Shown in pieces: positions 1 to 48,802 of a stretch of 48,802 bases of DNA. The stretch's first letter is position 1; each line of letters opens with the position of its first letter. A program made the translations under genes and the position numbers. The notes beneath the pieces are model-generated. The model had not been told where the DNA came from. It saw nothing but the letters and a program-made list of their open reading frames with translations, and did not search any database. The DNA is from Clostridia bacterium. GTDB lineage: Bacteria > Bacillota > Clostridia > Christensenellales > Aristaeellaceae. The stretch spans positions 1-48,802 of the forward strand of contig JAFRLY010000047.1 in the NCBI GenBank assembly GCA_017431005.1. Reading direction: 5' to 3'.

Positions 1-56
1 ACCATTTTAGGTTGTTTTAGCCTTTTTTAGCCTGTATCAGCAGAGACTGCCCAGGC

Positions 57-97
57 AAAAGAAAACCCGGAAGCCTTTGTTTTCAATGCTTCCGGGG
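57..97 (-). terminator. Rho-independent terminator of tRNA-Arg
   Basis: A 9-bp perfect stem (66-74 with 88-96) and a 13-nt loop lie just past the 3' end of the tRNA. On the minus strand the stem is followed by GGGTTTTCTTTTG, a good U-tract. It ends the tRNA transcript and possibly the upstream operon. Confidence 0.85.
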
Positions 98-99
98 TG

Positions 100-173
100 T
101 ATGCCCGGCAGGATTCGAACCTGTGACCTTCAGAGTCGGAGTCTGACACTCTATCCAACTGAGCTACGGGCAC
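100..173 (-). tRNA. tRNA-Arg (anticodon CCG)
   Basis: Read on the minus strand, the sequence folds as a complete cloverleaf: acceptor GTGCCCG/CGGGCAT, D-arm with GG and A20, anticodon stem TCAGA/TCTGA, loop CTCCGAC with anticodon CCG, a 5-nt variable loop and a TTCGAAT T-loop. C35, G36 and A20 are known arginine identity elements and agree with the call. The 3' CCA is not encoded. The acceptor begins with a G-U pair and the T-stem has one A-C mismatch. It decodes CGG. The discriminator base is A. Confidence 0.93.
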
Positions 174-185
174 TCAACGCAGGAA

Positions 186-214
186 ATCATACCATAAACT
201 GCCTGTAAAGTCAA
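186..214 (-). promoter_or_regulatory. Sigma-A promoter of tRNA-Arg
   Basis: On the minus strand TTGACT (209-214) and TATGAT (186-191) are separated by exactly 17 bp, about 12 bp before the mature tRNA 5' end. The tRNA can therefore be transcribed independently of the methyltransferase gene upstream. Confidence 0.8.
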
Positions 215-257
215 ATGTCTTTTCTGTTCATATCCTGAAGTTTTTCAGGCATTTCAG

Positions 258-1016
258 CTATTCTTCCAGGTTCCTCGTAAGGTCATACATCATGATTCCC
301 GCGGCAACCGCGGCATTCAGCGATTCGGCACCGCCGCGCATAGGCAGACGGAGATGGTGCGTGGCCTGAGCCTGCACTTCCGGGGAAACACCGTTTCCCT
401 CGTTGCCGATAATCAGCGCAAACGAGGCTGATAATTCCTGCCGCTGATAAAAGGGATCTCCGTCCAGCTGGGAGGAGAGGATGGAAAAACCAGCCTCCCG
501 GAGGGATGAAAGCGCAGCAGGGAGAGAATCCGGAAAGGACAGACCCAGATGAAACACGCTGCCCATTGTGGCGCGCAGCACCTTGGGAGAAAAAACATCT
601 GCGCAGCCGGGACCCAGGAGGGCACCGGTAAACCCGGCAGCATCGGCAGTGCGCAGGATCGTGCCTACATTTCCGGGATCCTGCACCTGATCAAGAACGA
701 TAAGCCGTGGTCCCGAGGCGGGTCGCGGCGCAATGCGAACAACGGCGGCAATGCCCTGCGGTGTTCTGGTTTCGCAGACAGCATCGAAAACATGCGGCGG
801 AAGACAGTAAACGGGGATATCACTTTGCGTGCTTATATCAGGATCGGTATTCTCGCGGATGAGCAGCGTTTCCACCCGGAAACCGGAGGCCAGCGCTTCA
901 CCGACCATTTTCCGGCCCTCCACGAGAAAACAGCCGGCGGCTTCACGTCCTTTCCGGTCCTTCAGGGAACGCCAGGACATGACCTTTGGGTTTTTCAGCG
1001 AGGTTAATTGCTCCAT
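258..1016 (-). CDS. TrmH/SpoU-family 2'-O-ribose RNA methyltransferase (YsgA-like)
   Basis: The 252-residue protein has the SpoU-type layout. An N-terminal RNA-binding substrate domain (about 1-95, with a conserved FLVEGRK segment) precedes an alpha/beta-knot SAM-binding domain. The knot motifs are visible: DQVQDPGNVGTILRTADAAGF near residue 110 (motif 1, with the catalytic Asn and Arg), IIGNEGNGVS (motif 2) and LPMRGGAESLNAAVAA (motif 3). Family knowledge predicts SAM-dependent 2'-O-methylation of a ribose in 23S rRNA; the exact nucleotide cannot be read from sequence. An AAGGAGG sits about 9 nt before the ATG. The start overlaps the end of the giant gene by 13 nt, so it is the last gene of the minus-strand operon and is probably translationally coupled. 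Confidence 0.92.
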   Translation of the reverse strand: MEQLTSLKNPKVMSWRSLKDRKGREAAGCFLVEGRKMVGEALASGFRVETLLIRENTDPDISTQSDIPVYCLPPHVFDAVCETRTPQGIAAVVRIAPRPASGPRLIVLDQVQDPGNVGTILRTADAAGFTGALLGPGCADVFSPKVLRATMGSVFHLGLSFPDSLPAALSSLREAGFSILSSQLDGDPFYQRQELSASFALIIGNEGNGVSPEVQAQATHHLRLPMRGGAESLNAAVAAGIMMYDLTRNLEE

Positions 1017-4000
1017 AATGCAGAGCCTCCTTCTGTCAGCTGATGTTCACCATAGATCTCCATCAGTATATGGGGCCAGGAAGCCAGTGCATCGAATGGC
1101 CGGAGAACCTGACTCTGATTGGCAAAAGCAGCGGCAATGGAAGAAGAAATAACAGACTGGCCTGATGCAGTGAACGGCTGCAGCGGATTGCTGCCGTAAA
1201 GATCGGGGAACAGAAGAAGCGCTTCACCGGGAAACTCCTGAAGAAAACGAAGCATGAATTCCGGTAGGAGCTCTTCCGGACGCAGGGAGACAGATACGGG
1301 TGCAGGCGAAGCGGGGGGCATTCCCGCCACAGCGTCTCCGGTCACAGACAGGCCGACTGCAATTTCCAGCTTTTTTTCAGAAGAAAAGAGGAGAGAGAGA
1401 GAAGAAACCTTCCGGTTCCTGAACATGGTCAGGATATGCCAAAGTCCGGTTTTTACGGGAACGGAAAACGCGTCGGGCAAAGCTGCACCGCGGCCGGCCA
1501 GGAACAGCGTCATCTGCTCCGGAAGAAAATCATTCCGGTTGGAATCAACGGAAAGCTGAAGCAGCAGAAGCCCGGACAGCATCATCAGATAACTCAGGTA
1601 AAAGAGGATCAGAGCGCCGGTGCGGACGGGACGGTTTTCACTTCGGCAGCGGGCAGCGGCTGACAGCAGAAGAGGCAGCCGGTCAGCGGCAAGCGTATCC
1701 AGGGCCAGACGGGCATGGCGCAGCATACCGGGATCCCGGGTAGCATCCCGCAGAATGCCTGAAAGCGTCCGCAATTCCAGAAGAAGGTTCTCATCTCCGA
1801 TGAAGGAGAAATCCCGGAACAGCATTTCCGGATTTTTCATCAGGGAAGGGAGCAGCATATACTGGATGCCGAGAGGAAGCTGGCAGGTCCGTTCTGCGTG
1901 ATCTCTTCCCCGCATGAACAGGGAAAGATCCGCAGTGGAAGAGCCCAGATCCAGCGTCATAAAGCCGCCGCGGGTATCCTCCGGTGCAACCAGTCGGAAG
2001 TATGCGCCAAGCGCTGTACTTTCCGAAGCAAAACTGACGGGAGGACGATGATCCGGGAAGGGAAGAACACTTTCAGCGGACACCTGTTCCGCCAGGGAAC
2101 GGGCGAGGGATATCAGGCTTTCCTTTCCTTCAACTGTGGCATCATCCGGCAGGGAAAAACGCCAGCTCAGAGAGCAGGCTCCTTCAGAACGGGCCTGGAA
2201 AGCAGCGAGAAGCATTATCTCATGAAGACAGATACGCAGAGAACGGCCTTTTTCCCCGTTCCATTTCAGTGACGTATAAACAGCATCTTCCTTTAACAGA
2301 AAAACATCGCGAAGACTGGATGCCATCAGCAGAATTCCGTCACGGAAAGGAACCGGAGCAGCCCCTGCTGTGTTCTGAAAAATCCGGACGGCCGCAGGAA
2401 TCAGCGCGGAAACCGGAACAGCCGGCAGGAATTCCTGCCTGAGAAGATCGGCTGAAGTGGAAGGATTGGATAAAATCAGTCTGACTACACCGGGGCCCTG
2501 AAGCGGCTCATGAATACTCCCGCGGCTCAGCATAACAGAGGCGGCGGATGAGCCAAGATCAATACAGACCATGGTATCTTCCGATGCATTCAGACTGATC
2601 TCAGGGAGGAGATTTATAAGAGATCCTACCGGATTCTCACCCTGCCAGAGAGAAAAGCAGGAGGGGAACTCCTCCAGGATCATGACAGACCTTGATATGC
2701 TGTCGCTCATTGTCCGGGATGATCCGGAAGAAGCACACCCGGCGCTGATGCTGAAACCGGCAGATATATGAGAATAGACCGTATAGAGCTTCCATTTATC
2801 CGGAGGCAACGGAACTGCCGGCCAGACTGCCACGGTCGGAATATCCTGGGCGAACAGGGAAAGAAGCTCCGTGGGTTCATATATCCGGCGCATTCTGAGA
2901 CTGAAACCGCCTTCCAGGGTCAGCGTTACCTGAACTGCCCCGTTTTCCAGACGGGAAAAAGAAAGCAGATCATGCTGCACAAGGGTGCGCCCCTCCGGGA
3001 AAGCGCAAAGCGCTGATACAAAGTCCGGAGAAAGAGGCGGAAGGACGGTATCGGATGCCGGTACAGATTCCGTACCGGCGTCCGGGCGGACATAGGCGGG
3101 CAGAATGCACTGGGAACGGAATACAATGTCACCGATAATATCCTGATTCCGTGCGGGGAAAACAGTCAGCTTTGAGGTGAAGAGCGAGGCTGCCGGGCCC
3201 GCCAGATCCGGCCCAAGGCATTCCTGAAGTATTGTCCGGATGGAGGGAGAGGCCGGATCCCAGGGCCAATCCAGCAGTGTTTCCTTTTCGGCAATGGGCT
3301 TTTCCGCATCGGTCAGGAGCTTCCAGGCAATGGAACGAGACTGCTCGGCGGCTTCCGGAAAGCGGGCAAGGAGCTCCTGCAGATTCCGGCAAAGGGCCTC
3401 ACGGTAATCATCCGAGCAGTCAGAGAGCATGACACATTCCTTATTCAGGGTGGATAAAACATATTCATCCTCCGGTACATGCAGACTGCACATCAGGGAG
3501 GAAGGATTTTCGCGGGCAAAGGGAATCCCTTTCCAAAGATAAACGGCTTCGGGATCTGAGCCGGGTTCCGCGGGCGGATAATCCGCCGTGTCAGTCAGAG
3601 CAGCGCAGACAGGATCCGACGCAAGAAGATGCTCATAAACCGGCTGAATCCGGCTGATGACAGAGCGGAAAGCAGGAAGATCGGCCAGCGCGCATGCAGC
3701 CTTCAGACGCATGGACAGATACGGATCTTCTGATTTTTCAGATACGGATGAACTGAGATCGGAAACAAACATGTGCAAAAAGCGGCTGAAGACGGCATCC
3801 GGCCACTCGTTCCCCTGATCATCGCAAATCCGGTTCAGCTGATTGATCAGAATGCTTTGATCGGTCAGACTCAGCGCAGATACCGGATCGCGGAATATGC
3901 CGTCATTCCGGCTGAACCAGGTGGCATAGGACGGAATGAATGCCGGGAAGGAAGCAGAACGGCGGGCGGGGATTATCGTGCGGCAGGGAAGAATGAGCGC

Positions 4001-6238
4001 CATGGGACAGGAACCAAGCGTATCCGATTCCAGACAAATCAAAACAACATGATCCGCGCCTCTGCAGCTGAGCCATGTGTCCAGCACCGGAGAAGACGCA
4101 TCCGAAGAACTGCGCAGTGTATGCAGCCGCAGGGAAGCTTCTCCGCTGCTCAGCCGTCTGTAAGGCCGGAGCAGCAGCATGGCCAGAAGTCCGCGCAGAT
4201 CCTCAGCATCGGAAGAGTCAGCGCCTGCGGAAGGCAGGACGGATTTCAGCGCGTCGAAAGAGAGCAGGGGTTCCGGCGAATCCGCATCCGGAAGCAACGC
4301 AACATCGGGGATTTCATCGGGCACATGGAACCGCTGCCCGGACAGACCCGCAGAACAGACAGACCAGGCAGAGGCAAAAAGCTGCACAACAGGATCCGCT
4401 GCGCCGGAAAAAACGCAGCTGTCTGCAAGCTCCCGGAACAGATCCCTGGGATCCTGCACCGAAAAACCGGCGAACAAAGCCGGAAGAAGGTCCAGAGTTT
4501 TCTTTTGTGCGGCAGCGGTCTGAGCCGGGTCTGAAGCCAGGAGCAAATCAGATATGGCTTCTGCGGCCGGGGCAGTCAGCAGTTCAGAAGCGTTAAGCTG
4601 TTTTTCAGGATGGCGGGAGAGTGAGGAAAGCCGGGGATAGGCACCATAGACAGCCAGGTCATCCCGACAGCGGGACACAGCGGCTTCAAGCAGGCGGATC
4701 CGCCGCTCCCGGAGACCGAGATCCAGCGGGTCAGCGGTTTCCATGCCGGCTGCCTCCCGGAACTGTTTCCGGGCCCGTTCCAGTGCGGAAAGACATTTGT
4801 CCAGGCAATTCTGAAGCACCTGACGGGCGCGGTAGCCTCCGAGCTCTGAAAGGATTTCGGATCTTTTTTTGAGAGAGTCATTCAGAGCCTCCTCCTGCTC
4901 TGAAAGCCTGGACTGGACTTTTTCTTCCTCTGTATCCGCCATGGAGGCTCTGTGAACGGGCTTCATGTGATCAATACCCGCGTCTTCAGCTTCCTGGCGT
5001 GAAACATCATATTCAGCGGCAAGCGTAACAGAATGACCGCAGGCGGCTACCGCCCGGCGCCAGAGGAGGCTGTTGCGCTCTGCCAGGCGCAGCGGATCAG
5101 GAATGGACCGGATCAGGGCGACCGTTTCTGAAAGAAATGCTTTTATCACGCGTTCCAGAAGCGCCAGCCCGGACGAATTTTGAACAGGGGGGTTACCCAT
5201 CTGCCTGATACATTTTCTGAAAAAACCGGCACGGGAGGAGGGAGTCAATGCCCGCAGCACCGGTGTTTTTTCCAGCTCTGACCGCAAGGAAGGCAAGAGG
5301 TCTGACAGGAACCAGCAGGCGGAATGAATCAGAGCAGCAGCAGAAGCCGCCTGTGTATCCAGCGAGGCGAAGGAGACGACTTCAGGAATATTCAGTGTAT
5401 GAAGGCCGGCAGACGGAAAACGGAGACGGGAGGCCAGCCGGCCGAGAACGCGTGCGGCAGCTATGTAAACAAGACGGAAAGATTCGCGGCTTTTGGCCAT
5501 GGAGGACGGCAAAGAGATAAGCCAGGCAAAATCAGCACCATGCCCCGGGCGATCCTCCGTCAGCGATAAAAGGCCGCGCAGACTGAGTGCATCCAGTACC
5601 TGATGAAGCACCGGCATAAATCTGTCTTCATCCCCGGAAAGCGTCTGAGGCATGCAGAGCAGGTTCAGCTTCACATTGCTGCAGGCATCCAGTTTTTGTT
5701 TTACAAAAGAAAGCAATGGCAGGGTCATCCCGGCGGACAGAGGATCACAGAGATCGGTCAGGAGCGTCAGGATTGCTTCCTGCTGCCCGGGAAGCTGCTG
5801 AATCCCTCGCAGGAAAGCTACCAGTTCCGCGGGAGGAGCCGGATCGTTCAGACGGGACCGGAATGCCCATTCAACTGCTTCCCAGTCCGTCGGATAGGAG
5901 AGGGGCACACCTTCTCCGCGAAGAGCAGAGAGCAGCAACCTGTCAGATTCCCTGGAAGAAAGGTCAGAGACAGCAGGCAGGGAAACCGTACAGGAAGAAA
6001 ACTGAAAAGAAAAAGGAAAGAGGGACGCCCCGTTCGCAAACAGGGCGTGACACTCATTATAATCCTGAATCAGAGGCATCAGAATCTGATCCGGAGACTG
6101 TGTATCCAGGGAAAGAATTGAAAGGACAGAAGAATCCGGATCAGCCGGACGATCCGAAAGCCCCATGGAAAGCGCTGTAACCATAGAGGGAAGCGCTTTG
6201 GCGGCATGCGGGCCAACGGCAATTAAGAAGGTCTTCAG
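1004..6238 (-). CDS. Giant protein with actin/Hsp70-like C-terminal half, unknown function
   Basis: This encodes about 1744 residues if translation starts at CTG 6238, or 1726 from the first ATG (6184). CTG is preferred: AGAGGTG lies 7 nt upstream, while the ATG has no ribosome site. The 18 added residues include a hydrophobic beta strand and glycine (FLIAVGPHAAKAL) that resemble a nucleotide-binding N-terminus. A charged, probably coiled-coil segment lies near residues 433-505. Residues from about 1223 carry an actin/Hsp70 phosphate-1-like motif (VCIDLGSSAASVML), about 1427 a phosphate-2-like motif (TLDLGSSTADLSL), and about 1576 an adenosine-like motif (LFLAGRGAA). There is no signal peptide and only one weakly hydrophobic stretch, so it is probably cytosolic. 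The composition is rich in Leu, Ser and Ala. It sits between galE and an rRNA methyltransferase, with its ribosome site abutting the galE stop. It could be related to SrfB-type or tubulin-like proteins; I cannot confirm this. The substrate is unknown. Confidence 0.8.
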   Translation of the reverse strand: MKTFLIAVGPHAAKALPSMVTALSMGLSDRPADPDSSVLSILSLDTQSPDQILMPLIQDYNECHALFANGASLFPFSFQFSSCTVSLPAVSDLSSRESDRLLLSALRGEGVPLSYPTDWEAVEWAFRSRLNDPAPPAELVAFLRGIQQLPGQQEAILTLLTDLCDPLSAGMTLPLLSFVKQKLDACSNVKLNLLCMPQTLSGDEDRFMPVLHQVLDALSLRGLLSLTEDRPGHGADFAWLISLPSSMAKSRESFRLVYIAAARVLGRLASRLRFPSAGLHTLNIPEVVSFASLDTQAASAAALIHSACWFLSDLLPSLRSELEKTPVLRALTPSSRAGFFRKCIRQMGNPPVQNSSGLALLERVIKAFLSETVALIRSIPDPLRLAERNSLLWRRAVAACGHSVTLAAEYDVSRQEAEDAGIDHMKPVHRASMADTEEEKVQSRLSEQEEALNDSLKKRSEILSELGGYRARQVLQNCLDKCLSALERARKQFREAAGMETADPLDLGLRERRIRLLEAAVSRCRDDLAVYGAYPRLSSLSRHPEKQLNASELLTAPAAEAISDLLLASDPAQTAAAQKKTLDLLPALFAGFSVQDPRDLFRELADSCVFSGAADPVVQLFASAWSVCSAGLSGQRFHVPDEIPDVALLPDADSPEPLLSFDALKSVLPSAGADSSDAEDLRGLLAMLLLRPYRRLSSGEASLRLHTLRSSSDASSPVLDTWLSCRGADHVVLICLESDTLGSCPMALILPCRTIIPARRSASFPAFIPSYATWFSRNDGIFRDPVSALSLTDQSILINQLNRICDDQGNEWPDAVFSRFLHMFVSDLSSSVSEKSEDPYLSMRLKAACALADLPAFRSVISRIQPVYEHLLASDPVCAALTDTADYPPAEPGSDPEAVYLWKGIPFARENPSSLMCSLHVPEDEYVLSTLNKECVMLSDCSDDYREALCRNLQELLARFPEAAEQSRSIAWKLLTDAEKPIAEKETLLDWPWDPASPSIRTILQECLGPDLAGPAASLFTSKLTVFPARNQDIIGDIVFRSQCILPAYVRPDAGTESVPASDTVLPPLSPDFVSALCAFPEGRTLVQHDLLSFSRLENGAVQVTLTLEGGFSLRMRRIYEPTELLSLFAQDIPTVAVWPAVPLPPDKWKLYTVYSHISAGFSISAGCASSGSSRTMSDSISRSVMILEEFPSCFSLWQGENPVGSLINLLPEISLNASEDTMVCIDLGSSAASVMLSRGSIHEPLQGPGVVRLILSNPSTSADLLRQEFLPAVPVSALIPAAVRIFQNTAGAAPVPFRDGILLMASSLRDVFLLKEDAVYTSLKWNGEKGRSLRICLHEIMLLAAFQARSEGACSLSWRFSLPDDATVEGKESLISLARSLAEQVSAESVLPFPDHRPPVSFASESTALGAYFRLVAPEDTRGGFMTLDLGSSTADLSLFMRGRDHAERTCQLPLGIQYMLLPSLMKNPEMLFRDFSFIGDENLLLELRTLSGILRDATRDPGMLRHARLALDTLAADRLPLLLSAAARCRSENRPVRTGALILFYLSYLMMLSGLLLLQLSVDSNRNDFLPEQMTLFLAGRGAALPDAFSVPVKTGLWHILTMFRNRKVSSLSLLFSSEKKLEIAVGLSVTGDAVAGMPPASPAPVSVSLRPEELLPEFMLRFLQEFPGEALLLFPDLYGSNPLQPFTASGQSVISSSIAAAFANQSQVLRPFDALASWPHILMEIYGEHQLTEGGSALWSN

Positions 6239-6250
6239 AGCCTGTCACCT
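6239..6250 (-). promoter_or_regulatory. Ribosome binding site that points to a CTG start
   Basis: On the minus strand AAGAGGTG directly follows the galE stop and lies 7 nt before CTG 6236-6238. An in-frame TGA lies three codons before that CTG, so no other conventional start is possible upstream. The only ATG (6184) is about 60 nt away and has no purine-rich site. This spacing decides the start of the giant gene. Confidence 0.65.
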
Positions 6251-6252
6251 CT

Positions 6253-7269
6253 TCAGGATTTGTAACCCTTCGGATTGTTTTTCTGGAAACGATAGGTATC
6301 GCGGCACATATCCTCCAGGTTCTTTTCAGCCTCCCAGCCAAGCAGTTTTTTTGCCTTGGACGGATCGGCGTAGTTTTCAGCGATATCCCCCGGACGGCGC
6401 GGAGCGATCACATAGGGCACATCCACATGGTTAACCCGGGAGAAGGTGTGAACAAGGTCGAGCACCGAGTATCCATGACCGGTACCCAGATTGATAATCT
6501 CGCATCCGGACCGGCCTGCAGCGAAATCACAGGCTTTGACATGGCCTCTGGCCAGATCGACCACATGAATATAGTCACGGACGCCCGTCCCGTCCGGTGT
6601 GGGGTAGTCATTGCCGAAAACCGAAAGCTTTTCAAGCTGTCCGACAGCGACCTTAGCCACATAGGGCATCAGATTATTCGGAATGCCGGAGGGATCCTCA
6701 CCGATCAGACCGGATTCATGTGCGCCGATCGGATTGAAATAGCGCAGCAGCACCACGCTCCATTCCGGATCGGCCGTATGCTGACCTTCCAAGATTTTTT
6801 CGATCATGAATTTTGTCCATCCGTAGGGATTGGTGCATCCCATGGAGGGCATATCCTCGCGATAGGGAACTTCCGGCTGCTCACCGTAAACGGTGGCAGA
6901 GGAGGAAAAAACGATACGCTTTACGCCGTGAGCCTGCATGACCTCGCAGAGGGTCAGCGTGGTATCCAGGTTATTCCTGTAATAGCGCAGCGGCTGGGCG
7001 ACGCTTTCACCTACAGCCTTCAGACCGGCGAAATGAATGACGGCGTCAAAATCATTTTCATCAAAAATATGGTTCATGGCAGCCGCGTCAGAAACGTCCG
7101 CTTCATAGTGAGGAACGGGGCGCCCGACGATTTTTTCAATCCGGCGGATTGCTTCAGGAGAGCTGTTCACATAATTGTCCACAATCACCGGATCGTGACC
7201 TGCCGTGCAAAGCTCCACACAGGTATGGGAGCCGATAAACCCGGCGCCGCCGGTCAGAAGAATCTTCAT
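6253..7269 (-). CDS. galE: UDP-glucose 4-epimerase
   Basis: The 338-residue protein is of normal GalE length. It belongs to the extended short-chain dehydrogenase family. The NAD-binding glycine motif GGAGFIGSH is at residues 7-15, the catalytic Ser sits in FSSSATVYGE, and the Tyr/Lys pair in the segment YGWTK. The C-terminus carries the sugar-binding YVIAPRRPGDIAENYAD region. It interconverts UDP-glucose and UDP-galactose, providing galactosyl donors for surface polysaccharide and entry into the Leloir pathway. GGAGG is about 7 nt before the ATG. It follows the nucleotidyltransferase by 37 nt, and its stop codon touches the ribosome site of the giant gene, so all belong to one operon. Confidence 0.96.
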   Translation of the reverse strand: MKILLTGGAGFIGSHTCVELCTAGHDPVIVDNYVNSSPEAIRRIEKIVGRPVPHYEADVSDAAAMNHIFDENDFDAVIHFAGLKAVGESVAQPLRYYRNNLDTTLTLCEVMQAHGVKRIVFSSSATVYGEQPEVPYREDMPSMGCTNPYGWTKFMIEKILEGQHTADPEWSVVLLRYFNPIGAHESGLIGEDPSGIPNNLMPYVAKVAVGQLEKLSVFGNDYPTPDGTGVRDYIHVVDLARGHVKACDFAAGRSGCEIINLGTGHGYSVLDLVHTFSRVNHVDVPYVIAPRRPGDIAENYADPSKAKKLLGWEAEKNLEDMCRDTYRFQKNNPKGYKS

Positions 7270-7306
7270 TGCGCAACCTCCGTTTTCTATTGTGGTTTCA
7301 GCCGGT

Positions 7307-8212
7307 TTACAGTGCGGGCGGATAGCTGCCGTTCTCGTGCAGCTTCTTCAGTTCGCCCATGACATAAGGCTTATCTTCCTTATAGGTTACGCCGAACCAG
7401 ACCGCTTTCGTGGAAAGCACTTCCACCTTCAGCCCCTTGGTATGCATCAGCGTATCCACAAGGGCAGGGAGCAGGCATTCCTTCTTGAGCGGGTTGCCGC
7501 TGTCATCAGCCAGGAAATCTGCGAGGTATTTTTCAGCTTCATCAAAGAATGAAGGAGCAAAGCCCCACAGATTCATGGACACCAGGGCATCCGGATCCAG
7601 AATGACACCGTTCGGGTCATCGTTTATGTCGCGGATCGTCCCGTCGGGGAAGGGAAGGATGCTGTAAGTTTCCGTAACCTTGACGAGATGATGCTCCTCA
7701 TCCGTGGAACATACGCCGCGGGTCACATGACCGTTTTTAGAGACCGTGTTTTTCAGATAATAGGCAACCATGGACGCCTTGTTGGTCTCGTTGCGCAGAC
7801 GATGCAGGGAGTCCGCCATGGCGATAAACGCATCCTTGCCATAATAGTCATCCGCGTTGATTACAGCAAAAGGCTCATGAATCAGATCTTTGGCGCAGAG
7901 CACCGCATGGACTGTGCCGTAAGGCTTGGTACGGTCAGCCGGGGGAATAAACCCGCCGGGCAGGGAGTCATACTCCTGATAAGCGTATTCAACCTGAACC
8001 TTTTTGGCGATTTTGTCACCGATCATTTCCCGGAAAAGAGAATCCATGCTTTTACGGATAACAAAGACCACTTTATCAAAACCGGCTTCCACAGCGTCAT
8101 GAATGGAATACTCCATCAGGATTTCACCGTTGGGTCCGATCCGGTCGATTTGCTTATTTCCGCCGTAGCGGGATCCGAGACCCGCAGCCATAATCAGCAG
8201 GGTAGTGTTCAT
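7307..8212 (-). CDS. Sugar-phosphate nucleotidyltransferase
   Basis: The 301-residue protein has an N-terminal nucleotide-binding Rossmann-like fold of the NTP-transferase family. The signature MAAGLGSRYGGNKQ is at the start, a PYGTVHAVLCA segment near residue 95, and the metal-binding region AVINADDYYGKDAF near 115. Enzymes of this family join NTP and a sugar 1-phosphate to give an NDP-sugar and pyrophosphate. Which sugar and base are used cannot be told from the sequence; UTP:glucose-1-phosphate or a mannose-1-phosphate type are both possible. Its ATG overlaps the stop of the phosphoglycosyl transferase gene as ATGA. galE follows, so a nucleotide-hexose supply role for envelope polysaccharide is likely. 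Confidence 0.88.
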   Translation of the reverse strand: MNTTLLIMAAGLGSRYGGNKQIDRIGPNGEILMEYSIHDAVEAGFDKVVFVIRKSMDSLFREMIGDKIAKKVQVEYAYQEYDSLPGGFIPPADRTKPYGTVHAVLCAKDLIHEPFAVINADDYYGKDAFIAMADSLHRLRNETNKASMVAYYLKNTVSKNGHVTRGVCSTDEEHHLVKVTETYSILPFPDGTIRDINDDPNGVILDPDALVSMNLWGFAPSFFDEAEKYLADFLADDSGNPLKKECLLPALVDTLMHTKGLKVEVLSTKAVWFGVTYKEDKPYVMGELKKLHENGSYPPAL

Positions 8213-9633
8213 GTTTCTTTTTCTCCTTTTTCATTTTTTGCGCTTTTTATTTCCTGATCCGGGGCCTGGGTAAAGCCCTGGGTGGAATCTTTTTTGGTGA
8301 GGATCGTAAAGGTGCGGAGCAGCAGCTTGATGTCCAGCCAGATGGAGAAGCTTTCGATGTACATCATGTCCAGCATCAGCTTGTCTTCCGCTGTCGTATT
8401 GTAACGACCCTCGATCTGAGCGTAGCCTGTCAGCCCGGCTTTCATTTTTTCACGGTATACAAAGGCCGGCAGCTCAATTTTGTAACGGGCAACATTGGCC
8501 ATCATTTCAGGCCGGGGCCCCACCAGCGACATATCACCGATGAGAATGTTGAAGAACTGAGGCAGCTCGTCCAGACGGAACCGCCGCAGGAAGGCTCCGA
8601 TCCTGGTGATTCTGGGATCGTGAACCGTAATGGAGGTCTGAAGATCCTCCGGGATATCATTGGGCTTCATCGTGCGGAATTTCCGGATGGTGAAGGTCTG
8701 TCCGCCGGCGGTGACACGGGGCTGACTGAAGATGACAGGCCCTCCGTCTTCAGCCTTGATCAGCAGCGCGATGATTGCCATGAACGGGGAGAAAATGATC
8801 AATGCCAGCGCGGAGAGGAATATGTCTCCCGCCCGCTTGACCAGCTGCTGAAAAAACGAGGATTTGTTATACTCCATTTCCAGGAAGGCTGCATCATCCA
8901 CCACCGCGGGCCTGGCATTGCACAGCATAATTTCCTGCAGCTGCGCTTTGCACATAACATCCTTCCGGTCATCATAGCACATCTTCAGGAGAGCGAATTT
9001 GACATCCTCCGGCACCTGCCCCAGAAAAATGACATCCGCCTGATCAATGCGCGCTTCCAGATCAGGAACATTATACAGCACGGCATCATCAACGCGCCAC
9101 TGCAGCCTGTATCTGCCGATCTTGGCACGAATCTCCTGCTCCTGGGAAGGAGAGCCCAGAATAATCAGGCAGCTGCGCGGAGGATGAAAACGAAAATACA
9201 GGTCATTCCCAAGACGCACGAACACGATAATGAGAAGAGACTGAAGAAACATGCACAGCAGGAGCAGCAGAAAATCAGCTCCGAAGAGAATCAGGTGATC
9301 ATTGAAATTCTCGTTGACATTCATAATCTCCAGCTGGAGATAGGTGACCAGATCCGTAATCAGCGTGCCTGTAATCATGGCGGAAATGACCGGCTTGGAT
9401 TTCTTGCGGCCGACGTCATATCCCCCGTAAACGGCATGCATTGCAAAAGTCATGGCCCAGAAGGTCAGCATGGTTGTTGCAAACGTCCGGTTGATGACCC
9501 GGAGGAAAATATTCCGTGCAGACAGACAGGCAAAGAAGATAAAACAAAGACATATATACAGGATGAGGGACATCAGTCCGATCATGATATCTGACTTGAA
9601 ATGGTGAGAGGACTGCGCCTGTCCGGAAGCCAC
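8209..9633 (-). CDS. Polyprenyl phosphate sugar phosphotransferase (WcaJ/WbaP-type)
   Basis: This 474-residue membrane protein has about four N-terminal helices (roughly residues 15-140), a cytosolic Rossmann-like middle domain, and a C-terminal bacterial sugar-transferase domain from about residue 265. The catalytic domain begins with a membrane re-entrant helix (KRAGDIFLSALALIIFSP). It then shows FTIRKFRTM, the catalytic Asp-Glu pair in RLDELPQ and the GDMSLVGPRPE motif. Such enzymes move a sugar-1-phosphate from an NDP-sugar to undecaprenyl phosphate, the first step of a surface polysaccharide. Translation starts at GTG (9631-9633) with GGAGGG 6 nt upstream. It is the first gene after the promoter at 9668-9697. 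Downstream NDP-sugar genes fit this role. Confidence 0.93.
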   Translation of the reverse strand: MASGQAQSSHHFKSDIMIGLMSLILYICLCFIFFACLSARNIFLRVINRTFATTMLTFWAMTFAMHAVYGGYDVGRKKSKPVISAMITGTLITDLVTYLQLEIMNVNENFNDHLILFGADFLLLLLCMFLQSLLIIVFVRLGNDLYFRFHPPRSCLIILGSPSQEQEIRAKIGRYRLQWRVDDAVLYNVPDLEARIDQADVIFLGQVPEDVKFALLKMCYDDRKDVMCKAQLQEIMLCNARPAVVDDAAFLEMEYNKSSFFQQLVKRAGDIFLSALALIIFSPFMAIIALLIKAEDGGPVIFSQPRVTAGGQTFTIRKFRTMKPNDIPEDLQTSITVHDPRITRIGAFLRRFRLDELPQFFNILIGDMSLVGPRPEMMANVARYKIELPAFVYREKMKAGLTGYAQIEGRYNTTAEDKLMLDMMYIESFSIWLDIKLLLRTFTILTKKDSTQGFTQAPDQEIKSAKNEKGEKET

Positions 9634-9667
9634 AGAACACCCTCCAATCTCTTTCCAAAACTAACTA

Positions 9668-9697
9668 ATAGTATCATGGAAAGAAGAAAAGTGTCAA
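9668..9697 (-). promoter_or_regulatory. Sigma-A promoter of the polysaccharide operon
   Basis: On the minus strand a perfect TTGACA (9692-9697) and TACTAT (9668-9673) are separated by 18 bp, about 35 bp before the GTG start of the sugar transferase. It is divergent from the promoter at 9727-9755. Confidence 0.78.
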
Positions 9698-9726
9698 TCC
9701 CGATCGTTGCCCGCGGGAAAAAAGGA

Positions 9727-9755
9727 TTTACATCCTGCCGGATCAATGATAAACT
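9727..9755 (+). promoter_or_regulatory. Probable sigma-A promoter of the tilS-ftsH operon
   Basis: TTTACA (9727-9732) and TAAACT (9750-9755) have a 17-bp spacer and lie about 55 bp before the ATG at 9812. The -10 box is imperfect. It lies inside a nominal open frame that begins further upstream, which supports the downstream start. Confidence 0.55.
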
Positions 9756-9811
9756 ACCATAATGAGTTGTTATGCTCATTTGTTGGATGCAATCCAGGAA
9801 AGGAATCTGTC

Positions 9812-11539
9812 ATGAATCAAAGGCAGCAAGGGAATCCACCCCATCAGGGTTCGTTTACCGGATATAACCAGATTCAATATAACGCACAGAATCCGGGAGG
9901 CTATTCTTATTCACCCCAGAACAGCGGGCGCCAGCCTGTCAGTGCAGGATACTTTCAGCAGAATGCTTATCCGACGCAGGGAGCCGGCAACGTGCAGGCA
10001 GCGCCGGCTTCCGCGAACTATTATCCGCAGGCCGGCGGTTATGCGCAGAATCCGTCTGGCTATACTCAGCAGGCGGGCTATCCTCAGCAGAATGGCTATT
10101 CCCAGCCGCAGGGCAGCAGCTTTTATCCGCAGGGCGGTTATCCGCAGAATACCGGAACAGGATACAGCCGCCCGGATCTTTATCAGCAGGGCGGCTATAT
10201 GCCCGTGAACGGGTCCGGCCAGCCTGCAGGCGTCTATCCGGCAGCGGGTATGGGAAGCGGCTATCCGCAGCAGCCCTATACCGGTTCCGGCGGATATCCC
10301 CAGCAGGGCGGAAATGTTCCGGAAACCGGGAGCCCCTATATTCCTCAGACACCTTACGGAAACGGGTACAACGGGCAGGGGCAGAGCTATACCTATCCGC
10401 AGCAGGGTTACGGAGCCTACCAGCAGATGGGCCGGAATGCTGCAGGGCCGAATGTACAGCCGATGACGGACAGCGCCCGTCAGATTCCTCTGAACGGCGC
10501 CGGTTATGTTCCGCAGCCTGTCCCTGTGCGGAAATCTCCCTTCAGGCTGACGGATACCTGGCTGATTATTATCAGCGTACTGCTGCTGATCCTGTTTGCA
10601 GCAGGAATGTTCGGGCCGGGCCTCAGTGCGCTCAGATGGATTTTCATGGTGCTGGCCGCCGGGAGTATCGCCGCGCTCTGGGTACGCCCCCTGACAGCGG
10701 GCAACAAGAGACTGTGCTATACCCTGGTTTTCGGTGTGCTTTGCCTGGTAACTGCCATCAGTATGGCAGCGGGAGCGGGCGGAAACAGCCGGAACGGCGG
10801 GAATGCTCAGAGAACAGATCCGCCGGCCGTATCCCAGGAAGCGTCGCCCACATCGAATGCAGACCTGTCCGGCGGAGTTGTTCTGGACGGCCAGAGCGGA
10901 CAGACGATCAGCAATATCCCTGCTGCCGCTCCGACAGAGTCACCGGCTCCGAAGGATGACAATTCCGCAGTGGAAAGGCTTCAGAGCTTTTTCTATTACT
11001 GGAACGCGAATCAGATTGATGAAATGCTGCCGCTGTGTTCCCCGTCCTGGCAGAGCGGCCTGGAGAGTCCGCGGACGTCGCTGTTTGCCCTGATGGCAAA
11101 CCGGAGGCCGCTTGAGCTGACGTCTGAAAACATTACCGGGACCAATGATGATGACAGCAGAACCGTTACAATCTCCGTTCTGATGGACAGGAACAACAAC
11201 AAGGATCCTGTCAAGTACCGGATGAACGTGATGATGGTGAAGGAAAACGGGGAATGGTATGTGGATCCCCAGAGTCTGAAATCAAACGAGCGTGAGACGG
11301 AAACCCCCGATGTCTCAGCATCACCGTCCCCGTCTCCTGAACCGGCTACAAATGCGGCGACGGTGCTGTATTACAATCCGGAGGGCGGAACGAAATACCA
11401 TCTGGATCCGAACTGCAAAAGCACTCATGAAAAGTATCTGCCGTTCAAGGGGCATTTCACCTACGGTGAACTTAACAACGCCAATTATGCCTCACTGACT
11501 CCCTGCAATGTATGCGGAGCACCTCTCAGACCGCAATGA
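9812..11539 (+). CDS. Membrane protein: Q/G/Y-rich tail, NTF2-like domain, Cys/His ribbon
   Basis: The 575-residue protein has four parts. Residues 1-245 are low complexity, dominated by Gln, Gly, Tyr, Pro and Asn in repeated YPQQ/GY units, and lie in the cytosol by topology. Residues 250-320 hold three membrane helices. After a Ser/Pro/Thr linker, residues 386-490 resemble an NTF2-like (DUF4878-type) domain (SFFYYWNANQID and NGEWYVDP). Residues 518-575 form a small module with YHLDPNC and CNVCG, a likely metal-binding ribbon. Start: AGGAAAGGA lies 7 nt before ATG 9812; the open frame extends 35 codons upstream but through the promoter region. The stop overlaps the tilS start as ATGA. Function is not known. 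The domain order suggests a sensor or envelope protein. Confidence 0.82.
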   Translation: MNQRQQGNPPHQGSFTGYNQIQYNAQNPGGYSYSPQNSGRQPVSAGYFQQNAYPTQGAGNVQAAPASANYYPQAGGYAQNPSGYTQQAGYPQQNGYSQPQGSSFYPQGGYPQNTGTGYSRPDLYQQGGYMPVNGSGQPAGVYPAAGMGSGYPQQPYTGSGGYPQQGGNVPETGSPYIPQTPYGNGYNGQGQSYTYPQQGYGAYQQMGRNAAGPNVQPMTDSARQIPLNGAGYVPQPVPVRKSPFRLTDTWLIIISVLLLILFAAGMFGPGLSALRWIFMVLAAGSIAALWVRPLTAGNKRLCYTLVFGVLCLVTAISMAAGAGGNSRNGGNAQRTDPPAVSQEASPTSNADLSGGVVLDGQSGQTISNIPAAAPTESPAPKDDNSAVERLQSFFYYWNANQIDEMLPLCSPSWQSGLESPRTSLFALMANRRPLELTSENITGTNDDDSRTVTISVLMDRNNNKDPVKYRMNVMMVKENGEWYVDPQSLKSNERETETPDVSASPSPSPEPATNAATVLYYNPEGGTKYHLDPNCKSTHEKYLPFKGHFTYGELNNANYASLTPCNVCGAPLRPQ

Positions 11540-12915
11540 GCAGATCGCTGAAGGAACTCGAAAAGCAGCTGACACGGATACCGGCCGGAAAATATCTTGT
11601 CGGGCTGTCCGGTGGCGCTGACAGTGTGGCGCTTCTGATGATGCTGAAGGATCTGAGCGCGGAATGGATGCTTGAACTGGAAGCGGTTCATGTAAATCAT
11701 GGGCTCAGGGAACATGCCGCCGATCTGGATGAAGCTTTTTGCAGAAACCTGTGCGGACAGGCGCAGATTCCGCTGCATGTCAGCAGCGTGCAGCTTTACG
11801 GACGCAGGGATGAAAACACGGCCAGGAATGCAAGGCTGGATTGCTTCCGCGGCTGGATTTCCGAAACGGGTGCAAAGGGAATTATCCTGGCACACCAGCA
11901 AACAGACGCTGCGGAAACATTTCTGATGCATCTGATCAGAGGCGCAGGGCCGGATGGCCTGGGTGGAATGCGCCCTTTCAGCGAACTGCGGGGGATTCCC
12001 CTGATCCGGCCGATGCTGCGGATCGGCCGGGAAACAATCCGGGACGCACTGCGGGCGGACGGAATTTCATGGCGTGAGGATGAAAGCAACACCGATGAGG
12101 GCTATCTGAGAAACGCAGTGCGCAGAAAGCTGCTGCCCGAAATGGAGAAACTGACTTCAGGCGCTGCTGCACATATTGCGGCAGCTGCTGATATGCTGGC
12201 GGAAGACCGGGAATGGTCAGAAGCGCAGGCACAGTCTTTTCTGGACAAACATCAGGAGAAAGGATGGATCAGAGCTGCTGATCTTCTGGCCCTGCCGGAA
12301 GTACTGCGTAAACGTGTACTGAGGCTCTGGTGGCTGAGGGACGGTCCTGAGCTGGAGGAACGCCAGCTGAACGCGGCCCAGACAGGAGCACTGGCGGATC
12401 TCCTGAAACTGCCAAGAGGCAGACTGAACCTGCCCGGTGAATACCACGCGGTCAGAACCGGAAGAAACCTGCATCTTGTGAGCGGCTGCCGGAAACAGGA
12501 GACGGAAGCCGTGTGGATTCCACCGGAGACCGGTACAGAGGACGGACGGTTCACGCTTCTGCAGACTGCCTCTGAAGGAAATCCCGGCGATGGGATAAGA
12601 GTTCAGGAAGTACCCGAGGGATGGCTGGAAGGATGTGTAATCCGCAACAGAAAACCGGGAGACCGGATCCGACCGTTTGGAAGCGGGCACACAAAAAAAC
12701 TTCAGGACTACCTGGTGGATCGGGGCGTGGATGAACCCTGGCGGGATCAGATTCCGCTGATCTGCCGGGATAACGAGGTTCTCTGGGCCGGCGGAATCGG
12801 CGCAGGCGCCGTTCCGCCATGGGATCCGGCAAAAACAATGGTCAGACTGACATGGCTTGGAAGCATGCCATGGGCTGAACAAGGAGAAGAAAAGGAAAAT
12901 GGAAAAAACAGCTGA
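11536..12915 (+). CDS. tilS: tRNA(Ile)-lysidine synthase
   Basis: The 459-residue protein is an N-type ATP pyrophosphatase with the PP-loop SGGADS at residues 25-30, followed by the VHVNHGLR segment. A TilS substrate-binding domain and a C-terminal domain (RKPGDRIRPFGSGHTKKLQDYLVD) complete the usual layout. It attaches lysine to C34 of the minor tRNA-Ile (CAU), changing both codon reading and aminoacylation to isoleucine, and is normally essential. The ATG at 11536 overlaps the previous stop as ATGA; an in-frame ATG at 11512 is possible but lies inside the upstream gene and has no ribosome site. tilS-hpt-ftsH is a conserved Firmicutes cluster. Confidence 0.95.
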   Translation: MSRSLKELEKQLTRIPAGKYLVGLSGGADSVALLMMLKDLSAEWMLELEAVHVNHGLREHAADLDEAFCRNLCGQAQIPLHVSSVQLYGRRDENTARNARLDCFRGWISETGAKGIILAHQQTDAAETFLMHLIRGAGPDGLGGMRPFSELRGIPLIRPMLRIGRETIRDALRADGISWREDESNTDEGYLRNAVRRKLLPEMEKLTSGAAAHIAAAADMLAEDREWSEAQAQSFLDKHQEKGWIRAADLLALPEVLRKRVLRLWWLRDGPELEERQLNAAQTGALADLLKLPRGRLNLPGEYHAVRTGRNLHLVSGCRKQETEAVWIPPETGTEDGRFTLLQTASEGNPGDGIRVQEVPEGWLEGCVIRNRKPGDRIRPFGSGHTKKLQDYLVDRGVDEPWRDQIPLICRDNEVLWAGGIGAGAVPPWDPAKTMVRLTWLGSMPWAEQGEEKENGKNS

Positions 12916-13459
12916 ACTGTATCAGGACCTGGACAGAATTCTGGTAACCAAGGAAGAAATTGCGGACCGCGTCAAAAAGCTCGGACAAACCATAACGAAG
13001 GATTACGCCGGAAAAGCCCCGGTAATAATCTGTATTCTGAAAGGCGCCTCCATCTTTTTCGCCGATCTGATCCGGGAAATTGAACTGCCGGTAACAACGG
13101 ATTTTATGGCCATTTCCAGCTACGGAAGTGCGACAAAAACCTCAGGCGTCGTCCGGGTCCTGAAGGATCTGGACAGAGATATCCTGGGCAAGGATGTCAT
13201 TATTGTGGAAGATATTGTCGATTCCGGAATCACGCTGAGCTATCTGCGGAAAATCCTGCTGCAGAGGGGGGCGGCCTCCCTCAGAATCGCCACGCTGCTG
13301 GACAAGCCTGCCCGCAGGAAGGTTCAGGACCTGAAAGTGGACTATGTTTGCTTTGACATTCCGGACGCCTTTGTGGTAGGGTATGGGCTGGATTACGACC
13401 AGGTGTACCGTAACCTGCCGGATATCGGGGTTCTCAGCCCCCGGATCTATGAACCCTGA
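12899..13459 (+). CDS. hpt: Hypoxanthine phosphoribosyltransferase
   Basis: The 186-residue protein matches normal HPRT length. The PRPP-binding motif VIIVEDIVDSG lies near residues 100-110, and the loop ILKGAS is near residue 43. It forms IMP or GMP from hypoxanthine or guanine plus PRPP in purine salvage. The start chosen is ATG 12899, with AAGGAG and GAAAAGGAAA upstream; a start at 12857 would add 14 residues not expected for the family. It overlaps the 3' end of tilS by 17 nt, so translation is likely coupled. ftsH follows after 24 nt. Confidence 0.95.
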   Translation: MEKTAELYQDLDRILVTKEEIADRVKKLGQTITKDYAGKAPVIICILKGASIFFADLIREIELPVTTDFMAISSYGSATKTSGVVRVLKDLDRDILGKDVIIVEDIVDSGITLSYLRKILLQRGAASLRIATLLDKPARRKVQDLKVDYVCFDIPDAFVVGYGLDYDQVYRNLPDIGVLSPRIYEP

Positions 13460-13483
13460 CGGTATTAACAGGAGGGACTTTTT

Positions 13484-15550
13484 TTGAACAATCGCAAACC
13501 TTCCCGCGGCGTAATCGGCTATATTGCGCTGCTTGCAACTCTTTTGCTGGTTGCGGTCCTGCTGAACGGCGGACTGACACAGACAGTCTCCAGAAGAATT
13601 GAATATCCCAAGCTGCTTGAGCTGATTGAAGAAGGAAAAGTGGCGCGTGTCGCTGTTCGCAACAACAGCCTTGTCGGACTGACAACGACAACTAACGTCG
13701 CTAACGCGGATTTTCCCGAACGCAGCTATGATTTTGAGACAACGATCGGATCTGACTTCCTGGAAACCGTCCGCCAGATGGAAGCCAAGAAACAAGGCGC
13801 GGAGCTGGAACAGATTTCCGTAAAGGATCTGCCTTTTGAGCTGGAGTACCGTGCTCCCGTTGTTGTTCCGTGGTGGTATGATTTTCTGCCCTACCTGATC
13901 ATGCTGGTCATGATGGGTGTGCTTTGGTATGTAATGATGCGCGCCCAGGGCGGCGGCAACGGCCGGGTGATGTCCTTCGGGCGCAGCCGGGCGAGAATCC
14001 AGGATCCGGCAAAAAACAAGGTTACATTTGCTGATGTTGCCGGCGCAGATGAGGAAAAACAGGAACTGCAGGAAATGGTGGATTTCCTGAAAAATCCCAG
14101 GAACTATACAGAAGCCGGTGCGCGCATTCCCAAGGGTGTGCTGCTTGTCGGGCCTCCCGGAACCGGCAAAACCCTGCTGGCGAAAGCGGTCGCCGGAGAA
14201 GCCGGCGTACCGTTCTTCTCCATCAGCGGCAGTGATTTTGTGGAAATGTTCGTGGGCGTCGGCGCCAGCCGTGTCCGGGATCTTTTTGACCAGGCAAAGA
14301 AGGTTGCTCCCGCAATTGTGTTCATTGATGAAATCGATGCGGTGGGGCGCCACCGCGGCGCCGGACTCGGCGGCGGACACGATGAGCGGGAACAGACCCT
14401 GAATCAGCTGCTGGTTGAAATGGATGGTTTCGCCGTCAATGAGGGAATAATTGTTATGGCGGCAACCAACCGCAGGGATATTCTGGATCCGGCGCTGATG
14501 AGGCCGGGCCGCTTTGACAGGCAGGTTACAGTCAATTATCCGGATCAGGATGGCCGTGTGGCTATTCTGAAGGTTCACAGCAAGGGAAAGAAGCTTGGGC
14601 CTGATGTTGATCTGAACAACATTGCCAAGCGGATGCCCTTCGCCACCGGCGCTGATCTTGAAAATGTGATGAACGAGGCCGCAATCCTGGCGGCACGATC
14701 CAGGAAAACGACAATTGACCAGCAGCTGCTGATTGACGCAATTGCCAGAGTCCAGATGGGACCTGAAAAGAAGAGCCACAAGGTTAACGAGAAGGACAAG
14801 CTCATGGTGGCCTATCATGAGGGCGGACACGCGATTGTCGGACATGTGCTTCCCGGCTGTGATGAGGTGCATCTTATTACAGTTGTTCCGCGCGGACAGG
14901 CGGCCGGTCATACTCTGGCGCTGCCGGCGGAGGAGCATGACAATATCAGCCGGAGCGAGCTGCTTGATCAGATTGCCATGATGCTGGGCGGGCACGCCGC
15001 AGAAGAAGTTGCGCTGGGCGAAATCTATACAGGCTCTTCCAGCGACCTGAAACGGGCCACTGAAATCTGCCGGAAGATGGTGACACAATTCGGCATGAGC
15101 GATAACATCGGCACCATCTATCTTGGCAGCGATCAGGAAGTCTTTGTCGGCATGGAATTCGGGCAGAGCCGGGAATACAGTGAAGAAGTGGCAGCCCGGA
15201 TCGACCGGGAGGTTTCAGAGATCCTTGCGAAATGCTATGAAAAAGCCAAGGCTATTCTGCGGGAGAAGAAGCCTCAGCTGGATGCGCTTGTCAAAGCGCT
15301 GATGGAACAGGAAACCCTGAACAGAGCAGAATTCCTGGCTGTTATGGAGCATGGCTTCGTTCCGGAAGGACTTGGAGATGACAAGCCGCGGACCACGGAT
15401 GAAGTGCTGCGGGATGCGGCAGCGGAAAAGGCCGGCGCGGAAGCCGGCAGCATGCCGGACCGGGACGACCCGAAGCCCGAAGAGCAGGAACCGGAAGAAA
15501 CCGTGGAAAAGGAATCTGAAGATAAGAAAGAAGATCCGGCTGACGCGTGA
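13484..15550 (+). CDS. ftsH: ATP-dependent zinc metalloprotease FtsH
   Basis: The 688-residue protein has the complete FtsH layout. There is a membrane helix near residues 10-28, a short extracytoplasmic domain, a second helix near 130-150, an AAA+ domain (Walker A GPPGTGKT at 223-230, Walker B VFIDEID near 280, arginine finger region RPGRFDRQ), and an M41 protease domain with the zinc motif HEGGH at 445-449. It degrades misfolded membrane and regulatory proteins from the cytosolic face as a hexamer. Translation starts at TTG (13484) with GGAGGGAC close upstream. The last 60 residues are strongly acidic (Glu/Pro/Lys repeats) and probably disordered, a lineage-specific tail. Confidence 0.97.
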
Positions 15551-15613
15551 GTCATAGAGTACAGTATTTTACGGAAAATAAGGATATGATGTTGCGGAAA
15601 GGAGGGGCAGCTG

Positions 15614-17434
15614 ATGGCAGAAGAGCAGCAGTGGAAACGCAGAAGCGATAAATATAAGCAAGTGCCCGAGCGCGTTGAACAAGCCGCCGGCAGGATGAAT
15701 ACTGCTCCTTCCGCTGCCGGCTCCCACCGGGGATATATTCCGCAGAATCAGCAGATCTATTATCAGACACAGCCGCTGCCTCCGCAGGTCAACCCGGCCG
15801 GTACGGGCAGGCAGCCGCAGGCATATCCCCGGAACAGCGGGTATCCGAACCCTCAGGGCAGCAGCGGGCTGAACGGCAGTCAGCAGCGGTTTCAGACGGC
15901 GGCCAACAGCGCAGTAAACGGCTTCCGCGGGTATGTGGCGGTGCCGGAGACACAGGGGAGTCTGCCCGGAGCATCGGAGAAAAAGAAAAAATCCGTCCTC
16001 CCGGTGATCGCAACGGTCTTCGCTGTCCTCATTCTGGCGGCGGGGGGAGCATTCGCAGCTATCAGTTATACAAAAACCAAACGCATCAACGACAGGGTGG
16101 AACCTTACAATAATCTGTTTGTGAACGGCGTTTATGTTGACGGTATTCATCTGGGCGGAATGACACCGGAACAGGCACTGAACTCCGTTCAGTCCCAGAT
16201 TCAGCAGCGGAATGACGCCTGGAATGTGACACTGACCTATCAGGGAGAAACCCAGGCGGTGATTAATTCCGGCATGCTCGGCATGAGCGTGGATATCGGA
16301 GAAGTCATGAACAATGCCTGGCTGCAGGGGCATGAGGGCGATTATGAACAGCGCTATGCCGCCATGGAAGAACTGGAAACCAATCCTTACAAGGCATATA
16401 CGGCTACACCCAGCGGTGATACCTCGGTGATTGACACCCTGATGACACAGATAAAGTCCAGAATCGATCTGGCCCCTGTGAACGCAGAGCTGACAGCTTT
16501 TGACACAACACAGGCCTATCCCTTTGTTTTCACGGAGGAACGGGTGGGCCGAAGTCTGAATACTGAGCCTGTCGTTGAAAAGCTGTATCAGATGGTTTCC
16601 ACCATGCAGAGCGGAACGATCGAGCTTGAGCCCGAGATTCTGCAGCCGGCTGTCACAAAGATTGATCTGCAGAAGCACTATATGATGCGGTCATCCGTGT
16701 ATACGCCCATCTCCACCTCCTCCCCGGAGGACCGGAACAATAATATCCGCCGTGCCTTCGAACTGGTAAACGGATATGTGCTGAATCCGGGGAAAAGCTT
16801 CAGTTTCAACGATGTTGTCGGCGAACGGACGGAAGGCAACGGTTTTTATCCTGCGATCGAATATGCGTACGGCGAGCATGTGCTGGGGATCGGCGGAGGC
16901 GTATGTCAGGCCAGTACCACCCTTTATCAGGCTGCGGTCTGCGCCGGGCTGCAGATCGTGAAACGGCAGCCGCATTCCGACGCGGTGAATTATACGGAAT
17001 ACGGCAAGGACGCCACGGTGTTCTGGATGTACAAAAAGAAGATTGACCTGGTATTCAAGAACACAAGCGACGGTCCGATATATATCGTGGCTGCCGTGCA
17101 GGCTGATCCAAGCAACAAGCGCAGGCTGATTGCAAAGGTTACCATGTACGGCGAGGACATGGGAGACGTGCGGTACGAGATAGAATCCGAAATCGTGGAG
17201 GAGATTCCGATTCCGCTTACGCCGGAATATATCAAGGACAAGGACGGAACCTACGTGACCTACACAGACCAGGAAAAGAGCGTCAGCAAGGGAAAACCCG
17301 GGTATGTCGTGAAGAGCTACAGGGTGGAGTACCGTGGGAATGAGTTCATCGAGAAGAAGGATCTCTTTACGGACCGGTATGAACCTCAGGCAGAGCGCAT
17401 TTATGTGGGCGTCAAAAGAAGAGAACAGCCATAA
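15614..17434 (+). CDS. VanW-family membrane protein with disordered N-terminal tail
   Basis: The 606-residue protein begins with about 125 cytosolic residues rich in Gln, Pro, Gly and Asn. One membrane helix follows at about 129-151. The extracellular part contains repeats of the peptidoglycan-binding-4 type (NGVYVDGIHLGGMTPEQAL), then the VanW domain from about residue 396 with FSFNDVVGERT and GGGVCQASTTLYQA. A beta-rich G5-like C-terminus ends the protein. VanW proteins were first seen in vancomycin-resistance clusters; their biochemical role is unknown, but a cell-wall role is likely. GGAAAGGAGG lies before ATG 15614. It ends at the bidirectional terminator. The tail resembles that of the 9812 protein. 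Confidence 0.9.
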   Translation: MAEEQQWKRRSDKYKQVPERVEQAAGRMNTAPSAAGSHRGYIPQNQQIYYQTQPLPPQVNPAGTGRQPQAYPRNSGYPNPQGSSGLNGSQQRFQTAANSAVNGFRGYVAVPETQGSLPGASEKKKKSVLPVIATVFAVLILAAGGAFAAISYTKTKRINDRVEPYNNLFVNGVYVDGIHLGGMTPEQALNSVQSQIQQRNDAWNVTLTYQGETQAVINSGMLGMSVDIGEVMNNAWLQGHEGDYEQRYAAMEELETNPYKAYTATPSGDTSVIDTLMTQIKSRIDLAPVNAELTAFDTTQAYPFVFTEERVGRSLNTEPVVEKLYQMVSTMQSGTIELEPEILQPAVTKIDLQKHYMMRSSVYTPISTSSPEDRNNNIRRAFELVNGYVLNPGKSFSFNDVVGERTEGNGFYPAIEYAYGEHVLGIGGGVCQASTTLYQAAVCAGLQIVKRQPHSDAVNYTEYGKDATVFWMYKKKIDLVFKNTSDGPIYIVAAVQADPSNKRRLIAKVTMYGEDMGDVRYEIESEIVEEIPIPLTPEYIKDKDGTYVTYTDQEKSVSKGKPGYVVKSYRVEYRGNEFIEKKDLFTDRYEPQAERIYVGVKRREQP

Positions 17435-17438
17435 GAAA

Positions 17439-17463
17439 AGCGGGAAGCAGATTGCTTCCCGCT
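17439..17463. terminator. Bidirectional terminator between VanW gene and fba
   Basis: A perfect 11-bp stem (17439-17449 with 17453-17463) with a 3-nt loop separates two convergent genes. Both sides carry T-rich tracts; the minus-strand side (TTTTCTTA, for fba) is stronger. Confidence 0.88.
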
Positions 17464-17477
17464 GTGCTTTTATATGA

Positions 17478-18413
17478 TCAGGCTTTGCCGTTGCAGCCCA
17501 GAACATCAACGATCTTGTGAGCCACCATTTCCTTGACGGCCTGACGGGCAGGCTTCAGATACTGGCGGGGATCGAAATGATCCGGATGCTCTGCGAAGTA
17601 TTTACGGATGCTGGCGGTCATGGCCAGACGAATATCGGAGTCAATATTGATCTTGCAGACCGCGCTGCGGGCCGCCTGACGGAGCTGATCCTCCGGAATG
17701 CCGATGGCACCGGGCATGTTTCCGCCGTACTTGTTGATTTCGGCGACAAACTCCTGCGGTACGGAAGAGGAACCGTGCAGAACAATGGGGAACCCGGGGA
17801 GCTGCTTGGAGCATTCTTCCAGAACGTCGAACCGGAGCTGGGGCTTGGTGCCGGGCTTGAACTTATAGGCGCCGTGGCTGGTGCCGATGGCAATGGCCAG
17901 GGAGTCGCAGCCGGTGCGGGTGGCAAAGTCAACCACCTCTTCCGGATGGGTATACATGGCCTTGTCCGCCTCAACGGATACTTCATCCTCAACGCCGGCC
18001 AGCGTGCCGAGCTCAGCTTCGACAACCACGCCATGATCATGCGCATATTCGACAACCTTGCGGGTCAGGGCAATATTCTCCTCATAGGGCTTGGAGGAAG
18101 CGTCAATCATGACGGACGTGAAACCGCCGTCAATGCAGCTTTTGCAAAGCTCGAAGGAATCACCGTGATCCAGATGCAGCGCGATCGGGATATCAGGGTT
18201 TTCCAGGACAGCAGCCTCAACCAGCTTAACCAGATAGGTATGATTAGCATAGGCGCGGGCACCCTTGGACACCTGCAGGATGACAGGGGCTTTCAGCTCT
18301 CCGGCAGCTTCCGTAATGCCCTGAATGATTTCCATGTTGTTGACATTGAAAGCACCGATGGCATACCCGCCGTCATAAGCTTTTTTAAACATCTCAGTGG
18401 TTGTAACAAGCAT
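17478..18413 (-). CDS. fba: Class II fructose-1,6-bisphosphate aldolase
   Basis: The 311-residue protein is a zinc-dependent TIM-barrel aldolase. Visible signatures are GAFNVNNMEI near the start, the zinc-ligand region ALHLDHGD around residues 77-84, VMIDASSKPYEEN, VEAELGTLAGVED, the second histidine region in AIGTSHGAYKF and VLHGSSSVP. It cleaves fructose-1,6-bisphosphate to dihydroxyacetone phosphate and glyceraldehyde-3-phosphate. AAGGAGG precedes the ATG. It is a single-gene unit with its own extended -10 promoter and the terminator at 17439. With pfkA about 3 kb away, it supplies consecutive glycolytic steps. Confidence 0.97.
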   Translation of the reverse strand: MLVTTTEMFKKAYDGGYAIGAFNVNNMEIIQGITEAAGELKAPVILQVSKGARAYANHTYLVKLVEAAVLENPDIPIALHLDHGDSFELCKSCIDGGFTSVMIDASSKPYEENIALTRKVVEYAHDHGVVVEAELGTLAGVEDEVSVEADKAMYTHPEEVVDFATRTGCDSLAIAIGTSHGAYKFKPGTKPQLRFDVLEECSKQLPGFPIVLHGSSSVPQEFVAEINKYGGNMPGAIGIPEDQLRQAARSAVCKINIDSDIRLAMTASIRKYFAEHPDHFDPRQYLKPARQAVKEMVAHKIVDVLGCNGKA

Positions 18414-18444
18414 AGGACTGAACCTCCTTGAAAAAGTTTGTAAA

Positions 18445-18453
18445 AGTATACCA
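18445..18453 (-). promoter_or_regulatory. Extended -10 promoter of fba
   Basis: TGGTATACT on the minus strand is a TGn-extended -10 box about 32 bp before the fba start. No good -35 box is visible, as expected for this class. Confidence 0.6.
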
Positions 18454-18491
18454 CAGAGTGCGCGGAAATAAAAGAGGAAGTTTGCATACGC

Positions 18492-18520
18492 TTGCAGCGG
18501 AATCAGAATTGGGATACAAT
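18492..18520 (+). promoter_or_regulatory. Sigma-A promoter of dnaD operon
   Basis: TTGCAG (18492-18497) and TACAAT (18515-18520) are separated by 17 bp. The -35 box coincides with a nominal in-frame TTG codon. Translation must therefore start downstream, at 18552 behind CGGGAGGAG. Confidence 0.68.
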
Positions 18521-18551
18521 GACGCTACGCAGATCGGGAGGAGTGGCAGGA

Positions 18552-20027
18552 TTGACTTTTGGTTTTGATGAACGGTATGCAATGTTTGACGTGACGCCGG
18601 TTGACAACCAGTTCATTCTGGAGTGCATTCCGCAGGCAAAAGGGGACTATGTGCGGGTCTATCTGTACGGTCTGGTATCCTGCTATCATCCGGAGGTCAA
18701 TATCAGCCTGGAACAGATGTGCCATGATCTGGACCTGCCGGAGGAGGAAATCAGCAGGGCCTATCGCTACTGGGAACGGAGAAGACTGGTCAGACGTATC
18801 AGCGATGATCCGCCGATGTGGCAGTACGTGCGGACACAGGGTAAAATCAATGATCCGGATGCCGGTATTGATCCTGCTTACGAAGCTTTTGCCGAAGCAC
18901 TGTACGGTGTGTTTGACAATAACCGCAGGCTTCACGGGAAGGAGATAGAAACCTGCTATGAATGGGTTGAGGATCTTCATCTGCCTATGGAAGCGGTGAT
19001 TATGCTGCTGAAACATATGGCCAGAAACAAGGGGAAGAACTTTTCCATTCAGAGTGCCGGACGGATTGCGCTGGAAATGGCGGACGCCCAGGTCAGGACA
19101 CTGGAAGATGCTGAAGCGTTTCTGTCACAGGACCAGCAGATTAATGAGGGCGTCAGGAAAATTCTGAGAAAGCTTGGCAAGCGGGGCCTTGCTTCGGAAG
19201 CTCAGACAGAAATGTACAGGAAATGGATTCAGGAATGGCATTTTTCACCGGAAGCGGTTGAGTATGCCTGTGCAGATACTGCCAAGGGGGATCCGAGCAT
19301 GGGATATCTGGACGGTATACTGCGGAATGTAAGACAGGCAATCCCCGGCAGCGAGCCGATCGACCGGCAGCGATATGATGAGATCCGGAACCGGAGAGAG
19401 CAGCACAAAGCGGTGCTGGATATTCTCGGCAGCGGAAATATGACAGAGGAAAACGTACTGGCCGTTGCGGAAATGGAAAAAACCTATCCGATCGGAGTGA
19501 TCCTGATCGGGGCAAGGGAATGTGCGGCCACCCATAAAAACGTTGCGGATCTGAAAGCTCTGCTGGAGGCCTGGCGGGGAAAAGGCTTCACCACGCAGGA
19601 AGAGGTGGAGGCCTATGTGAAGGAGTTCAAACGGCAGAATGAGCTGCTGAAACGCCTGAGGGAAAAATGGAACGCCGGAGAACCGAGGATCGGTGAAACA
19701 TCCCGGAAAATGGTGAACCGCTGGGAAAAAGAATGGGGTTTTGACGAAGAGATGATCCTGAAGGCGGCTGAATACGCCAGTGAAGCGAAAGCGCCGATGG
19801 CATATCTGGACAGCATTCTGAACTCTTTCCGTGAAAAAAACATCAGAACGCCGGAAGAAGCTGATAAAGAACAGATAAAAATGAAAAGCAGTTTCTCCGC
19901 CGGAAGAGAAAGCGCCGGGAACAGGCTTGTAACGGCGCAGCAATATACCCAGCGCGAGTACAGTGATGAGGCTGAAAGCCCTGAAGAAATGCTTGCCAGG
20001 CTGAAGGAGGAGATCGACAATGCGTGA
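18552..20027 (+). CDS. DnaD-domain replication initiation protein
   Basis: The 491-residue protein has an N-terminal winged-helix region (DDLDLPEEEISRAYRYW-like segment, about residues 45-80). Two or more DnaB_2/DnaD-type helical repeats follow, ending in the typical AYLDSILNSF / GYLDGILRN motifs (near 250 and 420). Such proteins help load the replicative helicase at origins or restart sites in Firmicutes. The start is TTG 18552 with CGGGAGGAG 8 nt upstream; earlier in-frame starts fall inside the promoter. It overlaps the next gene, an AAA+ helicase loader, by 8 nt. That pairing supports a primosome role. At 491 residues it is longer than Bacillus DnaD (about 230), through duplicated repeats. 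Confidence 0.9.
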   Translation: MTFGFDERYAMFDVTPVDNQFILECIPQAKGDYVRVYLYGLVSCYHPEVNISLEQMCHDLDLPEEEISRAYRYWERRRLVRRISDDPPMWQYVRTQGKINDPDAGIDPAYEAFAEALYGVFDNNRRLHGKEIETCYEWVEDLHLPMEAVIMLLKHMARNKGKNFSIQSAGRIALEMADAQVRTLEDAEAFLSQDQQINEGVRKILRKLGKRGLASEAQTEMYRKWIQEWHFSPEAVEYACADTAKGDPSMGYLDGILRNVRQAIPGSEPIDRQRYDEIRNRREQHKAVLDILGSGNMTEENVLAVAEMEKTYPIGVILIGARECAATHKNVADLKALLEAWRGKGFTTQEEVEAYVKEFKRQNELLKRLREKWNAGEPRIGETSRKMVNRWEKEWGFDEEMILKAAEYASEAKAPMAYLDSILNSFREKNIRTPEEADKEQIKMKSSFSAGRESAGNRLVTAQQYTQREYSDEAESPEEMLARLKEEIDNA

Positions 20028-20991
20028 GGAACTGCTGCGTGAGATAGAAGCAGAGCTGGATGATCTTCGCAGAAGCAATGAGCAGGAGGAAATATCACGG
20101 AAAGCGGCCATCCTGAGGAATGAGCCTGAAATTGCGGCTCTGCTGACACAGCGGGAACAGCTGATTCAGGGAACGCTGCGCGACATGCTCCGCGGGCAGG
20201 CCAAAGCAGAAGATCTCCCCGGGGAAATGGCCGGCATCTCAGCAGAGATCCGGGCAGCGCTTCACAGAAAGGGCTATGCAGAAAACTACCTTGCTCCCAT
20301 ATACCGATGCGAAAAATGCCATGATTCCGGTTATGAAGGGGATGTCGTGAAAACGCCCTGCACATGCCTGATGGCCCGGTATAAGGAGAAAATAAAGGAA
20401 CAGATGGGACTTGATGCCGAGGGAAACGAAACATTTGAACGCTTTGATCTGAATGTTTTCCCCGATTCTCCTTTGAGCGGATCGGAAATCACTCAGCGGA
20501 ATATGATGGAATCCGTCAGAACCCTTTGTGAGAACTGGGCCAATCAGTATCCGGAGAACCGCAGGAGGGACGTTCTCCTCATCGGAAAATCGGGTCTGGG
20601 GAAAACCTTCCTGATGCATTGCATGGCAAACAGGCTGCTTGAAAGAGGAAAGGAAGTCCGCCTGATCAGTGCTTACAGTTTTCTGCAGACAGCCAGAAAG
20701 AGCTTCTTCGAAAACGACGGCGGAACGGACGAGCTGATGGATACCCCGGTTTTGTTTCTGGACGATCTTGGCAGCGAACCGCTGATGCAGAATGTTACGA
20801 TTGAACAGCTGTTCAATCTGATCAACGAACGTCAGGCACGCAGACTCTCAACCGTGATCTCCACAAATCTGAGCATTAAGGAGCTCCGGACACGGTATAC
20901 AGAACGGATCGCTTCCCGGCTGACAGACAGCAGGAACTGCCTGGTGGTGACCCTGGAGGGGCAGGATGTCCGGCGGAACGGGAGGAGCTGA
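20020..20991 (+). CDS. DnaC/DnaI-type helicase loader ATPase
   Basis: The 323-residue protein has a charged helical N-terminus, a zinc-binding segment (YRCEKCHDSGYEG ... TPCTC, about residues 95-117) and an AAA+ domain. Walker A is LLIGKSGLGKTFLM (about 185-198), Walker B VLFLDDLGSEP, and a sensor/arginine segment RYTERIASRL lies near the end. By homology to Bacillus DnaI it binds DnaC/DnaB helicase and loads it on DNA with ATP. Its start overlaps the dnaD-like gene by 8 nt, so the two are co-translated. Confidence 0.93.
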   Translation: MREELLREIEAELDDLRRSNEQEEISRKAAILRNEPEIAALLTQREQLIQGTLRDMLRGQAKAEDLPGEMAGISAEIRAALHRKGYAENYLAPIYRCEKCHDSGYEGDVVKTPCTCLMARYKEKIKEQMGLDAEGNETFERFDLNVFPDSPLSGSEITQRNMMESVRTLCENWANQYPENRRRDVLLIGKSGLGKTFLMHCMANRLLERGKEVRLISAYSFLQTARKSFFENDGGTDELMDTPVLFLDDLGSEPLMQNVTIEQLFNLINERQARRLSTVISTNLSIKELRTRYTERIASRLTDSRNCLVVTLEGQDVRRNGRS

Positions 20992-20992
20992 A

Positions 20993-21334
20993 ATGAGCAT
21001 TCAGATTTACAGCGTGAAGAAGAACTTTGATACGCAGAAGGCGGAAAGATATTTCAAGGAGCGCCGGATACCGGTGCAGAACATGGATCTGAAGAAACAC
21101 AGGCTTGGAGAACGTGAGGTTCAGCTGATGCTGAAAGCCGTCGGTGCAGAGCAGCTGCTGGACCGGGAGGACAAAAAGGTACGGGAGCATCCTGCCTGCT
21201 ATTATGACAGGGAAAGCCTGCTGATTCCGGCAATTCAGGAAAACCCGTGGCTTCTGAGATCGCCGGTGGTCCGGAACGGCAGCAGGGTGACGGTCGGATA
21301 TCAGCCGGACGTCTGGAAGGAATGGAATATATAA
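20993..21334 (+). CDS. ArsC/Spx-family thioredoxin-fold protein lacking the active cysteine
   Basis: The 113-residue protein has the size and layout of ArsC/Spx/YffB proteins: a beta-alpha start (IQIYSVKKNFDTQKAERYF), a basic middle and the RSPVVRNG cis-Pro-like loop followed by VTVGYQPDVWKEW. The residue equivalent to the catalytic Cys (usually before the DT/ST pair) is Phe, and the only Cys (in HPACYYD) is elsewhere. Arsenate reduction or disulfide switching is therefore unlikely; a binding role is possible. GGAGGAG lies 6 nt before ATG 20993, immediately after the helicase-loader stop, so it is in the dnaD-dnaI operon. It ends at the terminator 21339-21368. Confidence 0.82.
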   Translation: MSIQIYSVKKNFDTQKAERYFKERRIPVQNMDLKKHRLGEREVQLMLKAVGAEQLLDREDKKVREHPACYYDRESLLIPAIQENPWLLRSPVVRNGSRVTVGYQPDVWKEWNI

Positions 21335-21338
21335 AATA

Positions 21339-21368
21339 AGGGCAGCGGTTCGCGGGAACCGCTGCCCT
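21339..21368. terminator. Bidirectional terminator between ArsC-like gene and pfkA
   Basis: A perfect 13-bp stem (21339-21351 with 21356-21368) with loop GCGG separates convergent genes. T-rich sequence follows on the minus strand (TATTTTATATATT); the plus-strand tail is weaker. Confidence 0.88.
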
Positions 21369-21380
21369 GTTCTATACATA

Positions 21381-22451
21381 TCAGTCGCCGAAAATGATAC
21401 CGATATTCTTCGCAGTCTTGATCAGCTGGTGATCCGGCGGAACAAGCTTGGAAACGCCGGCCACATCCTGGAGCAGGTTGTGGGTGATTTCATTACCCTT
21501 CAGTGCAACAGTGACGCCGAAGACGCCGGCCTTGATCAGCTCCGCGGCATGGACGCCGAACTGTGTGGAAAGAACACGGTCGTAAGCGCTGGGGGTTCCG
21601 CCGCGCTGGATGTGCCCGGGAACGACATTCCGCGCTTCCACACCGACCTTTTCACGCAGCTGCTGGGCCACGTAGGCGCTGGAGGAGAAATGAGAGGCGG
21701 CGCGGGTCGCTTCACGGTCTTTTTTCTTCATCTTTGCTTCTTCCTTGTCCATGGCGCCTTCCGCCACGGCGATGATTGTGAAGCCCTTGTTACTTTCCGC
21801 ACGCTTCTGGACCACCTCGGCCACCTTGTCAATGCTGTAGGGAATTTCCGGAATCAGAATAGCGTCTGCACCGCCGGCGACACCGGAGTACAGGGTCAGC
21901 CAGCCGGCTTTGTTGCCCATGATTTCAATGACCATGACACGGCCGTGGCTGGCAGCTGTGGTATGAATGCGGTCGATCACCTCAGTGGCGATATCATTGG
22001 CAGTATGGAAACCGAAGGTAAAGTCGGTGCCGTAGATATCATTGTCAATCGTTTTTGGCAGGCCGATAACGTTCAGACCTTCCTGGCTGAGCAGATGTGC
22101 CGTTTTATGCGTGCCGTTGCCGCCCAGTGTCACCAGACAGTCCAGCTTCAGATCCTTATAGGTCTTTTTCATGGCGGCTACCTTGTCAACATTATCGTCA
22201 CCGATTTTACGCATGTCACGGAAAGGTGTCCGGTTGGTGCCGAGAATGGTACCGCCCAGGGTCAGGATGCCCGAGAACTGTTCTCTTTTCATTTCTGAAT
22301 AGTCGCCTTCGATGAGACCGCGGTAACCGTCGTGAATACCGACAATTTCAGCATCGAATGTTTCATAGGCTGCGCGGGCTACGCCTCGGATGGCAGCATT
22401 CAGCCCGGGGCAGTCGCCGCCGCTCGTAAGAATACCGATTCTTCTCCTCAT
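21381..22451 (-). CDS. pfkA: 6-phosphofructokinase, group III type
   Basis: The 356-residue protein starts with GILTSGGDCPGLNAAIRG. The ATP/PPi motif is GGNGTHKTA, the catalytic segment PKTIDNDIYGTDFTFGF, and MGNKAGWLTL and AEGAM follow. By published rules for the family (E. coli residues 104 and 124), Gly at 104 with Lys at 124 points to an ATP user of the mixed group; a PPi enzyme would have Asp at 104. The usual Asp103 is Asn here. It phosphorylates fructose-6-phosphate, the committed glycolytic step. GGAGCTG precedes ATG 22451; upstream in-frame ATGs (22469, 22520) lack better sites, and 22520 falls in the -10 box. Confidence 0.93.
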   Translation of the reverse strand: MRRRIGILTSGGDCPGLNAAIRGVARAAYETFDAEIVGIHDGYRGLIEGDYSEMKREQFSGILTLGGTILGTNRTPFRDMRKIGDDNVDKVAAMKKTYKDLKLDCLVTLGGNGTHKTAHLLSQEGLNVIGLPKTIDNDIYGTDFTFGFHTANDIATEVIDRIHTTAASHGRVMVIEIMGNKAGWLTLYSGVAGGADAILIPEIPYSIDKVAEVVQKRAESNKGFTIIAVAEGAMDKEEAKMKKKDREATRAASHFSSSAYVAQQLREKVGVEARNVVPGHIQRGGTPSAYDRVLSTQFGVHAAELIKAGVFGVTVALKGNEITHNLLQDVAGVSKLVPPDHQLIKTAKNIGIIFGD

Positions 22452-22518
22452 GGGAACAGCTCCTTTCATCTTGAACAGTCTGTGGATTTTGTGAACAAGA
22501 ACAATCAATAACACAGTC

Positions 22519-22527
22519 ATTATATCA
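22519..22527 (-). promoter_or_regulatory. Extended -10 promoter of pfkA
   Basis: TGATATAAT on the minus strand is a perfect -10 box with the TGn extension, about 65 bp before the chosen pfkA start. Confidence 0.65.
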
Positions 22528-22582
22528 TTTTTCAGAGGGTGTGCCTACAGGTTTCCGAAAGTTTTTTGAACCTGCAATATCG

Positions 22583-22611
22583 TTGCGTTTTCCTTTCCCG
22601 GATGATATAAT
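22583..22611 (+). promoter_or_regulatory. Sigma-A promoter of yicC-remA-gmk-rpoZ-coaBC operon
   Basis: TTGCGT (22583-22588) and a perfect TATAAT (22606-22611) are separated by 17 bp, about 20 bp before the yicC ribosome site. Confidence 0.82.
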
Positions 22612-22637
22612 CAAAATCCACGTGAGGAGGCGAAACC

Positions 22638-23513
22638 ATGCGGAGCATGACCGGATGCGGTATCAGCAGAGTGCAGGAGGATGGCTGGGAGGTCGGGATC
22701 GAGGTTAAGACGGTGAATCACCGTTTTCTTGATTTCGGGCTGCGGCTGCCGCGGAATCTTGCTTTTCTTGAACAGCCGGTGAGAGAGCTTGTCAGTTCCT
22801 CCGTTCACAGGGGACATGTGGATGTTTTTATCACGGTGAAAAGTCTGTCAGATTCCGGCATGGAAGTTTCTGTCAACGCCGATATTGCGCGGTCCTATCT
22901 GGAAGCGGCCCGGAAAATCGCGCGGGAGACAGGCGTGCAAGAGGATCTGAGCGTCAGCAGGCTTCTGGCGCTGGAAGGCGTTACATCCCTTTCAGAGAAA
23001 GAGATGGATCAGGAAAAGGTGACAGCGCTCTGCCGGGAAGCGCTGGAGGTTGCGCTGGCACAGACTGTTTCCATGCGCGAGGAGGAGGGACTGCACCTGC
23101 AGCAGGATCTTTCTGAGCATCTGGACCGGGCAGCGGAACTGCGGAAATGCATTCTGAGCCGGGCACCGCTTGTGGTAAATGAGTACAGGGAAAAACTGGA
23201 GAACCGGCTGAAAACGCTGCTGCAGGATAACACTGTTGAACCTCAGCGTCTGGCTCAGGAAGTGGCCATTATGGCTGACCGCTGTGCCATCGACGAAGAG
23301 CTGGCCCGACTGGAAAGCCATATTAAACAGATGCGGCAATATCTGCAGGGGAAAGGCGAAATCGGGAAGAAAATGGATTTTCTGGTGCAGGAAATGAACC
23401 GGGAAACGAACACCATTGGTTCAAAAGCATCCGATGTGGCTATTACCCAGTGGGTTGTTGAACTGAAAAGTGAAATTGAAAAGCTCAGAGAACAGATTCA
23501 GAATGTGGAGTAA
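22638..23513 (+). CDS. yicC: YicC-family endoribonuclease
   Basis: The 291-residue protein has the family N-terminus [11 protein letters not shown] and the conserved [17 protein letters not shown] segment. Its C-terminal DUF1732 region includes [25 protein letters not shown] and [13 protein letters not shown]. Characterised members are hexameric RNA endonucleases with a role in stationary phase and RNA turnover. GGAGG precedes the ATG. It is first in an operon whose order (yicC-remA-gmk-rpoZ-coaBC) is common in Firmicutes. Confidence 0.95.
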
Positions 23514-23518
23514 AGCGG

Positions 23519-23782
23519 ATGAGACTGGTCAATATCGGTTACGGAAACATGGTATCCTCCTCCAGAATCGTCGCTGTGGTCGGTCCGGAGGCAGCTCCGA
23601 TCCGCCGCCTTATACAGGATGCGAGGGATGCGGGGCGCGTGGTTGATGCCACATGCGGGCATAAGACCCGCGCTGTGGTGATCACTGACTCGGATCATGT
23701 GATTCTGTCTCCGCTGCTGCCGGAAACGGTTGCAGCCCGTGCGGATGACCGGAGAACAGACGAGGAGGGTGGCAGTTTATGA
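23519..23782 (+). CDS. remA: RemA-family DNA-binding regulator (DUF370)
   Basis: This 87-residue protein has the family hallmark [23 protein letters not shown], followed by a basic DNA-contact helix ([18 protein letters not shown]) and SDHVILSPL. In Bacillus, RemA forms an octameric ring that wraps DNA and activates matrix and osmoprotection genes. It lies 5 nt after yicC, and its stop overlaps the gmk start as ATGA. The role in this organism may be broader than biofilm. Confidence 0.95.
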
Positions 23783-24381
23783 AGGAAACCAGAAAGGGAA
23801 TGCTGCTGGTTATTTCCGGTCCGTCCGGTGCCGGAAAAGGGACGCTGGTTGCGAGACTGCTGGATCATGATCCAACCTTTGCCTTTTCTGTCAGTGTTAC
23901 GACCCGCGGGCGCAGGGAAAATGAAATCGAGGACGTGCACTATCACTTTATTTCCGACGAGGAATATGATAAACTGCTTGAGGAGGATGCCTTCCTCGAA
24001 CACGCTTCCGTACACGGGCACCGTTACGGCACGCTGAAAAGCGAGGTTTATGACAGGATGGAGCGGGGACAGAATGTTCTCCTCGATATTGACCCGCAGG
24101 GTGCCAGAGCAGTAATGGAAAAGGACCCGGACTGCGTGAGCGTGTTTGTACTTCCGCCAAGCTATCACGAACTGAAGGTCCGGCTTCATTCCAGAAATAC
24201 GGAAAAGGAAGAGGAAATACAGAGAAGGCTTCACAACGCCAGGGGAGAGATTGCCCAGATGGGCAGGTACCGTTATCTGATTGTTAACGATCAGATAGAA
24301 CTGGCCTACGAGCAGCTGGCGGCGATTGTCCGGGCAGAGAAGCAGAATACAGTGCGATATTTCCCTGAAATCGGGGAATAA
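23779..24381 (+). CDS. gmk: Guanylate kinase
   Basis: The 200-residue protein carries the P-loop [12 protein letters not shown] (about residues 12-23), the GMP-binding [12 protein letters not shown] segment (normally VSATTRxPRxGE), VHYHFIS and LDIDPQGA. It converts GMP to GDP with ATP. The start overlaps remA. It ends 66 nt before rpoZ, the usual neighbour. Confidence 0.97.
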
Positions 24382-24447
24382 ACGAGTAAAACGGGAGACG
24401 GATAAATCCGTAAGGAGACCTGAACCGTAAACAAGGAGGAAGAAAAA

Positions 24448-24666
24448 ATGTCTATTGTCGATCCCAGTGTACTGGAATTACTGAACCATGCCGACAGCCG
24501 GTATACGCTGGTGGTTGAGGCCAGCAAGCGCGGCAGGGAAATTGTGAACGGTGCGATGCCCATGATTGATGCAGAAGGCATGAAACCGCTGAAAACCGCA
24601 GTGGAGGAAATTAACAGGGGTCTGCTGACCTATGAGGAACCCGCTGAAAACGAGGAGCAGAAATAA
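24448..24666 (+). CDS. rpoZ: RNA polymerase omega subunit
   Basis: The 72-residue protein matches omega length for Firmicutes. It shows the conserved DSRYTLVVEASKRGREI helix and KPLKTAVEEINRG. Omega aids folding and assembly of the beta-prime subunit. AAGGAGG is 9 nt before the ATG. coaBC begins 1 nt after its stop. Confidence 0.95.
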   Translation: MSIVDPSVLELLNHADSRYTLVVEASKRGREIVNGAMPMIDAEGMKPLKTAVEEINRGLLTYEEPAENEEQK

Positions 24667-24667
24667 A

Positions 24668-25879
24668 ATGAATCTGACCGGCAGAGAAATCGTGCTGGGC
24701 GTAACGGGGGGCATAGCCGCATATAAAAGTGCGGCGCTTGTCTCCCGTTTGCGTCATCTGGGAGCCAACGTCCATGTCATCATGACACGCAACGCGACGG
24801 AATTTGTTTCAGCGCTGACTTTCCAGACTCTTTCCGCAAACCCGGTGGTGACAGACACTTTCCAGGCTCCGGAATACTGGAATGTTGAACATGTGGCACT
24901 GGCAAAACTGGCGGAGGTTTTTGTCATCGCTCCGGCGACAGCCAACATTATCGCTAAAATGGCCTGCGGCATTGCCGACGATATGCTGTCCACCACCGTC
25001 CTTGCCACAAAGGCCCCTGTTCTGCTTGCTCCGGCCATGAATACCGGCATGTGGACAGCTGCGGCAACCCAGGAAAACATCCGGAAGCTGAAAGACAGAG
25101 GCATCCTGACGATCGGGCCCGGAAGCGGTATGCTGGCCTGCGGGGATTCCGGCGACGGACGCATGAGCGAGCCGGAGGATATTGTCAAGGCTGTTGACGG
25201 CATTCTGAATCCCAGGAAGGATCTGCAGGGCCTGCGCGTACTGATCACCGCAGGCGCGACCAGGGAGCGTCTGGATCCGGTGCGGTTTTTGACAAACGAT
25301 TCCAGCGGAAAAATGGGCTTTGCTTTAGCAGAAGCGGCAAGGGACCGCGGGGCTGAGGTAACCGTTATCTGCGGAAATGTCTCTGTGCCTGTCCCTGACG
25401 GCGTCCGGACGATCCGCATCGAAAGCGCCATGGATCTGTATGAAGCAATGATGCAAAACTGCGGTGATCAGCAGATTATTATACAGGCCGCAGCGGTGGC
25501 CGACTACCGGTTTAAGGAGATCCGGAAGGAAAAAATGAAAAAACAGGCAGGGGAGACCTGCCTGACACTGGAACTTGTGGAGAATCCGGACATCGCGAAA
25601 GCAACAGGAGAACGAAAGCTGTCGGGGCAAATCCTGATCGGATTCGCGGCGGAAACGGAACATCTGCTGGAAAATGCTGAGAAAAAGCTTGCGAAAAAGA
25701 ATCTGGATATGATTGTTGCAAACGACGTTACCCGGGAAGGGGCCGGATTCAATGTGGATACCAATATTGCGACACTGATTACCCGGGAAGGACAGACGGA
25801 GATGCCGCTGCAGAGCAAGCGAAGCCTTGCGGAAGCGATTCTGGATAAAGCGCTGGAGCTCTATTCGGCGGAGGACTGA
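24668..25879 (+). CDS. coaBC: Bifunctional phosphopantothenoylcysteine decarboxylase/synthetase
   Basis: The 403-residue protein has an N-terminal flavoprotein CoaC domain (LGVTGGIAAYKS, AMNTGMW, GMLACGDSGDGRM) and a C-terminal CoaB domain (VLITAGATRERLDPVRFLTN, AAVADYR, AKKNLDMIVANDV). It joins cysteine to 4'-phosphopantothenate with CTP and decarboxylates the product in coenzyme A synthesis. ATG 24668 has GAGGAG upstream and follows rpoZ directly; an earlier frame start lies inside rpoZ. Its 3' end overlaps the convergent rsfS gene by 19 nt. Confidence 0.97.
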   Translation: MNLTGREIVLGVTGGIAAYKSAALVSRLRHLGANVHVIMTRNATEFVSALTFQTLSANPVVTDTFQAPEYWNVEHVALAKLAEVFVIAPATANIIAKMACGIADDMLSTTVLATKAPVLLAPAMNTGMWTAAATQENIRKLKDRGILTIGPGSGMLACGDSGDGRMSEPEDIVKAVDGILNPRKDLQGLRVLITAGATRERLDPVRFLTNDSSGKMGFALAEAARDRGAEVTVICGNVSVPVPDGVRTIRIESAMDLYEAMMQNCGDQQIIIQAAAVADYRFKEIRKEKMKKQAGETCLTLELVENPDIAKATGERKLSGQILIGFAAETEHLLENAEKKLAKKNLDMIVANDVTREGAGFNVDTNIATLITREGQTEMPLQSKRSLAEAILDKALELYSAED

Positions 25880-26226
25880 TCAAAGGGAAGCTCAAGGGCG
25901 TTCGTGCCGTCGTTCCACAACCGGTCCAGGCCGTAATACAGCCGTTCATCACGATGGAAAAGATGCACAAGAATATGTCCGTAATCCAGCACAGCCCAAC
26001 GGCCTTCCTGGATGCCCTCGGAACGGCGCAGCGGAACATCACTCCCGGCCATGACCTCATCCACCGTGTCAGCCAGAGCATTGACCTGATTGACATTCCG
26101 TCCTGAAGCGATCACCATGTAGTCACAGAGGACCGTCAGGTGCGACACCTTCAGGACAACGATGTCATAAGCTTTCCGGTCATAAAGGGCCTGAGCGAGA
26201 CGGAGAACGAGCTGCTGATCCTGCAT
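25861..26226 (-). CDS. rsfS: Ribosomal silencing factor RsfS
   Basis: This 121-residue protein is of the RsfS/Iojap family: ALYDRKAYDIVVLKVSHLT, CDYMVIASGRN, and the C-terminal WAVLDYGHILVHLFH followed by YYGLDRLW. It binds L14 and blocks subunit joining under nutrient limitation. It follows the nadD-yqeK fusion by 85 nt in the usual order. The hairpin at 26284-26307 lies between them. The tail overlaps the end of coaBC on the other strand. Confidence 0.96.
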   Translation of the reverse strand: MQDQQLVLRLAQALYDRKAYDIVVLKVSHLTVLCDYMVIASGRNVNQVNALADTVDEVMAGSDVPLRRSEGIQEGRWAVLDYGHILVHLFHRDERLYYGLDRLWNDGTNALELPFDQSSAE

Positions 26227-26283
26227 AAAACCAAACCTCCTGCAATACTGATTCAGAATAATGAATTAACCAAAAGTGTTCTG

Positions 26284-26315
26284 ACAGGTCCGCTGATGCG
26301 GGCCTGTTGTTTTAT
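26284..26315 (+). terminator. Hairpin terminator antisense to rsfS leader
   Basis: A 10-bp stem with one G-U pair (26284-26293 with 26298-26307), loop TGAT, is followed by TGTTTTATC on the plus strand. It is orientated to stop transcripts running out of coaBC, but only after they have crossed rsfS in antisense. On the minus strand it has no U-tract. Confidence 0.6.
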
Positions 26316-27508
26316 CTGCCTGAACGCACAGACGGCTGACTTCTGAGCCAGGATATGGTTTCCTGGGTTCGCGGATGCAGATACTTTCCGCGGGAACGGA
26401 CAAAGTCAGCCGTGCCCTCCAGAGAAAGAAGAAGGGCCCTTTCAAGAGACAGAACGGAAAGCATACGCACCTGTTCCAGCAACGGGAAGCTTTCTCTGTA
26501 GGGCTCAATAAAATCAGCCAGGCAGACACACATGGACAGACGGGACATACCCGTGCATCCTGTGTTATGGTAAGCGATAGCTTCCAGAACCTCAGGGTCC
26601 GCCATACCGTATTCATTTCTGGCAACCCAGGCTCCGGTCAGCGAATGGAGCAGCGCGCTGCTTTCCAGAACAGTGAGGTCGTCAGTCAGGGAATGCTCCA
26701 CCGCAATACTGCGCATTTCCTTAAGAGGCATGCATTTGGCGCAGTCATGCAGCAAACCTGCCTCTTCAGCCTGAAGCAGATCAACACCGTGGATGCGGGC
26801 CAGCTGGCGCGCTGTGTTGGCTACAGACAGGGAATGCGCAAAACGCTTTGGTGTCAGGGCGGAAAACAGCTTCCCGATCCACTGATCCGCATCATCGATC
26901 CTGCGCGGCATGCCATAGAGCCCTTTTGCGCCGCAGAACTCGCGGACTGAGCCGTCCAGCAGGGGCGTGGAATCACCGCGGGACAGAGCCGAACGAACCA
27001 TGGTTGAGGAAATGTTCACAGGATCCATATGGACAATGACCAGAGAAGCTCCCAGAGCACGAAGACGGGAAATCTCTTCGGTGAAATCGGCCGGATCCGC
27101 GTAATTCTCGCGCGGACAGACGAGGAATGTTACCAAAGGAAAAACTTCCTGAATGCGGTGCCAGTTTTTCAGCTTCATTACGGCATCCGCACCGATAACA
27201 TAAAAAAGCTCCCACTTGGGATGCTCCCGGCGAAGCATCAGAAGCGTATCAATTGTATAGATATTTCCGGAACGATCAAGCTCCAGACGGCTTGGAATCA
27301 GCCGGGGATCATGCGCACAGGCAGTAACCACCATTTTCCAGCGATCTTCCGGAACGGTGGCGCAGGCTTTATACGGAGGATTCCCGCTGGGCATAATCAG
27401 CATCCTGTCCAGACGGACAGCGTCCAACACACTCAGCGCCATCTGAATGTGGCCTTGATGAACTGGATCGAAAGTGCCGCCCAGGATACCGACCCGCTCT
27501 CTGGCCAC
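26312..27508 (-). CDS. nadD: NadD-YqeK fusion: nicotinate-nucleotide adenylyltransferase plus HD hydrolase
   Basis: The 398-residue protein joins two enzymes. Residues 1-200 are NadD, with GGTFDPVHQGH (8-18) and the ISSTMVRS motif, which forms NaAD from NaMN and ATP. From about residue 205 an HD domain of the YqeK type follows, with RFAHSLSVANTA, the metal-binding HD in LLHDCAK, and HSLTGAW; YqeK enzymes hydrolyse diadenosine tetraphosphate. In most Firmicutes these are separate adjacent genes, so a fusion is plausible. Translation starts at GTG 27508 with GGGAGG upstream. rsfS follows. Confidence 0.94.
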   Translation of the reverse strand: MARERVGILGGTFDPVHQGHIQMALSVLDAVRLDRMLIMPSGNPPYKACATVPEDRWKMVVTACAHDPRLIPSRLELDRSGNIYTIDTLLMLRREHPKWELFYVIGADAVMKLKNWHRIQEVFPLVTFLVCPRENYADPADFTEEISRLRALGASLVIVHMDPVNISSTMVRSALSRGDSTPLLDGSVREFCGAKGLYGMPRRIDDADQWIGKLFSALTPKRFAHSLSVANTARQLARIHGVDLLQAEEAGLLHDCAKCMPLKEMRSIAVEHSLTDDLTVLESSALLHSLTGAWVARNEYGMADPEVLEAIAYHNTGCTGMSRLSMCVCLADFIEPYRESFPLLEQVRMLSVLSLERALLLSLEGTADFVRSRGKYLHPRTQETISWLRSQPSVRSGR

Positions 27509-27542
27509 TCAGCATATCCTCCCGCATACTTTGATGAAGATT

Positions 27543-27571
27543 ATTATAATCGAAATAAAGCTGACTGAAAA
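27543..27571 (-). promoter_or_regulatory. Probable promoter of nadD-yqeK/rsfS
   Basis: On the minus strand TTTTCA (27566-27571) and a perfect TATAAT (27543-27548) are 17 bp apart, about 35 bp before the GTG start. It is divergent from the rpsT promoter. Confidence 0.65.
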
Positions 27572-27593
27572 GGGAATTTTTTTTAATTAAGCC

Positions 27594-27622
27594 TTGCGTT
27601 ATCATTGAAAGTGTGCTATCAT
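27594..27622 (+). promoter_or_regulatory. Sigma-A promoter of rpsT
   Basis: TTGCGT (27594-27599) and TATCAT (27617-27622) are separated by 17 bp, about 45 bp before the rpsT start. Confidence 0.75.
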
Positions 27623-27667
27623 ATCCCGCGATGGTTTTTTAAGCATCCTAAGGGGAGGTGAACCGAG

Positions 27668-27934
27668 TTGGCAAATATCCAGTCCGCGAAGAAGCGCGTG
27701 AAGGTCAGTGAAAAGAAAAACCTGCGGAATCGTATTGTGAAGAGTGGAATGCGCACTTCTATCAGGAAGTTCGATGCCGCTGCAGCCGCTGATCCGCAGA
27801 ATGCTCAGAAGCAGTTATCCGCGACTTCCGCTGTCATCGATAAGGCGGCTTCCAAGGGCGTCATTCATAAGAATGCCGCGAACCGCAAGAAGTCCCGCCT
27901 GGCCAAGCAGCTGAACAAAGCTGCGGCTGTTTGA
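27668..27934 (+). CDS. rpsT: 30S ribosomal protein S20
   Basis: The 88-residue, Lys/Arg/Ala-rich protein has the S20 N-terminus ANIQSAKKRVKVSEKKNLRN and the C-terminal helix with GVIHKNAANRKKSRLAKQLN. It binds the 16S rRNA 5' domain. Translation starts at TTG 27668, with GGGGAGGTG upstream; a TTG start is a known feature of rpsT in several bacteria and fits autoregulation. A terminator follows within 25 nt. Confidence 0.97.
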   Translation: MANIQSAKKRVKVSEKKNLRNRIVKSGMRTSIRKFDAAAAADPQNAQKQLSATSAVIDKAASKGVIHKNAANRKKSRLAKQLNKAAAV

Positions 27935-27956
27935 GCAACGTCGCGTTGAATAAACT

Positions 27957-27993
27957 CCCTTCCCATGAGATAATGGAAAGGGGTTTTCTTTTT
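27957..27993 (+). terminator. Terminator of rpsT
   Basis: A 10-bp stem with one C-A mismatch (27957-27966 with 27973-27982) and a 6-nt loop is followed by GGTTTTCTTTTTAT. Confidence 0.8.
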
Positions 27994-28118
27994 ATCCGAA
28001 AAGCGGGAAGGTTTTTCTGCCGATATCCGTTTCATATTCTGAATACGTACGCTGCAGTACGTTCCCGCAGACTTCAGCAGCTGCTGATGTCAGGAAGCGG
28101 AAGGAAAGGACGATAGGG

Positions 28119-29042
28119 ATGAGGAAAAAGCTGACAGGGCTTGCGGCGGCTGTCGTGCTGATTCTGAGCATGATTGCCGGGTTCGCATATGCGGATCAGA
28201 CCGGGACCGTTCACGGCGGCTGGCTTCAGCTTCGGGAAAGCCCGTCTTTTCAGGGTCGCGTTTTAGCCAGCTATCCGACGGGAACCGTAGTTACCATTGT
28301 CAGCCAGAGCGGCTCCTGGTATGGCGTGAAAGCTCCTGACGGCATGCAGGGATATATGCTGGGCAGATATCTTACCGTTAACGGGGGGAGCGGTACTCTG
28401 CCGCCGGATTCCACCGGATACGTTACCAGCACCAACGGGTTGAATGTCCGCATGAGATCCGGACCGGGCACAAACTACAGCGTAATGGCTTCCTATGCCC
28501 CGGGAACCGCCTGCAAGGTGCTGTCAGCAGAAAAAGGATGGTACCAGATCCAGATCGGATCCTACACCGGGTTTATGATGACCAAGTTTGTCACCGGCAC
28601 ACCGCCTTCGGGCGGAGGCGGGATCATTCCGCCGACGACCACCGTATGGGTGAGCAGCGCAAACGGCAGGAGCGTGAACCTGCGGTCAGGTGCCGGAAAA
28701 AATTACGCAAGCATCGGACTGTATCCGGTGGGTGCGACAGGAAAGATTCTTCAGGCCGGAAAAACCTGGAGCTATGTCCAGTTCGGAACAAGGACCGGAT
28801 ATATGATGACACAGTTCCTGACAACAAAGAAACCGGATTACCCGCTTCCGTCCGGCACCTACGTTATCAGCGCGAACGGCAGAAACGTCAACCTGAGGTA
28901 CGGACCCGGCACCGGGTACAATGCCGTGGCTGCATTTCCTCCCGGAACACCGCTGACCATTCTGAACCGGGGCGGCGAATGGCACTATATCCAGATTCAG
29001 GGCTATTACGGGTATATGATGAGCAAATTCATCCATGAATAA
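28119..29042 (+). CDS. Secreted protein with four bacterial SH3 repeats
   Basis: The 307-residue protein has a signal peptide (residues 1-25, cleaved after AYA). The rest is four SH3b repeats of about 60 residues, each with an NVRMRSGPGTNY-like core, a glycine-rich turn, a WYxI/WxYVQ strand and a GYMMxKF end. Three short Gly/Pro linkers separate them. SH3b domains bind peptidoglycan stem or cross-bridge peptides; no catalytic domain is attached, so it may be a wall-binding or sensing protein. The ribosome site is AGGAAAGGA. It is preceded by the rpsT terminator and followed by about 740 bp without an intact gene. Confidence 0.88.
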   Translation: MRKKLTGLAAAVVLILSMIAGFAYADQTGTVHGGWLQLRESPSFQGRVLASYPTGTVVTIVSQSGSWYGVKAPDGMQGYMLGRYLTVNGGSGTLPPDSTGYVTSTNGLNVRMRSGPGTNYSVMASYAPGTACKVLSAEKGWYQIQIGSYTGFMMTKFVTGTPPSGGGGIIPPTTTVWVSSANGRSVNLRSGAGKNYASIGLYPVGATGKILQAGKTWSYVQFGTRTGYMMTQFLTTKKPDYPLPSGTYVISANGRNVNLRYGPGTGYNAVAAFPPGTPLTILNRGGEWHYIQIQGYYGYMMSKFIHE

Positions 29043-29109
29043 AAAAGTTCATTCAGGTTTTTTTGAGGTCTTTTCTTTTCCGCGTGACACCACAACGGAT
29101 CTATATATA

Positions 29110-29650
29110 ATTGGAGTATATTCATCTCAAGATGTTTTATGCCTACATTACCGTAATTGAAAGCAGCGTCGAATCGCAATTCAATTGGGGTTATGATTCG
29201 AAGAATTAAAAACATCGGAAAGCAGCTATGCAACTGATCAGTACAGCAAGGTCCGAAGTCTAGGAGTTTAGCGGTTGGTGCAGGGAAACACATGAAGGCA
29301 GGCTGGCTGTCGTCATGGATGTGCTGAACAACCACACACATATTCGTCGGATTCCTGTTGAACCGCATCTTCCCGTATTACTCCATTTAATGGTGACGAT
29401 GGTCTGTTCAATGACGGTGGATATGGCTACTAGACCGTCTCCGACCGGATGATGGAAAAAACATTGTTGACAGCGTCTCTTGCTTGGAGGAGGAATAGTC
29501 GGGGATGCCGTTAAGGTTAATGTCGCCGACAGTATTCGGGATTGAGTTCCAGCAGGGCTTGTGATCGAAGCTGGCATCGAACGGTTCAGCGCCAGTACGG
29601 ACAAAAAGTGCGGGCAAATAGATCCCGGATCAGTTTTCTGTGAAGTAAAG
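29110..29650 (+). pseudogene. Relic of a type I pullulanase (GH13)
   Basis: No intact frame exists, but an ordered series of pullulanase motifs can be read across plus-strand frames: FNWGYDSKN (29180-29206), ESSYATDQYSKVRS (29218-29259), EF...LAVVMDVLNNHT (29264-29338, the GH13 region I with its Asp and Asn-His), LLNRIFPYYS, NDGGYGY-stop-TVSDRMMEK, NIVDSVSCLEEE and IDPGSVFCEV near 29630. These match, in order, NWGYDPKNYN, SYATDP, VVMDVVYNHT, RTVPYYYR, GCGN-T-SER, FIVDSV-YW-EEY and IDP-I-IYGEG of the family. At least five frameshifts or stops break it. Both ends are missing (about 180 of over 600 codons remain). The BMP transporter follows. Confidence 0.82.
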
Positions 29651-29707
29651 TATTTCGAACTATCTTAAAAAATGTAATACTTTCGACTTACTCTTCCAGC
29701 CGAATTC

Positions 29708-29716
29708 TGGTATAAT
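29708..29716 (+). promoter_or_regulatory. Extended -10 promoter of the BMP ABC operon
   Basis: TGGTATAAT is a perfect extended -10 box about 65 bp before the start. The leader contains GGTTATAAACC, a short palindrome, and a second GGTTATAATAA, which could be a regulator site. Confidence 0.62.
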
Positions 29717-29780
29717 ATTCGTATACAAAATAGGTTATAAACCTGTAAAGGTTATAATAATTTATAAGGAGGGTTTCCCA

Positions 29781-30878
29781 ATGAAAAAGATTTTTGCTAT
29801 CGTGCTGGCAGCTATCATGGCGCTGGGCATCTGCTCCGCTTATGCGGATAAGTATGACTATGATGCCATTCCGGACGAAATGACGGCTGAAGACGGTAAG
29901 TATCCCATCGCTTTCGTGACCGATGTAGGCCAGTTGAAGGACAAGTCCTTTAACGAAGGTATCTACAACGGAACTAAGAGATTCGCTTTCGAGAGCGGCC
30001 TGGCTTACAAATATTATCAGCCTGCGAACGGCTCTCAGGCTACGGGTGAAGACCGTTATGCCGCAATGAAGGCCGCTGTGGATGGTGGCGCGCAGGTCGT
30101 TGTGGTTTCCGGTTTCATGGCCGGCCCTGAAATCGAGAAGATCTCCGCGGAACAGCCAAACGTGAAGTGGGTCTGGGTTGACGGTTCTGCCTACGGCCAG
30201 AACACGGTCGGCCTTGCTTTCAAGGAAGAACAGTGCGGTTTCTTCGCCGGCTATGCCTGCGTCAAGGACGGCTATACCAAGTTGGGCTTCTCCGGTGGTG
30301 GTGGCGGAACCAACCCTGCTTGCTGCCGTTATGGCTATGGCTTCGTACAAGGTGCCCAGGCTGCTGCGGCGGAACTGGGTGTGCAGGTTGATATGAACTA
30401 CTCCTGGCTGTATGGCGCCACCTTCTCCGATTCTCCCGAACTGACGACCATGCTGGAAGGCTGGTATGAATCTGGCATCGAAGTCATCTTCCCCTGCGGC
30501 GGCCCCATGTACAAGAGCGCTTTTGCGGCTGCTTCCGCGAACGAAGCATGGGCCTTGGGTGTAGACAGCGATTATTCCTGGTCTGATGTTGTTCTGACTT
30601 CCCCGCTGAAGGGTGTTGATGCCGCGACCTACGATATTCTGAAGAAGTGGCAGGACGGTAAGTGGGATGAAGTAGGCGGCACCAGTCCTGTCTACGGAAC
30701 CGCCGAAGGTGCTATTGCGCTGCCCACCTCCGATGAAGCGTGGAGATTCCAGAAATTCACCGTTGAGGAATACGAAGCGATGGTTGCGGCCGTGATCGAT
30801 GGCAGCCTGGTCATTGACGATGATTACAATAACCTGAAGGAAGAGTATTCGAACCTGAAGCTCCATATTATTGAGTAA
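29781..30878 (+). CDS. BMP/PnrA-family substrate-binding protein of ABC importer
   Basis: The 365-residue protein has a signal peptide (1-22, AYA then DKYD). The mature part shows the PnrA/Med family signatures AFVTDVGQLKDKSFNEGIYNG, VVVSGFM and GFSGGGGGTNPACCRYGYGFVQGA. Characterised members bind purine nucleosides or related ligands, so nucleoside import is likely but not proven. The lipoprotein cysteine expected in a Gram-positive binding protein is not canonical (LGIC, with Ile at -1). GGAGGG precedes the ATG. The gene is followed by a strong hairpin, then the ATPase and two permeases. Confidence 0.92.
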   Translation: MKKIFAIVLAAIMALGICSAYADKYDYDAIPDEMTAEDGKYPIAFVTDVGQLKDKSFNEGIYNGTKRFAFESGLAYKYYQPANGSQATGEDRYAAMKAAVDGGAQVVVVSGFMAGPEIEKISAEQPNVKWVWVDGSAYGQNTVGLAFKEEQCGFFAGYACVKDGYTKLGFSGGGGGTNPACCRYGYGFVQGAQAAAAELGVQVDMNYSWLYGATFSDSPELTTMLEGWYESGIEVIFPCGGPMYKSAFAAASANEAWALGVDSDYSWSDVVLTSPLKGVDAATYDILKKWQDGKWDEVGGTSPVYGTAEGAIALPTSDEAWRFQKFTVEEYEAMVAAVIDGSLVIDDDYNNLKEEYSNLKLHIIE

Positions 30879-30898
30879 TCAGCCATACTCTGGAAACA

Positions 30899-30927
30899 GC
30901 CGGCCGGGTCAGCCCCGGCCGGCATTT
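30899..30927 (+). terminator. Hairpin after the binding-protein gene
   Basis: A perfect 10-bp G+C-rich stem (30899-30908 with 30914-30923) and 5-nt loop, followed by only ATTTCC. The weak T-tract suggests partial termination. That would keep binding-protein mRNA in excess over the downstream transporter genes. Confidence 0.65.
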
Positions 30928-30973
30928 CCATATTCATTGTTCCTATCTTGTCCTTTCTTTTTTATTCGCCTTC

Positions 30974-30982
30974 TGCTATAAT
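30974..30982 (+). promoter_or_regulatory. Extended -10 promoter before the ABC ATPase gene
   Basis: TGCTATAAT, a perfect extended -10 box, lies 36 bp before the ATG at 31019, so the transporter genes can be transcribed separately from the binding protein. Confidence 0.55.
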
Positions 30983-31018
30983 CTGATCTAAGAAAAAACC
31001 GCGAGGGGGTCGGCAAAT

Positions 31019-32581
31019 ATGGATGATAGGATACCGGAATCATCCGAGTATGTGATCGAAATGAATCACATTACCAAGATCTTTTCGGGCATCATCGCCA
31101 ATGACGATATCACACTGAAGCTTCGTCGGGGGGAGATCCATGCCCTACTCGGAGAGAACGGTGCCGGGAAATCGACGCTGATGAGTGTGCTATTTGGACT
31201 GTATCAGCCTGAGAAAGGAGAAATCCTGAAAAACGGGCAAGTCGTGAAGATCAATAACCCTAATGACGCAACAGCCCTGCATATTGGTATGGTGCATCAG
31301 CACTTTAAACTGATCGACGTGTTCACTGTGCTTGACAATATCATCCTCGGCGCAGAAGATACGAAATTCCATTTCCTGACCCGGAGAGAAGCTAGGAAAA
31401 AAATAACTTCCCTGAGTGAAAAGTATGGGTTAAAGGTGGATCTGGACGCAAAAATAGAAGATATCACTGTCGGCATGCAGCAGCGTGTCGAGATTCTTAA
31501 GATGCTCTACCGGGATAATGAGATCCTGATTTTCGACGAGCCCACTGCTGTCCTGACGCCCCAAGAAATCGACGAACTGATGCAGATCATGAAAGGGCTT
31601 GCCAGAGAAGGCAAGAGCATCCTGTTTATCAGCCATAAGCTGAACGAGATCATGGAGGTTTCCGACCGTGTGACAGTCCTCCGCAAGGGTAAATACATCG
31701 GTACTGTAAATACCTCAGATACAAATAAGCAGGAACTGTCCAACATGATGGTCGGCCGTTCCGTTCAGTTGGAGGTCCGGAAAACCCCGGCCCAGCCCGG
31801 AGAAGTCATTCTGGACGTCAACCATTTCTGCGTTCCGAGCAGGCTGCATGCCCGCAACGCCGTCAATGACGTTAGCTTTCGGGTTCGGGAAGGTGAAATC
31901 GTCTGTATCGCCGGCATTGACGGAAACGGCCAGACGGACTTCATTTACGGCCTGACCGGGCTGGAAAAGTCCAATGGCGGTACTGTAAAGCTCTGCGGCA
32001 GGGATATCACCCGCCTTTCGATCAAAAAGAAAGGTGACGATATGTGCCACATACCGGAGGACCGCCACAAACACGGCCTGGTACTGGATTTTAATCTGGA
32101 GCAGAACATGGTCCTGCAGCGATTCCTGGAACCCGAATTCCAAAAGGGACAGTTTATCCGTTTCGGTGAAGTACGCAGCTATGCGGAAAGACTGATCGAT
32201 CAGTTCGATATCCGTTCAGGCCAAGGTCCGATCACTAAGGTTCGGTCCTTGTCCGGTGGCAATCAGCAGAAAGCGATCGTTGCCCGTGAACTGGACCGTG
32301 ACAAAAAGTTGATCGTCGCTGTTCAGCCGACTCGCGGTTTAGATGTTGGCGCAATCGAGTATATTCATTCCCAACTGGTAAAACAGCGTGACGAAGGGAA
32401 AGCAGTGCTCCTTGTCAGCCTGGAACTAGATGAAGTTATGAGCCTGCCTGATAGGATCCTCGTGATGTATGAAGGAGAAATCGTTGGCGAGTTTGATCCG
32501 AAAAAAACTACGATCCAGGAACTCGGCTTGTACATGACCGGTGCAAAACGACAGCAGAAGAAAAGAGAGGAGATGGCCTGA
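31019..32581 (+). CDS. Two-domain ABC importer ATPase (nucleoside-type, NupO-like)
   Basis: The 520-residue protein has two ABC domains. The first has Walker A GENGAGKST (about residues 46-54), VGMQQRVEIL as signature and ILIFDEPTAVLTP as Walker B. The second has the degenerate Walker A GIDGNGQTD, an intact signature LSGGNQQK and the Walker B region LIVAVQPTRGLD, in which Asp of the usual LIVAxxPTRGLD is not expected. This asymmetry is normal for RbsA/NupO-type ATPases. GAGGGGG precedes the ATG. The stop overlaps the next start by 1 nt. Confidence 0.93.
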   Translation: MDDRIPESSEYVIEMNHITKIFSGIIANDDITLKLRRGEIHALLGENGAGKSTLMSVLFGLYQPEKGEILKNGQVVKINNPNDATALHIGMVHQHFKLIDVFTVLDNIILGAEDTKFHFLTRREARKKITSLSEKYGLKVDLDAKIEDITVGMQQRVEILKMLYRDNEILIFDEPTAVLTPQEIDELMQIMKGLAREGKSILFISHKLNEIMEVSDRVTVLRKGKYIGTVNTSDTNKQELSNMMVGRSVQLEVRKTPAQPGEVILDVNHFCVPSRLHARNAVNDVSFRVREGEIVCIAGIDGNGQTDFIYGLTGLEKSNGGTVKLCGRDITRLSIKKKGDDMCHIPEDRHKHGLVLDFNLEQNMVLQRFLEPEFQKGQFIRFGEVRSYAERLIDQFDIRSGQGPITKVRSLSGGNQQKAIVARELDRDKKLIVAVQPTRGLDVGAIEYIHSQLVKQRDEGKAVLLVSLELDEVMSLPDRILVMYEGEIVGEFDPKKTTIQELGLYMTGAKRQQKKREEMA

Positions 32582-33861
32582 TGGAAAAGATTATCCCGAA
32601 AAAGGATGGAATCCAGGTCTTCATGGCATCTTTCATCTCCATTCTGATTGGCCTTGTCGCCGGTATCATTGTCCTTATTATCGTTGGCCTGACCAACGAA
32701 TCCATTTCCAACAGCAGTATCTGGGACGGCGTCCGCCTGGTGGTGATCGGTGTGTTCAACACAGGCCGTGACGCGGCCGGTAACCTGACCTTCGGCTTCA
32801 ACCCGGCATTCTTCGGGAATATGCTCTTTCGGGCCATGCCGCTGATCCTGACCGGTCTTTCTGTAGCTATTGCATACAAAACCGGCCTGTTCAATATTGG
32901 CGCCCCAGGACAATACCTGGCCGGGATCTGCGCGACGCTCTTCATCGCGCTAAGCATTCCGACTTCATCGGTAGCCCCGTGGATTGTCTGGCTCCTTGCG
33001 TTCATGGGCGGCATGTTAGCTGGCGCGCTATGGGGCTGCATACCCGGCCTGTTGAAATCATTGATGAATATCAATGAGGTTATCGCGTGTATTATGACCA
33101 ACTGGCTGGCTGCATGTCTGGTAACCTGGGTTTTCGATATTAGCAACTTGAAAAACATGATCGACGGAACAAAAACCGGATATATTTACAAAACATCAGC
33201 AGTTATCAACGATATCGTGGTCGATGGCGTACAGAAAGTTGTCGGAACGGATATCCCGGCAGGCGCAACGATTCTGGCTACCCGCGGCGGGGTGGCGACG
33301 CCAAAGTTCGGGCTGGACAGCGTTTTCTCTGGCAGCCAGGTGAACGGTGGTATCCTGATTGCGATCCTACTGGCGATAATCTTTTATATCATCATGGAAA
33401 AGACAACTCTCGGATACCAACTGAAAGCCTGCGGCTCTAACCGGCACGCAGCACAGTATGCTGGTATCCGCGACAAGCGAAATATCATCCTTTCTATGGC
33501 GCTGGCTGGCGCGATGGCTGGAGCCGCCGGATCGCTTTATGGTCTGAGCGGTAATACGGAGTTTTTCTGGACGACGTACCAGACTCTTCCTGCCGTTGGA
33601 TTTACCGGGATCGCTGTGGCACTGCTGGCAGTCAACAATCCGATCGGCGTCATTTTCTCTGGCATTTTCATGTCCCTGCTGAACATGAATGGCCTGCAAC
33701 TCACAAATCTAACTGCATACAATGAATATATCACAGACGTCATCATCGCTGTCATCGTTTACCTTTCCGCATTCAGCCTGATCATCCGAACCTGGCTCGG
33801 AAAACGGAAAAGAAGAAAGAAAAGACCAGCGGTATCGAAAACAGGGGAGGTGCAGGCATAA
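32581..33861 (+). CDS. ABC importer permease (NupP-like)
   Basis: The 426-residue polytopic protein is of the BPD_transp_2 (ribose/nucleoside) family. About ten hydrophobic helices are visible, with the conserved YKTGLFNIGAPGQY and MALAGAMAGAAGSLYGLSG regions. It forms the membrane channel with the next gene. A roughly 70-residue extracellular insert (about 190-250) lies between helices. The start overlaps the ATPase stop as TGATG. Confidence 0.92.
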   Translation: MEKIIPKKDGIQVFMASFISILIGLVAGIIVLIIVGLTNESISNSSIWDGVRLVVIGVFNTGRDAAGNLTFGFNPAFFGNMLFRAMPLILTGLSVAIAYKTGLFNIGAPGQYLAGICATLFIALSIPTSSVAPWIVWLLAFMGGMLAGALWGCIPGLLKSLMNINEVIACIMTNWLAACLVTWVFDISNLKNMIDGTKTGYIYKTSAVINDIVVDGVQKVVGTDIPAGATILATRGGVATPKFGLDSVFSGSQVNGGILIAILLAIIFYIIMEKTTLGYQLKACGSNRHAAQYAGIRDKRNIILSMALAGAMAGAAGSLYGLSGNTEFFWTTYQTLPAVGFTGIAVALLAVNNPIGVIFSGIFMSLLNMNGLQLTNLTAYNEYITDVIIAVIVYLSAFSLIIRTWLGKRKRRKKRPAVSKTGEVQA

Positions 33862-34892
33862 TGGCATTTCTGATCCGTCAAACCCTGATCTACTCCATCC
33901 CGCTGATGATCGTCGCACTGGCCGGTGTTTTTGCCGAGCGCAGCGGCATCATCAATCTAGCATTGGAAGGCATGATGATTTTCGGCGCTTATATTGGCGT
34001 TGTTTGTCTGAACGTGATGATCGGCCTCGGTTGGTTTGACGCTGTCAAGGCTTCCGGCAATATGTGGACAATGCAATGGTACTTGGTATTAACCATGCTT
34101 GTATCCGCTTTGGCAGGCAGTATCTTCTCTCTATTGCTTGCCTTTGCCGCCATCAATCTGAAAGCGGATCAAACCATCGGCGGCACAGCATTGAATATGC
34201 TGGCACCTGCCATTGTGCTTTTTCTGGTTCGGATCACTGCAAAGCAAAATGTCCTCCAGCTGGCCAGCGGAGACTCCGCCACCTGGTTCATGCTCAAAAA
34301 ATCTTCCTGGGGTTTTGATAAAAGCTATAAACTTAGCATGCTCGGGGATGCGTTCCTGAATAAGGTTTACCTGACCACATATCTTTGTGTCCTGCTGTTC
34401 GTCATCATGTCCGTCCTGTTGTACAAAACTAAATTCGGCCTGCGGCTGCGCAGCTGCGGTGAGAACCCGCAGGCTTCCGCGTCACTGGGCATTAATGTTG
34501 AAAAAATGCGGTATCTGGGCGTGATGATCTCTGGTGCCTTGGCCGGGATTGGTGGCTGTGTGTTCGCCGTGACCACCGCCAACAGCTCTGCAAACGGCGA
34601 TGTGGCCGGCTTCGGTTTCCTTGCCCTGGCCGTCATGATCTTTGGCAACTGGAAGCCGCTGCCGATCTCGGGTGGCGCTCTGCTCTTCGGTCTGTTCAAA
34701 TGTATTGCAGCAAGCTACAATACTCTGGATATCAATGGAGACGGGTATTACGCTCTGGCCAATATTGGTCTGGACAGTAATTTCTACCGGATGTTCCCCT
34801 ACCTGATCACGCTGATTGTCCTGGCGTTCACGTCTAAGTCTTCACGTGCACCGAAGGCTGAAGGAATTCCTTACGATCAGGGCTCCAGATAA
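33861..34892 (+). CDS. ABC importer permease (NupQ-like)
   Basis: The 343-residue polytopic protein belongs to the same family: AERSGIINLALEGMMIFGAY, GLRLRSCGENPQASASLGI (the ATPase-contact loop), SGALAGIGGCVFA and AVMIFGNWKP. Its ATG shares a base with the previous stop. It closes the operon and is followed by a strong terminator. Confidence 0.93.
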   Translation: MAFLIRQTLIYSIPLMIVALAGVFAERSGIINLALEGMMIFGAYIGVVCLNVMIGLGWFDAVKASGNMWTMQWYLVLTMLVSALAGSIFSLLLAFAAINLKADQTIGGTALNMLAPAIVLFLVRITAKQNVLQLASGDSATWFMLKKSSWGFDKSYKLSMLGDAFLNKVYLTTYLCVLLFVIMSVLLYKTKFGLRLRSCGENPQASASLGINVEKMRYLGVMISGALAGIGGCVFAVTTANSSANGDVAGFGFLALAVMIFGNWKPLPISGGALLFGLFKCIAASYNTLDINGDGYYALANIGLDSNFYRMFPYLITLIVLAFTSKSSRAPKAEGIPYDQGSR

Positions 34893-34919
34893 AAGGGCTG
34901 CATCATGCCGAACACTAAA

Positions 34920-34958
34920 CATGAATGAACCGCCTGAGCGGTTCATTCATGTTTTTTT
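34920..34958 (+). terminator. Terminator of the BMP ABC operon
   Basis: A perfect 14-bp stem (34920-34933 with 34938-34951), loop CTGA, is followed by seven T residues. Confidence 0.95.
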
Positions 34959-34981
34959 CATCGCAAAATCACAAAAACTCC

Positions 34982-35010
34982 TTTTAAGTTCTTCTTTTTT
35001 CGTGTATAAT
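34982..35010 (+). promoter_or_regulatory. Probable promoter of cdaA operon
   Basis: A perfect TATAAT (35005-35010) lies about 26 bp before the cdaA start. The best -35 is TTTTAA (34982-34987) at 17 bp, which is weak. Confidence 0.5.
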
Positions 35011-35035
35011 TTTTTGTCAGTGGGAGGTGCGTTCG

Positions 35036-35893
35036 ATGGGTAGTTTCATGACAACGGTGAGAAACATGGGCTGGAATCTGACGCATCGCCTGGGCATCGT
35101 TGATATTATTGATATTCTGATCGTAGCGATCATCCTGTACGAACTGCTCCTGCTGACCAGGCATACCCGGGGCAGTGCGCTGCTGAAAGGCCTTTTTCTG
35201 CTCTTTGTCATCGCGATTCTGAGTAATCTGCTCGGACTGGTCAGCGTAAACTGGCTGCTGACTGCTATACTGAAGAACGGTGCCATTGTCCTGGTCATTC
35301 TGTTTCAGCCCGAACTGCGCAAAGCGCTAGAGCGTATGGGCAGGAGCAAAGTGATCAACAAAGGGAAGAAGCGCAGTCTGGATGACGAAGAGGAAATTAT
35401 TATCGCAGAAATCATTCAGACCATTAACGATCTGAGCCGGCGCAGGGTCGGCGCACTGATCGTGTTTGAGCAGAAAACAGGCCTTCAGGATATTATTGAA
35501 ACCGGAACCAGGCTGGATGCAGACATTTCCGCACCACTGCTGGAGAATATATTTGAACCGAATACACCGCTCCACGACGGCGCAGTCGTGATTCGCGACA
35601 ACCAGATTATGGCGGCTGCATGCATACTTCCGCTGGCTGAGGCCAGCGGCGTCAGCCGGGAACTGGGAACACGCCATCGCGCAGGCGTCGGTATCAGCGA
35701 AAATACGGACGCCATTGTGCTGATCGTTTCAGAGGAAACAGGAATTGTCAGCATGGCAAAGGACGGGCAGCTGACGAGGCCGCTGACGAATGATATGCTG
35801 ACAGATATCCTGAATGATATTTTTGCCGGTGAAACCCCATGGTTTTCTTCCCTTCTGCAGGGAATGAGAAAGGGGGAAACCAGCCATGAGTGA
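35036..35893 (+). CDS. cdaA: Diadenylate cyclase CdaA
   Basis: The 285-residue protein has three N-terminal membrane helices (about residues 20-90) and a DAC catalytic domain with the DGA motif in LHDGAVVI (near 178) and the RHR motif in GTRHRAGVG (near 212). It makes cyclic di-AMP from two ATP, a messenger for potassium and osmolyte control. GGAGGT is 7 nt before ATG 35036. Its end overlaps the cdaR start by 8 nt. Confidence 0.96.
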   Translation: MGSFMTTVRNMGWNLTHRLGIVDIIDILIVAIILYELLLLTRHTRGSALLKGLFLLFVIAILSNLLGLVSVNWLLTAILKNGAIVLVILFQPELRKALERMGRSKVINKGKKRSLDDEEEIIIAEIIQTINDLSRRRVGALIVFEQKTGLQDIIETGTRLDADISAPLLENIFEPNTPLHDGAVVIRDNQIMAAACILPLAEASGVSRELGTRHRAGVGISENTDAIVLIVSEETGIVSMAKDGQLTRPLTNDMLTDILNDIFAGETPWFSSLLQGMRKGETSHE

Positions 35894-36938
35894 AACAAGC
35901 AAAAGGACAGGCGTACAGAAACCGGGTGCCGTTCTTCTGAACCTCGTTAAACATATCTTCTTCCATAACGGCTGGCTGAAGCTGCTTGCCGTGCTGATAT
36001 CCGTTGTGCTCTGGGCAGGCCTGATATCACAGGATGCCACGCTGACCCGCGATAAAACTTTCACGGATGTGAATGTAAATGTGACCGGCATGGAAACGAT
36101 GAAGCGGAACGGCTATATCGTAACGAGCGATCTGGACCAGCTGCTTGACAACGTCAGCATTGTTGCGGCAGTTCCGCAGCAGCAGTATGAAAATGCTGAA
36201 GCGGCAACCTATAACGTCCGCATGGATCTCAGCAGAATTGCAGGGACAGGACAGCAGGAGCTGAAGCTGCTCAGTACCAATTCTTCCATGTACGGCCGCG
36301 TGGTCAGCACATCTCCATCCTCCGTTCTCGTAAATGTTGAGGAATACGTTGTGCGTCAGCGGATCCCGGTGTCTGTTACAGTGTCCGGAGACCTGCCGGA
36401 GGGATGGTATATGTCCACCCCGACAGTGGATCCTCCGCTGGTGACAGTCGGGGGCCCCAAGTCGGTGGTTGAAACAATTTCAAGAGCAAGAGCCTATCTG
36501 GTTCCGGACGATATTGAATGGAAGGAAGGCAGCATCCTCACATCACTGGCTTTTGAACTGTACAACCGTTCAGGTGAAAAGGTGGAAAGCGATCTGCTTG
36601 AGGTTACCAGTGACTCGCTGATTATGGACAGCGTGCTGATCGAAGCCAATATCCTGCCGACACGGGTTTTCGATGTGGCTGACCTGGTTGAAATTACCGG
36701 AAACGTTGCGAAGGGTTACGAGATTAACGATGTCCGGATCAGCCCTGAGAGTGTTACGGTGGCTGCACGGGAAGAAGTGCTGGCCCAGATGGATGAAATC
36801 CCGATGGACCGTACGGTAAGCGTAAAGAACCTGAAAGAAACAACAGTATTCCAGCTGAAGGTGTCCAAGCCTTCCGAGGATGCCATTATTTCCAACGACA
36901 CGGTTACGGTTACGGTGGAAATAGGGCCGGAAGAATAG
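35886..36938 (+). CDS. cdaR: YbbR-domain regulator CdaR
   Basis: The 350-residue protein has a membrane anchor at about residues 34-52 (LKLLAVLISVVLWAGLIS) and, outside, three or so YbbR domains with conserved DVNVNVTGME, PTVDPPLVTVGGPKSVV and ISPESVTVAAREEVL-type strands. CdaR binds CdaA and modulates c-di-AMP synthesis. It is translationally coupled to cdaA. In most Firmicutes glmM follows; here it does not. Confidence 0.94.
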   Translation: MSETSKRTGVQKPGAVLLNLVKHIFFHNGWLKLLAVLISVVLWAGLISQDATLTRDKTFTDVNVNVTGMETMKRNGYIVTSDLDQLLDNVSIVAAVPQQQYENAEAATYNVRMDLSRIAGTGQQELKLLSTNSSMYGRVVSTSPSSVLVNVEEYVVRQRIPVSVTVSGDLPEGWYMSTPTVDPPLVTVGGPKSVVETISRARAYLVPDDIEWKEGSILTSLAFELYNRSGEKVESDLLEVTSDSLIMDSVLIEANILPTRVFDVADLVEITGNVAKGYEINDVRISPESVTVAAREEVLAQMDEIPMDRTVSVKNLKETTVFQLKVSKPSEDAIISNDTVTVTVEIGPEE

Positions 36939-36960
36939 ACTTCACTGGACAGAGGGTGCC

Positions 36961-37542
36961 ATGGGAAGTTTTGCAAATCAATTATTTACTTTAATGCTTG
37001 GATGGATTCAGAGCACGTGCGCTGCTGTCTGGCAGGCTTTTACAGCCCCGACCCAGCAGCCGGCGCTGGCATGGCTGCAAAAGCATTGGATGACCGCTGC
37101 GCTTGTGCTGTGTGTACTTGGAGCGCTGGCTGATCTGACAGTTTATTTTTTCAGATGGCATCCGCTGGATGTCTGGCGCAGTTTTTTCAGAAGACTCAGG
37201 GAACGGGCAGACAAAGACAGTGAGTCCAGTGAACTGCTTTCAACCGGAGAAACGGCAGACAGCTCTGATGAGGAGACAGCCGGAAAGTCTGAAACAGGCA
37301 GCCGGCTGGCCAGACTCCGGATGGAGGAAGAGAATGCACAGACACGTCTGGAAAAAGCTGAGGAGTCATTACTGAAGAGCAGAAGACGCCGTTTTGCCAG
37401 CAGGCATTATGCCGGGGAGAGAGAATACGCGGGGAACTCTGTAACACCGCAGGAATTATTCAACACACAGGATACTTATCATCAGCCTGTATATCCCCGG
37501 AAATGGAGATCAAATGACAGAAATGAAGAAAATGCTGAGTGA
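36961..37542 (+). CDS. Single-pass membrane protein of unknown function
   Basis: The 193-residue protein has an amphipathic N-terminus, one clear membrane helix (about residues 43-67, MTAALVLCVLGALADLTVYFF), and a charged cytosolic tail with Ser/Glu-rich and probable coiled-coil stretches (LARLRMEEENAQTRLEKAEES) and an Arg-rich segment. I do not recognise a family. It lies 22 nt after cdaR and overlaps the P-loop gene by 29 nt, so it is made with the cdaA operon. The start has only a weak GAGGG site. Confidence 0.72.
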   Translation: MGSFANQLFTLMLGWIQSTCAAVWQAFTAPTQQPALAWLQKHWMTAALVLCVLGALADLTVYFFRWHPLDVWRSFFRRLRERADKDSESSELLSTGETADSSDEETAGKSETGSRLARLRMEEENAQTRLEKAEESLLKSRRRRFASRHYAGEREYAGNSVTPQELFNTQDTYHQPVYPRKWRSNDRNEENAE

Positions 37543-38203
37543 ACGCAAATTCATAGTTCTGACGGGCAATTACGGAAGCGGAAAAACAGAGATTGCGCTG
37601 AATCTGGCTTTTCAGCAGGCAGGGACTCAAAGAACCACTCTTGTGGACCTGGATATTGTCAACCCGTATTTTCGCAGCGGTGAGAAAGCTGAACAGCTCA
37701 GAGAGAAAGGCATTCGGGTACTGATGCCTACTTTTGCGCTTACAACGGTGGATATACCGGCTTTGCCTGCGGAGATTCAAAGTGTTTTTGAAGCGGAGGC
37801 CGATTCGGTGATATTCGACGTCGGGGGAGATGATACCGGCGCCGCAGCTTTGGGAAGGTATTTTCCCAGCTTTATGAAGAACAGAGAAAACACTTCAGTG
37901 CTGCTTGTCATTAACTGCATGCGTCCGCTGACCCGGAACACAGATGATGTGCTCGAACTGGCAGAGCGTATACAGGCAAGAGGACGGCTGGCATTGGACG
38001 GCATTGTCAATAACACAAACCTGGGCGATCAGACCTTGCCGGAGATGGTTCTGGAGGGGGAGCAGGTTGCGCTTGCGTGTGCGGACCGGCTGGGTATTCC
38101 TGCCATCACCTCCGGAGCACGACGTGTTCTGGAACAATGCACGCTGCACACAGCGCCGCTGTATATAGAGCGGTATATGAAGCCGGAATGGATGGAGGCG
38201 TAA
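37514..38203 (+). CDS. P-loop NTPase (SIMIBI/MinD-like), unknown partner
   Basis: The 229-residue protein has Walker A GNYGSGKTE (about residues 17-25), a MinD/CobQ-type LVDLDIVNPYFRSGE switch region, and VIFDVGGDDTGAAALGRYF as Walker B. It lacks an additional targeting or DNA-binding domain. The deviant MinD/ParA family includes ATPases that act by dimerising on a partner surface; here the partner could be the membrane protein encoded just upstream. GGAG lies 6 nt before the ATG. It overlaps the previous gene by 29 nt and the next begins 2 nt after its stop. Confidence 0.82.
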   Translation: MTEMKKMLSERKFIVLTGNYGSGKTEIALNLAFQQAGTQRTTLVDLDIVNPYFRSGEKAEQLREKGIRVLMPTFALTTVDIPALPAEIQSVFEAEADSVIFDVGGDDTGAAALGRYFPSFMKNRENTSVLLVINCMRPLTRNTDDVLELAERIQARGRLALDGIVNNTNLGDQTLPEMVLEGEQVALACADRLGIPAITSGARRVLEQCTLHTAPLYIERYMKPEWMEA

Positions 38204-38205
38204 GG

Positions 38206-39564
38206 ATGACGGAACTGCCCCGGGCCTGGATGAACAGAATGCGGAGTCAGCTGCGGGATGAAATGCCCGCTTTTTTGAATGCCATGGAAAAGCCCGCCCT
38301 GAGGGGAATCCGCATAAACACCCGGAAATCCATTCCTGAACTCTATAACTGGCCTGATCTGATATCTCCTGTCCCGTGGGGAAAAGACTGCTTTTATCTG
38401 AAGAAGGGAAGCTCAGCGGGAACGACTGCCTGGCATGAAGCCGGAGCATTTTATCTTCAGGAACCCAGTGCAATGATTCCGGCAGCGCTTCTGAACGCTC
38501 AGCCCGGAGAATGGATACTGGACCTGTGCGCAGCACCGGGAGGAAAAGCAACTCAAATCGGCCTGGCTCTGAACGGACAGGGGCTGCTGGTGGCCAATGA
38601 GCCGGTGGAAAAACGTACCCGAATTCTAAGCAGAAACATCGAAAGAATGGGGATTCCCAACGCTGTTGTAACCTGCGCGAAGCCGGCTGATCTCGCCGCG
38701 AGATGGGGAAGCCTTTTTGATGCGGTTATTGTGGATGCGCCATGCTCCGGAGAGGGGATGTTCAGGCGCGATCCTGAAACCAGAAATCAGTGGAGTCCGG
38801 AAGCGGCAGCGGGATGCGTGCAACGGCAGCGGGAGATTCTGAGAGCAGCTGCGCAGCTGGTCAGACCGGGCGGAAGAATTGTTTATTCCACCTGCACTTT
38901 CAACCTGGCTGAAAACGAAGAGAATACAGAATGGTTTCTGCGGGAACATCCGGAATACGAGCCGGAAGAGCTTGTTATACCCGGCATCACCGGAACAAAC
39001 GGGATGTATATATGCTACCCGCACAGGAACGACGGAGAAGGACAGTTTGCTGTCCGGCTCAGGCGCAAAGGAGCTGCATCTGTCCGAAGGGAGAAAACAC
39101 GCGGGCTGCCGGGAACGGACAGGGATACGGCAAATGCAATCAGACGTTCTTTTCCGTCGCTGCCCGCGGCAACCAATTTTCTGGGACAGACAGCCGTTCA
39201 TCTTCCGGAAGGGCCTGATCTGAGCGGAATCCGGATCCTCCGGGCGGGCCTGCATCTGGGAGAAATGCGCGGAAAAACGATTGTTCCGGACCATGCGTCC
39301 GCTGTGGCCTTTACAGTCGCCGGGCTTCCGGAATGCGAGGTAAATGCTGCAGAAGCAAGCCGGTACCTTGCCGGTGAGGTTCTCGACCTAACGGAGAACG
39401 GATGGACTGCTGTCCGCTTTTGCGGGCTGAATCTTGGGTGGGGAAAAGGAAGCGAGGGATTTCTTCGGAATCACTATCCAAAAGGACTCCGCAACGATAA
39501 AATCATCTGTGAAATCCCTGATTGGTATTGCCAAAAAAATGAAAAAGCATATAATAATACGTAA
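38206..39564 (+). CDS. RsmF-like 16S rRNA m5C methyltransferase
   Basis: The 452-residue protein belongs to the NOL1/NOP2/Sun family. SAM-binding motif I is LCAAPGGKATQI (about residue 108). The two catalytic cysteines lie in VDAPCSGEGMF and VYSTCTFNLAENE. The RsmF-type C-terminus (LGWGKGSEGFLRNHYPKGLR) is complete. It methylates C5 of cytosine in rRNA; the position is not certain. ATG 38206 has GGAGGCG upstream; an earlier in-frame start lies inside the P-loop gene. A promoter for the next gene lies in its 3' end. Confidence 0.92.
   Translation: MTELPRAWMNRMRSQLRDEMPAFLNAMEKPALRGIRINTRKSIPELYNWPDLISPVPWGKDCFYLKKGSSAGTTAWHEAGAFYLQEPSAMIPAALLNAQPGEWILDLCAAPGGKATQIGLALNGQGLLVANEPVEKRTRILSRNIERMGIPNAVVTCAKPADLAARWGSLFDAVIVDAPCSGEGMFRRDPETRNQWSPEAAAGCVQRQREILRAAAQLVRPGGRIVYSTCTFNLAENEENTEWFLREHPEYEPEELVIPGITGTNGMYICYPHRNDGEGQFAVRLRRKGAASVRREKTRGLPGTDRDTANAIRRSFPSLPAATNFLGQTAVHLPEGPDLSGIRILRAGLHLGEMRGKTIVPDHASAVAFTVAGLPECEVNAAEASRYLAGEVLDLTENGWTAVRFCGLNLGWGKGSEGFLRNHYPKGLRNDKIICEIPDWYCQKNEKAYNNT
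39528..39555 (+). promoter_or_regulatory. Sigma-A promoter of second ABC operon
   Basis: TTGCCA (39528-39533) and a perfect TATAAT (39550-39555) are 16 bp apart and overlap the end of the rsmF-like gene, about 53 bp before the binding-protein start. Confidence 0.75.
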
Positions 39565-39608
39565 TGGAACACCAGTTTATGGTGAATATATGAACGGAGG
39601 TTTTGTCC

Positions 39609-40808
39609 ATGAGAAAAATTTTTGCTATTGTTCTGGCTGCTGTAATGATGGTTGGCCTGGTAAGCTTTGCGCATGCTGAAGATTACACCATCCGTATCTA
39701 CAGCAACTCCAATTCTCCGGAACGGACCAACTGGCTGATCAACGCCGCGAAAGAAGCCGGATTTACGATTTCTATTGATGACAACACGGTTTATTCCGGT
39801 GATACCGCCGCCGTACAGGCTGCGAACGAAAGCAAAGACGGCGACCTGATTTTCGGTCTGAATGAAACCCGGTGGAGCCAGCTGATCAAGGGTACTTATG
39901 AGAACCTTGAAGTGATTGACTGGACTCCCACCTGGGCCGATAAGGTCGGCGATTTCAAGTATGACGGAAAAGCATACGGCATCGTGATTCAGAATATCCT
40001 GATGCTGTACCGGAACGACGAACTCGGAACAAACGGCAAAGCGCTGCATTTCGCACACTGGACCGATGTGGTTGACAGCGGATATACCTGGTACCGTCAG
40101 GGCAAAGTCGGCGGCACCACAAATGCGAATATCAACAACTCCATGCTTTACCCCTATACCGATCCGGAATCTCCTGCCGGCGGCATCTCCGTTGATGGCT
40201 GGAAAGCTCTGTGGAAATACTGCGCCGGCGGCAACTTTACCGGAGACAGCTACGGCCTTGAGCCTCTGATCCGCGGTGATATCCAGGTATCCACTTTCTA
40301 CTCTTCCTCCCTTTACGGAAATATCGATGCCGCGGTGGAAGCCGGCACCTATGACAATCCCCTGCGCGGGACGCTGAATCCTGAAAACTGGGCACTGGTT
40401 GAGATCGACGACGGTACCTACTATATCGCTGAATATCTGGGTATTCTGAACAAGGAAGGCCGCGCCGAGGAACAGACTGAAACCGTGAAGGCCTTTGCTG
40501 AGTGGTTCGGCTCCGCGGAAACCCAGGCTGCCTGGTCTGAAGAATTCGATTCCTATCCCTGCAACCAGGATGCAGTTGTGATGGCTGGCTTTGAGGAGGT
40601 TCCCGCAATCTACACCATCAAGAACTTTGCTCTTGAGAAGGTTGCCGGAACGGATCTGAGCTATGCGGAATACGTTGCGGCTCACAGCAGCGAGTGGACC
40701 AATATCATGACGAACCTTGGCTTCTACTGGGCGGATAACGCAAACGCTCCCGCTGAACCTGACTGGGATAATCTGGATTGGGCAACCCTGACCCAGAAGG
40801 CTGAATAA
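39609..40808 (+). CDS. Extracellular substrate-binding protein (iron/thiamine/phosphonate type)
   Basis: The 399-residue protein has a signal peptide (1-23, AHA then EDYT) and no lipobox cysteine. The mature part is a type-2 periplasmic-binding-like protein, with ANESKDGDLIFGLNETRW and AYGIVIQNILMLYRNDEL segments typical of the family that binds ferric iron, thiamine, putrescine or phosphonates. The substrate cannot be fixed from sequence. GGAGG is 8 nt before ATG 39609; an earlier TTG (39603) is less likely. The signal peptide nearly repeats that of the BMP protein. A hairpin follows, then the ATPase and a fused permease. Confidence 0.88.
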   Translation: MRKIFAIVLAAVMMVGLVSFAHAEDYTIRIYSNSNSPERTNWLINAAKEAGFTISIDDNTVYSGDTAAVQAANESKDGDLIFGLNETRWSQLIKGTYENLEVIDWTPTWADKVGDFKYDGKAYGIVIQNILMLYRNDELGTNGKALHFAHWTDVVDSGYTWYRQGKVGGTTNANINNSMLYPYTDPESPAGGISVDGWKALWKYCAGGNFTGDSYGLEPLIRGDIQVSTFYSSSLYGNIDAAVEAGTYDNPLRGTLNPENWALVEIDDGTYYIAEYLGILNKEGRAEEQTETVKAFAEWFGSAETQAAWSEEFDSYPCNQDAVVMAGFEEVPAIYTIKNFALEKVAGTDLSYAEYVAAHSSEWTNIMTNLGFYWADNANAPAEPDWDNLDWATLTQKAE

Positions 40809-40839
40809 ATTCCCGGATCCAATCTGAAAAATACCCGAT

Positions 40840-40870
40840 GGGCGGGCCCGTCTCCGGACCCGCCCTCATT
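40840..40870 (+). terminator. Hairpin after second binding-protein gene
   Basis: A G+C-rich stem (GGGCGGG at 40840-40846 with CCCGCCC at 40859-40865), extended by two inner pairs, is followed only by TCATTTATAT. It is a likely partial terminator, as after the BMP gene. Confidence 0.6.
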
Positions 40871-40942
40871 TATATCAGGCTTTTTTCTGCAGGAGGATAA
40901 AACGCCTGAGTTTCAAAACAAGCCAAAGGAGCTGTGATTCCT

Positions 40943-41953
40943 ATGATCCGGTTGTCAGACATTGTTGTAAAATTCGGGGACTTAGAAGCGCTGCACAATA
41001 TAAATGTGGATGTACGGGAGGGAGAGTTTTTTACTTTTCTCGGGCCGTCCGGATGCGGAAAGACAACTACGCTTCGGACAATCACAGGTTTTATAGAACC
41101 GGTGAGCGGAACAGTTTCCATGCAGGGCAGGGATATAACCCATGTACCGATTGAGAAGCGGAATATCGGTATCGTATTTCAGAGCTATGCGCTGTTTCCG
41201 ACAATGACAGTTCATGATAATATTGCTTTCGGACTTAAAATCAAAAAAATGAAAAAGGATGAGATCGAACAAAAGGTGCAGGAGATTGCACGGAAAGTCG
41301 ATCTGAAAGAGAGACACCTGAAAAGGGCAGTGAGCCAGCTCAGCGGCGGGCAGCAGCAGCGTGTGGCTATTGCCAGAGCTCTTGTCACCGAGCCTGCTGT
41401 TATCTGTATGGATGAGCCTCTTTCCAATCTTGACGCAAAACTGCGGGTTCAGCTTCGGAATGAGCTGAAAAAGATGCAGAAAGACTTCGGTATTACTACG
41501 ATTTATGTAACGCATGATCAGGAGGAAGCTCTGACGCTTTCAGACCGGATCGCGGTTTTCAACAAGGGCTATATTGAGCAGATCGGAACACCGAATGAAA
41601 TTTACAATCACTCGGCGACAGAATTTGTTGCCAACTTCATCGGAGACATTAATCCGCTGACAGATGAAGCCATTCTGAAAAAGCTGGGCCTGAATACGCA
41701 GGAGCATCATTTTATACGTCTGGAACGTGTCAGGGTGAATGACAGCACCCAGGACGAACAAATCTGCCAGCTTCCGGGAGCCATTGAAAGCCGGGAATAC
41801 TATGGACTGTATATTAAATATTATATCAGGCTTGAGAACCAGGTCATCAAGGTCATTGAGAAAAATGACGGGATCAGGATCTACGAGGCCGGGGAAAAGG
41901 TGACAGTCGGTATCCATCCGGCTGACGTCATGACTTATCCGGGGGAGGGCTGA
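40943..41953 (+). CDS. ABC importer ATPase (PotA/FbpC-like)
   Basis: The 336-residue protein has Walker [10 protein letters not shown] (about residues 34-42), signature [15 protein letters not shown], Walker [13 protein letters not shown], and the switch histidine in [11 protein letters not shown]-terminal TOBE-like regulatory region follows from about 240. This layout is the PotA/FbpC/CysA group. ATG 40943 is preferred (AAAGGAG 11 nt upstream); GTG 40934 is an alternative but only 2 nt from the site. The permease follows after 2 nt. Confidence 0.94.
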
Positions 41954-41955
41954 AG

Positions 41956-43875
41956 ATGCAGAAGACTGCCAGTTCAAACAGAAAACCGGATCCGGCGCTG
42001 TTATACAAGGTATTTGGCGGTGTGCTGTTTTTATATCTCTTCCTTGGATTCATGGTGGTGCCCTGCATCAATACACTGACTTCTGTCTTTACCGCCAAGG
42101 ACGCCTCCGGCAATACAGATCCCTTTGCTGTTATCCGCTTTTTCCTTGCGGGCTCTATGCCTTCCTTTGTATGGAATTCTCTGAAGCTTGCCGTCTGCCT
42201 GGTTGTGACGGTTAACATTGTCGGTATTTCCATTGTGCTGCTGACAGAATATTTCGATATCAAAGGCGCAAAAATTCTGCGGATGGGTTATATGACCACG
42301 CTGATTTACAGCGGCGTTGCACTGGTCACCGGCTACCAGTTTCTGTATGACTCCAACGGTATGCTGACAAAATGGTTTACAGATATCCTGCCGGGGTTTA
42401 ACAAACAGTGGTTTACAGGATTCAATGCGGTGCTGTTTACGATGACATTTGCGTGCACCAGCAATCATGCCCTGTTTCTGCGCAATGCTATCCGCGGCAT
42501 AGACTATAACACGGTGGAAGCTGCAAGAAACATGGGAGCAAAACCTTTTAAGGTGCTTCTGAAGGTCGTCATGCCAACGCTGCTGCCGACATTATTCAGC
42601 CTGACGGTGATGACGTTTATTACGGGTCTGTGCGCGATGAGTGCTCCGACGCTGCTGGGATACAATTCCATCAATCCGGAAATCGTCCGTCTTGCTGGAT
42701 CCACCACTGCTGACGAGTCTTTCCCTCAGGCGCGCGCCGCTTTGCTGAGCGTCATTCTGGCAATGTTTACAATTGTTCTGCTGACGGTTCTGAACCATTA
42801 CGAACGGAAAGGCCATTATCTGTCAGTCAGCAAAACCAAGGCCAAACTGGTGAAACAAAAAATACAGAATCCGGCTGCAAATATTCTGGCGCATATTTAT
42901 GCCTATATCCTGTTCATCATCTATATGACGCCTGTTGTCATGATCATCGTTTTCTCCTTCCAGAACTGGTCTGCGGTCAGAACCAAGTCTCTGGACTTTT
43001 CAGGGTGGACACTTTCCAATTATTTCGGGGTGGAAAACTATCAGTACACCCGGTCCAACGGGAAGATCTCAACACGGGTCGGGGCTATTTCAGGCGTTTT
43101 TGCCAACGAAAAAACAGTCGGCGGCATCCGGCTGAGTTTTCTTCTGTCAGCCGTAGCGGCGGCACTGGCCTGCGTCATCGTTGTAATTGCCGTGAATTAT
43201 ATTTTCAAGCACAGGAATAAGAAAAGAGCGGTGCTGATTGAGGGATGCCTGCTGTTCCCGTGGCTGCTCCCGACTATCCTGATCTGCTACAGCTTCCGGA
43301 TTTTCTTTAACAATGAAGTGTGGTACGTTTTCGGGCAAAATCTGTATTATAAGGAAAACGTGAGGATCCTGATTATTCTTGCTTATACGGTGGTGAAGCT
43401 GCCCTTTGCCCTGAGGATGATCAAGGCAGCGTTCTACGCCATAGATGATGAGCTGGAGGATGCGGCACGGAATCTGGGAGCCAGCGGTCTTGTGACATTC
43501 CTGAGAATAAAACTGCCGATTGTTCTCCCAAGTGTTCTGGCGGTATTCGCTCTGAATTTTAACGCACTGTTCACTGAATATGATATGGGCGCAACTTTCC
43601 AGAAATCAGAAGGTACAACCTATGCGATGGTTATTCAGAGTATGTGCAATGAGGAGGGCCGTGACGGCATGAACATGAACGCCTCCGGGCGCAGATGCGC
43701 ATCTACGGTGTTCATCATGATTGTTTCGGGACTGATCCTTTATCTGGTTTACGGCGTCGGATCCAGAGACCTTGGCGAGCGTCTGGCAATCCGGGAAAGA
43801 AGGAGTAAAAAACTGCAGCAGATCAGAAAAAGCCTGGGCTTTAAAACAGCTGTCGCGGAAGAAACCCAGGAATAA
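41956..43875 (+). CDS. Fused double permease of ABC importer (FbpB-type)
   Basis: The 639-residue protein contains two BPD_transp_1 domains in one chain. Each has a cytosolic EAA loop: EAARNMGAKPFKVLLKVVMP (about residues 189-208) and EDAARNLGASGLVTFLRIKL (about 500-519). About twelve membrane helices are predicted by eye. Fused permeases are typical of iron(III) (FbpB), thiamine (ThiP) and some phosphonate systems. Together with the binding protein and ATPase it makes a full importer. Confidence 0.93.
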   Translation: MQKTASSNRKPDPALLYKVFGGVLFLYLFLGFMVVPCINTLTSVFTAKDASGNTDPFAVIRFFLAGSMPSFVWNSLKLAVCLVVTVNIVGISIVLLTEYFDIKGAKILRMGYMTTLIYSGVALVTGYQFLYDSNGMLTKWFTDILPGFNKQWFTGFNAVLFTMTFACTSNHALFLRNAIRGIDYNTVEAARNMGAKPFKVLLKVVMPTLLPTLFSLTVMTFITGLCAMSAPTLLGYNSINPEIVRLAGSTTADESFPQARAALLSVILAMFTIVLLTVLNHYERKGHYLSVSKTKAKLVKQKIQNPAANILAHIYAYILFIIYMTPVVMIIVFSFQNWSAVRTKSLDFSGWTLSNYFGVENYQYTRSNGKISTRVGAISGVFANEKTVGGIRLSFLLSAVAAALACVIVVIAVNYIFKHRNKKRAVLIEGCLLFPWLLPTILICYSFRIFFNNEVWYVFGQNLYYKENVRILIILAYTVVKLPFALRMIKAAFYAIDDELEDAARNLGASGLVTFLRIKLPIVLPSVLAVFALNFNALFTEYDMGATFQKSEGTTYAMVIQSMCNEEGRDGMNMNASGRRCASTVFIMIVSGLILYLVYGVGSRDLGERLAIRERRSKKLQQIRKSLGFKTAVAEETQE

Positions 43876-43895
43876 ATTACCGGAGAGTTTGGCAC

Positions 43896-44516
43896 ATGAT
43901 AAAAAACATTGTATTTGACATGGGAAGGGTGCTGATCCGGTTTGATCCGGAATACTTTCTGACCAGGGAAGGAGTTCATGATCCGGAGGATCGGGCTGTT
44001 ATATTAAAGGAACTGTTTCACTCTGTGGAATGGGCCATGATGGACCGCGGCGACCTGTCAGAGGATAAGGCTGAACCTTTGGTTCTGAAAAGAATTCCAG
44101 AGCGGCTGCATTCGAAAACATCTTATTTGCTGTATAATTGGGCACAGAGAAAAGACACAATTCCCGGCATGTATGAATTGGTAAAGGATCTGAAGGAGTC
44201 CGGATACGGCATATATCTTCTGAGTAATGCAAGTACAGCCCAGCCTGAATACTGGAAGCAATATCCTGTCAGCAGTTTCTTTGACGGCACAATGATTTCA
44301 TCTGCTGAACGGTGCATCAAACCGTCGGATGAAATATACAGGCGGTTTATCGAACGTTTTTGCCTGGAACCGGATGAGTGCATATTTATTGACGATACCC
44401 CAAGCAATGTGGCGGCGGCAATTGCCAACGGCTGGGATGGAATCGTCTTTTTCGGGGATGCCGGGGAATGCAGGAGGCTCCTTGAAATGAAAGGAGTCAA
44501 AATCAAAGGGCTGTAA
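43896..44516 (+). CDS. HAD-family phosphatase (YihX-like)
   Basis: The 206-residue protein shows HAD motif I FDMGRVL (nucleophile Asp near residue 9; Gly at +2 is usual in the YihX group), motif II LLSNAST, a Lys in CIKPSDEIY and motif IV IFIDDTPSNV. Family members dephosphorylate sugar phosphates. It lies 20 nt after the permease and may be cotranscribed. The substrate is unknown. Confidence 0.9.
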   Translation: MIKNIVFDMGRVLIRFDPEYFLTREGVHDPEDRAVILKELFHSVEWAMMDRGDLSEDKAEPLVLKRIPERLHSKTSYLLYNWAQRKDTIPGMYELVKDLKESGYGIYLLSNASTAQPEYWKQYPVSSFFDGTMISSAERCIKPSDEIYRRFIERFCLEPDECIFIDDTPSNVAAAIANGWDGIVFFGDAGECRRLLEMKGVKIKGL

Positions 44517-44548
44517 GCCTGATACCTGTATGAAATCTGAAAAAATAC

Positions 44549-44577
44549 TTGACTCAATAGGAAAGATGCGGTATTAT
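44549..44577 (+). promoter_or_regulatory. Strong sigma-A promoter of rplM-rpsI
   Basis: TTGACT (44549-44554) and TATTAT (44572-44577) have a 17-bp spacer. Close to consensus, as expected for ribosomal protein genes. Confidence 0.88.
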
Positions 44578-44583
44578 AGCGGT

Positions 44584-44687
44584 TGGTTATCAATAGCTCC
44601 GCTAGCCCCGGTAGCTCTTGAAGATATGTCCGAACATGCGACCATCATGGGAGGACGCGCCGAACGATAAACCGAGGAGGAAGAACC
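44584..44687 (+). ncRNA. Possible rplM leader RNA
   Basis: The roughly 105-nt leader between promoter and rplM contains no reading frame and several pairing stretches (AGCTCCGCTAGC with GGTAGCTCT; TGTCC-GAACA; CGCGCCG). L13-binding autoregulatory leaders are known in Firmicutes at this place. I cannot confirm the fold, so this is a placement-based suggestion. Confidence 0.4.
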
Positions 44688-45122
44688 TTGAAGACTTTTA
44701 TTCCGAAGACCGCTGACATCGACCGTAAATGGTACGTTGTTGATGCGGAGGGAATGGTGCTGGGTCGTCTGGCCAGCGAAGTGGCAAACATTCTGCGCGG
44801 CAAGAATAAGCCGATCTACACTCCCAATATGGATACCGGTGACTATGTGATCATCGTGAATGCCGGGAAGGTCGTTCTGACCGGTAAAAAGCTGGATCAG
44901 AAGATCTACTATCATCACAGCGGATATGCCGGCGGACTGAAGGAAACCAAATATCGCAAGCTGCTGGCTGAGAAGCCTGAGTTCGCAGTTCAGCACGCGG
45001 TGAAGGGCATGCTGCCCAAGGGACCGCTTGGCCGTCAGATGGCGAAGAAGCTGAAGGTCTTTGCCGGTGCCGAACATGGCATGGAAGCGCAGAAGCCCGA
45101 AGCGCTGGACCTGAAAAAGTGA
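44688..45122 (+). CDS. rplM: 50S ribosomal protein L13
   Basis: The 144-residue protein has the L13 signatures [12 protein letters not shown]-like ([21 protein letters not shown]), [18 protein letters not shown] and [14 protein letters not shown]. It binds 23S rRNA early in 50S assembly. Translation starts at TTG 44688 with GAGGAGGAAG upstream. rpsI follows. Confidence 0.97.
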
Positions 45123-45143
45123 CGCGGAAAGGAGTAAATGAAG

Positions 45144-45533
45144 ATGGCTAAGGGAGAATTTAACGCTGTTGGTCGTCGGAAGAAGGCTGTCGCCCGCGTC
45201 CGTCTGGTTGCCGGAGATGGCAAGATCACCATTAACAAGCGTGATATCGACAATTATTTTGGCCTCGAAACCCTGAAGATGACGGTTCGTCAGCCCCTGA
45301 CGCTGACCAATACCGGAAACTACGATGTGTTCGTGAACGTGAACGGCGGCGGCCTCAGCGGTCAGGCCGGTGCTATCCGCCACGGTATCAGCCGTGCGCT
45401 TTGCAAAGCTGATCCTGAGCTTCGCGGTACGCTGAAAAAGGCCGGTCTGATGACCCGTGATCCTCGTATGAAGGAACGGAAAAAGTACGGTCTCAAAGCT
45501 GCACGCCGTGCTCCTCAGTTCAGCAAGCGCTGA
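45144..45533 (+). CDS. rpsI: 30S ribosomal protein S9
   Basis: The 129-residue protein carries [34 protein letters not shown] and the C-terminal [14 protein letters not shown], whose last arginine contacts P-site tRNA. GGAG is 9 nt before ATG 45144; an ATG at 45138 is too close. It is cotranscribed with rplM. Confidence 0.97.
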
Positions 45534-45554
45534 TCGAAACTGCAAAATGCTCAA

Positions 45555-45589
45555 AAGTCCCGGAAACCGATGGTTCCCGGGGCTTTTTT
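45555..45589 (+). terminator. Terminator of rplM-rpsI
   Basis: A 14-bp stem with one wobble and one mismatch (45555-45568 with 45572-45585), loop GAT, is followed by TTTT. Confidence 0.88.
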
Positions 45590-45689
45590 GCACTTCTGCT
45601 CGGCAGGCGCTTGTGAACGCTATACGGGATATCTGCTGTTTTACGTTTCAGAACACTCCTGATTATGCCGGATGTGCGTTTATGTTGTT

Positions 45690-46314
45690 GGGAATGGGAT
45701 GGATTCTGGAAAAGGATATTCCTGTGTGAGTTCTGCGCAAAGGCGATGAAGCAGTACCGGAAATACATTTTTGATCGGATTCTGGTGAAGGCATTCAGGC
45801 TTTCTCCAGTGACACAGCTTGCTTAGTATCCTCTGCCATTTCGAACGATGTGAATACGATCGAAATGGAATCATCGGGCGGCTGCAGAGCGCGGTTCAGA
45901 TCGGTATTGCATTTGCCATCGGCGCACCGGGCCTGATACTTTGGTGCAGCTTGATGCTGACGCTGATCGACATCGGCTTCTCTCTGCTGCTTGTCATCGT
46001 ATCCATTGTTCTGCGAAACAAGGCAGCAGCAGATTTCCTCGCCAGGGTGATTCTGACAGGCCACGTGTTCTATTTAATGTATTCGGCGACAGCGTCCTTG
46101 GATGCGGAGACTTCCTATGAGGTGCTGGATGCCATTTTGAAGCTGGATGGGCTACATCTGCATCATCGTTACCCACGATCTGGACAAGAATATCCTGCGC
46201 AGTTGTAACGGCTTGTTCGCAATGAAGAACGGAGAAGTCCTGGAGCGGGGGAGAGCTTCATTGATCTTATGGAGAAAAAGGTTTTTTTATTCTCTCTTCA
46301 CCATCTCCCAATGA
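45690..46314 (+). pseudogene. Relic of a multidrug/peptide-type ABC exporter
   Basis: Motifs of a half-size exporter can be read in order across plus-strand frames: KAMKQYRKYIFDRILVK (from about 45740), GIQAFSSD...SAISNDVNTIE (45790-45864), IIGRLQSAVQIGIAFAIG and TLIDIGFSLLLVIVSIVL membrane segments (to about 46010), SLDAETSYEVLDAILKLDG (the D-loop, near 46100), CIIVTHDLDKNIL, MKNGEVLERG, FIDLMEKK and the end FYSLFTISQ-stop at 46314. Walker A, the signature motif and much of the membrane domain are missing, so a large internal deletion accompanies several frameshifts. No start is visible. The region 45590-45690 shows nothing else. Confidence 0.82.
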
Positions 46315-46396
46315 GAATAAAGCCGGAAGGCTTGTCTCAAATTACCAGCATGACAGAATCCACTGTATTCCGAAATAAATGACAGGGAGATTTCTG

Positions 46397-46429
46397 TAAA
46401 TATTATTTTGTATGACACAATAATATTTA
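46397..46429 (+). repeat. 33-bp A+T-rich palindrome
   Basis: Arms 46397-46411 and 46415-46429 match at 14 of 15 positions (TAAATATTATT core) around a 3-bp centre. It has no T-tract afterwards, so it is not a standard terminator. It stands about 20 bp before the TetR-type operator and may be a second regulator site or an end of a lost element. Confidence 0.75.
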
Positions 46430-46449
46430 TGATGAAGTCTTCTCAAAAA

Positions 46450-46491
46450 CGGTCAACGGACATAAAATAGCGTTGACCGATACGGTTAACG
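46450..46491 (+). promoter_or_regulatory. Operator of the TetR-family regulator (three half-sites)
   Basis: The half-site CGGTCAACG (46450-46458) is mirrored by CGTTGACCG (46471-46479) across 12 bp. The second copy pairs again with CGGTTAACG (46483-46491) across ATA, giving a compact 21-bp near-palindrome. TAAAAT (46463-46468) lies between the outer sites, a probable -10 box, and the final half-site touches the GGAGG ribosome site. Binding would block both transcription and translation start, as in autorepressed TetR genes. Confidence 0.75.
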
Positions 46492-46501
46492 GAGGCGCAT
46501 A

Positions 46502-47122
46502 ATGAACCCAAAGTTCTACGATCTGCCGCAGGAAAGGAAGCAGGCGATCCTGAATGCCGGCTTTCATGTGTTTTCACGGAATACCTACAAGAAAAGCCCG
46601 ATGAGTGAGATCGCTGAAGCAGCGGGAATCAGCAAATCGCTGCTCTTTCACTATTTCCATAACAAGAAGGAGCTGTATCTCTTCCTGTGGGATACCTGCG
46701 CCAAAATCACGGTGGAGGAGATGACCCGCAGCGGCGCCTATGAGCAAAACGATCTTTTCGGGAGTATGGATTACGGAATGCAGGCAAAATTGCGCCTGAT
46801 GAAAAAGTATCCCGATATCGGGCTGTTTGCCGTAAGAGCTTTTTACGAAAAGGATCCTGAGATCAGCGCGGACATTCAGAAAAGCATGGGAAAGTATCTG
46901 GATGCCCATGCGGCGAAAAAGCTGGGAAAGCTGAATCCGGATGATTTTATTCCGGGAATTGATCTTTATATGATGTACAGGGAGATGTACTGGGCATCTG
47001 AAGGCTGCCTCTGGGAATATATTCAGCGCGGGGCTTTGGATACCGACGCAATGGAAAAGGATTTCAGGAGGCTTCTGGATTTCTGGAAATCCGTTTATCT
47101 TCGAAATAACCGGGAGAAATAA
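46502..47122 (+). CDS. TetR/AcrR-family transcriptional regulator
   Basis: The 206-residue protein has an N-terminal TetR helix-turn-helix (about residues 10-56) with AILNAGFHVFSRNTYKKSPMSEIAEAAGISKSLLFHYF-type features, followed by a helical ligand domain. The ligand is unknown. GGAGG is 6 nt before the ATG. It lies in an apparent operon with the hydrolase (5-nt gap) and the methyltransferase, which it probably represses from the operator at 46450-46491. Confidence 0.93.
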   Translation: MNPKFYDLPQERKQAILNAGFHVFSRNTYKKSPMSEIAEAAGISKSLLFHYFHNKKELYLFLWDTCAKITVEEMTRSGAYEQNDLFGSMDYGMQAKLRLMKKYPDIGLFAVRAFYEKDPEISADIQKSMGKYLDAHAAKKLGKLNPDDFIPGIDLYMMYREMYWASEGCLWEYIQRGALDTDAMEKDFRRLLDFWKSVYLRNNREK

Positions 47123-47126
47123 TAAA

Positions 47127-47948
47127 ATGACTGAGAAAACATTTATCACCTCTTCCGGTACGATCCATTACTGGACGAATGAGATCCGATATGATCGGGA
47201 TACCCTGGTTTTTCTTCCCGGACTTACCGCGGATCATCATCTGTTCGACATGCAGACTGAGGCGTTTATAACGGAAAAAAATATTCTGACCTGGGATGCG
47301 CCGGGACATGCTGCCTCCAGGCCTTTTCAGCTGAACTTCAGCCTGATGGACAAGGCCGGCTGGCTGCATGAAATTCTGCAAAAAGAGGGAATTACTCTTC
47401 CTGTCCTTGTCGGTCAATCGATGGGAGGATATGTTGCCCAGTGTTTTATGGAGAAGTATCCGGGGGAGACCGGCGGCTTTGTTTCCATTGATTCCGCGCC
47501 GCTGAAACGCAGCTATGTGACCGGAGCGGAGATCTGGGCTTTGAAGAAAACGGAACCCATGTACAGAGCTTTTCCGTGGAAAGTACTGCGGAAGCTCGGA
47601 TCAAACGGATGCTCCACAACCGAGTATGGCAGAACACTAATGAACCGCTTTCTTGATTCCTATACGAAGGATGAATATTGCAGACTGGCCGGTCACGGCA
47701 TGAAAATGCTGGCGGAGGCCATGGAAGCAGCTCTGCCATACGCTGTTGATTGCCCGGCGCTTCTGATCTGCGGTGAGAAGGATCAGGCGGGTTCAGCCAA
47801 AAGCTATAACCGAAGATGGGCGAGGAAGGAGAACCTTCCGATCTGCTGGATCAGGGATGCCGGGCATAATGCCAACACGGATAAGCCTGAAGAAGTCAAT
47901 CGTCTTATCCGTGAGTTTATACTGAGGCTTGGAGATGATTCGAAATGA
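47127..47948 (+). CDS. Alpha/beta-hydrolase
   Basis: The 273-residue protein has an alpha/beta-hydrolase fold: VFLPGLTADHHLFD, TWDAPGHAAS, the nucleophile elbow GQSMGG (Ser near residue 95), LLICGEKDQAGSAKSYNRRW and the catalytic His in DAGHNANTDKP. It is probably an esterase or lipase-like enzyme; the substrate is unknown. The ATG follows the regulator by 4 nt. Its stop overlaps the next start as ATGA. Confidence 0.9.
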   Translation: MTEKTFITSSGTIHYWTNEIRYDRDTLVFLPGLTADHHLFDMQTEAFITEKNILTWDAPGHAASRPFQLNFSLMDKAGWLHEILQKEGITLPVLVGQSMGGYVAQCFMEKYPGETGGFVSIDSAPLKRSYVTGAEIWALKKTEPMYRAFPWKVLRKLGSNGCSTTEYGRTLMNRFLDSYTKDEYCRLAGHGMKMLAEAMEAALPYAVDCPALLICGEKDQAGSAKSYNRRWARKENLPICWIRDAGHNANTDKPEEVNRLIREFILRLGDDSK

Positions 47949-48616
47949 ACAGTAAGCTTTTTATTCAGGCAATTTCACGGTTCCTTATGGGACTGCTGAC
48001 CGTGAGTCTGCTGATTTTTCTTCCTGCAGGAACCTTTCAGTATCTGCAGGGCTGGCTCCTGCTGACGATTCTGTTTCTACCGATGTTTGCCGCTGGGCTT
48101 ATTATGCTGAAAAAGAATCCTGAACTTCTGAAGAAGCGCTTGAATGCAAAAGAAAAAGAAGCAGAACAGAAAGCAGTGATTCTTTGCAGCGGGTTCATGT
48201 TTCTGGCGGCTTTTATTCTCGCAGGCTTAAGTTTTCGCTTCGGATGGATGATGCTGCCTCTATCGGCGAGCATTGCGGCTGCGATCGTATTTCTGGCCGC
48301 CTATGCGCTGTACGCGGAAGTGCTTCGAGAAAACACCTATCTTTCCAGAACGATCGAAGTGCAGGAAAATCAGCAGGTGATAGATACAGGACTGTATGGG
48401 ATTGTACGGCATCCGATGTATATGGCAACAGTCTTCCTGTTTCTGATGATGCCGCTGGTGCTGGGCTCGGTGCTGTCTTTTATTGTGATGCTGTGCTATA
48501 TTCCGATCATTGCGAAACGAATCCGAAATGAAGAAATGGTGCTCACAACAGGTCTGCCGGGATATGGGAAATACAAAAAGAAAGTGAAATACAGACTGAT
48601 TCCGTTTATATGGTAA
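47945..48616 (+). CDS. Isoprenylcysteine carboxyl methyltransferase (ICMT)-family membrane protein
   Basis: The 223-residue protein has about five membrane helices and the ICMT/PEMT signature GIVRHPMYMA (near residue 155) with the conserved NEE in IRNEEMVL. Such enzymes methylate carboxyl groups or lipids using SAM; the bacterial substrate is unknown. It overlaps the hydrolase gene by 4 nt. Confidence 0.88.
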   Translation: MNSKLFIQAISRFLMGLLTVSLLIFLPAGTFQYLQGWLLLTILFLPMFAAGLIMLKKNPELLKKRLNAKEKEAEQKAVILCSGFMFLAAFILAGLSFRFGWMMLPLSASIAAAIVFLAAYALYAEVLRENTYLSRTIEVQENQQVIDTGLYGIVRHPMYMATVFLFLMMPLVLGSVLSFIVMLCYIPIIAKRIRNEEMVLTTGLPGYGKYKKKVKYRLIPFIW

Positions 48617-48643
48617 ACAGAATATTTCAGCCGGACAAAAAAG

Positions 48644-48704
48644 CTGCACTGTTCAGTGCAGTCAGACTGTCGACAAAGTCCGAGGTTAAGGCCTCGGATT
48701 TTGT
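48644..48704 (+). terminator. Two hairpins after the TetR module
   Basis: A 7-bp stem (48644-48650 with 48655-48661) is followed by a longer stem (48673-48685 with 48692-48704, ACAAA-TCCGAGG with CCTCGGA-TTTTGT). The U-rich part lies in the second arm. They probably end the operon. Confidence 0.6.
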
Positions 48705-48755
48705 CATATAAAAGTGCCGAGAAGTCAATAAAATCAACACATAGAGGGCGATTTA

Positions 48756-48764
48756 TGGTATAAT
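48756..48764 (+). promoter_or_regulatory. Extended -10 promoter of the gene at the right edge
   Basis: TGGTATAAT is a perfect extended -10 box 22 bp before the ATG at 48787. Confidence 0.65.
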
Positions 48765-48786
48765 AAAAGCATAAGGAGTGAGCCAT

Positions 48787-48802
48787 ATGCTGCATGAAGA
48801 GC
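48787..48802 (+). CDS. Start of a gene cut by the window edge
   Basis: AAGGAG (48773-48778) is 8 nt before ATG 48787, behind a good promoter. Only MLHEE can be read, so no function can be given. Confidence 0.65.

Follow-up and report, generated by a model that had tools for sequence, protein, structure and literature searches.

A Tubulin_2-like gene naturally fused to a large actin-like ATPase gene in a genus of rumen Clostridia

Judged from the homology of its two halves, a gene of a rumen Clostridia bacterium joins, in a natural fusion, a Tubulin_2-like gene and a gene for a large actin-like (ASKHA) ATPase. On the tree rows used, the fusion has a single origin in the genus, and in the aligned fused forms the tubulin glycine loops are absent and the ATPase motifs retained. 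Actin-type and tubulin-type proteins cooperate in bacterial division, where FtsA and FtsZ, an actin-family and a tubulin-family protein, work together as a pair. To our knowledge no natural chain contains both types, and none was found in the literature searched. The pairing of these two classic cell-skeleton families in one rumen-bacterial molecule is unusual, and such a fusion argues strongly, on genetic grounds, that the unfused Tubulin_2-like protein and large actin-like ATPase would act as one machine. The orphan Tubulin_2-like family gains a concrete partner set, and the fusion amounts to an experiment of nature: a tubulin fold goes without GTP loops where it is tied to actin.

Results

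The fused gene and its spread in the genus

The gene lies in a window, i.e. the whole stretch of DNA that was analysed, of 48,802 nucleotides, and its features are collected in Table 1. The open frame of about 1744 residues reported by the initial annotation exists and lies on the minus strand, a point which that annotation had left unsaid. Its CTG is a plausible start codon, because AGAGGTG stands 7 nt upstream and homologues start at the same aligned place: most have ATG or TTG aligned with the window CTG and a similar N-terminus, and the pattern MK[ST][FY]LL..[VI]G is common to many of them. The first ATG, at 6184, would give 1726 aa. Homologues, either complete or truncated at a contig end, are present in 31 of the 36 other genomes of the genus, with 34-50% identity in the main matches to the window protein. 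Homologues of similar length in relatives, on which the initial annotation had made its reading depend, were thus found: frames >1700 aa recur genus-wide, also in three carriers whose assemblies comprise no more than one or two contigs (G002, G022, G035), and an assembly artefact joining two genes is therefore rejected. Chance resemblance is rejected by the genus-wide homologues, by the matches of both halves to genes of the sister genus (G176) and by shuffle controls, and on these sequence comparisons the fused gene is confirmed as real and conserved. The five genus genomes in which no homologue was found are 60-79% complete.

The gene sits, as had been claimed, between galE and an rRNA methyltransferase gene, both on its own strand. 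The methyltransferase gene was found no more than 0.5 kb downstream of the fused gene in 21/21 loci.

Table 1. Coordinates of the fused gene, its parts and its neighbours in the window
Feature	Residues	Position	Strand	Basis or remark
SpoU/TrmH-type rRNA methyltransferase		258..1016	minus	Pfam E 3.2e-38; 13 bp overlap with the fusion
Fused tubulin-like/actin-like gene		1004-6238	minus	1744 codons from CTG at 6238
Actin-like half	about 678-1722	1073..4207	minus	hhalign to G176 actin-like protein
Adenosine-like motif LAGRG	1574-1590	1469..1519	minus	G-x-G in 28/28
Phosphate-2 motif LDLGSSTAD	1425-1444	1907..1966	minus	D-x-G in 29/29
Connect-1-like motif SESTALGAYF	1401-1415	1994..2038	minus	alignment of fused forms
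Phosphate-1 motif	1221-1237	2528..2578	minus	D-x-G in 29/29
Charged, helical-looking linker	about 433-545	4604..4942	minus	read from alignment A1
Tubulin-like half	1-487	4778..6238	minus	hhalign to G176 tubulin-like protein
Degenerate T4-like loop	160-176	5711..5761	minus	GS[IV]FGGTGA of relatives replaced, DPLSAG in window
Degenerate first loop	4-16	6191..6229	minus	GG[TS]G of unfused relatives replaced
Shine-Dalgarno-like AGAGGTG		6246..6252	minus	7 nt before CTG of fused gene
galE-type epimerase		6253..7269	minus	Pfam Epimerase E 2.4e-52; 14 nt upstream of CTG
Nucleotidyltransferase		7307..8212	minus	Pfam NTP_transferase E 3e-08
Bacterial sugar transferase		8209..9633	minus	Pfam Bac_transf E 1.9e-60

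A tubulin-like half with degenerate glycine loops

The N-terminal half is, by profile comparison, tubulin-like by descent. A profile of 19 fused members aligned with the G176 tubulin-like protein over residues 1-487 (hhalign E 8.9e-11), and a split-tubulin profile matched the window family at E 9e-10 with a score of 83.3, as against at most 21.2 in 16 shuffles. Together with the shuffled and reversed controls and the tree, this supports common descent with Tubulin_2-like proteins. The G176 protein itself has a weak Tubulin_2 likeness (E 1.3e-5), and the seven split homologues scanned matched the Pfam model at E 6e-6 to 0.07 (G492 1.7e-5; L074 6.3e-6; L075 5.6e-5), all below its curated cut-off of 27 bits. 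The same model matched none of the 19 fused members up to E 0.1, and a Tubulin_2 search of the window's own genome gave none. The split tubulin profile did not detect the window's N-terminal half in the genome scan, the tubulin-like profiles matched no PDB entry and aligned out of register with the genome's own FtsZ, and matches of the window family to the G058 and G039 tubulin-like proteins alone were weak or at chance level.

In all fused forms examined, the two glycine loops have degenerated: the first, GG[TS]G, is kept in none of 29, and the GGTG of the T4-like loop in none of 30. In the six split tubulin-like proteins of alignment A8 the loop glycines are invariant. The initial annotation had suggested two NTPase folds on condition that the N-terminal part is tubulin/Rossmann-like; the tubulin descent of this half bears out part of the suggestion, but because both loops are degenerate, probably only the actin half deserves the term NTPase. 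At the place of the linker, the G176 tubulin-like gene has, by reading of the sequences, a similar charged tail.

An actin-like half with conserved ATPase motifs

Window residues 678 to about 1720 align with the G176 actin-like protein at E 1e-60 (hhalign). The split actin-like protein of G058 aligns over residues 1063-1630 (E 3.7e-14), and it and the window protein match each other reciprocally (E 4e-9 and 1e-9). The ASKHA motifs phosphate-1, connect-1, phosphate-2 and adenosine, which we take to be actin-type ATP motifs, follow each other in this order. Those already noticed in the last third of the protein (phosphate 1, phosphate 2 and adenosine-like) are present and conserved, and a connect-1-like motif is added to them. 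The second D of phosphate-2 is found in 28/29 fused forms, L017 having N instead. The motif count covers 30 of the 32 genus genomes with a match, the window's own included and G035 (L006) and G024 left out; the row of L018 lacks the N-end, and contig ends truncate those of L065 and L067.

With the actin-like profile A7, 15 PDB sequences were listed at E up to 10; 14 of them belong to the ASKHA proteins (Hsp70, actin, FtsA and others) and align at the phosphate-1 or phosphate-2 motif, each match being insignificant alone (best E 0.094). The smaller actin-like profile A3 had only MreB among its PDB listings (E 0.36), and the 12 sequences listed for the whole fused profile (E 0.3-0.6; 11 IMP nucleotidase chains and one actin-like chain in the wrong half) are at chance level, none of them aligning at the ASKHA motifs. 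Against the genome's own FtsA, A7 gave a weak match at phosphate-1 (E 0.013; score 29.0 vs at most 18.5 in eight shuffles). The FtsA, MreB and Hsp70 family profiles had no match in the window protein at E up to 1, nor in 19 members at E up to 0.1. Membership of SrfB is rejected, since its Pfam profile has no entry among the matches of the fused members or split homologues scanned. Profile searches for SrfB, FtsA/MreB and Tubulin_2, as the initial annotation had suggested, thus returned no family match in the fused protein, which no Pfam or NCBIfam family claims.

Origin of the fusion

In G176 the tubulin-like and actin-like halves are adjacent genes that overlap by 4 bp. The trees of both halves, built with 7 fused rows of the 19 in A1, joined these rows at 100/100 with G176 beside them; the tubulin tree omits G310, whose gene occupies two frames, and the actin tree omits G039, where the contig ends. 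Across 120 family genomes, the five matches in the window's genus have open frames of 1727-1783 aa and the 30 in other genera frames of 897-1502 aa, the neighbour having been opened only for G176. The proposal that one chain joins two cytoskeletal-type folds is supported, each half being homologous to a separate adjacent G176 gene and the folds themselves being predicted from sequence. A retained separate tubulin gene in the genus is rejected on the G058 tubulin query, which had no such match in the window's genome or in three further genus genomes listed. Compared with the FtsA-FtsZ pair, the fused protein matches neither the FtsA nor the FtsZ family, and the window's genome has its own ftsA and ftsZ as separate genes.

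Unfused cassettes

Read from their predicted products, the unfused cassettes consist of a lipoprotein that in most cases carries a vWA/MIDAS-like motif, a small hydrophobic membrane protein, a tubulin-like protein and an actin-like protein; a lipoprotein with a MIDAS-like motif was found beside the unfused relatives in 8/13. They occur in Bacillota, on cyanobacterial plasmids (Gloeothece and Picosynechococcus), on a Prevotella replicon and in mobile elements. In Picosynechococcus sp. PCC 73109 the unfused pair is AWQ23_RS15325 and RS15320. The cassette L075 lies beside a relaxase and a tyrosine recombinase, and the contig of L074 carries a frame that reads like a serine recombinase. Among 398 phylum genomes, the single non-self genome with the actin-like gene was the only one with the tubulin-like gene, the two being adjacent. 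The Gloeothece plasmid has a second actin-like gene, with no tubulin-like gene beside this second copy. In G176 an upstream frame reads like a glycosyltransferase.

No vWA protein was recognised among the scanned window neighbours, and a search for the vWA lipoprotein in the window's own and 23 other genus genomes gave only matches at the signal/lipobox end (E 1.7e-5 to 5.2e-3). Five such loci were opened: in L045 the longest frame is solute-binding-protein-like, and in the other four the longest frames were uninformative. A vWA lipoprotein retained in the genus is rejected on these lipobox-end matches, and the genus appears to hold no convincing relative of the cassette lipoprotein.

A phage origin is rejected, as the window protein matched none of 50,697 phage records and a search of viral_contigs with the actin-like profile brought up no relative. 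Two contigs of that collection matched the tubulin-like profile, and both also carry an actin-like gene.

Discussion

We consider it probable, as a whole explanation, that a Tubulin_2-like and an ASKHA ATPase gene were fused and that the product is driven by ATP, its tubulin fold serving as a pseudo-GTPase module; the fused protein would most likely be an ATP-driven assembly or scaffold protein with this module built in. The unfused pair may form a membrane-linked apparatus of two filaments or two scaffolds, working like FtsZ with FtsA, whose outer part could sense or hold something at the envelope via the MIDAS. The fusion would have fixed the tubulin-like and actin-like partners at one to one in the window's genus, the tubulin fold would have turned into a pseudo-GTPase module for assembly or docking, and the actin half, through its ATP cycle, could drive both assembly and disassembly. 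As the genus yielded no convincing relative of the lipoprotein, the fused protein probably works as a simplified scaffold in the cytoplasm, at the membrane or close to it. We are evenly divided on the more specific statement that the ATP cycle of an actin-family domain drives a tubulin-family domain of the same chain which has lost its GTP site, and that the protein goes back to a mobile apparatus linked to the envelope, undescribed as a unit and consisting of MIDAS lipoprotein, membrane protein, tubulin-like and actin-like protein.

The gene could potentially descend from, and perhaps still act as, an immunity or conflict module in which a regulated tubulin/HSP70-type assembly triggers a response, a reading that we regard as tentative and on the unlikely side. 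Such an assembly was proposed for the GTPase-centric GAP1-N2 systems, which comprise tubulin-domain proteins with C-terminal coiled coils and an extracellular vWA protein, with HSP70 in some systems (Kaur et al. 2020; PMC7159879). The available part of that paper describes tubulin and vWA genes together and HSP70 genes in another theme, calls the tubulin and HSP70 themes non-overlapping, and describes no tubulin-HSP70 fusion (PMC7159879). Neither a DO-GTPase/GAP1 gene nor a P-loop GTPase was found among the neighbours of the window and relatives given to Pfam, a subset of the neighbours. Unfused cassettes near a relaxase or recombinases (L075, L074) and on plasmids are compatible with a conflict role, as are the ZorA-like and ZorB-like motor genes that follow the G492 cassette (PADLOC E 3e-11 and 5e-19). 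Zorya-like genes were seen downstream of this one cassette only, and the four Pfam-scanned window neighbours belong to other families. Against a conflict role, PADLOC gave no match for the fused protein, either member of the G176 pair, the tubulin-like protein of G492 or the actin-like protein of G058, and one weak match for the G492 actin-like protein (E 0.0084). Moreover, the gene is core-like in the window's genus, with a fixed neighbour at every locus, and not island-like.

A scaffold organising surface-polysaccharide synthesis is in our view unlikely. The sugar transferase, nucleotidyltransferase and galE genes stand ahead of the fused gene on the same strand with tight spacing, and galE or the nucleotidyltransferase gene is in the fetched flank of 17 of the 21 loci; the glycosyltransferase-like frame read in G176 would also fit such a role. 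The polysaccharide operon of the initial annotation is a matter of position only. Against a functional tie, both genes are missing from the fetched flank of the other four loci (L017, L018, L019, L021), where the methyltransferase is always present, and no recurrent polysaccharide gene could be recognised across the unfused cassettes that were opened.

It seems distinctly improbable that the protein is not cytoskeletal at all, being an ASKHA enzyme or chaperone (sugar-kinase or Hsp70-like) with a mere docking domain as its N-terminal half. ASKHA motifs fit kinases and Hsp70 too, and the best PDB listings are Hsp70s, but Pfam gave neither a kinase nor an Hsp70 match in the fused protein and, the second Gloeothece actin-like gene excepted, the unfused relatives are recurrently partnered with a tubulin-like protein. 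A plasmid or DNA partition system like ParM or TubZ, to which the cassettes on cyanobacterial plasmids might point, is highly improbable given a genus-wide gene with a fixed rRNA methyltransferase neighbour, cassette partners that are a predicted lipoprotein and hydrophobic membrane proteins, and no DNA-binding partner recognised in the loci scanned.

The ATP-driven scaffold that we favour has relatives of a described kind, and the claim of the initial annotation that no described system has this form needs narrowing, since the unfused relatives overlap with the operons of FtsZl1/Tubulin_2 with vWA proteins, for which membrane remodelling was predicted (Makarova and Koonin 2010; PMC2875224). 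The likeness lies in Tubulin_2-like proteins beside a mostly vWA/MIDAS-like lipoprotein and membrane proteins. In the portion of that paper available, the genomic context consists of GTPases, kinases and OmpA proteins with no actin-like partner (PMC2875224), whereas the tubulin part of the window protein is fused to an actin-like part and is without glycine loops. McaA with MamK, for which the text available describes no tubulin partner or fusion and a role in magnetosome positioning, is alike in that a periplasmic vWA domain with a MIDAS acts with an actin-like filament (PMC9512821).

A tubulin-like and an actin-like protein fused in one frame

The fused gene is likelier to start at the CTG at 6238 than at the ATG at 6184, because a Shine-Dalgarno-like AGAGGTG sits 7 nt ahead of the CTG and because in most homologues the codon aligned with it is ATG or TTG and the first strand is similar. 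Counted from this CTG, the frame gives the 1744 residues proposed in the initial annotation. In profile searches, no Pfam or NCBIfam family covered the window protein or its fused homologues.

Each half could be matched to a separate gene. In G176, a genome of a sister genus, two genes overlap by 4 bp, one Tubulin_2-like (694 aa; E 1.3e-5, 25.1 bits, below the cut-off of 27) and one actin-like (1204 aa), and hhalign aligned residues 1-487 of the window family to the former (E 8.9e-11) and residues 678 to about 1720 to the latter (E 1e-60). In G058, from another family of the same order, the match to the window protein is a stand-alone 1268-aa frame immediately 3' of a frame of 596 aa that weakly resembles Tubulin_2 (Pfam, E 0.0034) and to which the window family aligned directly in a colinear though weak manner (E 0.028). 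Controls covered the tubulin half, taken as the first 589 residues of the protein: it scored 83.3 with the split tubulin profile and 90.1 with G176, compared with at most 21.2 over 16 shuffles of each and 14.4 and 15.8 for the reversed versions. Against G058 alone the score was 27.8 (shuffles up to 21.1), and against G039 alone, a further genome of the comparison, it was 16.5, no higher than chance. At the sequence level, the sister genus is the bridge between the fused protein and the unfused pair.

A single origin of the fusion

The seven fused sequences taken into the maximum-likelihood trees form one clade in both halves (100/100). G176 stands beside this clade in the actin-half tree (100/98), and in the tubulin-half tree a split (97/91) sets the fused sequences and G176 apart from the 11 remaining tubulin-like rows. 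For the tubulin half, the branch leading to the fused clade measures about 3.4 changes per column (2.86 + 0.51 either side of the midpoint root), and for the actin half 1.6, in trees with several long end branches and uneven letter make-up. Within the family, 35 of 120 genomes, spread over 13 of 50 genera, have an actin-like gene. The open frames holding these matches span 1727-1783 aa in the window's genus (n=5) and 897-1502 aa outside it (n=30), the latter being unfused as judged by frame length, with the neighbour opened for G176 only.

The unfused cassette

Four comparison genomes (G058, G176, G207, G751) have the genes in the order lipoprotein, small membrane protein, tubulin-like, actin-like; in G085 and G492 three of them could be recognised, those for the lipoprotein, the tubulin-like and the actin-like protein. 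The contig of G039 ends inside the tubulin-like gene, and G310 has a marginal lipoprotein match (E 0.0023). Of 200 genomes searched from the order, five matched the G058 tubulin query and eight the G058 actin query. Four of these eight belong to the window's genus and carry the fused form; the other four are among the five with a tubulin match, the fifth being G039, cut at the contig edge. Over 398 genomes of the phylum, the actin-like profile matched the window's own genome and G751, and the tubulin-like profile matched G751 only, adjoining its actin-like gene; in the class (291 genomes), matches to the actin-like profile came from the own genome, G310 and G492. On two viral-collection contigs, too, the tubulin-like and the actin-like gene are preceded by one for a small hydrophobic protein. 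Pfam identified a relaxase and a tyrosine recombinase close by on L075, and L074 has a nearby frame read as a serine recombinase; the upstream lipoprotein-like frames of both contigs gave no match to the lipoprotein profile.

Of the 13 lipoproteins examined, eight show a MIDAS-like motif, D-x-[ST]-x-S and then M-x-G, the G176 protein shows a variant of it and four show none; a loose pattern finds a lipobox-like site in 12 of 13. Pfam gave no vWA match to any cassette lipoprotein submitted, the sole match being a neighbouring protein in G039, so it is the motif that gives them the label 'vWA'. In the window's genus, 24 genomes yielded no convincing lipoprotein partner.

Coordinates and identifiers of the fused gene, cassettes and nearby frames
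Feature	Location	Strand	Remarks
Fused gene	window 1004-6238	-	
Hydrophobic stretch of fused protein	window 1559-1615	-	residues 1542-1560
610-aa frame	window 9707-11539	+	long Q/G/P/Y-rich N-terminal stretch; divergent from polysaccharide genes
G492, cassette followed by motor genes	L056:11499-17369		
G310 tubulin-like gene	L055:10249-11699	-	split between two overlapping frames (either a frameshift or an error in sequencing), left unmended
Sel1/NPCBM protein after G058 cassette	L024:3602-7711		1369 aa; similar frame after cassette in G207 (1409 aa) and G085 (cut by contig end)
Gloeothece verrucosa PCC 7822 cassette	plasmid Cy782204		RS34005, RS34010, RS34015; divergent lipoprotein RS34000
Second, shorter actin-like protein, CYAN7822_RS33865	L076:747-3239		830 aa; Gloeothece plasmid, which also bears TIR and WD40 genes
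Picosynechococcus sp. PCC 73109 cassette			RS15335 to RS15320
Prevotella sp. oral taxon 299 cassette			named case; judged on the other cassette genes

Motifs and structural-database comparison

Motifs were counted over 30 fused homologues; T4 loop, connect-1 and ASKHA (actin/Hsp70/sugar kinase superfamily) serve as labels. The tubulin glycine loops are retained in none (GG[TS]G first loop, 0/29; GGTG second loop, 0/30). The ATPase motifs of the actin half are kept: phosphate 1 D-x-G in 29/29, phosphate 2 D-x-G in 29/29 (its second D in 28, N in L017) and adenosine G-x-G in 28/28. An alignment of nine actin-like proteins (six split, three fused) has these positions among its invariant columns. 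Just ahead of the adenosine motif lies a strongly hydrophobic 19-residue stretch (mean hydropathy 2.24), recurring in the L022 and L003 homologues, which may be a buried helix or a membrane contact.

Searched against the PDB, the nine-sequence actin-like alignment (A7) returned 15 sequences at E <=10, of which 14 are ASKHA proteins aligning at phosphate-1 or phosphate-2, singly insignificant (best E 0.094). Other results weigh against this: the smaller actin-like profile A3 found MreB alone (E 0.36), the whole fused profile gave 12 chance-level sequences, none at ASKHA motifs, and the tubulin-like profiles matched no PDB entry and aligned out of register with the genome's own FtsZ.

Proposed role

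We hypothesise that the tubulin-like/actin-like pair would form a membrane-linked assembly apparatus, in principle akin to FtsZ with FtsA. The window's genome has ftsZ and ftsA as separate genes, so the fused protein would be an extra system. Downstream of the G492 cassette lie ZorA-like and ZorB-like motor genes and an 1139-aa frame without a Pfam match. Given these motor genes in one cassette and the presence of cassettes on mobile elements, a conflict role of the ancestors is possible.

Conflict systems with tubulin and with HSP70 have been described (PMC7159879), and Tubulin_2 is an FtsZ-like group (PMC9871819). The part of PMC2875224 consulted associates Tubulin_2/FtsZl1 with vWA, GTPases, kinases and OmpA and, unlike the cassette here, names no actin-like partner; a vWA/MIDAS protein occurs together with MamK (PMC9512821). 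Among the matches listed (titles and abstract starts, with preprints and most subscription journals outside scope), we recognised no description of an actin-tubulin fusion or of the unfused cassette.

Conservation in the genus

Homologues of the window protein were found in 33 of 61 genomes searched (its own, 31 among 36 further members of the genus, and one among 24 genomes from other families), and the five genomes of the genus lacking a match are 60-79% complete. A SpoU/TrmH gene lies downstream within 0.5 kb of the fusion in all 21 opened loci (19 distinct genomes, two fetched twice), and galE or a nucleotidyltransferase is present at 17 of them in the examined flank, which was about 1.5 kb at most loci and 10 kb at two. 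Public records of the genus include the goat omasum MAG Clostridia bacterium RGIG2719 and RUG111.
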